DNA from: Caenibius tardaugens NBRC 16725
GTDB taxonomy: Bacteria; Pseudomonadota; Alphaproteobacteria; Sphingomonadales; Sphingomonadaceae
Assembly: GCF_003860345.1 (NCBI RefSeq)
Contig: NZ_CP034179.1
Span: 4,200,001 to 4,264,000 of the forward strand
Length of the DNA: 64,000 nucleotides
Direction of reading: 5' to 3'
The position numbers were made by a program, and so were the translations under genes. This document shows positions 1-64,000 of this stretch, piece by piece. Within the stretch, counting starts at the first letter, position 1; the number at the start of each line of letters is the position of its first letter. The notes below the pieces were generated by a model that was given only the letters and a program-made list of their open reading frames with translations, made no database searches and was not told the origin of the DNA.

Positions 1-3000
1 ATCGTGCCGTTGACCGTTGCACCGCTCACCTGACCATATGCCGCGGTAATGGATGCTTGCCCCGCAAGGTTCGCGCCCGCCGATGTCACGGCCAGTGTCT
101 GGTTCCCGTTCTTGTCGTAACCAAAGTATTTCCAGGCCCCGTCGCCGGTGTTGGTGGCCCAGACACGGCCTGCGGCATCATACTTGTTTTCCTGCTGCCA
201 CAGACCGTTCACGCCGATTTTGGTCACATCGCCATGCGCATTATACTGCAGCGAGGAGACATCACCGCTCGACAGGAGATTCCACGTACTGCTTGGCTTG
301 GTGTAATAGGCTTGCCCCAGATTTCGGCCGAGCACGTCATAACGGTGGCCGATGGCTTCGGTAATGGCTGTTCCGGTTGCCTGCGCACGCACGTAGGATT
401 CGAGCACCAGCCGGCCCGCCACATCGTAGGCATAAGTGCGGACATTGCCGCCCGCGTCGGTCATGCTGGCAAGGCGGCCACACGCCCCGTAAGTGTACGT
501 GGTCGTCCGCGCCAGGTTTCCGTTGACCGCCGCCTGCACACTGCGGCTGAGGTTGCCGGTCCCATCGTAGAAGTAGTTGGTCGCGCCTTGCGCCTTCACC
601 TCACGGGTCAGGCGTCCTCCGGCATCGTAGGTATAGTTCGTCTGATCGCCGGTTGCCTCTGTCCGACGGGTGACCTGCCCCAGCCCGTTGTATAGCCAGG
701 CAATGCTCGCACTGCCCGTGGTGTGCGCCCCGCTGCCGTTGTGAAACTGGACGTTGAGCCGAGTTTCGCTCAGCCGGTTGCCATTCTTGTCATAGGTGTA
801 TTGCGTGATGCGATCGGCCGCGTTGGACGTGCCAACGGGTGGGGTTGCACCGCCATTTGGCGCTGTCACCGCAACGGCGTAGCGGCGCTCTTCAGCGACA
901 TTGCCTTCGAAATCCAAAATCCAACTGGTGAGGTAGTTGGCGCTGTCGACCTGTGCCACCTTGCGGCCAAGTTTGTTGTAGAAGCTCCATATCGCATTGC
1001 CGTTGGGGTCTGTGGCTTTCACCACGTTTCCATTCGCATCGTACTGATAGGAGGTGGTGATGGCCGCCGTACTACTCACCCAGCTTGAGCCGGAGCCTTG
1101 GCCCGTGGTCACACCCAGCACACTACTGCTCAGCATCTGACCGCGCGCATCATGGGTAAATATCGTCTCGCGGAACGTGCCTGCAGGAAGCGCGGGCGCT
1201 TGCGCCGCTGTGCCGCCAGTGGCCGGAACCGCCACGGTGGTGTCAAACACCCGGATGCGTGTGACATTGCCGTTCGCATCGTATTCGTAAGCGGTATAGG
1301 CGCCCAGCGCGTTGATTTCCGCAACCTTGCGATGCAATTGATCGTAGAAGAACACGGTCTTCGCACCAGCTTCGTCGACCGTTGCCAGCACGTTGCCGCG
1401 TGCATCGTACGTGATCGTTGCTGTCGGTTGGCCCGACACGGTGGAGACGGTGTTGTTGGCCGTGCTGATCGTCAGCCCACTGACCGTGTCACCTTTGGTT
1501 TCGATCAGACGATCGCGCTTGTCATAGGTGTAGTCCGTGCGACGCTGTTCGCTCAACCCTTCTGCTTCGATCCGGGCGATGCGATTGCCGCGCGCATCAT
1601 AGATATAGCGATTGATGACGGAGCTCGCCTGCACGGTTCCGCTGCTGGTGTAGGATGCAATCGACAGTGTTTCGGTGAGCAGCAGGCCGCGCTTGTCATA
1701 CGTAAAGACAGTGGTGCCCCCGGCAATCTTGTCCGCACTCGCCGATTTGTCGGTATGCGCGATACGGCGCCCGAAGGCGTCATAAACGAATGTCTCGAAA
1801 TAGCCTTCCGCGTCGGTAGTGCGCGTCAGTTGGCCGCGATTATCATACGCAAAACGGGTGTAGGCTTGCGTGCCGCCCATCCCCATCGCTTGCGCTTGCA
1901 GCGTCTGCGCATCGGCCAATGTCTGATCGGCGAGTGCCTGAGCGGCCTGATACTGCGCCTGTAGTGTCGCAGGATCGAATTGGGCCTGGATGATCCCTGT
2001 GCCGAGGCTGGTCAGCCCCTGATTGTTCTGCACACGGGTGATTTCCGTCTGAAGGGCGGTTATTTCCGCCTGTTTGGCGGCAATTTCATCTTCCTTGTCG
2101 TCAATTCGCGGACCGTAAACCAGCAATTGGTCAAAGAAGTTGGCGTTGTCGTACTGCACCTGCAGCGCGGCCAAATCGCTGTTAAGCGTGGCCAGTTGGG
2201 TATTCAGTGTCGCCAGATGCGTCTGCAGATGCGGCAACGGATTGGCGAGCGCATTGGCGAGATTGGCCTGCAAATTGGCAATCTGCGTGGCGAGTACGTC
2301 CGCATCGGCCTGTTTCTGCGCGGCAAGATCGAACGCCGCGATCACGGCGGGCGGCATCGGTGCATCGGGATCGGGGCTTTGCCCACCGGTCAGAATCTGG
2401 GAATAGCGCGATATGCCGGTTTGCTGGCCAAAGGCATTGTATTCATACAGCTCTGGATAGCCTTCGGCATCGACTGTCCATTCGATACGACCGAGACGGT
2501 TATAGCCATACCGGGTTTCTGCAACCTGCCCCAACTGCGCGAGATCGAGCAGCACGTAATCGTCCCGCAGGACCACACCGGCATTGGCCTGCGCATCGGC
2601 ATAGGCCGCATCGGCATCGTCCTGCGCCTGCGTCGCATCGGCGCGCAGTTGCACGGCGGAGGCAGACGCAGCGCTAGCCGCCGCTGCCGCAGCATCGGCC
2701 GCATCATGCGCGGCATCGGCATCGGCAACTGCCTGATTGTAAGCAAGTGTCAGTTGTTGCGCCTGCGTCAGGACACCGTAGCTTTGCGTTATTGCACCCT
2801 GAGCGTCATAATAGGCATTGATAATTGCCAGTGCCCGATAGTCAGCCGTCTGCGTCGCAGTGTGCGTAAGGCCGCTCGGCACGTACGCTGGGTCGCTCTG
2901 CACCGAGCTGTATAAGGACGATGCTGCAGGCCACCCCGATGAATAGGTATTGTTAGACAGGTCGTATATAGCCTGAACAACCGTCAGCCATTGATCCTTG

Positions 3001-4780
3001 GACTTGCTAACAAAGGATGAGGCGATGAGGAGGCCGTTATATTCTGCAACCCAATTAACCAGATCAGACTCGCGTGCCTGCAACCACGCAATAGGATCGG
3101 CCAAAGCCACACTTTTCGCCGTCGCCAATGTGCTGCGCTGAAGCGTCAAGGCATCGTAAAATGCGTTGATGTAACCGGCCGGCAAAAAGGCGAGATCAGC
3201 GGCGTTTTTTTCGCTGGTGAGCGCAGTTTTGATATTGGTCAGTTCATCCTTGTAAGCCCCTGAAGGAGCCGCCGTGATCAACGTCTGCACGGCATTGGCG
3301 GCATTGGTCAGCCACGTCTTCCGATTGCTCATCCAAGTGCTGGTGTTTGCTAGTGCCACAGCACGTTCGGCTGAGAAGTCGATCCCTTGTGGCCCGCCAA
3401 CTGCTGTCAGTTGCGCCAGAAGGTCAGCGACCGTAACATCTGCCTCACTCGCAGCATTGGCTGTGCTGGTGGCATCGGCCTGTGCGAGAGGCGCATTGGC
3501 TTCGGCCTGATTGGCCTGCATATCGAGGTCGTCCGCAATCGCCTGCAGACTATCGGCATAAGCGAAAGGATCGACCGGTACCTGGAGTGGATCGAACACC
3601 GCTATGCCCGCAGCGCCGGGCGCTGTCATCGCCGTGGCATAGCGTTCGGTCTTCACCGCATCCCCGAAGCGATTGTAGATTGTGCGCGTGACATAGCCCC
3701 CCGCATCGCGTGTGGCGACGAGGCGATTGAGGCGGTCATAGTAATTGAAGCTCGCATTGCCGCGCGGATCGGTCACTTTCAGGACATTGCCAAAAGCATC
3801 GTACTGATAGGCCGTCACCCCGCCCAACGCGTTGGTGGCGCTTGTCACACGCCCCAGCGCATCATAGGCGAAAGTTGTGGTGTTGCCGTTGGCGTCAGTC
3901 GTGCTGATCCGGTTGCCGAGGCCATCATAGGCAAAGAATGAACCGGCCTGAACCGCGCTGCCATAAGCGTGATATTCGGCAATCTGTCGGCCTGTGGCAT
4001 CGTACTCATAGTGCAGCCGCACCGTATCGGTGCTGACGTTGTCGGCCAGATAGGTATCCGTCCGTTGCCCCAGCGCGTTATAGACATGGCGGGTGACAAT
4101 GCCTTCGCCATCGGTGCCGGTCAGCAGCCGTCCAGCGCTGTCATAGCTGTAGCTGAGCGCAATCGGGCTGCCCGCCCCCGCCGTCAGCGCCGCGACTTGC
4201 GCAGGCGTGGCATTGTCTGCGACCACGATCCCGGCGGGCCAGGCGCTTTCCCCGATGGTGCGGCCTTGCGCGTCATAGATAAACCCGCGCACGAAATTGG
4301 CGGCATCGACAGTGAACAACAGTTCGCCCCGTTCGCTGTACCAGTTCCGCGTCACGCGGTTTGCCGTGTCGCTTGCCTGCGCGGGATCGGCAGCCCAACC
4401 GGCCATCGTGGCGAGCGTGGGCAATCCCGCCGATGCGTCGTAGAGATCGGCAAAGGCAATCGCCTTCACCGCCCGGCCAGAGGTGTCATAGACGAAGGCA
4501 TTGACCCCGCCTTCCGCATCGATTGTGTAGGCCGCCCGTCCGGCCGCATCATAGACGGTATAGCTGACCCGGTCGGCGCCGCTGGTGGCCACCGCCGCCT
4601 TCACCGCAGCAAATGTGAAATCGCTGAGCGTAAGCGGTGTGGCGTATTCCGTTGTCGTCGTCAGACGGCCCGCAGCATCATAGGCGAAGCCAGTAATCCC
4701 GCCGAGCGCATCAACAGTGAAGCGCAACAACCCCTGACCATCGTAAACGTAACGCGCCACGCGATCGACCGTAGAGCCCC
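1..4780 (-). CDS. RHS/YD-repeat protein, 3' continuation (runs off window)
   Basis: Continuation of the RHS gene in the -1 frame relative to its 5' part. The frame appears open from about 4780 to base 1, judged from the continuous YD-repeat translation with several stretches checked codon by codon. YD repeats such as YDALGRV, YDARGNR, YDANGNV and YDKNGNR resume on both sides of two unusual helical inserts. One, at roughly 2580-3530, is Ala-rich with DAAHDAADAAAAAASAAS. The other, at roughly 1900-2400, has heptad-like LATLNTQLATLNSDLAALQ. The C-terminal end, where RHS proteins usually carry the RHS core box and a variable effector domain, lies outside the window, so the activity cannot be named. 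No immunity gene can be looked for here either. Confidence 0.8.
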
Positions 4781-7297
4781 CGCGACCTGTGTCCGAAGTG
4801 TGGCGAAAGTGCCATTGGCGCGGTCGGCACTGTAAGTGCTGACGGCATAGCCCGTTTCCGAAACCTTGTTCCCGGCCCCGTCGTAGGTAATTTCACTGAG
4901 AAAGCCGTGGCCATCGAGCACACCGACCAGTTGCCCCGCCTCATCGTAGAAATGGCGCGTGATGGCATCTTTGGCATGTGCGGCAGGCAAAACCACAGCC
5001 GCAAACGGATCGAGTTTCAGCGCATCAATCTGTCCCGCTGACAGGCGATTGTAATAGCCCGTGGTGCGGATCAGCTGGTCGGCCTGATCGTAGGCATAAG
5101 CCGCCACGCTGCCATCGCTGGCGATGGATTGCACGGCCCGCCCACCATCGTCGTAAACTGTCCAGCCCCATTGATCCGCTGCACTGGCCACAGGCAGAAA
5201 TGCCGAAAGGTCCGATGTGTTGGCGGGATCTGCCAGCAGGGCAAGCTGCGCTGCCCCCACGCGTGTGGCATAGCGGACAGTCGCAGCAAGCCTGTCTGCC
5301 TGGTCATATCGGTATTCCACGATTTCGCCGAGGTGATTGACGTCCGCGACCTTGCGCCCGGCCTTGTCATACAGCGTATAGACGCTGCGCCCGGTTGCAT
5401 CGGTGACCACCCGCAGGCGGCCATTGGCGTCGTAGGCATACGTCGCGGTTCCGCCGGTGGTGTGCACCCCGCTGTCGGTGCGGCTGACCAGTTCTCCGGC
5501 CTTGTTGAAGCTGGAGACACTCACATACCCCGCAGCCGTGGTGACCGTGGTGGTCAATGCCGGATCGTTGAACACGATGGTCGTGGTGCCGCCGTGCACA
5601 TCGGTAGATGCCACGAGACGCCCCATGCCATCATAAACGAACGTTTCCGCTTGCTCACCCTGACGATTGCGCGCCAGCAGACGTCCTGCCTGATCGTAGG
5701 TGTAGTACGTCCGGCTATAGCCTTCAGCGGTCGAACTGCCGCCCGTTGCCGAGGCTGTGCCGTATGTGAGATTTTCCGCGAGATTGCCCCGCGCATCATA
5801 GATATAGCGGGTCAATTCGACGCTGCTGAGATCGGGCAGGCTGTTGCGCAGTGCGACGATATCGGCATAGACGATCGGGGCCGCACTGATCGGATAGATG
5901 TTCCCGGCGTATTGGCGGGTGTAGGTGAGTTGCCCATCGGCGTCGTAGAGGTACTCCGTCACCTGGCCTGCACCGTTCACCGCAAAGGCGAGATGCCCTT
6001 CACTGTCATAGGCAAACTGGCTGTAGTGCGGATTGCTGGCCCCGTTCCGGTCCGATCCATATGTTGTTTCGGTGATCAGACGGTTGGCCGCATCGTAGAC
6101 CCGGTCGACGATGTTGCCGTTGGGATCGATGATCTGCGTGATGTTGCCGTTCGCGTCGTGATCATAGGTCGTGACCTTGCCCCGCCCATCCGTCACGCTG
6201 ACAAGGTTGCCATCCGCGTCATAGGCAAATCGCACCGTTTGCGGTGTGGCGCCCGTGGTGGCGGCGGGCGCAGTGATGGCCGTGAGTTGCCCTGCGGCAT
6301 CATAGGTGAGCCGGGTTACCTGCCCGTCCGGCCCGGTGACTTCGGTATAGCCCGTTGCGTAAGTCAGGCTTGTGACGCGCACATTGCCGCCCGCCACACT
6401 CTGCGTCAGGGTTTCGACGCGGCCCGATCCGTCATAGGTTATCGCCAATAGCGACCCGTCGGTTTGCGCGATGGAGGCAATGCGGTTGCTGGTGCCGTCA
6501 TAAGTGTAGGTGACGACATAGGTCTGCCCATCGGTGACGGCATTGTCTTGCGGGGACAGATCGCTTGTCACCATGATCAGACGGTCACTCGCGTCGTAGG
6601 CATACCGTGTACGGGTCAGCGTCTGGGCCGTGGACGTGGCAAGATCGGTATAGCCGGTAACGATTTCCGTGATCTGGTCGCCCGACCAGAGATATTGCGT
6701 CCACGCACCGTCCGCCGTGGTCACCGTATCGAGCTTGTCGCCGTTATAGCTCCAGGTCAGCGTGTTGCCGTCAATGTCGCCGGCAGAGACAATCCGCCAG
6801 TTATCCACGCCATGTGCCGCATAGCTTTCGCTCGCCTGCGTATCCCCGTCCCGCCAGGTCCACACGTCATTGGAGAAAGTCAGCGTATCGTACGCGCCAC
6901 TGCCCGCGCTGGTGACATAGGCATTGCGCCCCGTATCCCAGATGTACACGATCGCCGCACCGTCGCTGCCCAATCGGCTGACCGTGCTGCCCGCAGTGTT
7001 CGCACTGCCGGTCAGGCCGAAGATGCGCCGCGTTGTGCTCTGCTGCCAGTTATCCGCATTGTCGCCATCGCCCGTATCGGCGAGACTGTTGTAACTGCGG
7101 GATATGCCGATATCCGGACCGCGTCCGACGAGGAATTCATCTTCGCGGCTGACCACGAGATTGCCGGTGGCGGCGTTGACCGCGACGTTTTCCCCGGCAC
7201 GGCCGAGTAACGCACTGCCCAGTTGCCCGGCGCCCCCAAGAATGTTCGCCGATCCCCGCGAGAAGCCCGCACCCAGACCCGTGAATATCGATACCAT
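4661..7297 (-). CDS. RHS/YD-repeat protein, 5' part (frameshifted at ~4780)
   Basis: Start of a very large RHS-family protein. The ATG at 7297 is chosen because GAGGG lies five bases upstream; the open frame continues upstream to 7426 without a good ribosome site. The first ~40 residues are Gly/Ala rich, then a conserved RHS entry region (SRSYNS) is followed by many YD repeats of the type YDAAGRL, YDADGNL and YDGMGRL. Family members build a hollow beta-cocoon that encloses a C-terminal toxin or adhesion domain; whether this one is exported is not visible, as no classical signal peptide or PAAR domain is seen. The frame stops at 4661, but homology leaves it near 4780 and continues in the -1 frame. 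Restoring one G in the G5 run at 4777-4781 joins the two parts as QVAGGSTVDRVARYVYDG. The real gene is therefore probably 1-7297 and beyond. Confidence 0.85.
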   Translation of the reverse strand: MVSIFTGLGAGFSRGSANILGGAGQLGSALLGRAGENVAVNAATGNLVVSREDEFLVGRGPDIGISRSYNSLADTGDGDNADNWQQSTTRRIFGLTGSANTAGSTVSRLGSDGAAIVYIWDTGRNAYVTSAGSGAYDTLTFSNDVWTWRDGDTQASESYAAHGVDNWRIVSAGDIDGNTLTWSYNGDKLDTVTTADGAWTQYLWSGDQITEIVTGYTDLATSTAQTLTRTRYAYDASDRLIMVTSDLSPQDNAVTDGQTYVVTYTYDGTSNRIASIAQTDGSLLAITYDGSGRVETLTQSVAGGNVRVTSLTYATGYTEVTGPDGQVTRLTYDAAGQLTAITAPAATTGATPQTVRFAYDADGNLVSVTDGRGKVTTYDHDANGNITQIIDPNGNIVDRVYDAANRLITETTYGSDRNGASNPHYSQFAYDSEGHLAFAVNGAGQVTEYLYDADGQLTYTRQYAGNIYPISAAPIVYADIVALRNSLPDLSSVELTRYIYDARGNLAENLTYGTASATGGSSTAEGYSRTYYTYDQAGRLLARNRQGEQAETFVYDGMGRLVASTDVHGGTTTIVFNDPALTTTVTTAAGYVSVSSFNKAGELVSRTDSGVHTTGGTATYAYDANGRLRVVTDATGRSVYTLYDKAGRKVADVNHLGEIVEYRYDQADRLAATVRYATRVGAAQLALLADPANTSDLSAFLPVASAADQWGWTVYDDGGRAVQSIASDGSVAAYAYDQADQLIRTTGYYNRLSAGQIDALKLDPFAAVVLPAAHAKDAITRHFYDEAGQLVGVLDGHGFLSEITYDGAGNKVSETGYAVSTYSADRANGTFATLRTQVAGALRSIAWRVTFTMVRGCCASLLMRSAGLLASPMMLRAV

Positions 7298-7512
7298 CAG
7301 TCCCTCGCCCCATCGCGGCACAAGCAAGGCAAAATCGCCTTGCACGTCTGTCCTCCGACGAAGCGCCCAAGAGTTTAGGGCTGATGGTGATTTTTCTTCG
7401 CGACACGTGGTCAGGATCGCCAACACCTTGTCGCCACTGTGGCTTCCACGCGCTCCACGCGTTACGCTCCGTCACGGAACCGCAAGACAGCGGTCCCTGG
7501 GCAGAGGATGCG

Positions 7513-8655
7513 ATGGAACAGGACGGCGAACTGCAGCGGCACGACTATCTGTTGAACCAGATCTACGGCGCGGTAGGCTCTGAACGGGGCGAAGGCTGGC
7601 ACGATGTGCTCGCGTGCCTGAGCCGCTATACGGATTCCCAGACTGCGGTGCTTGAATTTGCCGTGGCCCATCAGCCCGCGGAATCCCGCTTCATTGCGGC
7701 AGGCGCACGGTCGGATCAGGGCGCTATCCATGAATGGGAGAACCGCGATCCTGATGAAATCATGACTTACGCACTAGCCCCGGGGCAGATCATGATCCGC
7801 AACAATTACGAGACGCTGGGCCTGCCGGGGCGCTTTCAGGCCTTGCTGCAAAAGTATTCCGTCTCGCGCAGCATGACCTTCGCGCTGGACACCCGCGATA
7901 ACCAGCAGTTCCTGTTTCATGCTGCCCGTTCGGGTTTGGCACCGCCTTACACCGCCGACGATGTGGAGCGTGTGCGTATCATCGCGAAACACCTGTCGCG
8001 GGCCATCCGGCTGCATGTCGACATGGTCGGGGCAACGCAGTTTTCCGATCTGGTGACCGACCTTATTACCGATCTCGGTATCGGCCTTATGCTATGCGAT
8101 AGCGACGGAGGCGTGCGTCTGCTCAATCAGCACGCCGACAGGATTATCGGCTGCGATTACTTTGCGATCAGAAATGGGCTGGTGACCGCGGAAGACAGGA
8201 ACGCGGCGCGAAAATTGCAGACGCTGGTCCAGCGCGCCCTGGCCAAACCACTGGACGAACCCGCCAGTCACATCGGCGCCGCGCGGTTTCCATCGGCGTG
8301 GGACGATCGGACCTGCAATGTGGGCGTAAAGTCCCTGACCGTGGAAACGGCCCCTTTTCGCCTGCGCCGCCGCTATGCAGCGCTCTATCTGGACGATGGC
8401 ATGGCTGCCACCCGGAATATCCAGAACGCGCTGCAGCAACTGTTTGGGCTTACTCCTGCTGAAGCGCGCATCGCCGAACGTGTTATCCATGGTATCGAAC
8501 TGTCCGCCATCCCCGCGGAACTGGGCGTGAGCCGCACCACGGTGCGTTTTCACATCGAAGCGATTTATGACAAGCTCAACGTCCGCACCAAGGGTGGGAT
8601 GATCGCCACCCTGACGCGCACGCTGCCCTTCCTGTGGGATACGGCTTCAAACTGA
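7513..8655 (+). CDS. LuxR-type transcriptional regulator
   Basis: A 380-residue one-component regulator divergent from the RHS gene. The C-terminal ~60 residues form a clear LuxR/GerE helix-turn-helix (LTPAEARIAERVIHG ... VSRTTVRFHIEAIYDKLNV). The middle (about residues 180-260, FSDLVTDLITDLGIGLMLCD onward) resembles a PAS-like sensory fold, and the N-terminal third has no recognised domain. The ATG at 7513 is preferred because GCAGAGG precedes it; the frame is open further upstream to 7384. There is no receiver domain, so it probably responds to a small ligand or protein partner rather than to phosphorylation. The 215-bp divergent spacer makes the RHS gene a possible target, which is inference from position only. 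Confidence 0.8.
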   Translation: MEQDGELQRHDYLLNQIYGAVGSERGEGWHDVLACLSRYTDSQTAVLEFAVAHQPAESRFIAAGARSDQGAIHEWENRDPDEIMTYALAPGQIMIRNNYETLGLPGRFQALLQKYSVSRSMTFALDTRDNQQFLFHAARSGLAPPYTADDVERVRIIAKHLSRAIRLHVDMVGATQFSDLVTDLITDLGIGLMLCDSDGGVRLLNQHADRIIGCDYFAIRNGLVTAEDRNAARKLQTLVQRALAKPLDEPASHIGAARFPSAWDDRTCNVGVKSLTVETAPFRLRRRYAALYLDDGMAATRNIQNALQQLFGLTPAEARIAERVIHGIELSAIPAELGVSRTTVRFHIEAIYDKLNVRTKGGMIATLTRTLPFLWDTASN

Positions 8656-8699
8656 GCGTGCGCAGTTCCGCCGACCGCCCAAGATTCCCCGCCGCCGGA

Positions 8700-9884
8700 T
8701 CAGAGATACCATTCGTTAACATCCTGCCCGAGATGCACCGCCCCGAGACTGCGCCCGGCCAACCGATACTGCGCCGCAGCGTGCTGGCGTGCAGCGATCA
8801 GATCGTTGAGAATGCGGCCGAACGCATGTTCCTCAAACAGGCCGGTGCCGCCCGCATTCTCGAATATCCGGCGTGCCGCTACAAGGCAGCGTTCGGTTAC
8901 CGCCGATGCCTGATACTTGTATAGCAGACGTTCCTCAAACGGTGGCGGCATACCCTGCCGGGCATAGACTTCCAACGCGGCAAAATTGCGCCGCATGACG
9001 CAACGCAACTCGTCCACTGTGACCATCGCTTCCCCGAGGGCCAGCAGCGCATCGGGGTCCTTGATCGTCGCGCCCGCGACCACACTCACCCGTGACCGCG
9101 CATAATCGGAGAAGGCATCGATCATCCCCTGCAGCGCACCGATTGCCGAACCGGTTATCGCGCGAATGAAAACCTGATGGAACGGCAAACGATACAGCCA
9201 TCCCGTATTCACGCGATTGCCCGGGCTGTCGCAGCGGAAACCGTCGGAACTGCGATGCACACGATGTTCCGGAATAATCACGTCCCTGACGAGGATGTCC
9301 TGGCTTCCCGTTCCTTTCAGGCCCGACACCTTCCAGGTATCGATAATCTCGTACTGATCCCGTGGCAGCAGGCATGTCAGGAACTCGTCATCCAGCATTC
9401 CGCCGAGAAACACCCAGTCCGCGTGATCGCAGCCGCTGGCGAATTTCCATTGCCCGCTGAAACGATATCCGCCAGTCACCGGTGTGGCGATGCCGCCGGG
9501 CTGGAACGTGGAGGCAATCAACGCCTCGTCATTCTTCCCCCAGACATCGATCTGCGCCTGTTCGTCAAACAGGCCCATCTGAAAATTGTGGCAGCCCAGA
9601 ACGCCATAGACCCACCCCGTAGACATATCCCCGCGCGCGAGTTCGAACTGGATGTCATTGAACACTTCTGGCGTCATTTCGAACCCGTTCCAGCGCCGGG
9701 GCTGAAGCACGCGAAACAGCCCCGCCTGCCGAATGAGATCGATCACGTCGGGGTTTACCTTACGCTCTGTGGCGTAACGCGGCGCCTGTTCCGTGATGGC
9801 AGCACGCAAATGCCGCGCACGCGCAATCAGGGTTTCCGCATCGGGCTGCGCGAACGTCTGCTCAAGGTGGGGACGATGGTCCAT
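8700..9884 (-). CDS. Acyl-CoA dehydrogenase-fold flavin monooxygenase (HsaA/HpaB-like)
   Basis: A 394-residue protein of the acyl-CoA dehydrogenase superfamily, closest in pattern to group D two-component flavin hydroxylases such as HsaA and C2 p-hydroxyphenylacetate hydroxylase. Visible family features are the N-terminal helical domain ending GLFRVLQPRRWNGFEM, the GDMSTGWVYGV helix, the beta-domain GYRFSGQWKFASGCDHADWV, the strand DTWKVSGLKGTGSQDILV, and a C-terminal helical bundle. Such enzymes hydroxylate phenols or steroid-like rings using reduced flavin from a separate reductase; no reductase gene is adjacent. It lies three bases after the Rieske oxygenase stop, with GGAG inside the end of that gene, so the two are almost certainly co-transcribed. 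The substrate cannot be read from sequence; a true acyl-CoA dehydrogenase role is less likely. Confidence 0.8.
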   Translation of the reverse strand: MDHRPHLEQTFAQPDAETLIARARHLRAAITEQAPRYATERKVNPDVIDLIRQAGLFRVLQPRRWNGFEMTPEVFNDIQFELARGDMSTGWVYGVLGCHNFQMGLFDEQAQIDVWGKNDEALIASTFQPGGIATPVTGGYRFSGQWKFASGCDHADWVFLGGMLDDEFLTCLLPRDQYEIIDTWKVSGLKGTGSQDILVRDVIIPEHRVHRSSDGFRCDSPGNRVNTGWLYRLPFHQVFIRAITGSAIGALQGMIDAFSDYARSRVSVVAGATIKDPDALLALGEAMVTVDELRCVMRRNFAALEVYARQGMPPPFEERLLYKYQASAVTERCLVAARRIFENAGGTGLFEEHAFGRILNDLIAARQHAAAQYRLAGRSLGAVHLGQDVNEWYL

Positions 9885-9887
9885 GAA

Positions 9888-10958
9888 TTAGTCTCCGTTC
9901 GCTGTAGTAAGATTGCGTTCGTTGCGGATCATCGCCGACAGCATACGCCGCGCCTGATAGGCCCCCTTGTCCGCCAGCAGCCCGAATTCGACCCGTTCGT
10001 CGGGGTGAACGGCCTCGCGCAGGCGCTGGATTTTCTCCATCGCAACCACATCCTCCATCAGAAGATTGCGCACGTCATCGTGACGGCTCTCGTTGAAGAA
10101 CGGGAACGTCTGCGCCACCGCTGTAAATTGCAGGGTATGGGTATCGTCCTGCGGCGTTATGCCGACAACAAGTTGATTGACCTGCCGTTGCACGGCGGAT
10201 TGTTCGACCGGTTCCACTTCGACCCGGATGCCGCAAATGCCGGGCGGGAGCGCTTCGGCCGTAATCGTGCGATGCGCGCGATCGCCTTCGAAGCCGAAGG
10301 TTCGCATGGTCAACGGGCTTTGCAGTTCATTTTCGATCCGGCGGGCAACAACGATAAGATCGCCATCGATCTGCATCTCCAGCGGTTGCCCTGCGACATC
10401 GCCGGAATCGATCTGCCCCGTGTGGAGAAAGGTAATATGGCTGGCATCAAGAAAATTCTCGAACGACAGTAAATAGTTCGCCCCGATTTGAAGCAGCACG
10501 CTGGTTTCCGAATGCCAGTCCGGGCGCCCCAGGCCAAAGCGATCGAGATTGGGGATCAGCGCCGGATCGGCCCGGGCCGGATCGCCCATCCATATCCAGA
10601 TCCATTCCCATTTTTCCCGAACCGGGTAGCTTTCCACGCCTAGCCCCGCAGGCATCGTGCCCCCTGAAGGGATCAGCGCGCACTTGCCATCTGCGCCAAA
10701 ACGCAGCCCGTGATAGCCGCATTCCACCGCGCCATCGATAACCCGCCCTTCGGACAGCGGGTATCCGCGATGCGGACAACGATCGAACAACGCCGCAGGC
10801 GTGCCATCGTGCTGGCGGAAGAGAACCACGGGCTTTCCCAGAAGCCAGCGATGCAGAGGCTGCGGACCAAGTTCCGACACAGTCGCCGCGACATACCAGG
10901 CGTTACGTGGATAGGGCGCAGATCCCGGGATCATCTCTGCCATGGTCGACACTGTCAT
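9888..10958 (-). CDS. Rieske [2Fe-2S] ring-hydroxylating/O-demethylating oxygenase, VanA-like
   Basis: A 356-residue oxygenase alpha subunit. The Rieske cluster ligands are visible as CPHRG and CGYHG (Cys61, His63, Cys80, His83). The mononuclear iron site is NFLDASHITFLH, with His174 and His179. Length and layout fit the single-subunit VanA / dicamba O-demethylase group rather than the two-subunit naphthalene dioxygenase group. It would receive electrons from a ferredoxin/reductase not encoded nearby and hydroxylate or demethylate an aromatic or alicyclic compound. It is the first gene of an operon with the downstream flavin monooxygenase and is divergent from a TonB-dependent receptor. The ~200-bp shared promoter region holds a perfect palindrome, which suggests co-regulation of uptake and oxidation. 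Confidence 0.88.
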   Translation of the reverse strand: MTVSTMAEMIPGSAPYPRNAWYVAATVSELGPQPLHRWLLGKPVVLFRQHDGTPAALFDRCPHRGYPLSEGRVIDGAVECGYHGLRFGADGKCALIPSGGTMPAGLGVESYPVREKWEWIWIWMGDPARADPALIPNLDRFGLGRPDWHSETSVLLQIGANYLLSFENFLDASHITFLHTGQIDSGDVAGQPLEMQIDGDLIVVARRIENELQSPLTMRTFGFEGDRAHRTITAEALPPGICGIRVEVEPVEQSAVQRQVNQLVVGITPQDDTHTLQFTAVAQTFPFFNESRHDDVRNLLMEDVVAMEKIQRLREAVHPDERVEFGLLADKGAYQARRMLSAMIRNERNLTTANGD

Positions 10959-11040
10959 TCTCCGTCTCCCGGCCCTGCAGCCTCTGCTGTTGTTGCGGCC
11001 TGTGTTATTCCGCGCATCTTAGTGGCTCGCGAAACCACGT

Positions 11041-11060
11041 CCCCCTCACTTTTGAGGGGG
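11041..11060. promoter_or_regulatory. Perfect inverted repeat in divergent promoter region
   Basis: CCCCCTCA-CTTT-TGAGGGGG is an 8-bp perfect inverted repeat with a 4-base loop. It lies 82 bp upstream of the Rieske oxygenase start and 100 bp upstream of the TonB receptor start. No T-run follows on either strand, so it reads better as a dimeric repressor/activator operator than as a terminator. Which protein binds is unknown. Confidence 0.5.
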
Positions 11061-11160
11061 CGCCAAATCCTGTGTGTTCTTATGAACGCGCGGTGGACAG
11101 GCAGGCGGCGAGCAAATCGCTCGCACCCGTTCCGCGTTAAAGAATTCAGGGAGAAGAACC

Positions 11161-13398
11161 ATGTCGCAACGGGTACATCGCGCGCGCTTCAGGACGATAG
11201 CGGCCGCATTATCCATCAGTCCTTTCGTCTTTGCCTCGGCTGCCCATGCGCAGGACGCCCCCCCAACTCCCGCTGATACGCTTGCCGATATCGTGGTCAC
11301 CGCAAGCCGCATGGGGGAAACCCGCTTGCAGGATACCCCGCTCGCTGTTTCGGCCATCGGTGGCGACATGCTGTCCGAACGGGGCATTACCGACGTTCAG
11401 GACCTCAAGGCCTATGTGCCCAGCCTCCAGGTTTCCGACCTGAGCGGGTTCACCCAGCTCTACATCCGCGGCGTCGGGTCCAATATCGTTTTCGTCGGCT
11501 CCGATCCCAGCACGACGATCCACGTCGATGGCGTGTATATGGCGCGTCCGCTCAGCTACTTTAACGACTTTCTCGATGTGGAACGCATAGAGGTTCTGCG
11601 CGGCCCGCAAGGAACCCTGTATGGGCGAAATTCCGTGGGCGGTACGATTAACGTCGTATCCCGCAAGCCATCGGACAAGTTCACCGGTGAAGTTCAGGCG
11701 CAGATCGGCACTTATGAAACCTATGGGCTAAAAGCGTACGTCTCCGGTCCTCTCACCCAATCGGGCATCCGGGCGAGCCTTGCGGCCGATATTTCCGGGC
11801 ACGATGCCTATCGCAAGAACGTTTCTACCGGCAACGATATCGAGGACGGACGATCACGCGGCGTGCGTGGCCAATTGCTCGTTCCGGTGGGCGACGGCGA
11901 GGTGATCCTGCGGGCCGACTGGTCACGGCAAAGCGGTGCACTAGGCCAATATCCCAAGCTCCTTCGCCCCACCGGCGTGCCGCTCGACGATGGCATACTG
12001 GGCAATTACAAAAAGGTGTCCATGGATCTGGACAACCATACCGTCACCAAGAGCTATGGTGGCGCAATCGACCTGTCCTTGCCCCTTGGCGATTCCGTCA
12101 CCCTGCATTCGCTGACATCCTATCGCGAGTTTCGTGGCCGGATCGTGTCCGATGCGGATTCCAGCGCGATCACCCTGTTGCGGACCACGATCGGGGACAT
12201 CCGGCAACACCAGTTCAGCCAGGAACTGACTCTCGATGCGCGGCTCGGCCCGGTTCACTTTGTCGGCGGCGGGTTCTACTTCCGCGAACGCAACAACGAA
12301 CCGCTGACCCTGAACATCATTCCGGCGGGGATTACGCTGATCCAGCGCCCGATTGTTACGGCGGAATCCTATGCGTTCTTCGGTCAGGCCGACATTACGC
12401 TGACGGATACGCTTTCGCTCACCGCCGGCCTGCGCTGGACCAAGGAGAGCAAGCATTTCGACCTCGATAACTACTACGTGTTCTCGTCGAACTTCGATCC
12501 GAAAATCGCGGAACAGGCCCCGCGCCTGATTGGCATCCCCGGGTTTTCCGATCCCTACTTTGTCGATGTCCGGCGCAAGGCCGATGCCCTGACCCCCAAG
12601 TTCGGCATCAATTTCCGCCCGAGGCAAGGCATGCTGATCTACGCATCCGCGACGCGCGGCTTCAAGAGCGGTGGCTATGACATCGGCACGACCAATGCCA
12701 TCGATGCCGCTGCAGGCTACGGCCCCGAATATCTCTGGGCCTATGAAGTCGGGGCCAAGACCGATCTTCTGGATGGCAAACTGCGGGCCAACATCAGCGC
12801 ATTCCTGTACGATTACACCGATCTCCAGGTGCAGAACTTCGTCCAGACCGGACTGACATTCGGCGCCATTACGCAGAATGCGGCCACCGCTCGGGTAAAA
12901 GGGGTGGAACTCGAATTGATGGCCAAGCCTGCCAGAGGGCTGCAATTGTTCGCCAATGTGTCCTATCTCGACGCGCACTATCGCAGCTATCCCAGTGCTT
13001 TCGTCACCCAGTTCGCCAACTTCGATGCGCGCGGCAAACGTTTGAACAATGCGCCCAAATGGTCGGCAACCTTCGGCGGTTCCTACACGCATGATCTGGG
13101 CAACAGCGGCGCGATCACAGCCGGTGTGGATGCACACGTTCAGTCGACAGTGTACTTCACAGCGGCGAATGACGGGGTGAACGGCTTTACGGGTTATCCC
13201 GAGCAGCAGGGAAGCTATGGCCTGGTCAACGCGCACCTTGCGTGGAGCAGCGCATCCGATCTCTGGAAAGTGGTGCTTTCCGGTTCGAATATCCTCGATC
13301 GCGAATATATTCTGGGAACCGCGAACTACACCGCAGCTATCGCCGGCCGCCCCGGTCGCCCTCGGCTGGTCACGCTGAGCGTGGCACGGAAATTTTAA
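11161..13398 (+). CDS. TonB-dependent outer-membrane receptor
   Basis: A 745-residue receptor. It has an N-terminal signal peptide ending around AAHAQ and a TonB-box-like segment LADIVVTAS. The plug domain carries VERIEVLRGPQGTLYGRNS and GGTINVVSRKP, and a beta-barrel ends with the aromatic residue in VARKF. Length and motifs fit the sphingomonad group of receptors that import hydrophobic or aromatic substrates or siderophores. AGGGAGAAG upstream supports the ATG at 11161. It is divergent from the Rieske oxygenase operon and convergent with a second TonB receptor. Its neighbours suggest uptake of the compound oxidised by that cluster; the substrate itself is inference. Confidence 0.92.
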   Translation: MSQRVHRARFRTIAAALSISPFVFASAAHAQDAPPTPADTLADIVVTASRMGETRLQDTPLAVSAIGGDMLSERGITDVQDLKAYVPSLQVSDLSGFTQLYIRGVGSNIVFVGSDPSTTIHVDGVYMARPLSYFNDFLDVERIEVLRGPQGTLYGRNSVGGTINVVSRKPSDKFTGEVQAQIGTYETYGLKAYVSGPLTQSGIRASLAADISGHDAYRKNVSTGNDIEDGRSRGVRGQLLVPVGDGEVILRADWSRQSGALGQYPKLLRPTGVPLDDGILGNYKKVSMDLDNHTVTKSYGGAIDLSLPLGDSVTLHSLTSYREFRGRIVSDADSSAITLLRTTIGDIRQHQFSQELTLDARLGPVHFVGGGFYFRERNNEPLTLNIIPAGITLIQRPIVTAESYAFFGQADITLTDTLSLTAGLRWTKESKHFDLDNYYVFSSNFDPKIAEQAPRLIGIPGFSDPYFVDVRRKADALTPKFGINFRPRQGMLIYASATRGFKSGGYDIGTTNAIDAAAGYGPEYLWAYEVGAKTDLLDGKLRANISAFLYDYTDLQVQNFVQTGLTFGAITQNAATARVKGVELELMAKPARGLQLFANVSYLDAHYRSYPSAFVTQFANFDARGKRLNNAPKWSATFGGSYTHDLGNSGAITAGVDAHVQSTVYFTAANDGVNGFTGYPEQQGSYGLVNAHLAWSSASDLWKVVLSGSNILDREYILGTANYTAAIAGRPGRPRLVTLSVARKF

Positions 13399-13407
13399 AG
13401 TCCGTGA

Positions 13408-13440
13408 CATCCCGGCCGGGGCAATGCTCCGGCCGGGATG
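13408..13440. terminator. Bidirectional hairpin between convergent receptor genes
   Basis: CATCCCGGCCGG and CCGGCCGGGATG form a perfect 12-bp stem with a 9-base loop, placed between the stops of two convergent TonB-receptor genes (13398 and 13449). There is no clear T-run, so it may act as a bidirectional terminator or an mRNA 3'-end stabiliser. Confidence 0.65.
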
Positions 13441-13448
13441 CGCCTCGG

Positions 13449-15839
13449 TCAGAAACTCAGCTTCGCATCGACGCCGAACCGCCGGGGTTCGCCAAAGATT
13501 TTACCCCCGAAACCGAGACCGCCGAAATCGACGCCATAAAGCGCCTGATCTTCATTGAGCAGGTTTTCGCCAAACAGCGAGATTTCGCCGCGAAGTTGAT
13601 TGCCCAATGGAATATCCGACAGGCTGATCCGCGCTTCCACGCTGTTGGTGGCATTCGAATCCACGACCTTGTTGAAGATGTTCACCGCGTCGTTCGGATA
13701 GAAATAGACATGGCTGCGATAGGCATAGGAACCACGGATCGACAGTTGGCCAATCGCCATCGGCTCAAACGCATATTCTGCTGACACGTAGGAATTGAAC
13801 TTCGCCAGGTTGGAAAAGCGTGCCGTACCCGAAATGTCGCTGACCTCGTTGGTCATCGGATCGAGGAACAGGAACTGCTTGTACTTGGGATCGGTGTAGC
13901 CAAGCGATCCTGTCAGCGTCAGGCCCCGCACTGGCAACGCCGTGATTTCCAGTTCCACGCCCTTGAATTCCGCCTTGCCCGCGTTGACCAGCAGGGTCGA
14001 GGCACCACCACTTCCCGAAGCAAATTGGGCAACCTGCAAATCCTTGTAGTTGCTGTAGAATGCCGCAACATTGACGCGCAAACGCCGGTCAAAGAAATCG
14101 GTCTTGAGCCCCACTTCATAGGACGTGAGCTTTTCCGGCTTGAACGCGTTGAGCCCCGCGAAATTACCCGAAACATCGGTCAGGCCCGGCGCGCGCGGAT
14201 TGAAACCGCCCGATTTGTACCCGGTGGAGAATTTCGCATAGCCCAGAACATCCGGGGTAAACTGATAGCTGGCCGATGCGAGGAACGAGATATTGTCAAA
14301 GCTGACGGTATCCGTCCCATTTGTGGGATCGGGTATGCCGAATGACGTGTTTTCCAGCGTCATCCGCTTCTTGTCCTTGGTATAGCGGATGCCGCCGGTC
14401 AGCTCGAATTTTTCATCCAGAGCCTGCGGCCGCCAGCTTAACTGGCCGAACACCGCATAGGATTTCGAGCGCGCGTGATACTTGGCCTCCGGCGCCAGAT
14501 TGAGGCCGACATAGGGGATCGGCCCGGGCACCGGGTTGGGGAAAATGAAGGTCAGTTCCTGCTTGTTGTCTTCGGTTGCCTTCTCATCGAAAAAGTATGC
14601 GCCCAGCACATATTTGAAATCGCCCGCCGCGCCGAGAAGTTGCAATTCCTGCGAAAACTGCCGCTGGCGCATTGGCGCGTTGACGCCGTTATAGGGCACA
14701 ACCGTCTGCACGCTGAGATCGGGGGCATAGCCCTTGAGCACACCATTCCCGGTCAGGCCCAGGGCATTGCCCATGTACAGTTTGCGATAGCCGGTGATCG
14801 ACTTGAAGGTGATAGCGGGAGACACTTCATAGCTGATTGTCAGGTTATGCCCCTGCCCCACGGTTTTTCCCATGAAACTGCCATTGGCAGACGGCGCCTG
14901 CAGCCCCGATCGCGCACGCTTGTCCGGATCGAACAGTTGCAAGGGGGCACCGCCCAGTGCCTGCGATCCACTGTAATAGGCAAGCGCCGCGTCGGTCATC
15001 CCAACAATCTGGAAGAAGGCGGGTGCGCCCGTGCGTTTATCGTAATCATAGCTGTAATCGATCTGCAGCGGCCCGAAATCGCCACGCAGCGCACCCATGA
15101 AGGCATAGACATTCAGCGATCCCGGATCTTTTCTGTCCGATGTCAGGTGATTATCGAAATAGCCATCGCGCGCACGATGGAAGAGTACGAGCGATGCGGA
15201 AATGGGCGATCCTCCGATCTTGCCCGTATCGATCCGCGCCCGGATATGCCGGCTGTCGCGCGAGCCATACCCGCCTTTCAGCGTGACACCGAATTCATCG
15301 GTGGGCTTCTTCGTGATCAACTGGATCGCACCGCCCGTGGTGTTGCGCCCGAACAAGGTGCCCTGCGGTCCGCGCAAAACTTCGATGCGTTCCAGATCCA
15401 CCAGATCGAAAATCGACCCGGCGGTGCGCGCCACATAGACGCCGTCCATGTAGATGCCGACTGCCGTATCCAGTGCAAAGGATGGATCGGTCTGACCGAT
15501 ACCGCGAATATTGATAGACGCAGCCGACAGCGCGCCGGATTGCTGGCTGATCACCACGTTGGGTGCAACCTGCGCCACCTTGTCCACTTGCGTGACATTG
15601 ATCTTTTCCAGCGCTTCGGCATTGAGCGCCGTGATCGAAATCGGGGTTTTCTGAAGGGATTCAGAGGTTCTGCGCGCGGTTACGACGATATCCGCCAGCC
15701 CTCCGCTATTCGCGGTCTCACGCTCCTGCGCATAGGCCGACGGCGCCAGACACAAGCCCGACGTTCCCAAGCAAAGGCCGAAACCCGCCGTTATAACAGA
15801 CCCATGCAATCTCGAACGATAGTGCCGAATTCCCTTCAT
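13449..15839 (-). CDS. TonB-dependent outer-membrane receptor
   Basis: A receptor of 796 residues from the ATG at 15839, which has GGGGAG upstream; an in-frame start at 15878 would overlap the previous gene. A signal peptide ends near SAYAQ, followed by the TonB-box-like LADIVVTARR. The plug contains VERIEVLRGPQGTLFGRNT and GGAIQLITKKP, and the barrel ends VDAKLSF. Its layout matches FecA-like receptors used by sphingomonads for hydrophobic growth substrates. It starts 35 bp after the stop of the luciferase-like oxidoreductase gene and is probably in the same transcript, pairing transport with a flavin-dependent enzyme. The substrate is not known. Confidence 0.92.
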   Translation of the reverse strand: MKGIRHYRSRLHGSVITAGFGLCLGTSGLCLAPSAYAQERETANSGGLADIVVTARRTSESLQKTPISITALNAEALEKINVTQVDKVAQVAPNVVISQQSGALSAASINIRGIGQTDPSFALDTAVGIYMDGVYVARTAGSIFDLVDLERIEVLRGPQGTLFGRNTTGGAIQLITKKPTDEFGVTLKGGYGSRDSRHIRARIDTGKIGGSPISASLVLFHRARDGYFDNHLTSDRKDPGSLNVYAFMGALRGDFGPLQIDYSYDYDKRTGAPAFFQIVGMTDAALAYYSGSQALGGAPLQLFDPDKRARSGLQAPSANGSFMGKTVGQGHNLTISYEVSPAITFKSITGYRKLYMGNALGLTGNGVLKGYAPDLSVQTVVPYNGVNAPMRQRQFSQELQLLGAAGDFKYVLGAYFFDEKATEDNKQELTFIFPNPVPGPIPYVGLNLAPEAKYHARSKSYAVFGQLSWRPQALDEKFELTGGIRYTKDKKRMTLENTSFGIPDPTNGTDTVSFDNISFLASASYQFTPDVLGYAKFSTGYKSGGFNPRAPGLTDVSGNFAGLNAFKPEKLTSYEVGLKTDFFDRRLRVNVAAFYSNYKDLQVAQFASGSGGASTLLVNAGKAEFKGVELEITALPVRGLTLTGSLGYTDPKYKQFLFLDPMTNEVSDISGTARFSNLAKFNSYVSAEYAFEPMAIGQLSIRGSYAYRSHVYFYPNDAVNIFNKVVDSNATNSVEARISLSDIPLGNQLRGEISLFGENLLNEDQALYGVDFGGLGFGGKIFGEPRRFGVDAKLSF

Positions 15840-15874
15840 GGCGTGCTCTCCCCACCTTGTTACAGGGTTGATCC

Positions 15875-16798
15875 TCAATAATCCCGTTGAACGCCCCCGA
15901 TCCGTTCGAGAAACCGATCGAATGTTTTTGGATCACGAGCGTAGAACATCATCGGAATGTCGAATTCCGTGACACCGGCAGCGACAGAGGCATGGATATT
16001 CTCCATAGTTCGATCGATGCAGGGGGTGCCCGCTGCGTCGCAATGCATGGCCGGTGCCGCGCGGACTTTCAGCCGCTTTTCTATACCGAACCCGGTGAAA
16101 AGGGCCTCTTCCAAACGTGCCCGTCCCTCCGCCACAAAATCCGGATCAGGCTTGATGCACGACCAATGGCCATCGAACGTCGCGAAATAGCGGGCATTGG
16201 TGCGGGTTGGCGCCAGCCCGAACCACAGAGGCATTGGTGAAGCATCAGTCACTGTGGGCGAACACCAGATACCATCGAGATTCACGTGGTCCGATTGCAG
16301 ATAAGTCGGGCGTTCGCGCCACAAGGCCTGGCATGCCCGCATCTGATCGAACAGAACATCGCCGCGATTGGCGAAGGGAAGACCGCTAGCGTCGTATTCT
16401 TCCTTTTGCCAGCCCGTGCCTACCCCCAGTTCGAAACGCCCGCCTGAAAGGGCGTGGAGCGTCGCGACCTGTTTCGCCAGCAGGACCGCCGAACGGAGCG
16501 GCGCGATCAGGACATTGGTAATCAGTTTGACCCTGTGCGTCGCCGCCGCCACCGCCGACAGGACAGTCATGGGTTCGGGCCAACTGTCCGCTGGCGCCAC
16601 GGTCCAGTTGCCATAGGGATAGACCGCATCGTTTCCGAATACGACGTGATCGGGCATCACCACCCCGTCGATGCCCGCTTCCTCGATAGCGCGGGCTTTC
16701 TCGACATAGGCACCCAGATCGCCACCGAACAGGCGGTCCAGCGTCAGAACATTCAGGTTTATGGTAATCCTCGTCATCCCGCGACCGCGTTCCTCCAT
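15875..16798 (-). CDS. LLM-class (luciferase-like) flavin-dependent oxidoreductase
   Basis: A 307-residue protein of the bacterial luciferase/F420-type TIM-barrel family. Typical segments are EEAGIDGVVMPDHVVFG near residue 45, THRVKLITNVLIAPLR, and LSGGRFELGVGTGWQKEEY, which is a family hallmark. Members use FMN or F420 to oxidise or reduce a range of substrates including alkanes, sulfonates and terpenoids. The start is uncertain: the ATG at 16798 has no good ribosome site, while the ATG at 16777 (MTRITINL) has GGAGG about 14 bases upstream and fits the family N-terminus better. It heads a probable operon with the downstream TonB receptor. The exact reaction cannot be assigned. Confidence 0.83.
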   Translation of the reverse strand: MEERGRGMTRITINLNVLTLDRLFGGDLGAYVEKARAIEEAGIDGVVMPDHVVFGNDAVYPYGNWTVAPADSWPEPMTVLSAVAAATHRVKLITNVLIAPLRSAVLLAKQVATLHALSGGRFELGVGTGWQKEEYDASGLPFANRGDVLFDQMRACQALWRERPTYLQSDHVNLDGIWCSPTVTDASPMPLWFGLAPTRTNARYFATFDGHWSCIKPDPDFVAEGRARLEEALFTGFGIEKRLKVRAAPAMHCDAAGTPCIDRTMENIHASVAAGVTEFDIPMMFYARDPKTFDRFLERIGGVQRDY

Positions 16799-16999
16799 GG
16801 ACAGTCATGGGGCCGGCCCGGACATGCGCCTGGCGGGATCAGCCTCTCTTGCAGAACAGGGGAAACCCCGTGGTGCTGATTGGCTGAAGCCTTTTTGCCT
16901 CCCCTTCGTTTACCCCGTGAAGGGCTCGATGGAAGGGAACCTAAGTCACTGCGGAAAAAATTACAACAGCGTTATGGTTTCGCAATCACGATCTGATAT

Positions 17000-17731
17000 T
17001 TACTCCGGCGCAGTCTGCTGCAACAGGCTGGCCGCATCCATGGCCTTGGCCAGAAAAGCGTCCCGCTGCGTTTCCACAGCAAGACCGGACAGGCAGAACC
17101 AGAATTCGAAATGAGTGGCGTTGCGGAAGTTCGCCAGCGTCGTCTGATCGAACAGATAGTCCCGCAAGTTCGATAGATAGATCTTCATCAGCATGTCCGC
17201 GATCTGCGCCGGCGGAAACATCCCGCGCAACTGTCCCTGCACCGTCGCTTCGGCAATCGCGCTTTCGATCCACCCCTTCTCCTGCGCCATTTGCCACCAG
17301 GGTATCGGGTTGAGATTGCCCTCGTAATACCGGGTCATCAGCATGCGCATGATCGGTTTTTGCGCGGCGCTGTCTTCGGCGATGATCGCGTAAGTGGATT
17401 CCACGATGGCGAAGAGTTTCTCGATGGCATGATGTTCATCGATTTTGAGCAGGTCTTCCAAAACCCGTTCGTGATTGTCGGCCATCACGGCTTCGAGTAT
17501 CTGTTCCTTGCTGCCGACCAACGCATAGAGCGTGTGCACGCTGAGTTCGGCTTCTTCCGCGAGACGGCGGGTGGAAAGGGCATCGATCCCACCTGTTGCC
17601 AGAAGATGCTTCGCCGCCTGGATGATCTGGCGCTTGCGGCGTGCCTTGCCCTTTTCCCTGACCCCGACCACTGCCTTGCCCTTCTTCCCATTTGTCCCGA
17701 TCGCTTGCTTAACCCGCGTCCGGGGGCACAA
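17000..17731 (-). CDS. TetR-family transcriptional regulator
   Basis: A 243-residue regulator, last gene of a five-gene operon. After a basic N-terminal tail (residues 1-30) comes a TetR helix-turn-helix: KRQIIQAAKHLLATGG, then STRRLAEEAELSVHTLYALV. The remainder is a helical ligand-binding and dimerisation domain. The tail is unusually long and Lys-rich; a start further downstream is possible. It begins 21 bp after the preceding stop, so it is probably co-transcribed with the P450 genes. The palindrome at 20612-20626 directly before the first gene of the operon is its most likely operator, giving autoregulated, ligand-induced expression; this is inference. Confidence 0.85.
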   Translation of the reverse strand: MCPRTRVKQAIGTNGKKGKAVVGVREKGKARRKRQIIQAAKHLLATGGIDALSTRRLAEEAELSVHTLYALVGSKEQILEAVMADNHERVLEDLLKIDEHHAIEKLFAIVESTYAIIAEDSAAQKPIMRMLMTRYYEGNLNPIPWWQMAQEKGWIESAIAEATVQGQLRGMFPPAQIADMLMKIYLSNLRDYLFDQTTLANFRNATHFEFWFCLSGLAVETQRDAFLAKAMDAASLLQQTAPE

Positions 17732-17752
17732 TGCAACCCCTCACCCAATCTC

Positions 17753-18475
17753 TTACCCCATCCGCTTTCCCATCAGTTGAACGATCTCGGTCCACGGCAT
17801 CATGGCCCCGTCTGCAAATGCGAGATCGAGATAGACCGGAATGCTGCAGGATTGCGGCAGGGCGACGGACCGGAAGAACGCTTGATCCCCGGGTTTATAG
17901 CCACCGGTTGGCGCGGGGAAAGCGGTTTCCAGCGTGGCGCGATCGGCATCGACGGCAGCGCAGATATGCAGGCTGGTGCATGGTGCGACGCGATCATAGA
18001 CAAGTTCCACGACCGCGGGCCGATCAGGCTGCCTATCATCGACCAGCATGACAATGTCGTTGGGTGATCCGACATCCAATCTGTACGCTGGAACCACGCA
18101 GGCGATATCGTGGATCAAGTCCTGCCAAGCGGTAGCGCGAAGATCGCGCTGCGCAATGTTGAGCCCGATATGGTTCAGCGATAGCCAGTGCGATGCGAGA
18201 AAGCGGTGGAGCATGGCGCTATCTGGCGGGAGGAGGGAAACGCCGGGCGCAATTGTCACGCTGCGCTCCTTGCCCTCCTCCTGATCGGCCATTGCGATAT
18301 ATTCGGACCTGTCGCCCGTCGCGATCTCCAGTAGCCGCTTGTCGGATAGTTCAATCTGGACAAGGCGATTGGCAAAGGCGCCATCAGGCTCTGCCATATT
18401 TGACAGCAACCATTCGAGCACGTCCCGCTGGCCATCCCACGATCGCGCAGGCAAGCCAAGCCGCAAGGGTTTCAC
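17753..18475 (-). CDS. Conserved-looking protein of unknown function
   Basis: A 240-residue protein with no family that I recognise. It has no signal peptide or membrane segment, an acidic composition and alternating predicted helices and strands. Possible landmarks are SLNHIGLNIAQRDLRATAWQ and PSCSI-like cysteines near the C-terminus (PQSCSIPVYLDLAF). Its start overlaps the stop of the GlcG/HbpS-like gene by ATGA, so translation is coupled. The strict operon position between a P450, an NTF2-like gene and a TetR regulator suggests a role in the same catabolic or detoxification pathway. That function is inference from context only. Confidence 0.6.
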   Translation of the reverse strand: MKPLRLGLPARSWDGQRDVLEWLLSNMAEPDGAFANRLVQIELSDKRLLEIATGDRSEYIAMADQEEGKERSVTIAPGVSLLPPDSAMLHRFLASHWLSLNHIGLNIAQRDLRATAWQDLIHDIACVVPAYRLDVGSPNDIVMLVDDRQPDRPAVVELVYDRVAPCTSLHICAAVDADRATLETAFPAPTGGYKPGDQAFFRSVALPQSCSIPVYLDLAFADGAMMPWTEIVQLMGKRMG

Positions 18476-18900
18476 GCGCCCAGCGCCACCTTCACGCCCA
18501 GTTCGGCCAGATCCTCGTCATCCTGCTGGCTGGCCCCGGATACGCCAATACCGCCGACAACCATGCCGTCCACGACAATCGGTGAACCACCCCCTGCAGC
18601 GATATAGCGTGGCTGCGACAGCATCAGATGTCGTTCTTCCTCAGGGCAGGACAGCACATAATCCCGCCAGAGCGCGGTCCGCCGCCCCGTCACGCATGCG
18701 GTATAGGCCTTATCCTGGCTGATCTGCCGGCAAATGGGCGCTGCATTCTCGTGCGAGAGCATGCCCATCAACTGACCGCTGCCATCGACCACAGAGACGA
18801 AAACCGCTTTGCCATCGGCTTCCGCCTGTTCGTAAACCCGCGCGAGCATGCGCGCCGCCACCGCGCCCGTTATCGTTGCCCTCGGCTTGATCACCTCCAT
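18472..18900 (-). CDS. GlcG/HbpS-like (DUF336) protein
   Basis: A 142-residue protein of the GlcG/HbpS family. The N-terminal helix (AARMLARVYEQAEADGKAV) is followed by the family core VSVVDGSGQLMGM, KAYTACVTGR, and the Gly-rich IAAGGGSPIVVDGMVVGGIG, ending ASQQDDEDLAELG. Family members bind haem or cobalamin-like cofactors or act as small accessory proteins in oxidative catabolism; no signal peptide is present, so it is cytoplasmic. It lies 22 bp after the P450 stop and overlaps the next gene by four bases. A role in haem handling beside a P450 is attractive but unproven. Confidence 0.8.
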   Translation of the reverse strand: MEVIKPRATITGAVAARMLARVYEQAEADGKAVFVSVVDGSGQLMGMLSHENAAPICRQISQDKAYTACVTGRRTALWRDYVLSCPEEERHLMLSQPRYIAAGGGSPIVVDGMVVGGIGVSGASQQDDEDLAELGVKVALGA

Positions 18901-18922
18901 CGCATCAATCTCCCATCCCTTG

Positions 18923-20131
18923 TCACAGGGTCACGATCACGTTTGACCATCCCTTGACGTATTCTGTCTTGTGCTTGCGCGAGGCGTCCAGATCAATTGC
19001 GTACGACGGGATTGTGGCCATGACTTCCTCGATCGCGATCCGCCCTTCCATTTCTGCGATATGCGCCCCCAGGCAGCGATGGATGCCATTACCGAAACCC
19101 AATGTCCGGCGGTTATGCCGATCAATGATGTACCGGCCCGGTTCGACAAATTCCGCCGGATCACGATTGGCCGCCGCGAACAGGAACATGGTCTTCTGGC
19201 CCGGTTGAATCTCGATGCCATCGTAGGAAATGGTTTCCATTGCGGTGCGCCCCTGCATCTGTGTGGGCATGTCGATGCGGATCGCCTCGGCAAAGGCCGG
19301 CAAGGCGAGCGTAGGATCGGCCTGCAACTTTACCCGTTCCACCGGGTTTTCCCAAAGACGATGGAAGGCGGCAGAGATGCTTTTGGGCACCGTATCGCCC
19401 GCACCGATCTGGAGATTGAGCACGATGAAGCGGATATGATCGTCCGTGATCGCCGGATCATCCCGCTGCATGTCCAGCAAGACGCCCATCGCCCCATGCG
19501 GTGCTCTCCGCCCGGCGCGCACTTGCCCCATGATGTCGGTGATATAGGCGATCATCTCGCCACCTGCCTGCGCGCCAACATGCGTATCGCCGGGCTTGTC
19601 CATGATCCGGTGAAAGAAATGGTTCGTCCACTGCATGAGCATCGGCATATCCTCACGCGGGAGACCGCTGAGCCAGCAGCCCACGGCAACAGCCAGCGGC
19701 CCGGCATAGCCCAGCAGGATATCCCCCCCGCCCTCACGCTGGATCGTGTCTAGAAATCCCCGCGCTTCCGCACGCGCCGCGGCTTCCATTGCCCTGGCCG
19801 CATTGGCGGTAAACAACGAATTGAGCGCGCTACGGAACAGTTTGTGATCCGGCGGGTCCATCTGGCTTACCATGAAACGGTTGGCATCCGCTCCAAGCAG
19901 CAACTGGGATGGGGTAATCCCCCCGGCCACCGACAGGCCGGACTGTTTGGACAAGGACCAGACGTCTTCGAAAGTGGTAAAAAACCAGGCGCCATACGGT
20001 TCGAGAAACAGGCGTGGGGCCTTTTGCCGTAAGGTGTCGTAAAGTGGATAGGGATCGCCTTCGACTACCAGCGGCATGAACGGATCATAGTCGCTCACAC
20101 CATAGCTGGTCGGCGGCACAATCTCCGCCAT
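18923..20131 (-). CDS. Cytochrome P450
   Basis: A 402-residue soluble class I bacterial P450. The haem-binding loop FGNGIHRCLGAH carries the thiolate Cys353. The meander/beta region AAANRDPAEF and a K-helix-like IQPGQKTMF region are present. The I-helix reads NLQIGAGDTVPKS, with GAGDT where most P450s have a more canonical (A/G)GxxT. It needs a ferredoxin and reductase, neither encoded beside it. The start shares one base with the stop of the NTF2-like gene (TGATG), indicating translational coupling. Family and context point to hydroxylation of a terpenoid, steroid or aromatic substrate; the specific compound cannot be told. Confidence 0.93.
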   Translation of the reverse strand: MAEIVPPTSYGVSDYDPFMPLVVEGDPYPLYDTLRQKAPRLFLEPYGAWFFTTFEDVWSLSKQSGLSVAGGITPSQLLLGADANRFMVSQMDPPDHKLFRSALNSLFTANAARAMEAAARAEARGFLDTIQREGGGDILLGYAGPLAVAVGCWLSGLPREDMPMLMQWTNHFFHRIMDKPGDTHVGAQAGGEMIAYITDIMGQVRAGRRAPHGAMGVLLDMQRDDPAITDDHIRFIVLNLQIGAGDTVPKSISAAFHRLWENPVERVKLQADPTLALPAFAEAIRIDMPTQMQGRTAMETISYDGIEIQPGQKTMFLFAAANRDPAEFVEPGRYIIDRHNRRTLGFGNGIHRCLGAHIAEMEGRIAIEEVMATIPSYAIDLDASRKHKTEYVKGWSNVIVTL

Positions 20132-20598
20132 CAGGTTGTCACATCTTCGGGGCCGAACCTGTGGCCAAAGGTTGCAAACCGCTCCTCCCGCCGATCAACA
20201 ATGCGCCAGCCATCCGGGGTGCGACGGAATTGGTCGATATATTGTGCACCCACAATCATGTGCTTCACCTCGCCCGAAGCTACTTTCAGCCCGTTGATAT
20301 TTAAGGTGTAGCTCGTGCCCCGAGCCTCATTTCCATCCACCGTGATTTCCACATTGGTGGTAAAATGCTGCATTTCGGCAATCGGCGGTAGCACAGCCTC
20401 CAGCCATCGCTTGACGTCCGGATAAGGTCCTGCCGGCCCACCTGCGCACGTGTAGTCGAGATGAGCGTCCGCAGTGAAACATAAGTCGAGCGCGTCGAAG
20501 GCGCGTTCATCCAGCGCCCGTGCATAGCGTTTGAGCACGGCTTCAATTGCCCACTGATCGAGAATGTCACGGACACCTTCTTCCACCTGCGCCCCCAT
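20131..20598 (-). CDS. SnoaL/NTF2-like protein
   Basis: A 155-residue protein of the NTF2-like superfamily, first gene of the P450 operon. Typical pattern: an N-terminal helix DILDQWAIEAVLKRYARALD, then FDALDLCFTADAHLDYT, and the closing strands YIDQFRRTPDGWRIVDRR. Relatives include ketosteroid isomerase, scytalone dehydratase and small subunits of ring-hydroxylating dioxygenases. It may isomerise or dehydrate the substrate or product of the P450, or serve as a binding protein; sequence alone does not decide. The palindrome at 20612-20626 ends 13 bp upstream of the ATG. Confidence 0.8.
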   Translation of the reverse strand: MGAQVEEGVRDILDQWAIEAVLKRYARALDERAFDALDLCFTADAHLDYTCAGGPAGPYPDVKRWLEAVLPPIAEMQHFTTNVEITVDGNEARGTSYTLNINGLKVASGEVKHMIVGAQYIDQFRRTPDGWRIVDRREERFATFGHRFGPEDVTT

Positions 20599-20611
20599 CT
20601 TGCCACATCAT

Positions 20612-20626
20612 TGCAATGTTATTGCA
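20612..20626. promoter_or_regulatory. Palindromic operator candidate for the P450 operon
   Basis: TGCAAT-GTT-ATTGCA is a perfect 6+6 bp inverted repeat with a 3-bp spacer, 13 bp upstream of the first ATG of the NTF2-P450-GlcG-unknown-TetR operon. A further TTGCAAT half-site lies at 20641-20647. Size and place fit a TetR-family operator, and the operon's own TetR gene is the obvious candidate. Confidence 0.6.
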
Positions 20627-20734
20627 TCACTGTTCTGCTTTTGCAATGTGCTGCCAATCTCGGAACGACAGATGCGAATGTCGCAATCGCGGTTGACGAA
20701 TCTGTCGAAATGGTGGCAAGCGGCCCGTGCCTGA

Positions 20735-20808
<74 letters not shown>

Positions 20809-21177
20809 TCCCCCTGACCGACGCCATTTGTATTCGTACAGATACGCGAAAAACCACAGTATGGCGTGGAATTGGACGGCAAGCTTTAAGCCGTGCCCTC
20901 AGGCAGTCAGCAACGAGCGTATATGACTGGGGAGGCTGGAAAACAGCGCTGTAATCTGTGTTCCTGAGGGCAAGCGAAGGCGCACCCATGGCGTTGACAT
21001 ATCCAGCAGTTCGACACGTCACGCCGGAAGTGTTCACACTTTTCGGTCGAAAAGTTCGCCCCATCTGCAATCCCGCAAGGAAGGCCCTATCAATCGCGCC
21101 GAATTGGCGACGGCTAAACGGAAATAAAGAAGGCGATGCGGGCTGCGCCAAGGATGGATCGCACCCGCCCCTACCGT
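20809..21177. other. Non-coding stretch after tRNA-Gly
   Basis: About 370 bp without a convincing gene; short open frames on both strands look like chance. A 9-bp inverted repeat (GCCCTCAGG at 20895-20903 and CCTGAGGGC at 20963-20971) is the only structure noticed. It may hold the 3' end of the minus-strand DUF11 operon, but no clear terminator was seen. Confidence 0.5.
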
Positions 21178-22629
21178 TCAATTCACCGTGCACTCGAAAG
21201 TCAGCGTGGCGCTCTGTCCAGAGTCCAGAGCGGAGAGCGCAATACCTCCGGCGCCGGTAAGATCGGCTACCGTATAGCTGCCTGCAGGAACGCCATTGCC
21301 GGTAATCGAGACCGGATTAGCCGGCGGGCATGTCAAGCCAGTGCCGGGGGTGTCTTTCACAACCGCGCCAGCGATATTTACCGGGCCGTTGTTGGTTGCG
21401 ACGATAGTGTAAGTCGTCACACCTTTTGCGACCCAATCGTTGGCCTGATCGACATTGTTGTTCACCCCGGGTGTATTCGTCTTGGTGATACCAAGGTCGA
21501 CATCGGGGATATCGGTGAAATCGCATTGAATTTGCGAGGTTGGGGTCACGTCAGCAGCCGCAAGCGTGAGAGAAGCTGTCGCTGGCCCTTCGATCGGGGT
21601 CGAAAGCGTTGCAAGGACGGCATTTCCATTGGCCACGTCGTAGCATTGCGCCGCCGTGAGCGTCCAATTGGCCGGCACATTCTCGGATACCACAGTATCG
21701 AGGCCGGAGTTGGAAATGTAGCGTTGAAGGCCATTGGTATACGCACCGCTTGCACTGACGGCGATGGTTTCCCCCGTTGCCGCAACGTCGCCGGTGGCAG
21801 CAGCGGTCACGACATTGGCGGGGTATGCAAAGGGGAAGTTGTTGGTCCCACCAGCACCGACGGTTTGTTTGCGCAGCAGGAGTGAAGGCTGATTGATCGA
21901 CAGGGCCAGATAATGCCCATCACCTTCTGAGCTATCCTCCCCGTCGAAGTAGGTAAAATTGAACGTGCTCACCGTTGGCGACGGACTTATGAAATTGACT
22001 GTGCCACAGGATCCATGGGAAAGGTTCGCACCAGTGTAGCAGCCAATGTTTTGGGCAACCATCCACGCGCTATTCACATAGGAATCGCTGTTATCAAACG
22101 GCGCATGCAATTCGCCTACGTCGAAAAGGCTGTTACCGGCGAGTTTGTTAGGTTTCACGCCCGAAAAAAGCACAACACCGGCATCCAGGTTGTTCCAGTG
22201 AAAACGCAATGCTTGTGGGTCAACGGCTAACGGCACGTTGCCGGGCGTCGAAAATGTGATCACCCCGTTAAACGTGGGGCTAAGCTTGCTTGCACAACCT
22301 GCATCAGTGGCGTCCCGCCCTGTGTTAACGGCCACTGCCTTGACCCCCGAAGGAACCGGATCGAAATACGATAGCCCGCTCGGGAAATTCTGTTCTGTAA
22401 GATTGAACGGAGCTCCGGGTTGGCAGGTCGCGGCCGTGGTCGTTATCGTCGCTTTGGTGTCACCCAGAGCGACAGTGAATACCCGGCCGCCGAACACGGT
22501 GTAATTAGCCCCCCAAACCGTTCGCGATTGCGCCTGCGCCTGAGATACCGGCAATGCAATGAACAGAAGCACAAGTGAAAGAGCCAGTTTCCCCAACGCC
22601 TTCCAGCTCAGGCCAGCAGTTCCCGTCAT
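21178..22629 (-). CDS. Exported DUF11-like surface protein
   Basis: Third gene of the surface-protein operon, 483 residues from the ATG at 22629. That start is favoured because it gives a clean signal peptide (LGKLALSLVLLFIALPVSQAQAQ); the frame also has GTG/ATG at 22683/22680, which would overlap the preceding stop. The mature part is Thr/Asn/Gly rich and predicted all-beta. A C-terminal DUF11-like module contains DLGITKTNTPGVNN, TYTIVATNNGPVNIAGAVV and KDTPGTGLTC. The paired cysteines are typical of exported proteins. There is no anchor or OmpA domain. It probably works with the two upstream gene products at the cell surface; the function is unknown. Confidence 0.75.
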   Translation of the reverse strand: MTGTAGLSWKALGKLALSLVLLFIALPVSQAQAQSRTVWGANYTVFGGRVFTVALGDTKATITTTAATCQPGAPFNLTEQNFPSGLSYFDPVPSGVKAVAVNTGRDATDAGCASKLSPTFNGVITFSTPGNVPLAVDPQALRFHWNNLDAGVVLFSGVKPNKLAGNSLFDVGELHAPFDNSDSYVNSAWMVAQNIGCYTGANLSHGSCGTVNFISPSPTVSTFNFTYFDGEDSSEGDGHYLALSINQPSLLLRKQTVGAGGTNNFPFAYPANVVTAAATGDVAATGETIAVSASGAYTNGLQRYISNSGLDTVVSENVPANWTLTAAQCYDVANGNAVLATLSTPIEGPATASLTLAAADVTPTSQIQCDFTDIPDVDLGITKTNTPGVNNNVDQANDWVAKGVTTYTIVATNNGPVNIAGAVVKDTPGTGLTCPPANPVSITGNGVPAGSYTVADLTGAGGIALSALDSGQSATLTFECTVN

Positions 22630-22679
22630 ATCGTTGAATTCCCCATCTGTGCGATCACTGTCAATCGTGCACCAAGCCA

Positions 22680-25600
22680 TCACAACCGGCCAACCACGTT
22701 CAGGAACAAGCCCTTGTGATTATAGTCGAAGTTCGTCAGATCATCGCTGAAGTCCGTGAAGTTGAAGCCGACTCCCACGCGCATATTATCGGTCAGATCG
22801 TAGTCGATCCCGACCAACGCGCCCTGACGGACGCCGCCCTTGTCGATGGCGAGGAGCCGGTATTCGGCCAGGCCATGCCATTTCCCCAGCAGCCCATACC
22901 GAAGCTGCGCGGCGCCAAAGGTCGCGCCGGAATCCGCCCATTGCCCTTCGCGACGACCAAACCGGACCTCGCCTTCACGGCGCATCAGCTTTCCGGCAAA
23001 TTCCCAGCGCCGATCGGCATGATAGATCCCCTCCATGGAGAATATCTTTGAACGCTGATCGTAATAGGCGACATTGTCACCAACCTGGGCCAGCGACGAC
23101 ACGTCGTAGAAATAGCTCGCTTTGCCCAGCAGCGCCCAGCGGGTCGAATTCCATGGCCGCCACGCAAAACCCACGTTCGCTTCGATGAAGCGTGCGTCGG
23201 CCAGCGGATTGATCTTGTCTTCGGTTTCGGAGAAGTTGAAACGGCCCAATACGCGAAAGCTCTCGTTGAACTTGTGCGCGAAGCGGTTGGTCGTAACCCA
23301 TTGGGTGCGGTGTTCCGCACCTGTATCATGGCGCCATTCCAGTTTTGTCTGCCACTGGGTCCGGTTGCTGGTGTATCCGCCGTTGATGCTGATCGCGCGG
23401 CGATCCACTGTTTCGATACCGCCGCTGGTCGTATCCCGGCGAAGCTCGGCGCTTTGCACCGTGAATCCCATGTTCCAGCCAACTTTGGGATAGAAATCCA
23501 TGCCAAATGTGTGGGCCAATCCATTTTCGTTTCCGGTCCCGCGCAGATACTGGCTCTCGTTGAACATCGACACCTGGTTAGACAACCGCCAACGCTGTCC
23601 CAGAGTGGCCCCGGTGGCCCCCCGGTTATTGAACAGCGGGTCGTAATCCGTACGGTCTGTCGAATAGGTGTAGCTACCATAAATCGAATGATCTGGCGCG
23701 AGCTTGTATTCGGCATTCACCCGCGCCGCATCGCCTCGGTCGCCCGTAAGAACCTCCGCGCCGATAGTGGATTTTTTGCCGAACAGATATTTGCCGCCAA
23801 CGGTCAGGGCATCGTTATCTGCATAAGCGCCCTGATCGTCATCCAACGTCAGCTGGCCAATGGCGTAGAGATCCAGCGATGAACCGATGCGATGCGTATA
23901 CTGCACCGCACCAAGCGTTCCATGGGCCGATCCGCCCAGCCTGTCTTCCTGCACATGCCGCACTTCACCCGTCAGCACATTGTTCGGCGTCAACGACCAT
24001 TCCGCGGTGAACTGTCCCTGTGTCAGAGACTGAGCCCCCTGCTCCGCCTTGCTCGCGCGGGCATAGAATTTGACGTCGGCTGCCGGTTCGCCTTGCAGCT
24101 CGCCGCCATATTCCGTGATGGCCCGGCCGAGATCGGCTCTCGCGACCGAGTATCCCGCGTCGACATCGCGCCACCATGCAGACGCGCTCCAATCGCGCGT
24201 GGTCAGGCCCAGCTCCTTCAGATTGACGCGTGCCTCGATTGCAGTGGCGTCGCCCTTGCGGCGGCCGGTGACAGCGTTCATCTCGCGGAAATCAAGACCG
24301 CCGTTATCCGAGTAAAACACGGGGGCGCTCGTGGCTTTCGTCCACGACCGCTCGACCTTGAGATAGGTGCCGCGGCCAGCTTGCAGGGTCAGATCGACAC
24401 CTTTCAGAGAATAATCGTCACCCGCCCGGTTTTCCTCGACCCAGGTACCGCCGATTCCGATGTGGTCCCCGAACCAGTGCTTGCCCCGGGCGCCGAAACT
24501 GGCGTTATCCATATCCAGACCGCTCGGTACATATTCATAATCGACGAGCAGATATTGCGCGAAACCGTCCAGCGGAGCCAGACTGGTGATCGACGTGGTG
24601 TTGTCACGAACCAGCTGGGCCAGAGGCTTCGTCAGGATCATGCGCCCCTGCAGTTCGTCCATCTCGTAATCTGCGCCGCGCAACAGATCGATGCGGTTCT
24701 CCACCCGTCCAGTTGAAGGATCGCGCACTTCAATCACCACGCGGTCGGAACCTGGCAGAAGGTCGGTATGTTTCAGATAATAAAGGCTGCCACCGGTGCC
24801 GAGAAATTCGCTATGCCCGGGCGAAGTCTGCGATTCCGATGCAAATCCGCGCAATTCCGTACCCGGATCGCCATATTCTGTCGTGCGGCGGCTCCGCAGT
24901 TTTAGGGCGCCACCATAAAGGGCGCGGGAATATTGCGCATATTCAGTGCCGGTGATCCCCGTTTCGAAATTGCCGAACAGTGCGGTGTTCTTGTCCCAAT
25001 CGACCCTGACATACAGCCGCCCCATGGTGTCGATATCACGATAGCTGGTCGAATCATCGCCATAGACTGGATAATAGGCGTCCGGATCAAGCCGCCGGAA
25101 CACGTCCGTGGGATCCGCCTTCCAGAACCCGTCGAAGACATCGCTCAATTGGCGTTCCGTGGTATCCATCTGGGCGGTGATGAGATACTTCCCCTTGACC
25201 TTCCCCTTCAGATAAAAAGCTAGCCGTCCATCGACGAGGAAATCCTTGCGAAAGCTGTCATCGGGAGCGAGCGGCTCGACCGACCCCGAAACATCCCCGG
25301 CCGAAGCCGTGATGTCGGCAATGCCAACCAGAAACATGTAGCGGCCGGTGACATCGACATCCAGCACACGGTTCATGCGTTCCTTGTCCCCGAAAACCGA
25401 AACGTCGAACTTGTGGTTCCCGATCGGCACGAGATACTCGGCAACCATCTTCCCTTCCTGATCCACGGGATGGTTCTGGCCGTTGATCTCGATCGAATGG
25501 CGCTCCGGGATGTTGCGTCCCTGAATCCTGATACGCGAACCATAGATGGCGATGTTCTGCTGACGCAAACCGTCCGCCCCGAACACGCCCTGAGTCAGGC

Positions 25601-26399
25601 TCCGGCGTTCCGCCTCGTCCGCCGACAGGGAAAGACCCTGCTGTTTCTCCGTCGCTTGTCTGGAGAGCTGCGCGCCGCGGTCCGCCTCTTCCGGTGACAC
25701 CAGTTGTATCCGGCGCGGAAACGTCTCGTCGAAGACATTCTTCTCGTCCCATACGCGCATGATGTAGATCAGCTCGTCCCCCGGCTTCAGTTTGAGGCCT
25801 GTCGGAAGGGCCCCATCCCACGACACCTCGTCCATTGCGGCGAGATTGGCGTCGAGCTTCGCGATCGGGCTGACGAGATCGACGTCGGTGGACCGGAATA
25901 TCTGAATCTCGGCCTTCTTGATGAAGTCGGGATAGTTCGAATAGGTGACGAAACGGACAGGCTTGACGATCTTGCCATGGTCAAACCCGGCCAAGGTTGG
26001 CGCATTCACGTTGAGGATCGGTTGTCCCAGGCTCGGATCCTCGGTGGCCCAGATGACCCCGCCGTTCGCAAGCTGAACCGCCCATTTTCCGGAGAGATTA
26101 GCGCGGCCGGGCTGTTCCGGCCGGGCCGGCTGTTCCAGCGATACCGAGACGCGCCGATCCGGCTGGAGACCGGACGATGTTCGGTCGCTGCCGTCGGTGA
26201 GCGGCTGCTGTTCACCCCGTGTGCGAATCTGCACCAGTGTGCCTTCGTCGCTGACGCAGCCATCTTCGCCGCACTGCACACCACTGATCGGGGTCGTTCC
26301 GGTTGCAGTCGTCGTGACCTCCTGCGCCGAGGCCGAGGACATGGCCATGGAAACCGGAACACTGAAGATGACGCAAGTGAATTTGTTCATGATACGCAT
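22680..26399 (-). CDS. Large outer-membrane beta-barrel-like protein
   Basis: Second gene of the operon, about 1239 residues from the ATG at 26399 (GGGGGA about ten bases upstream; the frame is open to 26432). The signal peptide is MNKFTCVIFSVPVSMAMSSASAQ. Residues ~100-370 look like periplasmic beta-sandwich modules (IRIQGRNIPERHSIEINGQ). From ~380 to the end come amphipathic, aromatic-rich beta-hairpins (GRLAFYLKGKVKGKYLITAQ, then many YGSYTY/WRWRL-like strands), ending in LFLNVVGRL as expected for an outer-membrane barrel. It is not a standard TonB receptor because no plug motif is seen. It starts four bases after the stop of the DUF11/OmpA gene. An export or display role for the flanking DUF11 proteins is inference. 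Confidence 0.78.
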   Translation of the reverse strand: MRIMNKFTCVIFSVPVSMAMSSASAQEVTTTATGTTPISGVQCGEDGCVSDEGTLVQIRTRGEQQPLTDGSDRTSSGLQPDRRVSVSLEQPARPEQPGRANLSGKWAVQLANGGVIWATEDPSLGQPILNVNAPTLAGFDHGKIVKPVRFVTYSNYPDFIKKAEIQIFRSTDVDLVSPIAKLDANLAAMDEVSWDGALPTGLKLKPGDELIYIMRVWDEKNVFDETFPRRIQLVSPEEADRGAQLSRQATEKQQGLSLSADEAERRSLTQGVFGADGLRQQNIAIYGSRIRIQGRNIPERHSIEINGQNHPVDQEGKMVAEYLVPIGNHKFDVSVFGDKERMNRVLDVDVTGRYMFLVGIADITASAGDVSGSVEPLAPDDSFRKDFLVDGRLAFYLKGKVKGKYLITAQMDTTERQLSDVFDGFWKADPTDVFRRLDPDAYYPVYGDDSTSYRDIDTMGRLYVRVDWDKNTALFGNFETGITGTEYAQYSRALYGGALKLRSRRTTEYGDPGTELRGFASESQTSPGHSEFLGTGGSLYYLKHTDLLPGSDRVVIEVRDPSTGRVENRIDLLRGADYEMDELQGRMILTKPLAQLVRDNTTSITSLAPLDGFAQYLLVDYEYVPSGLDMDNASFGARGKHWFGDHIGIGGTWVEENRAGDDYSLKGVDLTLQAGRGTYLKVERSWTKATSAPVFYSDNGGLDFREMNAVTGRRKGDATAIEARVNLKELGLTTRDWSASAWWRDVDAGYSVARADLGRAITEYGGELQGEPAADVKFYARASKAEQGAQSLTQGQFTAEWSLTPNNVLTGEVRHVQEDRLGGSAHGTLGAVQYTHRIGSSLDLYAIGQLTLDDDQGAYADNDALTVGGKYLFGKKSTIGAEVLTGDRGDAARVNAEYKLAPDHSIYGSYTYSTDRTDYDPLFNNRGATGATLGQRWRLSNQVSMFNESQYLRGTGNENGLAHTFGMDFYPKVGWNMGFTVQSAELRRDTTSGGIETVDRRAISINGGYTSNRTQWQTKLEWRHDTGAEHRTQWVTTNRFAHKFNESFRVLGRFNFSETEDKINPLADARFIEANVGFAWRPWNSTRWALLGKASYFYDVSSLAQVGDNVAYYDQRSKIFSMEGIYHADRRWEFAGKLMRREGEVRFGRREGQWADSGATFGAAQLRYGLLGKWHGLAEYRLLAIDKGGVRQGALVGIDYDLTDNMRVGVGFNFTDFSDDLTNFDYNHKGLFLNVVGRL

Positions 26400-26403
26400 G
26401 GCC

Positions 26404-29400
26404 TTATCGTCCCCCATTTGTGAGGGGCGCACTGGGATCCTGGCTGACCTCTACGCGGAGCTTCGCGCGAGCCTCGGGACTGAGCAGACGCGCGATGGCG
26501 TCGAACACGGCCTTCGATCTCCGCATGGCAAGATCGGTATTATGGACGTCGGAGGCGCGACGGTCGGCGTATCCAACGATGCCCACCACGCCGCCTTTCA
26601 TCTTTTCGATGTCGGTCGCTATCGCCGCGATCACCGGCACATACTTTGCCTTGATCGCCGTCTCGTCCGTATCGAAGAACACGTCCCGCAGTACCGGATT
26701 AGCAGCCAGCGAAAGCAGCCCGGTCCTGTTGTCAGACGGTACTGTCCGCAGTGTGACCACGGTTCCCTTGATGGCCACGTCCCCGACCCGATCGCGAAGC
26801 GCCGCCTGGACCGATTGTGCCCGGGCATAGGCCAGTTCAGGCGTCTCGCCAGTGGCGGAGATAACGATCTCTCCACCCTCGTGACCGCGGATCTGCTCGG
26901 CGACGCTGTCCAGCGCCCCTTCCGTACCCGGACGTATCAGCGCGCTTCCCGGATTGAACAGGACGCTGCCCAGTTCAATCTCAATCGTTTTCTTCGCGCC
27001 CTCGATCAGACCATCCGGCAGCTTGACCCCCCAGTCGAACCGGACGGGAATACCCGGCGTGATACGCCGCAACAGCGGATTGGCGGTGGTCAGCGCTGCA
27101 CCCTCTGGCAGTGTTGCCGTATCCAGTTTGAGGATGAAATTGCGGCCACGCTCCCATGCGCCGCCAGAGATGCCGACGATGTGATAACGCCCAAACTGAT
27201 CGGTTTCGGAGATCAACCCTTCAACCGAAGCGATCCGGACACCGGGAATGCCGCGCTCATCGACCCCGTGATTGGTAATCACGTAGTCCACGGCGAGCCC
27301 GTCTCCTACCTGAGTCACCTGACGCTCGATCACCAGATCGGCCCCGGTCAGTCCGGCCTTGGCATCGCCTGAACGCTCGACACTGGTCTGGCCGTCTGCC
27401 GTCATACGATAGGTCAGGCCCTGCCGGGTTGTCAGAACGAAGTCATCGGTGAATGCTGGCGACGACAGCTTCTGGCGGATAACAATGCGATGGGTCTCGA
27501 TCGGGTCTGCATCCGATTGCCGTGCCGACAATTGGCCAAATTCAAGCCCATGGAGGAGCGGCGCGCTGGCATCGACCTCCGGCTGCATTCCTTTGCCGCG
27601 GTCTATCGTGGTCGAATTGGGAATATAGGCCCCGGGCGCAAACCCGCCGCTGACCTTGATGTCGCTAAGAGCGGCAGTATCCTGCCAGCCATCATGGTCA
27701 CGATCATCGAACACCGTGCCGAGGATCAGAGTTTCGTCGATGAGCGGATCACCGACCAGTTGCACTTCAGCCGTCGCCACGTTGGAGGTTACACTCCCGC
27801 GCCGGGCGTGGGCGTGATTGATATGGATGCCACTGCGGACACCTGCACCAACCCGCAGCAGATAGGTGAGGATCGCCTTGCCATCGGCTTCGATATCAAG
27901 CTGATCGACGCGGATAGGATAGGTGCCCGCCAGACGTCCGAGATCATCCTGATCGGCGACGGTCAGCGACTTGTCGACATAGGTGAAACCGGCTGGCGGG
28001 GTGTCGATCAGCGTTACATCGCTTACACCCCAGGGGCTGAGGTTCTCGACGGTCACCGTATACCGGACAAGATCACCGACCCGCACATCGCGCGGAGCCG
28101 CGCTCTTCGTCACTCTCAGAACCACCGGGGTCGCCTCGACCTCGACAGCTGCCTCGCTACCGGCGGTAACTTTGCCGCGAGCCGGGAACCCGGTCACCAC
28201 GACCTTGTTCTCAAGATCGACGCCCGCATCTACGTCAGCTTCGGTGATAGTGTGCGTATAGGTCCGGCAGGTAGCCGTCTGCCCAGGCAGCAGACGCGTC
28301 GGGGTGCAGTCAAGCGCGGTCGGTGCCTGATTCTGGAGCGTATCGATCGTTTCGAAGCGTTCGATGGTTACGTTGCCGATGTTGTGAACCATCACCGTGT
28401 AGGTGATGACATCACCAATATTACCTTTGCCCGGCGTCAGGCCATCCGTGGTCAGTGCTGCGACCTTGGTCACCTGAATCGCGGGATTCTGCGCAAGCAG
28501 GGTAACCGTCGGATTGTCGAGCGTCGGGCTCCCGCTGTCTGAAATATCGGTGACCTCTTCACCGCCCTCGACCGTGCCGAAAGCGGTCGCGGTATTAACG
28601 ACCTGCCCGTCATCGACGTCGGCCTGTGTCAGCACATAATGCGCGGTGAAAGTAGACGAATCCGACTGCCCGACTGCAAGGCTCGCCAAAGGCCCACCGG
28701 ACACAGCCACCAGCGTATCGGTGACCCTGACATCCGTAAGGGGCATATTCCCTACGTTCATCACGGTGAATTCATAGTCGATCGCGTCACCCGCACCGCC
28801 GATAAGTCCATCGCCATTGGTGTCGACCGGTTCAGAAGCATGCTTGATCAGGGCGATCTTCGGCTGCGGAACCACTGCTACCGTCGTCGTGGTCGTGGTC
28901 GAAGGCGGCGAGCCGATTGTCCCGTCGTCTGGATCGCTACCGCTGGCCGTGGCGCTGTTGACCACGCTGCCGGGCACATCGCTGACCTTGATCGTGTAGC
29001 TGGCCGTGAAGGTTGTGGTGTCATGCGCACCGCTCGCCAGCGTCGCGATCGGGCCACCACTCAGCACCACATCAGCCAGCGTGTCCGCGACCGTCACATT
29101 GGTCAGCGGCACATTGCCGGTGTTGTGGACGTCAAAGCTCCAGTGGATCACGTCGCCTGCATCGGTGATGCTGTTGCCGTTGGTGTCCGTGACCGAGGCT
29201 ACCGTCTTGGTCAGCGCCAGCGAGGGCTGCGACACTGTCGTCGTGGTCGTGGTCGAAGGCGGCGAGCCGATTGTCCCGTCGTCTGGATCGCTGCCGCTGG
29301 CCGTGGCGCTGTTGACCACGCTGCCGGGCACGTCGCTGACCTTGATCGTGTAGCTGGCCGTGAAGGTTGTGGTGTCATGCGCACCGCTCGCCAGCGTCGC

Positions 29401-30776
29401 GATCGGGCCGCCGCTCAGCACCACATCAGCCAGCGTGTCCGCGACCGTCACATTGGTCAGCGGCACATTGCCGGTGTTGTGGACGTCAAAGCTCCAGTGG
29501 ATCACGTCGCCTGCATCGGTGATGCTGTTGCCGTTGGTGTCCGTGACCGAGGCTACCGTCTTGGTCAGCGCCAGCGAGGGCTGCGACACTGTCGTCGTGG
29601 TCGTGGTCGAAGGCGGCGAGCCGATTGTCCCGTCGTCTGGATCGCTACCGCTGGCCGTGGCGCTGTTGACCACGCTGCCGGGCACGTCGCTGACCTTGAT
29701 CGTGTAGCTGGCCGTGAAGGTTGTGGTGTCATGCGCACCGCTCGCCAGCGTCGCGATCGGGCCGCCGCTCAGCACCACATCAGCCAGCGTGTCCGCGACC
29801 GTCACATTGGTCAGCGGCACATTGCCGGTGTTGTGGACGTCAAAGCTCCAGTGGATCACGTCGCCCGCATCGGTGATGCTGTTGCCGTTGGTGTCCGTGA
29901 CCGAGGCTACCGTCTTGGTCAGCGCCAGCGAGGGATATCCCACAAAAACGTTGGTTAGCGTGCAACTGACGGAGGCACCAAGCACCACATTGACAGCAGT
30001 CAGGCCACTACCGGCGGGTCCGCAATCCCAGCCAGCATTCGTATAGTCCGGATCAACATTGCCAGAATCTGCCGGCCCGCCACTCTCGGCGAGCGAATAG
30101 GAACCCGGCAGCACCGCTACATTTGTAACGGATGCATTACCCGTGACGCCACTCAGCGTCTGAGGACCTATAGCAGTAAGGGTCCACTGGTCTGCAGTCG
30201 CCGTACCACCACCACTGTTATCTACGTTCTTTATCAGAGTGAGCGTTGCACCCTGGTCATCATTCGTGATTTCACACGTGACTTGGGCACTTTCCGCCAA
30301 TGTCACAGAGCCAGCACCAAACGCGCCTGAAACGGCACTGAAACCCGTCCCGCTGCAAGTCCAGGTACCCTCCGTGTATCCCGCTGTATCAAGTTCCGAT
30401 AAGGAATACGTTCCTGGCTCTACGTTGAGAATGGTTGACGTATAGACAGCGTTCGTTGCCGTTCCCGTGTTCGCACCAAAGGACAATGTCCCGGCACTCG
30501 TTGTGATCCCAAAACTCGTGGCGGTTGCATCGCCGCCGTTATCATTTGTGACACGCTTGATAATCGTCAGTTGAACGAGAACATTATCACTGTCTGCCGC
30601 ACTATTGTCAGTGGTGTTGTCTTCCGTGAGCCCCGTTGGCGCAATGATCGTGGCGGTATTCGTAACCGTTTGCGCCAATGCCGGCCGCCCCCCAAGGGGG
30701 CCAGCAGGACCATAAGTCCAAACATCGTTCTCCGGAAGAATGCCGGAATGCGCGATGGAAGAAGGTATCCACTCAC
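26404..30776 (-). CDS. Giant DUF11-repeat surface protein with C-terminal OmpA-like domains (start region frameshifted)
   Basis: First gene of the operon, ~1460 residues. The N-terminus contains Cna-B/SpaA-like modules (LTIIKRVTNDNGGDATATSF). Three almost identical 118-residue DUF11 modules follow (LALTKTVASVTDTNGNS, WSFDVHNTGNVPLTNVTVAD), then more divergent DUF11 modules (ITYTVMVHNIGNVTIERFET) and two OmpA-like segments near residues 1270 and 1365 (LGSVLFNPGSALIRPG; VFFDTDETAIKAKYVP). The main frame opens with a non-signal sequence, while the GTG at 30776 in the -1 frame gives FFRRTMFGLMVLLAPLG. Adding one base at the G6 (30688-30693) or C5 (30696-30700) run joins this to GRPALAQT, a proper signal peptide. 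OmpA domains suggest peptidoglycan tethering. Confidence 0.8.
28873..29934 (-). repeat. Three tandem 354-bp repeats inside the DUF11 gene
   Basis: Units at 28873-29226, 29227-29580 and 29581-29934 are nearly identical at the DNA level, with only a few substitutions noticed. Each encodes one 118-residue DUF11 module including a TTTTTTV linker. Such identity implies recent duplication or ongoing gene conversion and makes copy number likely to vary between strains and assemblies. Confidence 0.93.
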
Positions 30777-30844
30777 TTTGGTTCACCGCCAATTAAAATG
30801 AGACGCACGATCAATGATCAACACGCACATTGAGGTTTGTTTTT

Positions 30845-30863
30845 ATTGAGAAATAATCTCAAT
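30845..30863. promoter_or_regulatory. Palindrome upstream of the DUF11 operon
   Basis: ATTGAGA-AATAA-TCTCAAT, a perfect 7+7 bp inverted repeat, lies about 70 bp upstream of the GTG start of the operon in AT-rich DNA. It fits a dimeric regulator site; the binding protein is unknown. Confidence 0.45.
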
Positions 30864-30911
30864 TGAATTTTTCGGGAAATACGCCAGTGACTTCTTTTAT
30901 TATTGATTATT

Positions 30912-30954
30912 GAATCGCAATAATAGCGAATCATATATTGTGATATTGCGATTC
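30912..30954. promoter_or_regulatory. Long inverted repeat upstream of the DUF11 operon
   Basis: GAATCGCAATA (30912-30922) and TATTGCGATTC (30944-30954) are perfect 11-bp inverted arms around a 21-base spacer. The spacer contains a second GCGAATC that can also pair with GATTCGC at 30950-30956. Mutually exclusive pairings or multiple regulator half-sites are possible. Confidence 0.45.
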
Positions 30955-31002
30955 GCATTTAAATATGTGTTAATATTGATACTAATTCTTGAAATATTCA
31001 TA

Positions 31003-31437
31003 TTATTCAATGCTGCACCCGAAGTATCCATTGCCTGCGCGCTTCGTGCACCAGGTGAGGTCAGGTCGTGAGCGCGCCATGAACGCAAGCCAATCGCCGC
31101 GTAGCTGGCTGCGCAATTCCGGGAGCAGCGCCGAGCCGAAGTATGGCAGCGGCCAATTTGCGCCAAAATCCCTTCTTTTACGCGAGAATGATTGGCGCAA
31201 CACGGCGATACTGAGCGCGTGCATCTTGCGTTCGGATGCGCAAGCCGCACCACCGGTCTCACCGACCTGCTGCACCGCACACCATAACGGGTACCCAGGC
31301 GCCGCTCCGTCCATAGTGGCACGCACTGGTTGCACAGCCCCATCGAGAGCCCCAGCACCGCGCCTGATTGCGTCGCCTGCTGATACCTGCCCCCAATATT
31401 CGCATTCGCGCCTGTGAATGGCATACCTCGAATACAT
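31003..31437 (-). CDS. Doubtful open reading frame
   Basis: A 144-codon open frame with no recognised family. The C-terminal half (VLRQSFSRKRRDFGANW, then LRGDWLAFMARSRPDLTW) reads more like real protein than the N-terminal half. No good ribosome site is seen, and another overlapping frame (30900-31472) is equally open. It may be a decayed gene in a gene-poor, AT-richer island, or not coding at all. Confidence 0.22.
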   Translation of the reverse strand: MYSRYAIHRRECEYWGQVSAGDAIRRGAGALDGAVQPVRATMDGAAPGYPLWCAVQQVGETGGAACASERKMHALSIAVLRQSFSRKRRDFGANWPLPYFGSALLPELRSQLRGDWLAFMARSRPDLTWCTKRAGNGYFGCSIE

Positions 31438-32031
31438 TCCCCACGACGATGAGCCTTGTCTTTACGCCCCACCCCGAACGCACAATCGAGCCTTAGGCAT
31501 GCAAACAGACCAATCGATCAAAAGACCGGAAATATTGCCAAGACAACTATCCAATGCACGAGGAGTCACCAAAACAAATCCACACAAAATACCCAAAATT
31601 GCATAATTCATCCTCAATGTATGACGAAAATGTATTCTAATTTATTGATATCGAATCGACACCATTTTTTACTACCATGTATTGATGTAATTTCATTATT
31701 GTTAATTTTGAAAATTAACACCCCAAATCACTATCGCACAAGACAGTGAAATAATGATATTTTATGCAATTCCTGCATGTTATGGGGGATTGTCTGCCGG
31801 GATTCATCGCACCCAACGGCAGGCGCGTAGCTTCGACGCGCCCTGCCCAACGTCTGACACAAGCAACGGTCTGTAGCATCCGGTACTGTCAAGTTCGTCG
31901 GTATAGCGCGATCCGGCTATGGCGGTGCGATTAACAGAGGGAAGCCCGGCCCGTGAAAAAGTGCCCGCCGGATGAAATGCGATCCCCTATCGGCGCGGCA
32001 GGTGCCATGGTTTAGCCGGACCCGGATATAG
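31438..32031. other. Gene-poor AT-rich stretch with palindromes
   Basis: No convincing gene. The part at 31600-31760 is strongly AT-rich. Structures seen are the perfect palindrome GTTAATTTT-G-AAAATTAAC (31701-31719) and a GC-rich hairpin at 31818-31847, with stem GGCAGGCGCGT against ACGCGCCCTGCC (one bulge). Its composition is unlike the flanking genes, as expected for acquired or decaying DNA. Confidence 0.5.
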
Positions 32032-32265
32032 CTATGTTACACGCGCATGCCTGCAATCTGAGTGCGTCATCATCCTAACCGTGACATGCGCGGCAACATC
32101 GGCAACCGCCAGATCGACAACCCTGCGCCAGGAAAAGTAAATTCCGCGTCGATCCATCATGGCCTGGCAAATCGCCACGTTATGGCGTGGGCCGCTCCGC
32201 TTGACCTTCTCGATCCACAGGGGGTGGTCATCATCGTCAGGGTAGAATCTATCGGTATTTGTTGC
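32032..32265 (-). pseudogene. Possible gene remnant
   Basis: An open stretch of 77 codons, bounded by stops and lacking an early start codon. It has protein-like composition (RFYPDDDDHPLWIEKVKRSG, then QAMMDRRGIYFSWRRVVDLA) and GC-rich third positions. I do not recognise the family. The missing start and short length suggest the 3' remnant of a decayed gene. Confidence 0.25.
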
Positions 32266-32391
32266 TTAACGCTTATCGTCCTGATGAACTGCTGCAGCCA
32301 CCGCATCTAGCACAGCTTGCCAGGTCTCGCGGGATTATGTGGGCACACTGTTCGCGCCCACTCCTGCACCGCCCACACAGAGGCTGATCAG

Positions 32392-32610
32392 CTAGTCGTC
32401 CGAATCTTCGCGTATTTTGCCTTCCCGGAACTTATCCCAGAGTGCACCGGGAATATCGGCCGGGCTGATATCCTGCGCGGGATCGATATCACATGCGCCA
32501 ACCCAATATAAGACCTTCGAATTCTTCGAGGAACTGGTACGACGGTGCACGCGCCTTCGATGCAACCTGGACGAATCAAAATTCGGCATTGCACATGTCC
32601 CCCAAGACAA
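32392..32610 (-). CDS. Small hypothetical protein or remnant
   Basis: A 72-codon frame with a TTG start; an ATG lies inside at MPNFDSS. The C-terminal half is acidic and protein-like (DISPADIPGALWDKFREGK), while the N-terminal half is Arg/Ser rich. No family is recognised and no ribosome site seen. It may be a fragment. Confidence 0.2.
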   Translation of the reverse strand: MSWGTCAMPNFDSSRLHRRRVHRRTSSSKNSKVLYWVGACDIDPAQDISPADIPGALWDKFREGKIREDSDD

Positions 32611-33114
32611 AACTGCAGCAACTTATTCGGTCTATTAGCTAACTCAACTAATATGACGTTGCTATCAACAACGAATTTACCGCGTGCATGAAAGTCATGT
32701 TTGATGGCTGCTTCAGGAGAGGCAGTATTACCATTTTTCTCATTATATTAGAATATTAACATCGATCCCGAGATGTCTTCTTATGGCAGAATGCTATCCG
32801 GGCACTCTTCCGCTCATGCTTGCATGTAGCAAACTTGCCGGACGCCACGATCAGAGATTCCACACCCATATCAGCGCCGCAAACCATGCGATTTCGCGCA
32901 TCCCGCGTCGCAACGCGCGTTATGCTCCTCTACCGCTTTGACGACTTCCATTGGCCGTGAGCAGGTATATGCGATCCTCCTGGCGAACCCAAAAGGCTTT
33001 AGTGACGCCTCGGCCTGCGCCGAATTGTTCGAAATCGACTGGCACACTCTTACTGAGGATATCTTCAATTAGATCGCGTCAGGGCCGACCAACAGGTCAG
33101 CCCTGACCTTGAGA
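32611..33114. other. Gene-poor stretch
   Basis: No supported gene. On the plus strand a frame ending at 33072 has protein-like composition (REQVYAILLANPKGFSDAS, LFEIDWHTLTEDIFN) but no credible start, so it may be a second gene remnant. The part at 32640-32770 is AT-rich. Confidence 0.4.
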
Positions 33115-33423
33115 TCAGCCAGGCGCCTTGTCCATCTTGTCGGCCTGATCTTCCATTGCGTCAGCTTTCTTTTCGCCAGCGTCACGAATGGCGTCGGCCT
33201 TCGCCTCTTGTGCATTCTCCGCTTTTGAATCGACGCCGTCTACGACAGGATCTTTCGCGTCAGCCGTCGCTTCCAGCGCGTCAGCTTTCGCATCAGCCGC
33301 ATCGCGAACTGCATCTGCTTGATCTTCCGCAGCGTTTTCCTTTGCGCTGTCACAGGCTGACAACGAAAGGCTAAGTGCGGCGACAGACACAATTGCAACC
33401 AAAGGCTTCGAATATTTGCGCAT
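33115..33423 (-). CDS. Small Ala/Asp/Lys-rich lipoprotein
   Basis: A 102-residue lipoprotein from the ATG at 33423, which has GGGAGAG four bases upstream. The signal peptide KPLVAIVSVAALSLSLSAC ends in a lipobox, with the lipidated Cys in LSAC. The mature part is one long charged helix of Ala/Asp/Lys/Glu segments (AVRDAADAKADALEATADA). This resembles small periplasmic alpha-helical lipoproteins that coat the envelope. Asp follows the lipidated Cys, which in enterobacteria favours inner-membrane retention; whether the rule holds here is uncertain. It sits alone between gene-poor DNA and an IS remnant. Its function is unknown. Confidence 0.75.
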   Translation of the reverse strand: MRKYSKPLVAIVSVAALSLSLSACDSAKENAAEDQADAVRDAADAKADALEATADAKDPVVDGVDSKAENAQEAKADAIRDAGEKKADAMEDQADKMDKAPG

Positions 33424-33610
33424 AAAACTCTCCCAATGATCGCCGCCTGATGCCCCTGACATGCGCATCAAGAGCACCGGACGACGACGACCTGCGCGTC
33501 ACAGGCGAGTATAAGAACCGGAAACAGCCAACAAGGTTCCGGAACGACAGCTATCATCTGTTGCGCGCTCGCTCGCTACGTACTTGAATCCTCTGACCTT
33601 CTCCCCAAGA

Positions 33611-33952
33611 AGTAGTCCATTCTGAGAGTTAGGATTTCAGCAATTTTAAGCTTGGAAGGAGCTTTGAATGGCACGGAAGAGATACACGCCGGAACAGATC
33701 ATCGCGATGCTGCGAGAGGCGGAGGTTCGGCTTTCACAAGGAGAGAAGATCGGCGCGATCTCCCGATCACTGGGGATATCGGAGCAGAGCTGTTACCGTT
33801 GGCGCATGCCCACCCGATCATATCAGTTGCTACTAGCCGCCTGCCCCATAAACGTTCTTGCATGGTCTTGGTGGCCGAACCCACGCTGCGCTTCGGTCAG
33901 TCCATCAGGACGATCACGTTCGCCGGAACTCTAACTTATCCGGTGGACCCCA
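33611..33952. mobile_element. Deleted IS3-family element remnant
   Basis: The piece contains the start of an IS3-type OrfA at 33668. Its ends look like poorly matched inverted repeats: the left AGTAGTCCATTCTGAGAGTTAG (33611-33632) and right CTAACTTATCCGGTGGACCCCA (33931-33952) share in-register CTAACT and TGGAC blocks. OrfB is missing, so the element is internally deleted and inactive. It lies about 60 bp from tRNA-Arg. Confidence 0.5.
33668..33934 (+). pseudogene. Truncated IS3-family transposase OrfA
   Basis: The first ~46 residues match the OrfA helix-turn-helix of IS3-family transposases (MARKRYTPEQIIAMLREAE, ISRSLGISEQSCYRWR). After YRWR the sequence leaves the family and continues as unrelated residues for ~40 codons, so the leucine-zipper part of OrfA and all of OrfB are lost. 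GGAAGGAGC upstream supports the ATG. It is not expected to be functional for transposition. Confidence 0.75.
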
Positions 33953-34012
33953 CCCTGATGGGGCAGGTTAGCGGTTAAGACTCCCTCAAAATCTTGCTTT
34001 TATTAAAAAATT

Positions 34013-34089
34013 TGGTGCGCCCGACAGGATTCGAACCTGTGGCCCCCAGATTAGGAATCTGGTGCTCTATCCTGCTGAGCTACGGGCGC
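34013..34089 (-). tRNA. tRNA-Arg(CCT)
   Basis: Read on the minus strand: acceptor GCGCCCG pairs with CGGGCGC, the D-arm is AGCTCAGCAGGATAGAGC, and the anticodon stem CCAGA/TCTGG has loop TTCCTAA with anticodon CCT. The T-arm is CAGGTTCGAATCCTG, followed by discriminator A and encoded CCA (34013-34015). Confidence 0.96.
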
Positions 34090-34259
34090 ATCGTTGCATG
34101 TCTTACCTGGATTGGCCAAGTTTCCTCTCGGTTCAATTCCTGAAGGACAGCAAATCACCGACTCATCTCACAGCGGCTCGCATGCCCGAGCATGACGGGA
34201 ACTGCAACCGGGTTTCGCAACCGTCGGCACCAGCGCATTTGCGAATTCCGATGCCCGAT

Positions 34260-34739
34260 TCAGTTCAGGTCTTCTGGCGGCGCTACGGGGAACAGCAAGG
34301 GCGCAACGGGTATGCCTTCCTCGTGCAATTCCTTCGCTTGTTCAGGCGTCGTCTTGCCATGGATCACTTTGGCATCGCGTTCGCCGTAATGCATCGCCCG
34401 CGATTCCTCGGCAAACTTATCCCCGACCCATTCCGAATTTTTGAGCGCTTCTGCCTGAATTTCCGCCATTTTTGTAAGGGCCCGGACCATTTCGGGCGGC
34501 ACGCCGCCGCCTACGACGTCGTTCGCCATGTCAGACGGTCGATCCTCCTGACGGATATCCGCGCGCTGGTTCCCCTTGGTCGGAACAGCGGGCGCCATCG
34601 GTGCCTTGGCAATGACTGCATCACCGCATTGCGGGCACGACAGCAGCCCCCGCTCCGTCTGGGATGCGTAATCATCGGAAGATGCGAACCAGCCTTCAAA
34701 ACGATGGCCGTGTGTACATTGCAGGTCGAAAACGATCAT
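34260..34739 (-). CDS. DUF1178 family protein
   Basis: A 159-residue conserved proteobacterial protein of unknown function. The N-terminus MIVFDLQCTHGHRFEGWF with the later pair CPQCG forms a probable zinc-ribbon-like unit (Cys8, His10/His12 and the CxxC near residue 35), and the tail DIRQEDRPSDMANDVVGGGV is a further family signature. It has no signal or membrane segment. It is often found near nitrilase-fold and glutaredoxin genes in alphaproteobacteria, as here, with the same orientation and a 31-bp gap from the upstream gene, so the three are probably one operon. Confidence 0.88.
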   Translation of the reverse strand: MIVFDLQCTHGHRFEGWFASSDDYASQTERGLLSCPQCGDAVIAKAPMAPAVPTKGNQRADIRQEDRPSDMANDVVGGGVPPEMVRALTKMAEIQAEALKNSEWVGDKFAEESRAMHYGERDAKVIHGKTTPEQAKELHEEGIPVAPLLFPVAPPEDLN

Positions 34740-34770
34740 GCCGTCAATCTAGCAGAAAAAAGAGACAGGT

Positions 34771-35592
34771 TCAGTTGGCCATTTTTCGCCGGTTGGCAAG
34801 TGCTGGAAGTTGCGCCCGAACTTCGGCGGTGCGCGTGGCGGAGATATCGGCAAAGCCCACACCCGGCCCGGCCCCGCCCATGTCGAGCACAACGTCCCCC
34901 CACGGGTCCACCACCAGGCTATGCCCATAAGTCTTGCGACCATCGGCGTGTTCGCCCACCTGTGCTGCCGCGATGATCCACGCGCTTTCTTCCACGGCGC
35001 GGGCGCGCAGCAGCAGGTGCCAATGCGCCACCCCGGTGGGAACAGTGAAGGCCGCAGGGACCGCAATGGCATCGCAACGGCGGTCGCCCAGCGCCCCGAA
35101 CAACGCGGGAAACCGCAAATCATAACAGATCGACAGCCCTAAGCTGCCCAACGGCGTTTCTGCTGTCACCACATATTCACCCGGCGCATAGGCAGCGGAT
35201 TCCCGCCAGGTTTCCCCCGTCGCCAATTCGACATCGAACATGTGGATTTTATCATACCGGGCCGCGACGGCGCCATCCGGGCCCAGCAGAAATGAACGGT
35301 TGGCCCAACGTCCGTCATCACGCAGGATCGCGAGTGACCCCAATGCGATCCACAGTTCTTGGGCGGCGGCGGCTTCGCGTGCCGCTTTCAAAACCGGATT
35401 TTCCTCTTCCGCCACGATGTGCGGCGTTGCCCGGCGGCGATCGCGGTCCAGCAAGCCGCTCATTTCGGGGGTGAACAGCATGGCAGCCCCACCCACCTTC
35501 GCCGTGCGCACGGCGTCGGCAATCGCCGCTGCATTTGCCGCCGGATCGATCCCGGCGGTCATCTGGAACAGGGCAACCCGCGTGGTGTTCAT
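34771..35592 (-). CDS. Carbon-nitrogen hydrolase (nitrilase fold)
   Basis: A 273-residue nitrilase-superfamily amidase with the full catalytic triad: Glu43 (TPEMSG), Lys115 (YDKIHMFD) and Cys156 (SICYDLRFP). The pattern matches the Nit1/Nit2/omega-amidase branch, which removes deaminated glutathione or alpha-keto-glutaramate as metabolite repair. The ATG at 35592 is preferred to an in-frame start at 35613, since it avoids overlap with the glutaredoxin gene (stop 35603). The glutaredoxin partner just upstream agrees with a thiol/glutathione-linked role, though the substrate is inference. Confidence 0.88.
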   Translation of the reverse strand: MNTTRVALFQMTAGIDPAANAAAIADAVRTAKVGGAAMLFTPEMSGLLDRDRRRATPHIVAEEENPVLKAAREAAAAQELWIALGSLAILRDDGRWANRSFLLGPDGAVAARYDKIHMFDVELATGETWRESAAYAPGEYVVTAETPLGSLGLSICYDLRFPALFGALGDRRCDAIAVPAAFTVPTGVAHWHLLLRARAVEESAWIIAAAQVGEHADGRKTYGHSLVVDPWGDVVLDMGGAGPGVGFADISATRTAEVRAQLPALANRRKMAN

Positions 35593-35602
35593 CACCGTTG
35601 GA

Positions 35603-35866
35603 TCAACGGCCAAGCAGCATGTCGAGCTTGCCCGCCCGATCCAGCGCCATCAGATCGTCACAACCCCCGACATGCATGCCGTCGATGAAAATCTGGGGCA
35701 CAGTGCGGGCATCGGGAACGCGCGCCAGCATTTCGGCCTTGCGCGGGCCGCCCATGGTCACATCGTATTCCTCAAACGCCACACCCTTGGTGTTAAAGAG
35801 GTTCTTTGCCCGGGTGCAGTAACCGCAGCCGAACTTCGTATAGATTTCGATCGGGGGGGGGCTCAT
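35603..35866 (-). CDS. grxC: Glutaredoxin 3
   Basis: An 87-residue dithiol glutaredoxin with active site CGYC (Cys14, Cys17) in YTKFGCGYCTRAK, the cis-Pro motif TVPQIFIDG and the glutathione-binding GGCDDL. It reduces disulfides and glutathionylated proteins using glutathione. AAGGA precedes the ATG at 35866. Codons 2-5 contain an uninterrupted run of nine C on the coding strand (35853-35861), giving Ser-Pro-Pro-Pro before the fold starts. The run is a potential slippage site. It is first in a probable operon with the nitrilase-fold hydrolase and DUF1178 genes. Confidence 0.92.
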   Translation of the reverse strand: MSPPPIEIYTKFGCGYCTRAKNLFNTKGVAFEEYDVTMGGPRKAEMLARVPDARTVPQIFIDGMHVGGCDDLMALDRAGKLDMLLGR

Positions 35867-35907
35867 CACATGTCCTTGTCATCGGGAAACGCGCCGTTTC
35901 CCGGGCT

Positions 35908-35933
35908 CTTGAAATCGTGCGCGGCTACCATAT
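35908..35933 (+). promoter_or_regulatory. Sigma-32 (RpoH)-type heat-shock promoter
   Basis: CTTGAAA (35908-35914), a 13-bp spacer and CCATAT (35928-35933) match the heat-shock sigma consensus. It lies about 100 bp upstream of the Hsp20 ATG, just where transcription would include the ROSE-like leader. Confidence 0.75.
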
Positions 35934-35937
35934 CTAG

Positions 35938-36033
35938 GGCCATGTGTCATGCGCCTGATGGGCATGACCCACCGAATGGGGAGCCGGGTTTCCGGGCCCC
36001 GCCCTACAAATTGCTCAATAGAGGATTTGCGCA
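35938..36033 (+). promoter_or_regulatory. ROSE-type RNA thermometer in the Hsp20 leader
   Basis: The leader ends TTGCT-CAATAG-AGGA upstream of the ATG. This is the ROSE signature, where U(U/C)GCU pairs imperfectly with the AGGA ribosome site and melts on heating. Upstream, ATGCGCC-TGAT-GGGCAT and GGGTTTCCGGGCCC-type segments can form the preceding stems. Such elements control small heat-shock genes in alphaproteobacteria. Confidence 0.75.
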
Positions 36034-36498
36034 ATGAACCGTTTTGATTTTGCCCCCTATCGCCGCAGCACCGTTGGTTTCGATCGCCTGTTCGATCTTC
36101 TCGAAAATCAGGCGCGTCAGAACAGCGGCGACAACTATCCCCCCTTCAATATCGAACGCCGTGGCGAAGATGCCTATCGCATCACCCTGGCCGTTGCCGG
36201 GTTCAAACCCGATGAGCTCGATATCACCGCGCAACAGAACCTTATGGTTGTAAAAGGCCAGAAGCTCGAAGATGCAAACCGGGGTGATTTCCTCCACGTC
36301 GGCATCGCCAACCGCGGGTTTGAGCGTCGTTTCGAACTGGCCGATTTCGTCCGCGTGGAAAACGCCGATCTGGCCGATGGGCTGCTGGTGATTGATCTCG
36401 TGCGGGAAATTCCCGAAGCGATGAAGCCAAAGAAAATTCTTGTCGGTGGGCAGAAGGCCCTCGAAGTGGTCAAGAGCGACGACGCCAACGCCGCCTGA
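36034..36498 (+). CDS. Small heat-shock protein (Hsp20/IbpA family)
   Basis: A 154-residue class A small heat-shock protein. The N-terminus FDFAPYRRSTVGFDRLFDLL and the alpha-crystallin domain (YPPFNIERRGEDAYRITLAV, then LADGLLVIDLVREIPEA, with LVI near the IXI position) match IbpA-type proteins that hold unfolding proteins. It is transcribed from a sigma-32-like promoter and its translation is probably limited by the ROSE leader, so expression should need both heat-sigma activity and leader melting. A strong terminator follows 24 bp after the stop, so it is monocistronic. Confidence 0.93.
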   Translation: MNRFDFAPYRRSTVGFDRLFDLLENQARQNSGDNYPPFNIERRGEDAYRITLAVAGFKPDELDITAQQNLMVVKGQKLEDANRGDFLHVGIANRGFERRFELADFVRVENADLADGLLVIDLVREIPEAMKPKKILVGGQKALEVVKSDDANAA

Positions 36499-36522
36499 TC
36501 TCGAGTACCCTTATACAACGAA

Positions 36523-36550
36523 GGGCGGCTCCTCGCGGGGCCGCCCTTTT
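36523..36550 (+). terminator. Rho-independent terminator of the Hsp20 gene
   Basis: GGGCGGCTCC (36523-36532), loop TCGC, GGGGCCGCCC (36537-36546), then TTTT. The stem has one G-T wobble. It may also serve the convergent pyrG transcript; a second weaker hairpin CCGCAGG/CCTGCGG lies at 36578-36599. Confidence 0.88.
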
Positions 36551-36600
36551 CTGTTCATGCAATATCGGAGGCCATGCCCGCAGGCATCAAAACCTGCGGA

Positions 36601-38244
<1,644 letters not shown>

Positions 38245-38369
38245 TTAGTCGCAAGCCATGATTCGTGGCAAGCACGAAAACAGCAAATTCCCACAGGCCA
38301 GAAACAATTCCTGGCCTGCATCGTCAAAAATGTTCGAAAGCGCCGCTCCGCAGCGGCGCATAACGCATC

Positions 38370-38768
38370 TTACTGCGCAGCGCCCGACAGCGGATCGCCC
38401 GAAGATGCAGGTGCGGCCCCCTTACTGGCCGGAGCCGCCGGAGCCGCCGTGCCCGCTGCGCCAGTGCCCAACGGATCGTTGGACGTCACCGGTGCCGGCG
38501 TGGAACGATCAAGCGTAGTGTCGATCTCACGCTCCGAGCTGGCGCCAACCGCCAGAGTCGCCAGAAGAATGCTGAGTCCGACAAACAGCGTTGCCAGAAT
38601 CGCCGTGGCGCGGGTCAGAAAGTCTGCCGCCCCACGCGCCGACATCAGCCCCGACGGACTGCCCCCCACACCGAGGCCACCGCCTTCGGAGCGCTGCATC
38701 AGGATAACCGCAACCAGAGCGGCTGCGACAATCGCCTGAACGACTGTTAGGAACAGAAAAAGGGACAT
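38370..38768 (-). CDS. secG: Preprotein translocase subunit SecG
   Basis: A 132-residue inner-membrane subunit of the SecYEG channel. The two membrane helices are LFLFLTVVQAIVAAALVAVI and ILATLFVGLSILLATLAVG, with the conserved loop MQRSEGGGLGVGG and FLTRAT between them. The ATG at 38768 is used; the frame also allows a TTG two codons earlier. The C-terminal tail after ~75 is Ala/Pro/Ser rich and poorly conserved, as is usual for alphaproteobacteria. Its neighbours pyrG and tpiA give the typical context. Confidence 0.95.
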   Translation of the reverse strand: MSLFLFLTVVQAIVAAALVAVILMQRSEGGGLGVGGSPSGLMSARGAADFLTRATAILATLFVGLSILLATLAVGASSEREIDTTLDRSTPAPVTSNDPLGTGAAGTAAPAAPASKGAAPASSGDPLSGAAQ

Positions 38769-38844
38769 CGGCAAAACCTTGGCAGTAAGCGTGCGTGGAA
38801 GCGTGCGCGCCTGCGCATCTAGGCGCGGGCGGCTCGTGTTGCAA

Positions 38845-38869
38845 GGGGGCGTGGCGGATCGCCTCCCCC
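38845..38869 (-). terminator. Possible hairpin after tpiA
   Basis: GGGGG-CGT-GGCG-GAT-CGCC-T-CCCCC forms an interrupted GC-rich stem between tpiA and secG, without a good T-run. It could be a weak terminator or an mRNA processing hairpin. Confidence 0.35.
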
Positions 38870-38877
38870 TAGCCCAA

Positions 38878-39639
38878 TCAGTCGACGTTCTCGCCTGAAG
38901 CCGCGCGAATAATTCCGTAGAAGCTTTCCGCTGTCAGGCTGGCCCCGCCAACGAGCGCCCCGCCAACATCGGGAACGCCCAGAATCTCCACGGCATTATC
39001 GGGTTTCACCGAACCGCCATAGAGAATGCGCACCTCTGCGCCATCTTCCCCGTAAATCGCCAGCAACCGTTCGCGAATGGCGCGGTGCATCGCTTCGATA
39101 TCGGCCAGCGACGGGACACGCCCCGTGCCAATGGCCCATACGGGTTCGTAGGCGACTGACAGGCGCTCCACCGCACCGGCGGATGTCGGAACGGACGCAT
39201 CGACCTGCCCGCGCACCACGTCTTCCGCACGACCTGCGTCACGTTCTGCTTCGCTTTCGCCAACACAGACGATGACGCCCAGGCCAGCCTTGCGCGCGGC
39301 CTCCGCCTTGGCGCGGACGAGTTCATCGGTTTCGGCGTGATCGGTGCGCCGTTCGCTGTGGCCCACGATAACAAACCCCGCCCCGGCATCAGCCAGCATC
39401 GCGGGGGAAATATCGCCCGTGTGCGCGCCGCCATCGACAGGATGACAATCCTGCGCACCAACGCCGATCTGCTCGGCCTCCTTGCGGGCGGCATGAATGA
39501 GAGTGAACGGTGGCGCGAGAGCCACCTCAACCTTGGGATGACGTTGCCCGGCACGGTCAATCGCGCGGACTTCACCAAGCATCGCTCGGGTTCCATGCAT
39601 CTTCCAGTTGCCAACAATATAGGGGCGCTGCTGCGACAT
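38878..39639 (-). CDS. tpiA: Triosephosphate isomerase
   Basis: A 253-residue TIM-barrel enzyme that interconverts dihydroxyacetone phosphate and glyceraldehyde 3-phosphate. The catalytic Lys is in VGNWKMHG, the catalytic His in IVGHSERR and the Glu in AYEPVWAIGTG; the phosphate loop LYGGSVKPDN and the C-terminal GGALVGGASL are present. It is full length. It is divergent from ppiD across a 256-bp region and followed by secG, the usual arrangement. Confidence 0.98.
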   Translation of the reverse strand: MSQQRPYIVGNWKMHGTRAMLGEVRAIDRAGQRHPKVEVALAPPFTLIHAARKEAEQIGVGAQDCHPVDGGAHTGDISPAMLADAGAGFVIVGHSERRTDHAETDELVRAKAEAARKAGLGVIVCVGESEAERDAGRAEDVVRGQVDASVPTSAGAVERLSVAYEPVWAIGTGRVPSLADIEAMHRAIRERLLAIYGEDGAEVRILYGGSVKPDNAVEILGVPDVGGALVGGASLTAESFYGIIRAASGENVD

Positions 39640-39895
39640 TCTATCACCAGATATTACGGACGTACGGACAGCTGTGGTAGCGGCATGTCCGTGACCGCGC
39701 CGCTAGCCTCATGACCGGCGGTTGTCAAAATGGTTGTCCACACATTGGCCGTTTTCCGCAAGCGATATGTTGGCCGGATTTGTCCCAACGGTTGCGACTG
39801 TCGGTTACCGGGGATAAAGCGCTGTCAAACTTATCCGGCGCTCATGGCAAACACCGTGACAACAAGCCCTTAAACAGCGAAACGGTCAGCAACGA

Positions 39896-41845
39896 ATGAT
39901 CCAGTTCATCCGCAAGTTCCTCGATTCGAAGATCGGCGTTATTGTCGCATTTGTCTTCCTCGGACTGATTGCCGTGGCATTTGCCGGGCTGGATGTTTCC
40001 AACAGCGGCCTGTTCGGCGGCAGTTCGGGCGGCGATCGCGCCGCAACTGTGGGCAAGGAAAAAGTCACCACCGCCGACCTCACCCGCTCTGCAAACCGCG
40101 CGGTCGATCAGATGCGCCAGCAACAGCCCACGATCACCATGCAGGCATTTCTTGCCGAAAACGGTCTGGAACAGGTGCTCGACGATCTCATCGATCGCTA
40201 TGCCATCTCCGGATTTGGCGAAACACTGGGGTTGCGCGCGGGCAGCCGCCTGGTCGACAGCGAAATCGCCAATGCCCCGATGTTCCGTGGGCCGGACGGC
40301 AAGTTCGATCGCCAGCTCTATCTTCAGGTCATTCGCCAGCAGGGGCTGAGCGATCAACTGGTGCGCGATGATCTGGCGCAAGGGCTTCTGGCGCAACAGG
40401 TGATGGCGCCGGTCGCATTTGGCGCCGCCATGCCGAACGATCTGGTGCTGCGTTACGCCGCGCTTCTGAAAGAAACGCGCAAGGCTACGATCGCCGTTCT
40501 TCCCAGCGAGGCTTATGCCCCCGCAGGCAATCCCAACGATGCGCAGCTCAAGGCCTATTACGACAAGCACAAGAACGAATATGTCCGGCCGGAACGCCGC
40601 GTCATTCGTTACGCCGTGTTTGGCGCAGAAGCGCTTGGCAATCCGCGCGCACCGACCGAAGCCGAGATCGCAGCCCGCTTCAAACGCGATGCAGCGCGCT
40701 ATGCCGCATCCGAGAAACGCCGCCTGACACAGGTCATCCTGCCGACCGAAGCCGCCGCGAAGGCCATTGCCGCAGAAACGGCCAAAGGCACATCGCTGGC
40801 AGCGGCTGCCGGCAGCAAGGGTCTGGCCGCAACGACTTTGGGCCCGATCGACAAGGCCGCCCTCACCACCCAATCCTCCAAAGATGTGGCCGAAGCCGCA
40901 TTTGGCGCGGCCAAGGGCGCGACGACCGCCCCCGTACGCAGTGGTCTGGGCTGGCACATTGTTCGCGTCGATTCGATTGAAGGCACCCCCGCGCGCACGC
41001 TGGATCAGGCGCGCGGCGAGATCACTGCGGCGCTTACCGCCGAACAGCATCGCACGGCCGTGATGGACCTTGCCTCGCGGTTGCAGGATGAATTCGACAA
41101 CGGCAGCAGCCTTGCCGATGCGGCCAAAACGGTGAACGCAACAGTGCTGGAGACCCCGGCCCTCACCGCCGATGGCCGTGTGTACGGCAGCGCCAACGAA
41201 ACCGCGCCTGCGGTGCTGGCCAAAGCCGTGCCCACAGCCTTTTCTATGGAGGAAGGGGAACCGCAGCTTACCGAAGTGGACCCGGGCAAGACCTTCCTGA
41301 TCTTCGATGTGAAGGCAACGACCCCGTCCGCTGCTGCCCCAATGAATGAAATCAAGCCCGCACTGGTCGCTGGCTGGAAGCGGGAACAGGGTCTGGCGCT
41401 GGCCAAGGCCGCTGCCGATCGCGTGCTTGCCGCAATCCGCAAGGGTACGCCGGTTGCCACGGCACTGGCTGCCGAGAAGAAATCGTTCCCCGCCCCGGAC
41501 AACGTCACCATGAACCGCGAACAGCTTGCGCAGATGGGCGGGCGCGTACCCGGCGCACTGGCGCTGATGTTCAGCATGGCCGAAGGCACTTCGAAGCGCC
41601 TCGAAGCGCCGCAGAAGATGGGTTGGTTCATTGTCCAGTTGCACGATATCGAACCGGGCAAGGTCGCCAAGGGTGATCCGCTGCTGGCCGGCGCAAGCCG
41701 CGAACTGGGCAATCTCAACGGGCGTGAATACGAAGCGCAATTCCGTCGTGCGGTTCGCGCCGAAGTGGGCGTGAAACGCAACGATGCGGCTATCAAGGCC
41801 GTTCGCGCCCAGTTGAATGGCGATAACGCCGATAACCGCGACTGA
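39896..41845 (+). CDS. ppiD: PpiD/SurA_N-type peptidyl-prolyl isomerase
   Basis: A 649-residue inner-membrane-anchored periplasmic chaperone. Residues 13-31 form a single membrane anchor (IGVIVAFVFLGLIAVAFAG). Next come a SurA-like N-terminal chaperone domain (MQAFLAENGLEQVLDDLIDR), a parvulin-like domain around residues 260-370 (LTQVILPTEAAAKAIAAE, LGWHIVRVDSIE) and a second helical half. PpiD helps outer-membrane proteins leave the Sec channel. Whether isomerase activity is retained is uncertain, as in many PpiD proteins. It lies four bases before trpE and may be co-transcribed with the tryptophan genes. Confidence 0.9.
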   Translation: MIQFIRKFLDSKIGVIVAFVFLGLIAVAFAGLDVSNSGLFGGSSGGDRAATVGKEKVTTADLTRSANRAVDQMRQQQPTITMQAFLAENGLEQVLDDLIDRYAISGFGETLGLRAGSRLVDSEIANAPMFRGPDGKFDRQLYLQVIRQQGLSDQLVRDDLAQGLLAQQVMAPVAFGAAMPNDLVLRYAALLKETRKATIAVLPSEAYAPAGNPNDAQLKAYYDKHKNEYVRPERRVIRYAVFGAEALGNPRAPTEAEIAARFKRDAARYAASEKRRLTQVILPTEAAAKAIAAETAKGTSLAAAAGSKGLAATTLGPIDKAALTTQSSKDVAEAAFGAAKGATTAPVRSGLGWHIVRVDSIEGTPARTLDQARGEITAALTAEQHRTAVMDLASRLQDEFDNGSSLADAAKTVNATVLETPALTADGRVYGSANETAPAVLAKAVPTAFSMEEGEPQLTEVDPGKTFLIFDVKATTPSAAAPMNEIKPALVAGWKREQGLALAKAAADRVLAAIRKGTPVATALAAEKKSFPAPDNVTMNREQLAQMGGRVPGALALMFSMAEGTSKRLEAPQKMGWFIVQLHDIEPGKVAKGDPLLAGASRELGNLNGREYEAQFRRAVRAEVGVKRNDAAIKAVRAQLNGDNADNRD

Positions 41846-41849
41846 CCCC

Positions 41850-43406
41850 ATGCATATCCCCCCGGGGTCTTCCCCAATCAAGAGTACGACATTGCCTGAG
41901 AACGCCGAATCCGCCCGTATCGCCCTCGCATCCGGCAGGCCTGCACTGGTCTGGCGGCGGCTTGTGGCAGACACGGAAACGCCGGTGGGGGCCGCGCTCA
42001 AGCTGATGGAGGAAGGCCGCGGCGATTTCCTGCTGGAATCGGTGGAAGGCGGGGAAACGCGCGGGCGCTACAGCCTGCTGGGGCTTGCCCCCGATCTCGT
42101 GTTCCGCGCGACGGGGCCAACGTGCCAGGTCAATCGCAACTGGAACGCCAATCGCGAGGATTTCACCACGCTGGCGGACGACAGTCTGGCCGAATTGCGC
42201 AAACTGGCCGCCTCGTGCCGGATTGACGATATACCGGCTGCACTGCCGCCTGCGCTGTCCTGTCTGGTCGGCTATTTCGGCTACGAAACCATCGGGCTGG
42301 TCGAAAAACTGCCCCGCGCCCCGCAAAGCAGGCTGGAACTGCCCGACATGCTGTTCGTGCGGCCAACCCTGATTCTGGTGTTCGACGGGCTGAGCAGCGA
42401 ACTGTTCTGCATTGCCCCGCTCTGGGCGGAAGATGGCATAGTCGAGAATCCCGACCGGGCAATTGCCGATGCCGGGGAACGAATCGATGCGGCGCTTAGC
42501 CAGCTTACCAACAATGTGCCTGCCCGCACGCGGGCAAGCGGCCTTCCCGAAATGGCGCTCACCCCCGTGCTCGCACCCGGCGATTACGGGGCCATGGTGG
42601 CGCGGGCGAAAGGCTATATCGAGGCTGGCGACATTTTTCAGGTGGTGCTGGCGCAGCGCTTCACCTGCCCCTTCCCGCTGCCGCCAAGCGAACTTTACCG
42701 CGCCCTGCGCCGGGTGAACCCTTCGCCATTTCTCTATTTCCTCGACCTGCCGGGTTTCGCCCTGATCGGCTCCAGCCCGGAAATCCTCGTGCGGGTGCGC
42801 GATGGCGAGGTCACGATTCGCCCGATCGCCGGCACCCGCCCGCGTGGGCATACCGCAGAAGAAGACCGCGCGAACGAAGCCAGCCTGTTGGCGGACCCCA
42901 AGGAACGGGCAGAACATCTCATGCTGCTCGATCTCGGGCGCAACGATGTGGGCCGCGTGGCCGGGCGGGACAGCGTGCGGGTAACCGACAGCTTCACGAT
43001 CGAACGCTACAGTCACGTGATGCACATCGTGAGCAATGTCGTCGGGCAACTCGATCCCCGGCACGATGCGCTCGACGCGCTGTTCGCCGGATTCCCGGCC
43101 GGGACGGTTTCGGGCGCGCCTAAAATCCGCGCTTGTGAAATCATTGCAGAGCTGGAACCCGAAACGCGAGGGGCTTACGCCGGTGGCGTGGGCTACTTCG
43201 CACCGGATGGCTCCGTGGACAGTTGTATCGTGCTGCGCACCGCCGTGCTGAAGGACGGGGTGATGCACGTGCAGGCCGGTGCCGGTATCGTTGCCGACAG
43301 CGATCCGATCTATGAACAGCGGGAATGCGAACACAAGGCTGGCGCGCTGTTCGCGGCAGCGAGGGAAGCGGCGCGGATTGCGGAAGAGCCGGGCTTCGGC
43401 CAGTGA
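41850..43406 (+). CDS. trpE: Anthranilate synthase component I
   Basis: About 518 residues from the ATG at 41850; a TTG at 41893 (just before PENAESARIALASG) is an alternative that matches the usual N-terminus better. With TrpG it makes anthranilate from chorismate and glutamine. Chorismate-binding motifs are visible as LIGSSPEILVRV, RPIAGTRPRG, LDLGRNDVGRV and GFPAGTVSGAPK. The N-terminal LLESVEGGETRGRYSLLG is the tryptophan-feedback region. It is the first gene of trpE-(glycosidase)-trpG-trpD-trpC. Its stop overlaps the next gene's GTG. Confidence 0.96.
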   Translation: MHIPPGSSPIKSTTLPENAESARIALASGRPALVWRRLVADTETPVGAALKLMEEGRGDFLLESVEGGETRGRYSLLGLAPDLVFRATGPTCQVNRNWNANREDFTTLADDSLAELRKLAASCRIDDIPAALPPALSCLVGYFGYETIGLVEKLPRAPQSRLELPDMLFVRPTLILVFDGLSSELFCIAPLWAEDGIVENPDRAIADAGERIDAALSQLTNNVPARTRASGLPEMALTPVLAPGDYGAMVARAKGYIEAGDIFQVVLAQRFTCPFPLPPSELYRALRRVNPSPFLYFLDLPGFALIGSSPEILVRVRDGEVTIRPIAGTRPRGHTAEEDRANEASLLADPKERAEHLMLLDLGRNDVGRVAGRDSVRVTDSFTIERYSHVMHIVSNVVGQLDPRHDALDALFAGFPAGTVSGAPKIRACEIIAELEPETRGAYAGGVGYFAPDGSVDSCIVLRTAVLKDGVMHVQAGAGIVADSDPIYEQRECEHKAGALFAAAREAARIAEEPGFGQ

Positions 43407-44242
43407 AACGTGCCTCCGCGCTGGCAGCGCTGATCGCGCTTTCGGCCTGTGGACAGCAATCTGGCGCGCCCACGCCTGACACAAAACCGAAGGCGGAAAC
43501 CAAAGACGAGAGCAAGACCATACGCCAGTCGGCCTGCCGTGCCGACCGGTTTGAGGATATCCCTCTCACCGTCTGCGAAGCGGACCCCGCCCGCCACCGG
43601 ATACGCATGGATCTGGGCCCCGGCGATAGCGATGGCGATGACAATGACGATGGCAAACCGTACCGTAGTCTGGCCACTTTCGCCGCGAACCACGCGCTGA
43701 TCGCATCGCGTATGGCTTTCGTCGTCAATGGCGGCATGTTCGACGAACAGGGGCAACCGGTTGGCTATTACGTTGAGGGTGGAAAAGAACGCAAAGCGCT
43801 GAACCGCAACGAAGGGCCCGGCAATTTCCACCTTCTCCCTAACGGGATATTCTACGGCACCGGCGGAAAATGGGCGGTCCAGGCGACAGAAGACTTCGCC
43901 GCGCTGGAAGGCCCCGCCCCAGATTTCGCCACGCAATCCGGTCCGATGCTGGTGATCGATGGCAAATTGCACCCGGACATCACAACCGACGGCATGTCCA
44001 CCAACATTCGCAACGGCGTGGGCGTCGACAAACAGGGGCACGCGTTCTTCGTCATGTCGGATGGCCCGCTGTCGTTCGGCAAGCTTGCCCGTTATTTTCG
44101 GGATAAACTGAAAACACCCAACGCGCTCTATCTGGATGGCAAAGTCTCCGCACTTTGGGATCCCGCGACAGGGCGGCTCGACAGCACGGCGCCACTCGGC
44201 CCCTTGATCGTTGTCGAACAATCGGGGAAAGGCACACCATGA
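43403..44242 (+). CDS. Phosphodiester glycosidase (NAGPA/DUF2233) lipoprotein
   Basis: About 279 residues from the GTG at 43403, which overlaps the trpE stop (GTGA) and gives a lipoprotein signal peptide ending ALSAC. The domain has the family core [42 protein letters not shown], and [14 protein letters not shown] with a final [12 protein letters not shown]. Relatives are mammalian N-acetylglucosamine-1-phosphodiester glycosidase and bacterial exported proteins of unclear substrate. It is translationally coupled on both sides (ATGA with trpG), an envelope protein set inside the tryptophan operon. Confidence 0.85.
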
Positions 44243-44823
44243 TCCTCGTCATCGACAACTACGACAGCTTCACCTGGAATCTGGTCCACTACCTTATGGA
44301 ACTGGGGGCCGAGGTCGAAGTCGTCCGCAACGACGCGCTCAGCGCAGCACAGGCCGTCGCAACCGGCGCCAGCGGCTTTCTCATCTCGCCCGGGCCCTGC
44401 ACCCCCAACGAGGCGGGAATCAGCCTCGATCTGGTGGGGGCCTGCGCCGATGCGGGCAAGCCACTGCTGGGCGTATGTCTGGGGCACCAGTCGATCGGGC
44501 AGTATTTTGGCGGCACGGTGCAACGCGGCGGGCTGATGCATGGGAAGACCAGCCCGGTCACCCATGACGGCACGGGCGTGTTTGCCAACGTGCCTTCGCC
44601 ATTTATCGCAACACGCTATCATTCACTGATTGTCACCGACATTCCGGATGTTCTGGCGGTCAACGCCACGGCGGACGATACCCATGTGATGGGCTTCCGC
44701 CACCGCGAACTGCCGATCCACGGCGTGCAGTTCCACCCCGAAAGCATTGCCACCGAACACGGGCATGACCTGCTGGCCAACTTCATGGCGATCTGCGGAC
44801 TCAAGGCAGTGGCGCGGGCATGA
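44239..44823 (+). CDS. trpG: Anthranilate synthase component II (glutamine amidotransferase)
   Basis: A 194-residue class I glutamine amidotransferase that supplies ammonia to TrpE. The ATG at 44239 overlaps the previous stop (ATGA) and starts [19 protein letters not shown] as in the family. The oxyanion segment [12 protein letters not shown], nucleophile Cys in [11 protein letters not shown] and His/Glu in [14 protein letters not shown] are intact. In many bacteria the same subunit serves aminodeoxychorismate synthase too. It overlaps trpD by ATGA. Confidence 0.96.
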
Positions 44824-45812
44824 CACGTCTTCCCGATCCCCAACACCCCCTCGAAGAACTGGAAGCCGAAGCGGCATTCAGCGCGATTCTCGAAGCGCAG
44901 GTTCCGGACGACGATGTGATCGCATTTCTCGTCGCCCTGTCCGACCGGGGTGAAACCGCCAATGAAATCGCCGGGGCGGCTCGCGCCATGCGCACCCGCA
45001 TGATTCCGGTCCATGCCCCCGCCAACGCGATCGACGTCTGCGGCACGGGTGGCGACGGGCATCATACGCTGAACGTTTCGACGGCCGTGTCCATCATTGT
45101 GGCGGCCTGCGGCGTACCGGTGGCCAAGCACGGCAACCGCGCGGCTTCGTCAAAGGCCGGGGCGGCCGATACGCTCGAGGCACTCGGCCTCAATCTCGAC
45201 CGTGCGGCCGAAACGGCCGAAGCGACCCTGAACGATATCGGCATATGCTTTCTCTTCGCGGCGAAGCATCATCCGGCGATGGGGCGAATCATGCCGATCC
45301 GCAAGGCTATCGGCCGACGCACGATCTTCAACCTGATGGGGCCGCTGGCTAATCCCGCGGGTGTACGGCGCCAACTGGTGGGTATTGCCCGCCCCGCCTA
45401 TGTGCCCATCTATGCGGAAGCCCTGCTCAAACTGGGGACGGATCATTCGCTGGTCGTTTCGGGCGATGAGGGGCTGGACGAACTGAGCCTTGCAGGGGGT
45501 AGCGAACTGGCAGAAATCCGCGATGGCGAAATCGCCATGCGCCGGATTGCGCCGCAGGACGCCGGTCTTCCCGTCGCGCCGATCGATGCCATTCGCGGGG
45601 GTGATCCGGCACACAATGCCGCTGCACTGCGCCGCCTGCTACAGGGTGAACAAGGGCCCTATCGCGATGCGGTTCTGTTCAATGCCGCTGGCGCTCTGGT
45701 CATTGCCGGCGAGGCCGAGAACTGGCGCGAAGGCGTTGAAGAGGCAGCAGAAGCGATCGACAAGGGGCTGGCTAAGGCCCTGCTGGATTGCTGGATCGCG
45801 GCCTGCCACTAG
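44820..45812 (+). CDS. trpD: Anthranilate phosphoribosyltransferase
   Basis: A 330-residue enzyme that joins anthranilate to phosphoribosyl pyrophosphate. The PRPP-binding loop [28 protein letters not shown], and [14 protein letters not shown] with [14 protein letters not shown] match the family throughout. It is full length, translationally coupled to trpG (ATGA), and followed by trpC after 42 bp. Confidence 0.97.
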
Positions 45813-45854
45813 CAGCCCGCCCCATTACGAAATTCTAGAGATCAGGCTCTGACG

Positions 45855-46643
45855 ATGACCGACAAACTGACTGAAATCTGCGACACCAAACGCGACGAAG
45901 TGGCTGTCCGTAAGACGTTCAACACGATTGCGGATCTCGATGCACAGGCAAGCAGGCAAACCGCGCCGCGCGGCTTCCGCAAGGCGCTGGAAGCAAAAGC
46001 CAATGGCGGGTTCGGCCTGATTGCGGAAATCAAGAAGGCCAGCCCGTCAAAAGGGCTGATCCGCCCCGATTTCCGGCCTGCCGAACACGCGCTGGCCTAT
46101 GAACACGGCGGCGCGGCCTGCCTGTCAGTGCTGACCGATGCCCCCTATTTTCAGGGGCACGAGGATTTCCTGATGGATGCCCGTGCCGCCTGCACCCTGC
46201 CTGTCCTGCGCAAGGATTTCATGGTTGATCCGTGGCAGGTGGCCGAAGCCCGGGCGATCGGGGCCGACGCCATCCTGATCATCGTCGCTGCGCTGGATGA
46301 CGGCGTGATGGCCGAGATCGAAGCGGCAGCGCTCGAACGCGGGATGGATGTGCTGGTCGAAGTGCATAACGAGGAAGAGATGGCGCGCGCCGCCCGGCTC
46401 CGATCGCGCCTGATCGGCGTCAACAACCGCGATCTGAAACGGTTTGTGACCGATCTCGGCACGACCGAACGGCTCGCCCCCCTCGCCCCCGAAGGCACGC
46501 TTCTGGTCAGCGAAAGCGGGATCAACAGCCATGACGACATCCTGCGCATGGAACGCTCGGGCATCCGGTGTTTCCTTGTCGGTGAAAGCCTGATGCGGCA
46601 GGCGGACGTGACCGCCGCCACCCGAGCCCTGCTGGGTCTTTAA
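45855..46643 (+). CDS. trpC: Indole-3-glycerol phosphate synthase
   Basis: A 262-residue TIM-barrel enzyme that closes the indole ring. It shows [15 protein letters not shown] with the catalytic Lys and Glu, [36 protein letters not shown] and VSESGI, and is full length. It is the last trp gene here; trpF, trpB and trpA are elsewhere, as is common in alphaproteobacteria. The next gene begins 71 bp later with its own ribosome site. Confidence 0.97.
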
Positions 46644-46714
46644 ACGTCACGTGCCGCGCGCAACCTTCGCGTGCACCATCTACAAAAATACCATAAAATA
46701 CCGGGAGATATCGG

Positions 46715-47758
46715 ATGAGGGCCTATCAATTCAGCAGTTCTGCGCCGCTCGAAGGCGTCTATGGTGCCGCGATCGGGATCGAACAGGTTGAACGCGATGC
46801 GGGGCAGCCCGGCCCAGGCGCGGTGCAGGTAGCGGTAAAGGCCAATGCGCTCAACTTCGTCGATCTTATCACCTTGCAGGGCGCTTTCCCGGTCGATGGC
46901 CGCATTCCCCTGCTCGACGGCGCGGGCGAAGTGATCGCTGTCGGCGACGGCGTAACCCGCTTTGCCGTAGGTGACCGCGTTGTCGCCAATCCGCATGCCA
47001 ACTGGCTTGCCGGGCCGCCAACACCGGACACCACCGGGCTGGTTCTGGGCATCATGGCGGACGGCATGCTGGCCGAAACCGTAACACTTGCGGAAAGCAT
47101 GCTGGTACACCTGCCCGATGCCATCAGCTTCACGCAGGGGGCCAGTCTGCCCTGTGCCGGACTCAGCGCGTGGAGTAGTCTGGTCGGTGGGCCAAGCCGC
47201 TACAGTGTCGCCCCGGGCAGCACGGTACTCACACAGGGAACCGGCGGCGTCTCACTGTTCGCTGTGCAGTTTGCCAAAGCTATGGGCTGCCGTGTGATTG
47301 CCACCACATCCACTGCGGCCAAGGCCGAACGCCTGAAAGCGCTGGGTGCCGATCACGTGATCAATTACAACGAACGGCCGGATTGGGGCGTTGCCGTACT
47401 CGAACTGACCGGGGGGATCGGCGCAGATCTGGTCGTCGAAGTGGGCGGCCCGAACACCCTGCCGCAATCGATCATCGCGGCCAAGGTCGGCGGGCGGATC
47501 GCCATGGTTGGTATTGTCGGCGGCATGGGATCGATCGATTTCATGCAAATGCTGCCGATCAACCACAAGGTTTTGACGCTCTATGCCAATGGTATGGGCA
47601 ATCGGCAGGATCTGGTCGACATGCTGCGTTTCGTGGAAGCCAACGCGATCGAACCCGTCATCGATTCCACCTTCACCTTCGATCAGGCTGCGGATGCCTA
47701 TCGCCATTTCGCCAGTCGTGGCCACATCGGCAAAGTGTTGATCACGCACCCGGCCTGA
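46715..47758 (+). CDS. MDR-family NADPH:quinone oxidoreductase / alcohol dehydrogenase-like protein
   Basis: A 347-residue medium-chain dehydrogenase/reductase. The N-terminal GroES-like domain contains ANALNFVDLITLQGAFP and GVTRFAVGDRVV. The Rossmann domain has TVLTQGTGGVSLFAVQFAKA for the cofactor, then RLKALGADHVINY. The usual zinc ligands (GHE and the four-Cys lobe) are absent, which points to the quinone reductase or zinc-free branch. GGGAGA precedes the ATG. It is in line with trpC but probably expressed separately; a hairpin follows it. The substrate is unknown. Confidence 0.85.
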   Translation: MRAYQFSSSAPLEGVYGAAIGIEQVERDAGQPGPGAVQVAVKANALNFVDLITLQGAFPVDGRIPLLDGAGEVIAVGDGVTRFAVGDRVVANPHANWLAGPPTPDTTGLVLGIMADGMLAETVTLAESMLVHLPDAISFTQGASLPCAGLSAWSSLVGGPSRYSVAPGSTVLTQGTGGVSLFAVQFAKAMGCRVIATTSTAAKAERLKALGADHVINYNERPDWGVAVLELTGGIGADLVVEVGGPNTLPQSIIAAKVGGRIAMVGIVGGMGSIDFMQMLPINHKVLTLYANGMGNRQDLVDMLRFVEANAIEPVIDSTFTFDQAADAYRHFASRGHIGKVLITHPA

Positions 47759-47788
47759 GCGCTGTCCTACTCGGCAAAGCTCTGGCAT

Positions 47789-47819
47789 GAAGGGGGCATG
47801 AAGCCACAGCGCCCCCTTC
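47789..47819 (+). terminator. Hairpin after the MDR oxidoreductase gene
   Basis: GAAGGGGGC (47789-47797) and GCCCCCTTC (47811-47819) form a perfect 9-bp stem with a 13-base loop, about 30 bp after the stop. There is only a weak T-rich tail, so termination is probable but not certain. Confidence 0.55.
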
Positions 47820-47919
47820 CTCCCGGCCCTTTGTCCAAAACGCGTCAGCAGGAGCACGCTTTCACTGCTCAGGACAGTGTCACCTGTGTCAACTTCGTTC
47901 ATGAAAACGAGGGCTCAGC

Positions 47920-48396
47920 ATGAATGGATTGACCCACCTCGACGATCAGGGGCAAGCGCGCATGGTCGATATCGGCGGCAAGCAAGCGACCAAGCGACAG
48001 GCCGTCGCCAGCGGGCGTATCCGTATGAACCCGCAAGCGCTGGCGGCGATCCGTGACGGCGATGCCCCAAAGGGTGATGTGCTCGCCGCGGCACGCATCG
48101 CGGGGATCATGGCCGCCAAGAAGACGGGCGACCTTATCCCGCTGTGCCATCCGCTCGCGCTTGATGCCGTTACGCTCGATTTCGCATTCGAGGACGGCGC
48201 GCTCAGAGTGACAGCCACAGCGTCTCTGACCGGTAAGACGGGTGTGGAAATGGAAGCCATGACAGCAACTTCCATTGCACTCCTGACAATTTACGACATG
48301 ACCAAGGCGCTCGACAAGGGCATGATCGTCGACGAAATCCGCCTGCTCTCCAAAAGCGGGGGGAAATCGGGCGACTGGACCGCCGCGACCGCATGA
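47920..48396 (+). CDS. moaC: Cyclic pyranopterin monophosphate synthase
   Basis: A 158-residue enzyme for molybdenum-cofactor synthesis that forms cyclic pyranopterin monophosphate from the MoaA product. Family motifs are [31 protein letters not shown] (metal/active-site His) and [20 protein letters not shown] with the catalytic [14 protein letters not shown] precedes the ATG. It overlaps moeA by ATGA, so the two cofactor genes are coupled. Confidence 0.97.
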
Positions 48397-49595
48397 GTTC
48401 GGCTCTGTCCTTGCCCGATGCGCAGGCACAGCTTCTGGCGCTGGCCCAGCCATTGGCCGTGGAAACAGTCGCCGCCGACGAAGCATTGGGCCGTTATCTC
48501 GCCGCGCCCTTGCACGCCCGCCGAACACAGCCGCCCGCCGATCTGTCTGCGATGGACGGCTATGCTTTGGGCGATACCGACAGCCATGGTCCATGGCGGA
48601 TCATCGGGGAAAGTGCGGCGGGCCACCCATTTGATGGGCCCGTTGCAGCGGGAGAAGCCGTGCGGATTTCCACCGGTGCCATCCTCCCCGAAGGTGCGCA
48701 GACCGTTCTCTTGCAAGAAGACGCCACGCGCGAAGGCACAACGCTTACGCTTTCCGGCGATGCCCCGGTCCAGGGGCGCCATATCCGCCGGGCTGGATTC
48801 GATTTCTCTGAAGGGCAGGCACTGCGCGATGCCGGGATAAAAGTGACTCCGGCTGTTCTGGCACTGACCCTCGCCGCGGGCCACGCCACGCTCCCGGTCC
48901 GCCAAAAGCCGCGTATCGTGCTGATCGACAGCGGCGATGAACTCGCGGCTGATCCCACGCAATGCGCCCGCCACCAGATTCCCGCCAGCAACGGCCCGAT
49001 GCTGCAAGCGATGCTGGCAAGCCTGCCTTGCACCGTTACACGGATCGGCCCGGTGGCCGACACGCTTGATGCGCTCGCAGCCGCCTTGGATGCGGCGCGG
49101 GAGGCCGATCTGATTGTCACCAGCGGCGGCGCATCGGTAGGCGATCACGATCTTATCAGGCCAGCGCTGGAAGCCTGGGGCGCGAAAATCGCCTTTTGGC
49201 GGGTCGCGATGAAGCCCGGCAAACCGCTGATGGTGGCCCGGCGGAACACGGGCGATAGCGAACAACTCGTATTGGGCCTGCCCGGTAATCCGGTGTCGAG
49301 CTATGTCACCGCATTCCTGTTTCTTCTTCCGCTCGTACGTGCCTTGCTCGGGTCCGGGCAACCTTTGCCGACGCAGGCACAAACGGTTGTGACAGCCGAT
49401 CTCGGCGCTGGTGGGAAACGCCTAGAATTCCTGCGCGGCATCTGGGATGGAAACACGGTCATCCCTCTCTCGGAACAGGACAGCAGCGGCCTGCACGCCC
49501 TGTCCGTCGCTAACGCGCTGATCGAACGCCCCGCGATGGGGGCCGCACAGGCCGCCGGATCGCCTGTCAGAATATATCGCCTCGAGAATGGCTGA
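48393..49595 (+). CDS. moeA: Molybdopterin molybdenumtransferase
   Basis: A 400-residue MoeA that inserts molybdate into adenylated molybdopterin. Motifs are [47 protein letters not shown] and [17 protein letters not shown], in the usual order of domains II, I, III and IV. Its length agrees with the family. It is translationally coupled to moaC and followed by lexA after ~90 bp that hold the SOS box. Confidence 0.97.
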
Positions 49596-49628
49596 ATCGC
49601 TTGACGCTGCCGCAAATGTTGCTTAATT

Positions 49629-49643
49629 GTTCCGCATTCGTTC
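49629..49643 (+). promoter_or_regulatory. SOS box (LexA operator)
   Basis: GTTC-CGCATTC-GTTC is an exact match to the alphaproteobacterial LexA operator GTTC-N7-GTTC. It lies 46 bp upstream of the lexA ATG, which implies autorepression. Confidence 0.88.
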
Positions 49644-49688
49644 ACCCGGTGGAACATTCAGGATTGCCGGAATAAGGAGCAGTGGCAC

Positions 49689-50390
49689 ATGCTTACGGCC
49701 AAGCAGCATGAGTTGATCCGTTTCATTCAGGTCCGACTGGAAGAAACGGGCATATCCCCTTCTTTCGAAGAAATGAAAGAAGCGCTCGATCTCAAGTCGA
49801 AATCGGGTGTGCACAGGCTGATTTCCGCTCTGGAAGAACGGGGCTTCATTCGTCGCCTGCCCAATCGGGCCCGTGCGCTGGAAGTGCTCAAGCAGCCGGA
49901 CGATGTGACCACCGCAGTGCGCACGCCCGCCGCCAGCGTGCCTGCCGCCAACGATATCGTGGCGCGTACGGCCCAACCTCCGGCAACCCCGCCTTTCGCC
50001 GCCAACGATGTAATCGAACTGCCCCTGCATGGCCGCATTGCCGCGGGTATCCCGATCGAGGCGTTGGAAACCCATGCCACCCTTCCCGTCCCTGCCGCCC
50101 TGCTTGGCAGCGGCGAACACTACGCTCTCGAAGTCTCGGGCGATTCGATGATCGAAGCGGGCATTTTCGATGGCGATTTCGCACTGGTGAAACGCACCGA
50201 TACGGCGCGTGACGGGGAAATCGTGGTCGCGCTTGTCCGCAACGAAGAAGCCACCCTGAAGTATCTGCGTCGCGAAGGCGGCAAGATCCGGCTCGATCCC
50301 GCCAACGCATCCTACGAACCGCAAATCTATGAACCGCATGAAGTGATCGTCCAGGGCAAACTCGCCGGGCTTTTGCGCCGTTATCACTGA
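49689..50390 (+). CDS. lexA: LexA repressor
   Basis: A 233-residue SOS repressor and self-cleaving protease. The N-terminal winged helix-turn-helix is [17 protein letters not shown] with [18 protein letters not shown]. The cleavage site Ala119-Gly120 lies in HGRIAAGIP, and the catalytic dyad is Ser153 ([10 protein letters not shown]) and Lys191 (ATLKYL). The linker (residues ~70-110) is long and Pro/Ala rich, typical for alphaproteobacteria. RecA filaments trigger cleavage after DNA damage. The GTTC-N7-GTTC box upstream indicates autoregulation. Confidence 0.97.
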
Positions 50391-50392
50391 CG

Positions 50393-52606
50393 CTATGGGG
50401 GTGTGGTCCGGGCCGGTTCCTCCGATGATCTGGCCGATCCCCCCCGCCACCATCCATGCTGTCCTTGCGTTTGCGCCACGGTCTCGACCCGGTGCCGGTC
50501 GAGATAGATCGCCATACCGCCGCTCTCGGCCAGCATGCCTTTGTCAGCCTTGATCCAGCGGGGCTGGCAATTGCGGGGCAGGTAACGATCCGCAACCACA
50601 ATATCCGCCTGCGCGCAGGCTCGGGCCAGCATGCGTACGTCCACCCGTGTGCGATTGCGGGCGGCCAGCAGCACATACGCCTGATGGCCACGCGTCACGA
50701 TCGCGGTACAGAACTCCGGACTGCACCGCGCCCCGGGCCATTGCGACAGGATCAGCGGATCGCCTTGCATGCCTGACAATTCGAGCAGGTTGTCCTTCGC
50801 ATAGCTGCTACGGCTGTCGCGCAACACAATCAGACGCTCCCGCTCCCCGACAATGCCGAGATGTCGGCCATCGCCGGAAATCAGGATATCGGGGGCGGAG
50901 GCGGTCAAAACCAGAACGCTTGCTACCGCCATAGGAAACAGACCGAGCAACCGCACACGGCCACGCCACAACGCCAGCCATAGCCCACCTGCCACGAACA
51001 GGGCAAAAGTTCCGACGGCCATGGCAGGCATGGCCGCCACCGCCCCCGGCTGGCTTGCCGTAAAATGAGCGATAAACAGCAAGAGTTCGAGTGATTTTCC
51101 TGCCAGCCACCAGACTGGCCCTCCCATACCCACAAGGTCGAGCACCAGCGCCAGAGCAATCAATGGCATGGTCGCAAATGTGGTAAGTGGAATGCCGATA
51201 ACGTTGGCAAACGCGCCATAAAGCCCTGCCCGGTGAAAGTGGAACAGCACGATAGGGGCAAGAGCCAGTTCGATTGCCAACCCCGTTAACAGGAGCATGA
51301 CGAAGCGTCGTCCGACCCAGACCACTCCATGCTCTTCCCGGGGGGCGAGAAACGCCTTGACCGGCTTGGCCATATGCAGCGCGACAATGGTGATAACAGC
51401 GGCAAAGCTCATCTGGAAACTGGGACCAATCAAGGCTTCGGGCCATAACAGCAGGACGCAGAACATGGCGACAGCCACCATCCGCAACGATAACGGTTCC
51501 CTGCCTAGCGCCAGAGCCATAAGAACGAGGATCGCACCGATGCAACTGCGCACCGTGGGCACGTCAGACCCGGTCAGCAACGTATAACCGATGCCAGCGA
51601 TCGCGCCGAACCCGGCCGCCACCAGAGGTAGCCGTACCCGGAGGGCAAACCACGGCCACAAGGCCAGGATTTTCAGGGTAAGGACGTATACCGCCCCGAT
51701 CACCGCACTGACATGCAGGCCGCTGATTGACAAAAGATGCGTCAGACCGGAATCGCGCATCGCCTGCTCATCCGCTTTGGCAATCGCGCCCCGATCACCG
51801 CTGGCCAATGCTGCGGCGATTGCCCCTGGCGAACCCTGTAACTGCTCGCGAATATGGGCAGCAAGCTGGCGTTGCACCCCGGGGAGCCCCAGATTCCCCT
51901 CGCCGGCTTCCACCACGGTAACCGGCCCCACCACGCTACCCGTCGCAGCCAGTCCCTTGAACCAGGCTGCGCGCGCAAAATCGTAGGCGCCCGGTAACAT
52001 CGGCGGCGAAGGCGGCATCAGCCGCGCTTTCACATGGATGAGCGCCCCTTCGACAATGCTGGGATCATCGTGTTCCTGCGGCAGGTTAAGCCGGACTTTA
52101 ACCGCCCTGTCGGTGCCAGGCTCTCTGGCCGCCAGCACAAGTCGAATCCGCCCTTCTCCCGGCTGCTCGTGCCGTTCGAGAACCCGGGCGTGCACGACAG
52201 CGGTGTCGGGGGCCGCCACCGCGTCTGTTCCCACTATGACCGAGCGCACCCAAACGGTCGTCAGGCCACCCGCAATCATGACGGGGACTGCCGCCATGGC
52301 GAGGAACACGTGCGGCCAACGCTCATTTTTGTGCCCAATTTGCCACGCACACATGCTGAAAAGTACGCACATCGTCAGCGCAGAAATCCAATATTCCGGT
52401 GCCGGAAGGAGGAACCACAGCGCGATTCCCACCGCAAAGGCGACGACCAGCCATGGACCACGATCCAATCCCGCATGAACGAGAAATGACTCTGCAGCGT
52501 CGGCAATACTGGACAACGGAAAGGTTTTTCGCCAAGGGCGCTGCACCGCAGCATTGTCCCCGGATTCATCGCCGGAAATCGGCACCAAAGGGACATGACC
52601 GGCCAT
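50393..52606 (-). CDS. comEC: ComEC/Rec2-family DNA-uptake channel protein
   Basis: About 737 residues from the ATG at 52606, chosen because the earlier frame start (52702) would run into gltX. The N-terminal DUF4131-like region with membrane helices is followed by the competence domain with THLLSISGLHVSAVIGAVY and TGSDVPTVRSCIGAILVLMA, and a series of membrane helices. The final ~130 residues look like a short, degraded version of the metallo-beta-lactamase-like domain, lacking the HxHxDH motif. ComEC passes single-stranded DNA across the inner membrane. It is divergent from gltX with only 30 bp between starts. Confidence 0.9.
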   Translation of the reverse strand: MAGHVPLVPISGDESGDNAAVQRPWRKTFPLSSIADAAESFLVHAGLDRGPWLVVAFAVGIALWFLLPAPEYWISALTMCVLFSMCAWQIGHKNERWPHVFLAMAAVPVMIAGGLTTVWVRSVIVGTDAVAAPDTAVVHARVLERHEQPGEGRIRLVLAAREPGTDRAVKVRLNLPQEHDDPSIVEGALIHVKARLMPPSPPMLPGAYDFARAAWFKGLAATGSVVGPVTVVEAGEGNLGLPGVQRQLAAHIREQLQGSPGAIAAALASGDRGAIAKADEQAMRDSGLTHLLSISGLHVSAVIGAVYVLTLKILALWPWFALRVRLPLVAAGFGAIAGIGYTLLTGSDVPTVRSCIGAILVLMALALGREPLSLRMVAVAMFCVLLLWPEALIGPSFQMSFAAVITIVALHMAKPVKAFLAPREEHGVVWVGRRFVMLLLTGLAIELALAPIVLFHFHRAGLYGAFANVIGIPLTTFATMPLIALALVLDLVGMGGPVWWLAGKSLELLLFIAHFTASQPGAVAAMPAMAVGTFALFVAGGLWLALWRGRVRLLGLFPMAVASVLVLTASAPDILISGDGRHLGIVGERERLIVLRDSRSSYAKDNLLELSGMQGDPLILSQWPGARCSPEFCTAIVTRGHQAYVLLAARNRTRVDVRMLARACAQADIVVADRYLPRNCQPRWIKADKGMLAESGGMAIYLDRHRVETVAQTQGQHGWWRGGSARSSEEPARTTPP

Positions 52607-52636
52607 CGAACACGATAGGAAAGGAAACCCGGGAAT

Positions 52637-54067
52637 ATGGCAAGCGCTAGCGACAAACCCGTCGTCACCCGCTTTGCCCCATCGCCAACGGGGTTCCTGC
52701 ACATCGGCGGTGCCCGCACCGCTCTTTTCAATTGGTTATTTGCGCGCCATCACGGTGGCAAGGCTCTGCTGCGGATTGAAGATACCGATCGCGCCCGATC
52801 GACCCAACCCGCGATCGACGCGATTATCGCCGGTCTCGACTGGATGGGACTCGACTGGGACGGAGAGACTGTCTTCCAGTCCGAACGCGAGGCCCGCCAT
52901 GCCGAAGTGGCCAACCAGTTGCTGGCGGCTGGCCATGCTTATCGTTGCTACGCCACGCCGGAAGAACTCGAAGAGATGCGCGCAGCCCAGCGTGCTGCCA
53001 AGCAGCCCTTGCGTTATGACGGGCGCTGGCGTGACCGTGCCCCTTCGGAAGCGCCGGCCGACGCCCCCTACGTCGTTCGCCTGAAAACGCCGCAAGACGG
53101 CGAAACCGTGATTCACGATGCGGTACAGGGCACGGTAACGGTCAAGAATTCCGAGATCGACGATTACATCCTGCTGCGTTCTGATGGCACGCCCACTTAT
53201 ATGTTGGCAGTTGTCGTCGACGACCACGACATGGGTGTCACGCATATCATTCGCGGTGACGACCATCTGAACAATGCCTTCCGCCAGTTGCCCATTATCC
53301 GGGCGATGCAGGCCATCGAAGGCGGTTGGGACGATCCGGTTTACGCCCATATTCCGCTGATCCACGGTTCGGAAGGCGCGAAACTTTCCAAGCGTCACGG
53401 CGCATTGGGGGTCGAAGCCTATCGTGATGAGATGGGCATCCTGCCAGAAGCGCTGTTCAACTACCTGCTGCGGCTTGGCTGGGGTTATGGTGACAAGGAA
53501 GTGGTCGCCCGCGACGAAGCGATTGCCCTGTTCGATCTGGGCGGCGTCGGCAAAAGCCCTGCCCGGTTCGACATCAAGAAGCTACAGAACCTCAACGGGC
53601 TCTATATCCGTGAAGCGGACGATGCCCGTCTTGCCGCGCTTGCGGCGGAACGTATCGGTCCGCAGGCTGATGTCGCCCTGCTGCAACAGGCCATGCCTGC
53701 GCTAAAAATGCGGGCCAAGGATATCAACGAACTGGCCGATGGCGCCGCATTCCTGTTCAAGAGCCGCCCGCTCGAGATGACGGAAAAAGCGGCGGCTTTG
53801 CTGGATGCCGATGCACGCGCGCTACTGTCGCAGGTTTCCGCGCGGTTCGGCAACGAAATTGACTGGACAAGCGAAGCCCTCGAAGCCAATCTGAAAACGA
53901 TGGCGGAAGAACTTGGGCTTGGCCTGGGCAAACTTGCGCAACCGCTTCGGGCGGCGCTTACAGGGCAAACAACCTCACCAGGCATATTCGATGTACTGGT
54001 GCTGCTTGGGAAAGAGGAAAGCCTGGCGCGGATTGACGCGCAGGCCCTTCCGGGCGGCGCGGGTTGA
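52637..54067 (+). CDS. gltX: Glutamyl-tRNA synthetase
   Basis: A 476-residue class I synthetase. The HIGH-type motif is [15 protein letters not shown] and the KMSKS-type motif KLSKRHG; between them [12 protein letters not shown] and [12 protein letters not shown] are family signatures. AGGAAAGGAAA precedes the ATG. Only this one gltX lies in the window; alphaproteobacteria often carry two, one being a misacylating form used with GatCAB, so its exact tRNA range is open. It is followed after 23 bp by gltA on the same strand. Confidence 0.97.
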
Positions 54068-54090
54068 GATATTGAATTGGAGGAAGTGAA

Positions 54091-55377
54091 TTGGCTGACA
54101 AGCAAGCAACCCTGACGGTCGACGGCAAGAGCTATGATTTTCCGGTGCTGGAAGGCAGCGTCGGGCCGGATGTTATCGACATTCGCAAGCTCTATGGCCA
54201 GTCTCACATGTTCACTTACGATCCGGGCTTCACATCGACCGGTTCGTGCGAAAGCTCGCTGACCTATATCGACGGTGAAGAAGGCGTTCTGCTCCACCGC
54301 GGTTATCCGATCGGGCAACTCGCCGAACATTCCAGCTTCATGGAAACGGCCTATTTGCTGCTGAACGGTGAACTGCCGAACCAGGGCGAACTGGACACGT
54401 TCACCCGCACCATTTCGCGCCACACCATGCTGCACGAACAGCTGGCCACGTTCTATCGTGGTTTCCGCCGCGATGCGCACCCGATGGCCATCATGTGCGG
54501 CGTGGTCGGCGCCCTTTCGGCGTTCTATCATGACAGCACGGATATTGCTGATCCGGAACACCGCAAGATCAGCTCGCACCGCCTGATCGCCAAGATGCCG
54601 ACGATTGCGGCAATGGCATACAAGTATTCGGTCGGTCAGCCGTTCGTCTATCCGGACAACACGCTCAGCTACACCGGCAACTTCCTGCGTATGACCTTCG
54701 GCGTACCCGCTGAAGAATACGAGGTGATCCCGGCGGTCGAAAAGGCGATGGACCGTATTTTCATCCTCCATGCCGACCACGAGCAGAACGCCTCGACATC
54801 GACGGTTCGCCTGGCGGGCTCGTCGGGCGCGAATCCCTTCGCCTGTATCGCAGCCGGCATTGCCTGCCTCTGGGGCCCTGCCCACGGTGGTGCGAACGAA
54901 GCCGCGCTCAACATGTTGCAGGAAATCGGCACACCGGATCGCATTCCGCACTTCATCGAACGTGCAAAGGACAAGAACGACCCATTCCGTCTGATGGGCT
55001 TCGGTCACCGCGTCTACAAGAACTACGATCCGCGTGCGACAGTGATGCAGAAAACCGTGCGCGAAGTGTTCGATGCCCTGAAGGTTACCGACCCGATCTT
55101 CGAAACCGCGCTGCGCCTCGAGGAACTGGCCCTTCACGACGATTACTTCGTCGAAAAGAAGCTGTTCCCGAACGTCGACTTCTACTCGGGCATCATTCTT
55201 TCCGCGATCGGTTTCCCGACCACGATGTTCACGGCGCTGTTCGCGCTGGCACGCACTGTGGGCTGGGTTGCCCAGTGGAACGAAATGATTTCCGATCCCG
55301 GCCAGAAGATCGGTCGCCCGCGTCAGCTCTACACCGGCCCGACGCAGCGCGATTACGTGCCAGTCGCCAAGCGCTGA
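54091..55377 (+). CDS. gltA: Citrate synthase (type II)
   Basis: A 428-residue hexameric type II citrate synthase, the entry step of the citric acid cycle. The catalytic region shows [14 protein letters not shown] and [14 protein letters not shown], with the early [13 protein letters not shown] and [19 protein letters not shown]. The start is TTG at 54091 ([12 protein letters not shown]), supported by GGAGGAAG just upstream; no better in-frame start exists. It is probably co-transcribed with gltX and ends in a strong terminator. Confidence 0.97.
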
Positions 55378-55420
55378 TCGCGCATTCCGGCGGGCCTCGG
55401 TTCGCCAGTGAAAAGGATAA

Positions 55421-55446
55421 GCCCCTGCGTTGCGCGGGGGCTTTTT
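55421..55446 (+). terminator. Rho-independent terminator of gltA
   Basis: GCCCCTGCG (55421-55429), loop TTG and CGCGGGGGC (55433-55441) form a 9-bp stem with one T-G wobble, followed by TTTTT. It ends the gltX-gltA transcript. Confidence 0.92.
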
Positions 55447-55595
55447 CTTTATCAGGACAGGGTGTGGGGTCGCATTCAGACGACGACCGAACCACACGCT
55501 CGCTTTGTCCTATTGGGGGAACAAACGCAGATGGTGATCGGCCGCACACGCGGCACCGGTCAAAATCGGAAAACGTTGTCGTTTATGCGCGTGAG

Positions 55596-56402
55596 TCAGC
55601 CGTCAATATCGACGGGAAGTTCCAGAATAAAGCGAGCCCCTTGGCCCGGCTCGCTTTCCACTAACAATTCACCGTCCATCGCACGGGCCAGTCGACGCGA
55701 TATATACAAACCGAGGCCCGATCCGCCATCACCTGTTCGGCCAAGGCGTTCAAACTTTTCGAACACCTTGCTACGATGTTCTTTGGTCAACCCTGGCCCC
55801 TGATCAATCACGGATACCCGCGCGATTGCCCCCTCGCGCTCCACCCGCAACCAGATGACCGATCCATCAGGGCTATAGCGGATAGCATTTCCGATGAGAT
55901 TCAACAGCACCTGCAAAACCCGACGAAATTCGCCCACAGCGGGCAGGACTTCAATTTCCTGCGGCGCCTGCACAGTGATCGCCTTTTCCTGGGCACGAAC
56001 ACTCAGTATCCCCGCCGCACGGCGAGCGACATCCGCCAAATCAATCCGATCGGGCGCAGTGCTGAAATCATCGGCTTCGACCACTTCCAGATCGGCGAGA
56101 TCATCGACGAGTCCGAGGAGGTGTTTGCCAGCAGTAGCGATATCGGCAGCATAGCGACCATATTCCTCAGCCAATGGCCCGGCGAGCCGGGTGCGAATGG
56201 TTTCGGCATTGGCCACGATGCGGGATATGGGCTGCCGCAAAACAGGCGCGATGTCACGACCGACAACCGCATAGGGTGCGTGTGGCCGTCTGTCGGGGCT
56301 CGGGAGCATCGGGAAAAACAACGGTTCTCCGGCGACGAAATAAAGCTCGAAACCCTGACTGCCCGGTTCAGGTTCCCCAGAGGCAGTAAAGTCGCCCGCC
56401 AT
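55596..56402 (-). CDS. Histidine-kinase-like protein, C-terminal part (frameshifted gene)
   Basis: C-terminal half of a sensor-kinase-like protein. The ATPase domain is intact: N-box NLIGNAIRYSPDGS, G1 box VIDQGPGL and G2 box GSGLGLYISRRLARAMDG. The dimerisation helix reads DIAPVLRQPISRIVANAE; aligned on LRxPI, the position of the phosphorylated His in SHELRTPL is Pro (codon 56244-56246). This is therefore either a kinase-dead regulator of the DivL type or a protein with another role. The true gene most likely starts at 56974: one G added at or near the G3 run 56395-56397 joins the parts as RQWRGDFTASGEP. Confidence 0.75.
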   Translation of the reverse strand: MAGDFTASGEPEPGSQGFELYFVAGEPLFFPMLPSPDRRPHAPYAVVGRDIAPVLRQPISRIVANAETIRTRLAGPLAEEYGRYAADIATAGKHLLGLVDDLADLEVVEADDFSTAPDRIDLADVARRAAGILSVRAQEKAITVQAPQEIEVLPAVGEFRRVLQVLLNLIGNAIRYSPDGSVIWLRVEREGAIARVSVIDQGPGLTKEHRSKVFEKFERLGRTGDGGSGLGLYISRRLARAMDGELLVESEPGQGARFILELPVDIDG

Positions 56403-56974
56403 TGACGCGTAGACCCGTCAATCGACAACAAGGCGCCGTCGAGCAGACGCCAATGCAACGGCTGATGATGACCGTTGCCAGCGATCGTCACGAAATCGGT
56501 CCAGGGCCGCCCCTTCCCGCATTCGATCCGTTCGGTCAGGCTTTCCAAATCGGGCGCCGTACAATGCCATACGAGCACACGTTGCAGTGGATCGAGCCGC
56601 GCGCTGAATTCCGCAATCTGGCGATCGATGACAGCCCGGCGCCCGGCCATATCAGCCAGGTTATCGCCTTTCACGGCATGCGATTTCCAGTTGGAAACCA
56701 GAATGTCGCAGCCATCGGCCGTGTCGCGGTACGGCGTCACTTCCACCCACGCAGAAACATGCTCTTCGCCGTCCTGCACATGTATTGTTTGCGACAGTTT
56801 CCTGCCATCCCTGCGGCTCTTGCGGACCAGTTCAAGCAAAGGTGCGATGGCGATGGTTCCGGGCATGTCGCCGCCACACCGCAACTGCAATCGCGCAATC
56901 GGCTCACTAGCATCGATCAGGCAATCCTCCCTATCGCTGCGGGCGTGCGCGACAAAGGTGCTGGCGTCGGCCAT
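56003..56974 (-). CDS. Histidine-kinase-like protein, N-terminal part (frameshifted gene)
   Basis: N-terminal part of the kinase-like gene, from the ATG at 56974, which lies four bases after the previous stop. Homology in this frame holds only to about 56396; downstream residues up to 56003 are out of frame. The region is soluble, without membrane helices, and contains two PAS-like segments (about residues 10-105 and 130-190), e.g. LLELVRKSRRDGRKLSQTIH and LHWRLLDGALLSIDGSTRQW. The whole protein would be ~459 residues and cytoplasmic. Confidence 0.6.
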   Translation of the reverse strand: MADASTFVAHARSDREDCLIDASEPIARLQLRCGGDMPGTIAIAPLLELVRKSRRDGRKLSQTIHVQDGEEHVSAWVEVTPYRDTADGCDILVSNWKSHAVKGDNLADMAGRRAVIDRQIAEFSARLDPLQRVLVWHCTAPDLESLTERIECGKGRPWTDFVTIAGNGHHQPLHWRLLDGALLSIDGSTRQWRATLLPLGNLNRAVRVSSFISSPENRCFSRCSRAPTDGHTHPMRLSVVTSRLFCGSPYPASWPMPKPFAPGSPGHWLRNMVAMLPISLLLANTSSDSSMISPIWKWSKPMISALRPIGLIWRMSLAVRRGY

Positions 56975-56978
56975 GGCC

Positions 56979-57941
56979 TCACCCACCTTCCATCACATCG
57001 GCAAAGGTCTCCTCCAGAACACCCCATGCATCATCTACGCCGAGGCTTTGAAAACAGTCTGGCAGGGCGACGTCCGGAGACAACCAGGCCAGCACGTCTG
57101 CGATGGCGCCGGGTTCCAGACCGGCTGCCCGCAGCGACAGGATAAAGCGCACTGCGTGCCTTTCGTTGGCGGCCAAAACCAACGCGGAACGATCTTGCCG
57201 GGTTACGCCGGCAAGCGCAGTGAAAAACAGCGAGACACCAGCCATAGGCAAAACGAGCGCCACGGATGCATTATCCAACTGTGCCAATTGCCGCACCAGC
57301 AAGGCCAGACGCGAGCGCCCGGAATCACGGTTAGAGCGCAAATGTTCCGCAATTTCATGGAAACTATCCGGATCGTCTTCCGAATGCGCCCGAAGGATCT
57401 GCAATGCACGGTCGAACAGGCCCGGAGGAAGTTCATCGAGCGGCAATTCCATCCGCCGCGTCTGCTGGTGGAATTGCGTCTGGGCAGCGACAAGTTGCAT
57501 GACATTGCCAGCGGCGTCGTGATCGCCGGAGCCAGCCTGCGCCTGAAGCAACGGAGACAATGCAGGGTCTACCGCGTGACATTCCTGCAATTCCATTGAA
57601 AGGTGAAATTCCAGTGCCATTGCATGGACATGATCCAGCAACACATTGTCTGCAATAAGATTTTTAATCAGCTTTTGGGTTTGTTCGCTGCCCCACGCGA
57701 ATGGTTTGCGCGCGTGTCCGAATCTTGTCGAGGCCTGCAACAATTGGCGTGCGAGATCGTTGATCATACCCCGCGTGCGCGCGACGATTTCATCCGTGAA
57801 AAGCACACGATTTTCATTATCGAGCAAAAGCCGCAGCACGGTGCTGGCAGACGAAATCGCTGCATCGCCGCGCATCAAAGCGTCGTGCAGAGCGTCTTCT
57901 ATCGTCTTGTCATCCCGCAGGGGCACGCCGGCTTCCATCAT
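56979..57941 (-). CDS. Unknown helical protein upstream of the kinase-like gene
   Basis: A 320-residue protein with no recognised domain. It is predicted almost entirely helical, without signal peptide or membrane segments. Landmarks are STVLRLLLDNENRVLFTDEI, LIKNLIADNVLLDHVHAMAL and ASVALVLPMAGVSLFFTALA, reminiscent of repeat-type helical scaffolds such as DUF2336 proteins, but this is not secure. Its stop lies four bases before the kinase-like ATG, so they are co-translated and probably function together. GGAAGG directly precedes the two adjacent ATGs, so the first or second codon could be the start. Confidence 0.6.
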   Translation of the reverse strand: MMEAGVPLRDDKTIEDALHDALMRGDAAISSASTVLRLLLDNENRVLFTDEIVARTRGMINDLARQLLQASTRFGHARKPFAWGSEQTQKLIKNLIADNVLLDHVHAMALEFHLSMELQECHAVDPALSPLLQAQAGSGDHDAAGNVMQLVAAQTQFHQQTRRMELPLDELPPGLFDRALQILRAHSEDDPDSFHEIAEHLRSNRDSGRSRLALLVRQLAQLDNASVALVLPMAGVSLFFTALAGVTRQDRSALVLAANERHAVRFILSLRAAGLEPGAIADVLAWLSPDVALPDCFQSLGVDDAWGVLEETFADVMEGG

Positions 57942-57966
57942 CCTTCCGCCATTACCGTGCCTTTGG

Positions 57967-59175
57967 TTAAATCTGCGTTATCCTAAGCCCAAGTCTCATG
58001 AACAGGATACCACAGCCGATCAGTATCAAAATGAGACATTGAACGGTCGATTCCAGCACACCTGCCTGCATTGCAAGTGCCAGAAGCCCGGCAACAACGA
58101 CACGATCGCCCAAAATGGCGCCCCAGCGCCGTGTGGCCACGCCGGGGATTAGCCAAACAAGCCCCAACAGCGCGAGCGGCTCGAAGAATTGCACTGGCAT
58201 CCTGCTGAAGCTTTCATCGATACCCATGGCCACCAGCATAACCAGCGCCAGATCGGCAATGGCAGCCCATGCCCGTGCCGATCCAGTGAAAAGCCTGTCA
58301 GAAGCGTTGCCCGCCCTTTCCCCATGTTCGAGTGAGCGCGCGGCATCATAAGCCAGCCATGCCCCCCCTAAAAGCGCGAAACCTGCCCCTACCATGCCAT
58401 TCCAGCCAAGCGCGACAGCACCGATCAGGAGCAGGGCTGCAGCCAGAAGCAGATAACCCGGACGCACCCCGCGATTAAGCCAGGCAACGCCGAAACGTGC
58501 GGTAAGCCCACAAGCCATCCAGCGTCCAGGCGAGAAGATATCCGCCCCGCTGGCATGGCGGCGAAACCAGCCTGGTTCCAGAGCATGGGCATCGTCCAAA
58601 CCGCCGAGCATGGCCCAGCGTCCTTCGTTAAGGACGGCATCGGGGAGCGGTAGTTCAGGCACCTTGCTCTGCAAGGCAATACGCAGCAATGCCGCGATGC
58701 CATCGCAGTCGCGGGGTAATTCATTCAACCGGTCAACCAGTTTGCCCGGCATGGCCAGCGCGCCCGCCCAGGCATAGTTCAGATCGATCCGTTCAAATCC
58801 CGCAGGAATCCCCGTTTCCGCAGGGAGAACCAGAACGCCGTTGCCCTTGGCCAGAATCTCCCGCGCTTCATCCGCCAACGGCAGGACGCCATCACCGAGG
58901 ATAATCAGTTCATCGGATGCATGCACCAGTCCACACAGCGCACGCGGCACGGAAATCACATGAAACTTTGCACCGGCCCCTTCCACCTGATGCTGGAGCG
59001 CAATCAGGCCCGGCCCGAGATTGTCCGCAAGGCAGATCACGCGCTCGCACCCCAGGGCCAACACGACGTCAATCTGGCGTCGTGCCACCGTCTTCCCCGC
59101 GAAAGGAATGAAGGCCCTGTAACCCTGCCCGGGTTCCCCGGCGCTATCGAGCATGGAAAGAAGGGCGACGCGCAC
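57967..59175 (-). CDS. Nucleotidyltransferase-like N-terminus fused to a membrane domain
   Basis: A 402-residue protein from the GTG at 59175 (AGGGAG eight bases upstream). Residues 1-190 resemble a sugar-nucleotide-transferase fold: the opening MRVALLSMLDSAGE, the FAGKTVARRQIDVVLALGCE segment, SDELIILGDGVLPLADEA, and AGFERIDLNYAWAGALAMPG. The canonical GxGTRxxP loop is missing, so activity is doubtful. Residues ~235-402 contain about five membrane helices (LLLAAALLLIGAVALGW, FEPLALLGLVWLIPGVA, LILILIGCGILFMRLGL). The pathway is unknown. It lies between the unknown helical gene and the Hpt-like gene on the same strand. Confidence 0.6.
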   Translation of the reverse strand: MRVALLSMLDSAGEPGQGYRAFIPFAGKTVARRQIDVVLALGCERVICLADNLGPGLIALQHQVEGAGAKFHVISVPRALCGLVHASDELIILGDGVLPLADEAREILAKGNGVLVLPAETGIPAGFERIDLNYAWAGALAMPGKLVDRLNELPRDCDGIAALLRIALQSKVPELPLPDAVLNEGRWAMLGGLDDAHALEPGWFRRHASGADIFSPGRWMACGLTARFGVAWLNRGVRPGYLLLAAALLLIGAVALGWNGMVGAGFALLGGAWLAYDAARSLEHGERAGNASDRLFTGSARAWAAIADLALVMLVAMGIDESFSRMPVQFFEPLALLGLVWLIPGVATRRWGAILGDRVVVAGLLALAMQAGVLESTVQCLILILIGCGILFMRLGLRITQI

Positions 59176-59255
59176 CCGGCAAGCTCCCTGAATTCGGCTG
59201 AAACCGGGCCCTCTCTAGGCTGCGCTTCGCCTTGTGCCAAGCGGGGAGACGGCCT

Positions 59256-59564
59256 TCACGCCAATCCGGCGGAGAATTCTTCCAACGCCGCCCGGAACTT
59301 GCGAATAATCGCCGGATCGCCGGGCACAGTCACCAACGCATCTTCAGCCAGAGAGATCAGGGACTGCACCTGAAAGCTGGCGGCAAGCCCCTTGATCCGC
59401 ATCGCCGCAACTTCCCAGTTCCCGTCACAGCGCGCGCGGCTCAACAAATCGACATGATGCGCCAGACTGCTACCGAAGGCTTCACGCAGTTCGCGCAGCA
59501 AGCATGCATCATCACCCGCGGCAGCGGCGAGCGTGGCGTCAAGGGCGCTATTTTCGAAGGCCAT
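59256..59564 (-). CDS. Hpt-like four-helix protein lacking the usual histidine
   Basis: A 102-residue protein from the ATG at 59564; the frame is open upstream to 60137, but only as the shadow of the opposite gene. The pattern is that of a histidine phosphotransfer domain: LLRELREAFGSSLAHHVDLL, then EVAAMRIKGLAASFQVQSLI, LAEDAL and a final helix. In the normal AHxLKG motif the first position is His; here it reads AMRIKG, so the phospho-acceptor appears replaced by Met. It may be a non-catalytic docking domain. Its strand matches that of the kinase-like operon. Confidence 0.6.
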   Translation of the reverse strand: MAFENSALDATLAAAAGDDACLLRELREAFGSSLAHHVDLLSRARCDGNWEVAAMRIKGLAASFQVQSLISLAEDALVTVPGDPAIIRKFRAALEEFSAGLA

Positions 59565-59631
59565 GACGCATCTTGTCGCAATATAATTAAGACGGGGTTT
59601 ATCAAGTGCCCAAGCATGATATGTTGCGAAA

Positions 59632-62190
59632 ATGAATGGCGGGACACGGATAGTATCGATCGGCGCCGGCGAGGAAACCGCCGAAGAGCCGTTGACGACA
59701 GCGACGAGCGATGAGATTTCGCCGGTCGAAGAGCAATGGGAAGACCTTGACGAGCCCGCTCCGACGCGAACGGGCGTAGCGCCCCTCCTCCCCTGGGTGG
59801 CGGTGGTTGTAGTGGGCTTGTGGTCGGCCTTTTTCATCTGGGCCAATGGCAATGCCATGATGACTGGCGCCACACCGATGCAATGGGCGGAATGGATTGC
59901 CCGTTGGGCAACGCCGGTATTGCTGGTGGTGGCAATCTGGCTTCTGGTCATGCGGACAAGTTCACGAGAAGCCAATCGTTTCAATGACGTGGCACGCGCA
60001 CTATCGATTGAATCGACCAAGCTTGAAGATAGGCTCAGCACGGTCAATCGCGAACTCAGCCTTGCGCGGGAATTCATCGCCTCGCAATCACGCGATCTCG
60101 AATCGCTGGGCCGCGTGTCTGTGGAACGGCTTTCCAAGAATGCTGATCGCCTCGCAGGATTGATTCAGGATAACGGTGCGCAGATCGAAACTATTTCCAA
60201 TGTAAGCTCCAATGCGTTGGAAAACATGGGTAAGCTGCGTAACGAATTGCCGGTAATTGCCAATTCGGCGCGCGATGTGACGAACCAGATCGGCAATGCC
60301 GGGCGCGTCGCCCAGAATCAGTTGCAGGAACTGGTCAGCGGCTTTCATCGCCTCAACGAATTCGGCGATGCCAGCGAACGGCAGGTTCAGGGCTTGCGTG
60401 CGCAGGTCGATGCCGCGCTTGCCGCCTTTCAGGCCCAGGCCAGCAAACTGGACGAGATCGCCACTGCGCGCTTTGCCGCACTGGACGAGCGGAGCCTCGC
60501 CTTCCGTTCGGAACTGGACAACCACGAAATCGCAACGCTGGTAGCCATTCGCAGCCGGGCGCAGACCTTGTCGACCGAACTGACCGCTGCCCGAACGCAA
60601 CTGGCCGACGAGGAAACCCAGTCGCTGGCGGCATTGCGCCATCACATCGAAACCCTCAGCGATCATAGCGCTTCGCTGGCCGAACAGATTCGTCAGAGCG
60701 AGAACCGGGCGCTCGACACCTGGAAAGCCGCTGTGGGCGAACTCGAGACACGGCTGCAGGAAGCGTCTGCAGAACTGGCGGTTATCGATGCCGAAGCGCA
60801 GGAAGGGGTCATGGCCAGTCAGGCGCTGTGGAACGAGGAATTTGCCCGTCGCCGCAACCAGTCTGCAGATTGGCATGCCGAACATATCGCCACCACAAAC
60901 GATCACCTCGCCAAACTCGACGCTGCGATTGCCGAGAGACAGAACGCCCACACCGCGCGAAGCCGCGAAATTGCAAGCCATGCCGAAGCGATCGCCGCGC
61001 AGCTTGCAATCGTCGGGTCGCAGATTCAGGAAGTCGGCGTACAAGGGGGGGCTGTTCAGAACGATTTGAATGCCGCTCTCGATGCTCTCACCGCAAAGCT
61101 GACATCCAGCAGGGAAACGATTGCCGATACGGATCAGGCCGTTGCCTCGCTGACAGATTCGAGCGTGCGCCTGCTCGAACTCATTCGCGCCGGGGCCAAG
61201 CATAGTCGTGAAGATTTGCCAGCAGCCATCAATATCGCCATCGATCATCTGAACAATCTGGCTGGAAACGCGCAAGCCGTGCACCAGCTGATGCATGACG
61301 CGAACGATAAAGGCAGCGCACTGTCGCAACACGTTGCGGACGCCCAACGCGATGGTCGCGAAGCCATGGCCGATGTCGAACGCTTCCACGCCAGCTTTGC
61401 CGCGATGAATGCCGATCAGACCACGCAATTGGCGCAGTTCCGGACCGAACTGGCGGCATTGTTGCAGCAGAGCGAAGCGCAGGCCGCCGCACGCGAGCAG
61501 AACCTGCGCGATGTCATCGCCCAACTTCGCGATGCCACGCAGACGGTCATAACCGAGATGGAACACGGCGGGACAGAAGCGGCATCGCGCCTTGCCGCCA
61601 AAATCGGCAATGACAGTGCAGAAGCGATCAACCGGGCGGTCAAACTGCGGGCGGCGGAAGCCGTTGGCCAGCTGGAACAGGCCGCAGCCCATGCCTCAGG
61701 CGTCAGCCGGGAAGCGGCGGTGCAGTTGCGCGATCAACTTGCCAAAGTTGCGGAACTGACCAGCAATCTCGAAAACCGTGTCACTTATGCGCGCCAGCGG
61801 GCTGAGGAACAGGTCGATAACGATTTTGCACGCCGCGTCGCGCTGATCACAGAAGCCTTGAATTCGAACGCGATCGACATCGCCAAGGCCTTGTCCAACG
61901 ATGTTACGGATACGGCGTGGGCATCCTATCTGCGGGGTGATCGCGGGATCTTTACGCGCCGGGCCGTCCGTTTGCTCGATACCGCCGAAAGCCGCATTCT
62001 GGTCGATATCTATGAAAACGACCATGATTTCCGTGAACACGTCAATCGCTACGTCCACGATTTCGAGGCGATGCTGCGCCAGTTGCTGTCGACGCGCGAT
62101 GGCCACGCCCTCAGCGTGACCTTGCTGTCATCAGATATGGGCAAGCTCTATGTCGCTCTCGCGCAGGCTATCGAACGCCTGCGCGAGTGA
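59632..62190 (+). CDS. Membrane-anchored long coiled-coil protein
   Basis: An 852-residue protein. After an acidic N-terminal tail come two membrane helices (PWVAVVVVGLWSAFFIWANG; WATPVLLVVAIWLLVM). The rest, residues ~115-750, is an almost continuous coiled coil rich in Ala, Gln, Glu and Arg (LEDRLSTVNRELSLAREFIA; SQIQEVGVQGGAVQ). A compact C-terminal domain ends with GIFTRRAVRLLDTAESR and VHDFEAMLRQLLSTRDG. The architecture resembles envelope or chromosome-organising scaffolds, or RmuC-like proteins without the nuclease domain. It is convergent with DUF1467 and divergent from the Hpt-like gene (67 bp). Its function is not known. Confidence 0.7.
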   Translation: MNGGTRIVSIGAGEETAEEPLTTATSDEISPVEEQWEDLDEPAPTRTGVAPLLPWVAVVVVGLWSAFFIWANGNAMMTGATPMQWAEWIARWATPVLLVVAIWLLVMRTSSREANRFNDVARALSIESTKLEDRLSTVNRELSLAREFIASQSRDLESLGRVSVERLSKNADRLAGLIQDNGAQIETISNVSSNALENMGKLRNELPVIANSARDVTNQIGNAGRVAQNQLQELVSGFHRLNEFGDASERQVQGLRAQVDAALAAFQAQASKLDEIATARFAALDERSLAFRSELDNHEIATLVAIRSRAQTLSTELTAARTQLADEETQSLAALRHHIETLSDHSASLAEQIRQSENRALDTWKAAVGELETRLQEASAELAVIDAEAQEGVMASQALWNEEFARRRNQSADWHAEHIATTNDHLAKLDAAIAERQNAHTARSREIASHAEAIAAQLAIVGSQIQEVGVQGGAVQNDLNAALDALTAKLTSSRETIADTDQAVASLTDSSVRLLELIRAGAKHSREDLPAAINIAIDHLNNLAGNAQAVHQLMHDANDKGSALSQHVADAQRDGREAMADVERFHASFAAMNADQTTQLAQFRTELAALLQQSEAQAAAREQNLRDVIAQLRDATQTVITEMEHGGTEAASRLAAKIGNDSAEAINRAVKLRAAEAVGQLEQAAAHASGVSREAAVQLRDQLAKVAELTSNLENRVTYARQRAEEQVDNDFARRVALITEALNSNAIDIAKALSNDVTDTAWASYLRGDRGIFTRRAVRLLDTAESRILVDIYENDHDFREHVNRYVHDFEAMLRQLLSTRDGHALSVTLLSSDMGKLYVALAQAIERLRE

Positions 62191-62198
62191 CCGGCACG

Positions 62199-62498
62199 CT
62201 AGCGGTAGATTTCGGGCTCGTTTGCTTCGCCGGGTGGGCGGCCAAACACATTGAGATCTTTCATCTCGACCCAGCCATTCACGTAGTTGGTATAGTACAG
62301 GGCGCACAGCCCCACCGCCACGATCGCCGAAAGGAACAGGTGGCGCACCGGGCGGAAGTTCGCCGGCGCGCTATCGGCCTGCCCCGGGGTTTTTTCCAGC
62401 CCCGCTTCTTCGTGCGTGCGCATGCCGAACGGCAGCATCACGAATGCGCTCATCACCCAGATCAAACCATAAATGGCGATGATGGAGGTCCATTTCAT
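62199..62498 (-). CDS. DUF1467 family membrane protein
   Basis: A 99-residue protein with two membrane helices (IIAIYGLIWVMSAFVMLPFG; HLFLSAIVAVGLCALYYTNY) separated by the loop RTHEEAGLEKTPGQADSAP, which is the DUF1467 signature. Members are found in alphaproteobacteria, usually directly after RNase J, as here with an ATGA overlap at 62495-62498. The role is unknown; the tight coupling suggests joint expression with RNase J. Confidence 0.9.
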   Translation of the reverse strand: MKWTSIIAIYGLIWVMSAFVMLPFGMRTHEEAGLEKTPGQADSAPANFRPVRHLFLSAIVAVGLCALYYTNYVNGWVEMKDLNVFGRPPGEANEPEIYR

Positions 62499-64000
62499 GG
62501 AAGCAGCCCTTCCGTCAGCACGACTTTGACCTGAGGCTTCTTGCCCGACCAGCGCTGGGCCGCCCGACGGGCGGCCAGACGCGCAGCTTCAATCACGGCT
62601 TCGCGATCCTTGCGCTGCCCACCTTTGAGGCGGGCCAGCGCGGCTTCGACGTCGGCTTCTGCCTCGGTCACGAATTCCGCATAGTCTTCATCAAGCGGCA
62701 GGCCGATACCCGTCACTTGCGCCTTTGCCTTGTGATCGAGCACAACGATGGCAATCCCATCCCGGGCCAGACGACGGCGCATGGTGATCGCCTCGCCATC
62801 CGCCGGGATGATGATATCGCCATCGAGAATGAGCCGCCCTGTCCGCACTTCGGCGAGTTTTCCGGGTTTGCCTGGTGCAAGCCGGACAATATCGCCGTTT
62901 TTCTGGAACACCGCTTTCGCAATGCCACTGGAAAGGCCAAGCCGGGCCTGTTCCTGCATATGACGGATCTCGCCATGCACTGGAATGAGGATTTCCGGCC
63001 GCAACCAACTGTACAGCGCTTGCAATTCCGGTCGCCCCGGATGTCCCGAGACATGGATTTCACTCTGCCGGTCGGTCACCATCACCACGCCGCGTTCCGC
63101 CAAGCGGTTCTGGACACGCCCGATGGCCAGTTCGTTCCCGGGGATCTGGCGGCTAGAAAACAGGACCACATCGCCTGATTCCAGACTGATCTGGTGGGTA
63201 TCCTCCGCGATCCGGGCCAACGCAGCGCGTGCTTCCCCCTGCCCGCCCGTCGCGATAATCAGGACATTCCCACGTGGCAAATCCATCGCTTTGGCGAAGT
63301 CGATCGTATCAGGAAAGTTCTGCAGATAGCCATTGGCCTGACCGACTTCGATGATCCGGTCGAGCGAACGCCCGGCCACACACAGTTGGCGCCCCGTGGC
63401 CCGGGCAACATCGCCCAGCGTCTGCAGTCGCGCCACATTGGAGGCAAATGTCGTGACGAGCACGCGGCGCCCCGTATGCCGCCGCACCTCCTCGAGCAAG
63501 CCCTTGTACACCGCACCTTCCGAACCGGATGGCTGTGGATTGAACACATTGGTGGAATCGCAGACGAGCGCAAGGATGCCGCTATCGCCCAGTTCGGTCA
63601 GTTCATCCTCGCTGGCGGGTTCCCCGATGATCGGTTCCTCATCCAGCTTCCAGTCACCCGTGTGGAACACCCGCCCGTACGGCGTATCGATCACAAGGGC
63701 ATTCCCTTCCGCGATCGAGTGGGCCAGCGGCACATAAGTGATGTCGAACGGACCAAGCGCGAAACTGTCCTGCGTGTCGATAACATTCAGTTCGACTTCG
63801 CCTGCATTGCCCGTTTCCGCCAGTTTGTGGCGGATCAGATCGGCAGTGAACGGCGTTGCATAGAGAGGAACGCCCAGTTCTGCCGCGAAATAAGGCACTG
63901 CGCCGATATGATCTTCGTGCCCATGCGTCAGCACGATGCCGACGAGATCGGCCCGTCGTTCCTCGATAAATTCGAGGTCAGCAAAAACCAGTTCGGTTCC
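62495..64000 (-). CDS. rnj: Ribonuclease J (5' end outside the window)
   Basis: 501 codons of a metallo-beta-lactamase/beta-CASP ribonuclease, with the start beyond 64000. Visible are the zinc motif LTHGHEDHIGAVPY, ALVCDSTNVFNPQPSGSEG, the beta-CASP stretch LVTTFASNVARLQTLGDVAR, GGQGEARAALARI and VSGHPGRPELQ, then IPVHGEIRHMQEQARLG. RNase J combines 5'-exonuclease and endonuclease activity in mRNA decay and rRNA maturation. Its stop overlaps the DUF1467 start. Confidence 0.95.
   Translation of the reverse strand, partial: GTELVFADLEFIEERRADLVGIVLTHGHEDHIGAVPYFAAELGVPLYATPFTADLIRHKLAETGNAGEVELNVIDTQDSFALGPFDITYVPLAHSIAEGNALVIDTPYGRVFHTGDWKLDEEPIIGEPASEDELTELGDSGILALVCDSTNVFNPQPSGSEGAVYKGLLEEVRRHTGRRVLVTTFASNVARLQTLGDVARATGRQLCVAGRSLDRIIEVGQANGYLQNFPDTIDFAKAMDLPRGNVLIIATGGQGEARAALARIAEDTHQISLESGDVVLFSSRQIPGNELAIGRVQNRLAERGVVMVTDRQSEIHVSGHPGRPELQALYSWLRPEILIPVHGEIRHMQEQARLGLSSGIAKAVFQKNGDIVRLAPGKPGKLAEVRTGRLILDGDIIIPADGEAITMRRRLARDGIAIVVLDHKAKAQVTGIGLPLDEDYAEFVTEAEADVEAALARLKGGQRKDREAVIEAARLAARRAAQRWSGKKPQVKVVLTEGLLP

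Follow-up and report, generated by a model that had tools for sequence, protein, structure and literature searches.

Three adjacent genes of Caenibius tardaugens NBRC 16725 code for a giant repeat protein, a large barrel-like protein, and a smaller exported protein, and the first and third of these share a domain type, DUF11. The genes lie in the 64,000-bp stretch of DNA analyzed here (referred to below as the window; contig NZ_CP034179.1, positions 4,200,001 to 4,264,000) and raise the question of what such a set of proteins might build and why DUF11 domains are present in both the first and the last of them. The reading that we favor, at a probability of about 0.7, is that the third protein is a tip that is mounted on a wall-anchored stalk through a DUF11 domain divided between the two chains, that the join is probably locked by an isopeptide bond, and that the barrel serves as a conduit or collar. 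The original prediction, made from the DNA alone, overlooked what appears to be the main point, namely, that the two DUF11 proteins bear complementary parts of one domain.

Organization of the locus and its products

The three open reading frames (ORFs) are arranged head to tail on the minus strand, as are all features of these genes given below, with the stalk/anchor gene (the "giant"; 26404 to 30792, 1462 aa) followed by the barrel-like gene (22680 to 26432, 1250 aa) and the tip gene (21178 to 22683, 501 aa). The genes are real and close-packed, as predicted, and the gaps between them, put earlier at 4 to 50 bp, are 13 and 50 bp when translation is taken to start at the ATG codons immediately preceding the signal peptides (26390 and 22629). 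DUF11 matches in this genome are confined to the stalk and tip genes. The three-gene block may have been acquired, since the barrel is absent from all three of the other sampled members of the genus and synteny with one same-genus genome stops at a tRNA-Arg gene adjoining the region. Between the operon and this tRNA gene (34013 to 34089) is a transposase-like fragment (33668 to 33931, plus strand), which we take, from its motif, to resemble the OrfA of IS3-type transposases.

The stalk is organized as tandem domains, with Pfam matches to DUF7507, SpaA_2, and DUF11 stretches, and ends with an OmpA peptidoglycan-binding domain (residues 1372 to 1435, 26488 to 26679; Pfam E value, 4.6e-9). OmpA-like ends had been predicted for this protein in the plural, of which the C-terminal one is recognized by Pfam, and the stretch that precedes it (residues ∼1262 to 1345) is OmpA-like by eye, without being matched by Pfam itself. 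In an alignment with solved OmpA domains, Asp1410 and Arg1425 fall on the conserved Asp and Arg, residues that presumably bind peptidoglycan. Three near-identical 354-nt repeats (28883 to 29934; 99% identity) code for stalk domains, and the last complete DUF11 domain is at 27802 to 28119. Stalk lengths reach 6,222 residues (locus L132), and in Sulfitobacter guttiformis the annotated gene for the giant occupies 18.6 kb of the 53-kb plasmid pSG53 (locus L036).

The signal peptide of the window's stalk is coded at 30691 to 30776, with a GTG start at 30776, in a frame that differs from that of the mature part. The junction between the two frames is a run of six G residues (30693 to 30688), and an in-frame signal peptide was not found for this stalk; relatives such as L018 have one in frame. 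The run may reflect an assembly error, a pseudogene, or a switch; phase variation at this site was considered, but the run is short, and an assembly error is just as likely.

The second gene product looks like a large outer membrane barrel, with a signal peptide, periplasmic-looking N-terminal domains, and a strand-rich C-terminal part. It has no Pfam or NCBIfam family at an E value of 0.1 and no sequence match in the PDB, in agreement with the earlier description of a barrel without a TonB plug. A TonB-dependent receptor was considered and is not supported, neither Pfam nor NCBIfam finding a plug domain, and similarity to SprA of the type IX secretion system (T9SS) is likewise not supported, a PDB profile search with the barrel having found no SprA. 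Relatives of the barrel were collected at 99 loci, or 96 distinct loci after removal of three near-identical copies (L102, L127, and L092), and the C-terminal residue is Tyr, Phe, or Trp in 88 of the 96; the window's barrel ends in Leu. A structural model built from an alignment of seven sequences has a mean pLDDT of 49.6 and is too poor to use, and its Foldseek matches to Deinococcus SlpA, T9SS SprA, MtrB, and other large outer membrane barrels have TM-scores of no more than 0.18 by query length. SlpA, SprA, and MtrB are matched by this poor model, but a search of PDB sequences found no similarity between them and the barrel.

Proposed division of a DUF11 domain between tip and stalk

The tip protein has a signal peptide, an N-terminal domain without an assigned family, a SpaA_4 domain, and a C-terminal DUF11 domain (21181 to 21504), whose Pfam match extends as far as profile position 84 of 114, where the protein itself ends. 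The domain keeps Lys401 and Asp444 and ends before the last strand, which is the one that bears Asn. In a 105-position DUF11 profile derived from the loci, these three residues are Lys 5, Asp 40, and Asn 102. The C termini of 50 proteins, from 40 loci, fall between positions 88 and 95 of this profile; the proteins were chosen for their early ending and not for Lys or Asp, and all 50 keep both residues. Among domains that are aligned to the end, 405 of 414 hold Lys, Asp, and Asn, a biased count because the alignment had to reach that far. The Pfam DUF11 match likewise ends at position 54 to 88 of 114 in each of the 10 tips scanned. The heads of these 10 tips vary, with SpaA-type domains in seven and CshA_NR2, a known adhesin domain, in two (L021 and L109). 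A structural model of the tip (six sequences; mean pLDDT, 41.7) is too poor to use, but the truncated-domain profile matches PDB entry 9IFR, with the Lys and Asp of 9IFR aligned. 9IFR is a DUF11 domain with an isopeptide bond formed from Lys715, Asp748, and Asn806, according to excerpts of PMC12617251.

After the signal peptidase site, the mature stalk of the window opens with QTVTNTATIIAP (residues 41 to 52, 30637 to 30672; Asn at residue 45), which corresponds to the final strand of a DUF11 domain whose remainder is absent. An orphan strand of this kind opens the mature stalk in 38 of the 59 loci that were classed. The isopeptide residues are divided accordingly in the two sets of proteins, with Lys and Asp on 50 of 50 tips and Asn at mature position 4 to 9 on 38 of 38 orphan-strand stalks, the latter having been picked by the Asn-bearing strand motif itself. 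Calls by script gave 24 orphan and 22 other stalks; reading by eye then moved L074 to the other class, moved L115, L119, L124, L152, and the window's locus from other to orphan, and moved L126 from noSP to orphan. L116 and L148 were dropped as N-terminal fragments, and longer stretches added nine orphan and five other loci. The final classes of the 96 loci are 38 orphan, 21 other, and 37 not classed (11 of which have a nearby tip gene), with orphan strands recognized by eye and with tip status in view, that is, not blind.

The presence of a tip gene tracks the orphan strand closely. A tip gene is near the locus in 33 of the 38 orphan-strand loci and elsewhere in the genome in the remaining five (in G904, G783, G862, G748, and G1059), where there are often several truncated-DUF11 proteins per genome, and none of the 21 loci with other stalk N termini has a tip gene nearby. 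The initial tip search covered only the strand of the barrel, and the later nearby and whole-genome searches covered both; the tip genes of L113, L120, and L124 are 7.6 kb downstream in two cases and on the opposite strand in one. A whole-genome search of 19 genomes with other stalks gave no tip match at an E value of 1e-12 in 17 of them. The exceptions, G749 and G873, have tips, and a second stalk in G749 starts with an orphan strand; the second stalk of G873 could not be read. G903 also has tips, though the first stalk examined there is without an orphan strand, and its second stalk was not located in the sequence examined. When the 59 classed loci are placed on a tree of the barrels, the orphan/other state changes 11 times, at least 10 of them on supported branches, and in 10 independent pairs on the tree tip presence follows the strand in eight and runs opposite to it in none (P = 0.008).

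Many dispersed truncated-DUF11 proteins (L182 to L211) are present in G748, G783, and G862, as though a single stalk could accept many tips.

Profile-based comparisons of the two ends are less clear. An independent tail profile scores at least 8 bits in 28 of 38 orphan stalks and 0 of 21 others, but also in 300 of 2,000 random internal windows, as would be expected of a repeat protein. Concatenation of tip C termini with stalk N termini gives no clear gain against the DUF11 profile (median, +0.7 bits, versus −1.1 bits for random internal pieces and +0.3 bits for other N termini), and profile position 102 is reached in 19 of 37 true pairs, compared with 89 of 740 for random internal pieces and 58 of 592 for other N termini. 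The concatenation test did not discriminate and counts against the split-join reading. At the level of sequence comparison, we consider the split join of tip and stalk to be well supported.

Fused counterparts of the tip are also present. Among 16 non-split stalks compared, six start with ∼300 tip-like residues, with identities of 95% (L105), 53% (L108), 52% (L074), 43% (L077), 40% (L037), and 38% (L112). The start of the L105 stalk is 95% identical to a tip of L114 over 300 residues and 80% over 466, and in L105 the tip-like part is followed by a DUF11 domain extending past the point at which the L114 tip stops. Some sequence is shared with tips by 25 of the 38 orphan-strand stalks too, mostly away from the first residues. 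Locus L087 codes for a 794-aa protein that begins with an orphan strand and ends in a truncated DUF11 domain, and this may be an adaptor that chains the parts between tip and stalk.

Linkage of stalk and barrel and the moving OmpA module

A DUF11 giant is located directly upstream of the barrel in 91 of the 96 distinct loci (89 by script and L081 and L084 by reading), the exceptions being L017 and L070 at contig edges, L082 (fused or cut), L090 (giant downstream), and L071 (apart). By genome, the barrel is apart from the giants in G175, the giant is downstream in G413, and the two are fused or cut at a contig edge in G473. The three genes had been predicted to form a surface apparatus, and a linked system is supported for stalk and barrel, with an order that is not absolute; the tip gene is optional and sometimes unlinked. 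The OmpA domain is found in three places: it ends the stalk in the window's group, it forms the N terminus of the barrel in Eleftheria and three other genomes, and in the Vibrio-type loci (L033, L078, L079, and L080), which are organized as giant, barrel, and then a lipoprotein-like gene, it is on that last gene in both of those scanned (L033 and L078). Such recurrence of one module at three positions suggests joint action of the stalk, the barrel, and the wall.

A scan of named genomes found six barrel loci at 54 to 62% identity (Lampropedia, Pseudoxanthomonas, three Luteimonas, and a Lysobacteraceae metagenome-assembled genome), and plasmid records hold 24 relatives, most at 26 to 32% identity. 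The barrel is present in 102 of 297 sampled genomes of the Lysobacteraceae, the family holding Luteimonas, at an E value of 1e-100, in 11 of 299 sampled genomes of another family, and in 56 of 398 sampled Pseudomonadota genomes at an E value of 1e-15, partial matches included. Within the family to which the window belongs, 12 of 59 genomes have a partial barrel match only, at 30 to 34% identity and mostly in ORFs of ∼1,700 aa. Three of the ORFs at L004 to L015 were translated, and in each a single chain has DUF11-like and other Ig-like stretches and, after these, a barrel-like part. Two scans of viral contigs for barrel relatives returned one identical contig (IMGVR_UViG_2684623061_000001; L093/L094), which is filed as viral; its giant and barrel are >97% identical to those of a bacterial chromosome locus (L127) and adjoin a gene that is phage-like by eye.

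Proposed assembly, alternatives, and relation to known systems

In the assembly that we propose, tip and stalk would cross the inner membrane by Sec, and the free N-terminal strand of the stalk would fill the groove in the open DUF11 domain of the tip. This donor-strand complementation is, in our assessment, very likely. Lys and Asp of the tip and Asn of the stalk occupy the positions that these residues have in self-forming isopeptide domains, so the bond would probably form by itself, and a covalent join of the two proteins is probable for this reason. The loaded stalk would then pass the outer membrane tip first, most likely through the neighboring barrel, which would act as a conduit or collar for both proteins; we lean slightly toward the barrel being the export conduit. 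Export would stop when the C-terminal OmpA end is held on peptidoglycan, and the DUF11/DUF7507 (CLIPPER) domains would form a long rod with the stalk N terminus pointing outward and the tip, likely exposed at the surface and perhaps adhesive, on its outer end. Tips would vary and be exchanged, with some genomes holding many. Taken in full, as a natural tag/catcher split between two genes that clips exchangeable heads covalently to a peptidoglycan-anchored stalk exported via a dedicated barrel, the proposal has in our estimate somewhat better than even odds.

The strand could, however, be held without a covalent bond, with Lys, Asp, and Asn inherited from isopeptide-forming ancestors and unreacted across the chains. 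Donor-strand complementation is used by chaperone-usher pili, type V pili, and archaeal threads, as set out in excerpts of PMC9715654, and a covalent bond cannot be shown from sequence; but both Lys and Asp are kept in all 50 truncated domains, where a spent site would not need them (though folding could retain either), and we regard a purely noncovalent join as doubtful. More radically, orphan strand and truncated tip could be functionless relics of gene splitting, the strand being debris and the tip DUF11 a short stable subtype. Stalk N termini and tips do have domains in common, and the simple concatenation test is not discriminating, but tip and strand stay together or reappear together over at least 10 supported changes, in 8-to-0 agreement, the tips are multiplied and dispersed in G748, G783, and G862, which is unlikely for debris, and the L087 protein has the orphan strand and truncated end that a linker would have. 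We consider relics very improbable.

The remaining alternatives concern location and the barrel. It is improbable that the DUF11 proteins are periplasmic tethers between outer membrane and peptidoglycan, in the manner of Deinococcus SlpA, with the barrel as a structural porin: the OmpA domain with its conserved Asp and Arg would suit such a role, and Foldseek places SlpA complexes among the best matches to the poor barrel model, but the longest stalks would extend far beyond the periplasm if extended, repeats in the stalk have varied recently, and tips carry CshA_NR2 adhesin domains. The barrel could also be a TonB-dependent or porin-type transporter that is located beside the stalk through coregulation only. 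Several relatives are annotated as TonB-dependent receptors, and exbB, exbD, and a TonB-family gene come directly after one Phyllobacterium locus; against this, Pfam and NCBIfam find no plug domain in the barrel, the stalk is its conserved neighbor, and in some members of the window's family DUF11 domains are fused to a barrel 30 to 34% identical to that of the window, all of which make a transporter unlikely.

The preferred reading, a tip held on the stalk by a divided domain, has partial parallels in other systems. In chaperone-usher pili (FimH-FimG-FimD), the tip has an Ig-like fold without its last strand, the N-terminal strand of the following subunit occupies the gap, and there is an outer membrane barrel. 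The sequence pattern here is similar, with a tip domain without its last strand, a donor strand on the N terminus of the partner, and a putative barrel, but the fold is DUF11 with isopeptide residues, and a single giant stalk tied to peptidoglycan takes the place of a polymer. Membership in the chaperone-usher pili was considered and is not supported, as Pfam and NCBIfam assign none of the three proteins to an usher or a pilin family. Tag/catcher pairs such as SpyTag/SpyCatcher were reportedly engineered from intact isopeptide domains, and, like the pair proposed here, they have one isopeptide domain over two chains; here the division lies in the genome.

The original prediction that no such system had been described stands in part. 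OmpA-anchored DUF11 stalks in Proteobacteria and isopeptide bonds in DUF11 domains have both been published (excerpts of PMC10952558 and PMC12617251), and a divided DUF11 domain and a barrel partner were not found in the open-licence papers searched. Acinetobacter silvestris B9T28_05395 (9IFR) is an OmpA-anchored fibrillar adhesin that, as described in the excerpts of PMC12617251, shares with the window's proteins the DUF11 (CLIPPER) stalk, the C-terminal OmpA-like anchor, a CshA_NR2-like head, and the Lys-Asp-Asn isopeptide residues. Its head is on the same chain, whereas the window's stalk has an orphan strand instead, and a head-like domain is on a separate, third protein with a truncated DUF11 domain. 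The excerpts of PMC12617251 name no barrel partner, with 0 hits for the terms "barrel," "operon," and "outer membrane," and they report autocatalytic intermolecular bonds for phage capsids and an alpha-helical hairpin. The Sulfolobus archaeal threads resemble the proposed join in combining an N-terminal donor strand with a proposed intermolecular isopeptide bond, but they are archaeal polymers of another fold, with the bond running from an N-terminal Asp to Asn (excerpts of PMC9715654).

If true, the proposed reading would describe head mounting and display in Gram-negative bacteria without chaperone, usher, or sortase, in a system that is present in about a third of the sampled genomes of the Lysobacteraceae family, judged by the barrel. 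How wall-anchored fibrillar adhesins of Gram-negative bacteria are exported and exchange their heads is unexplained in the literature excerpts consulted, and a conserved, unnamed barrel family would gain a concrete partner. The divided domain would be an accessible natural example of protein ligation of a kind that biotechnology now makes by cutting domains, and, together with a separate head gene, it would let the cell keep one long stalk and swap heads.
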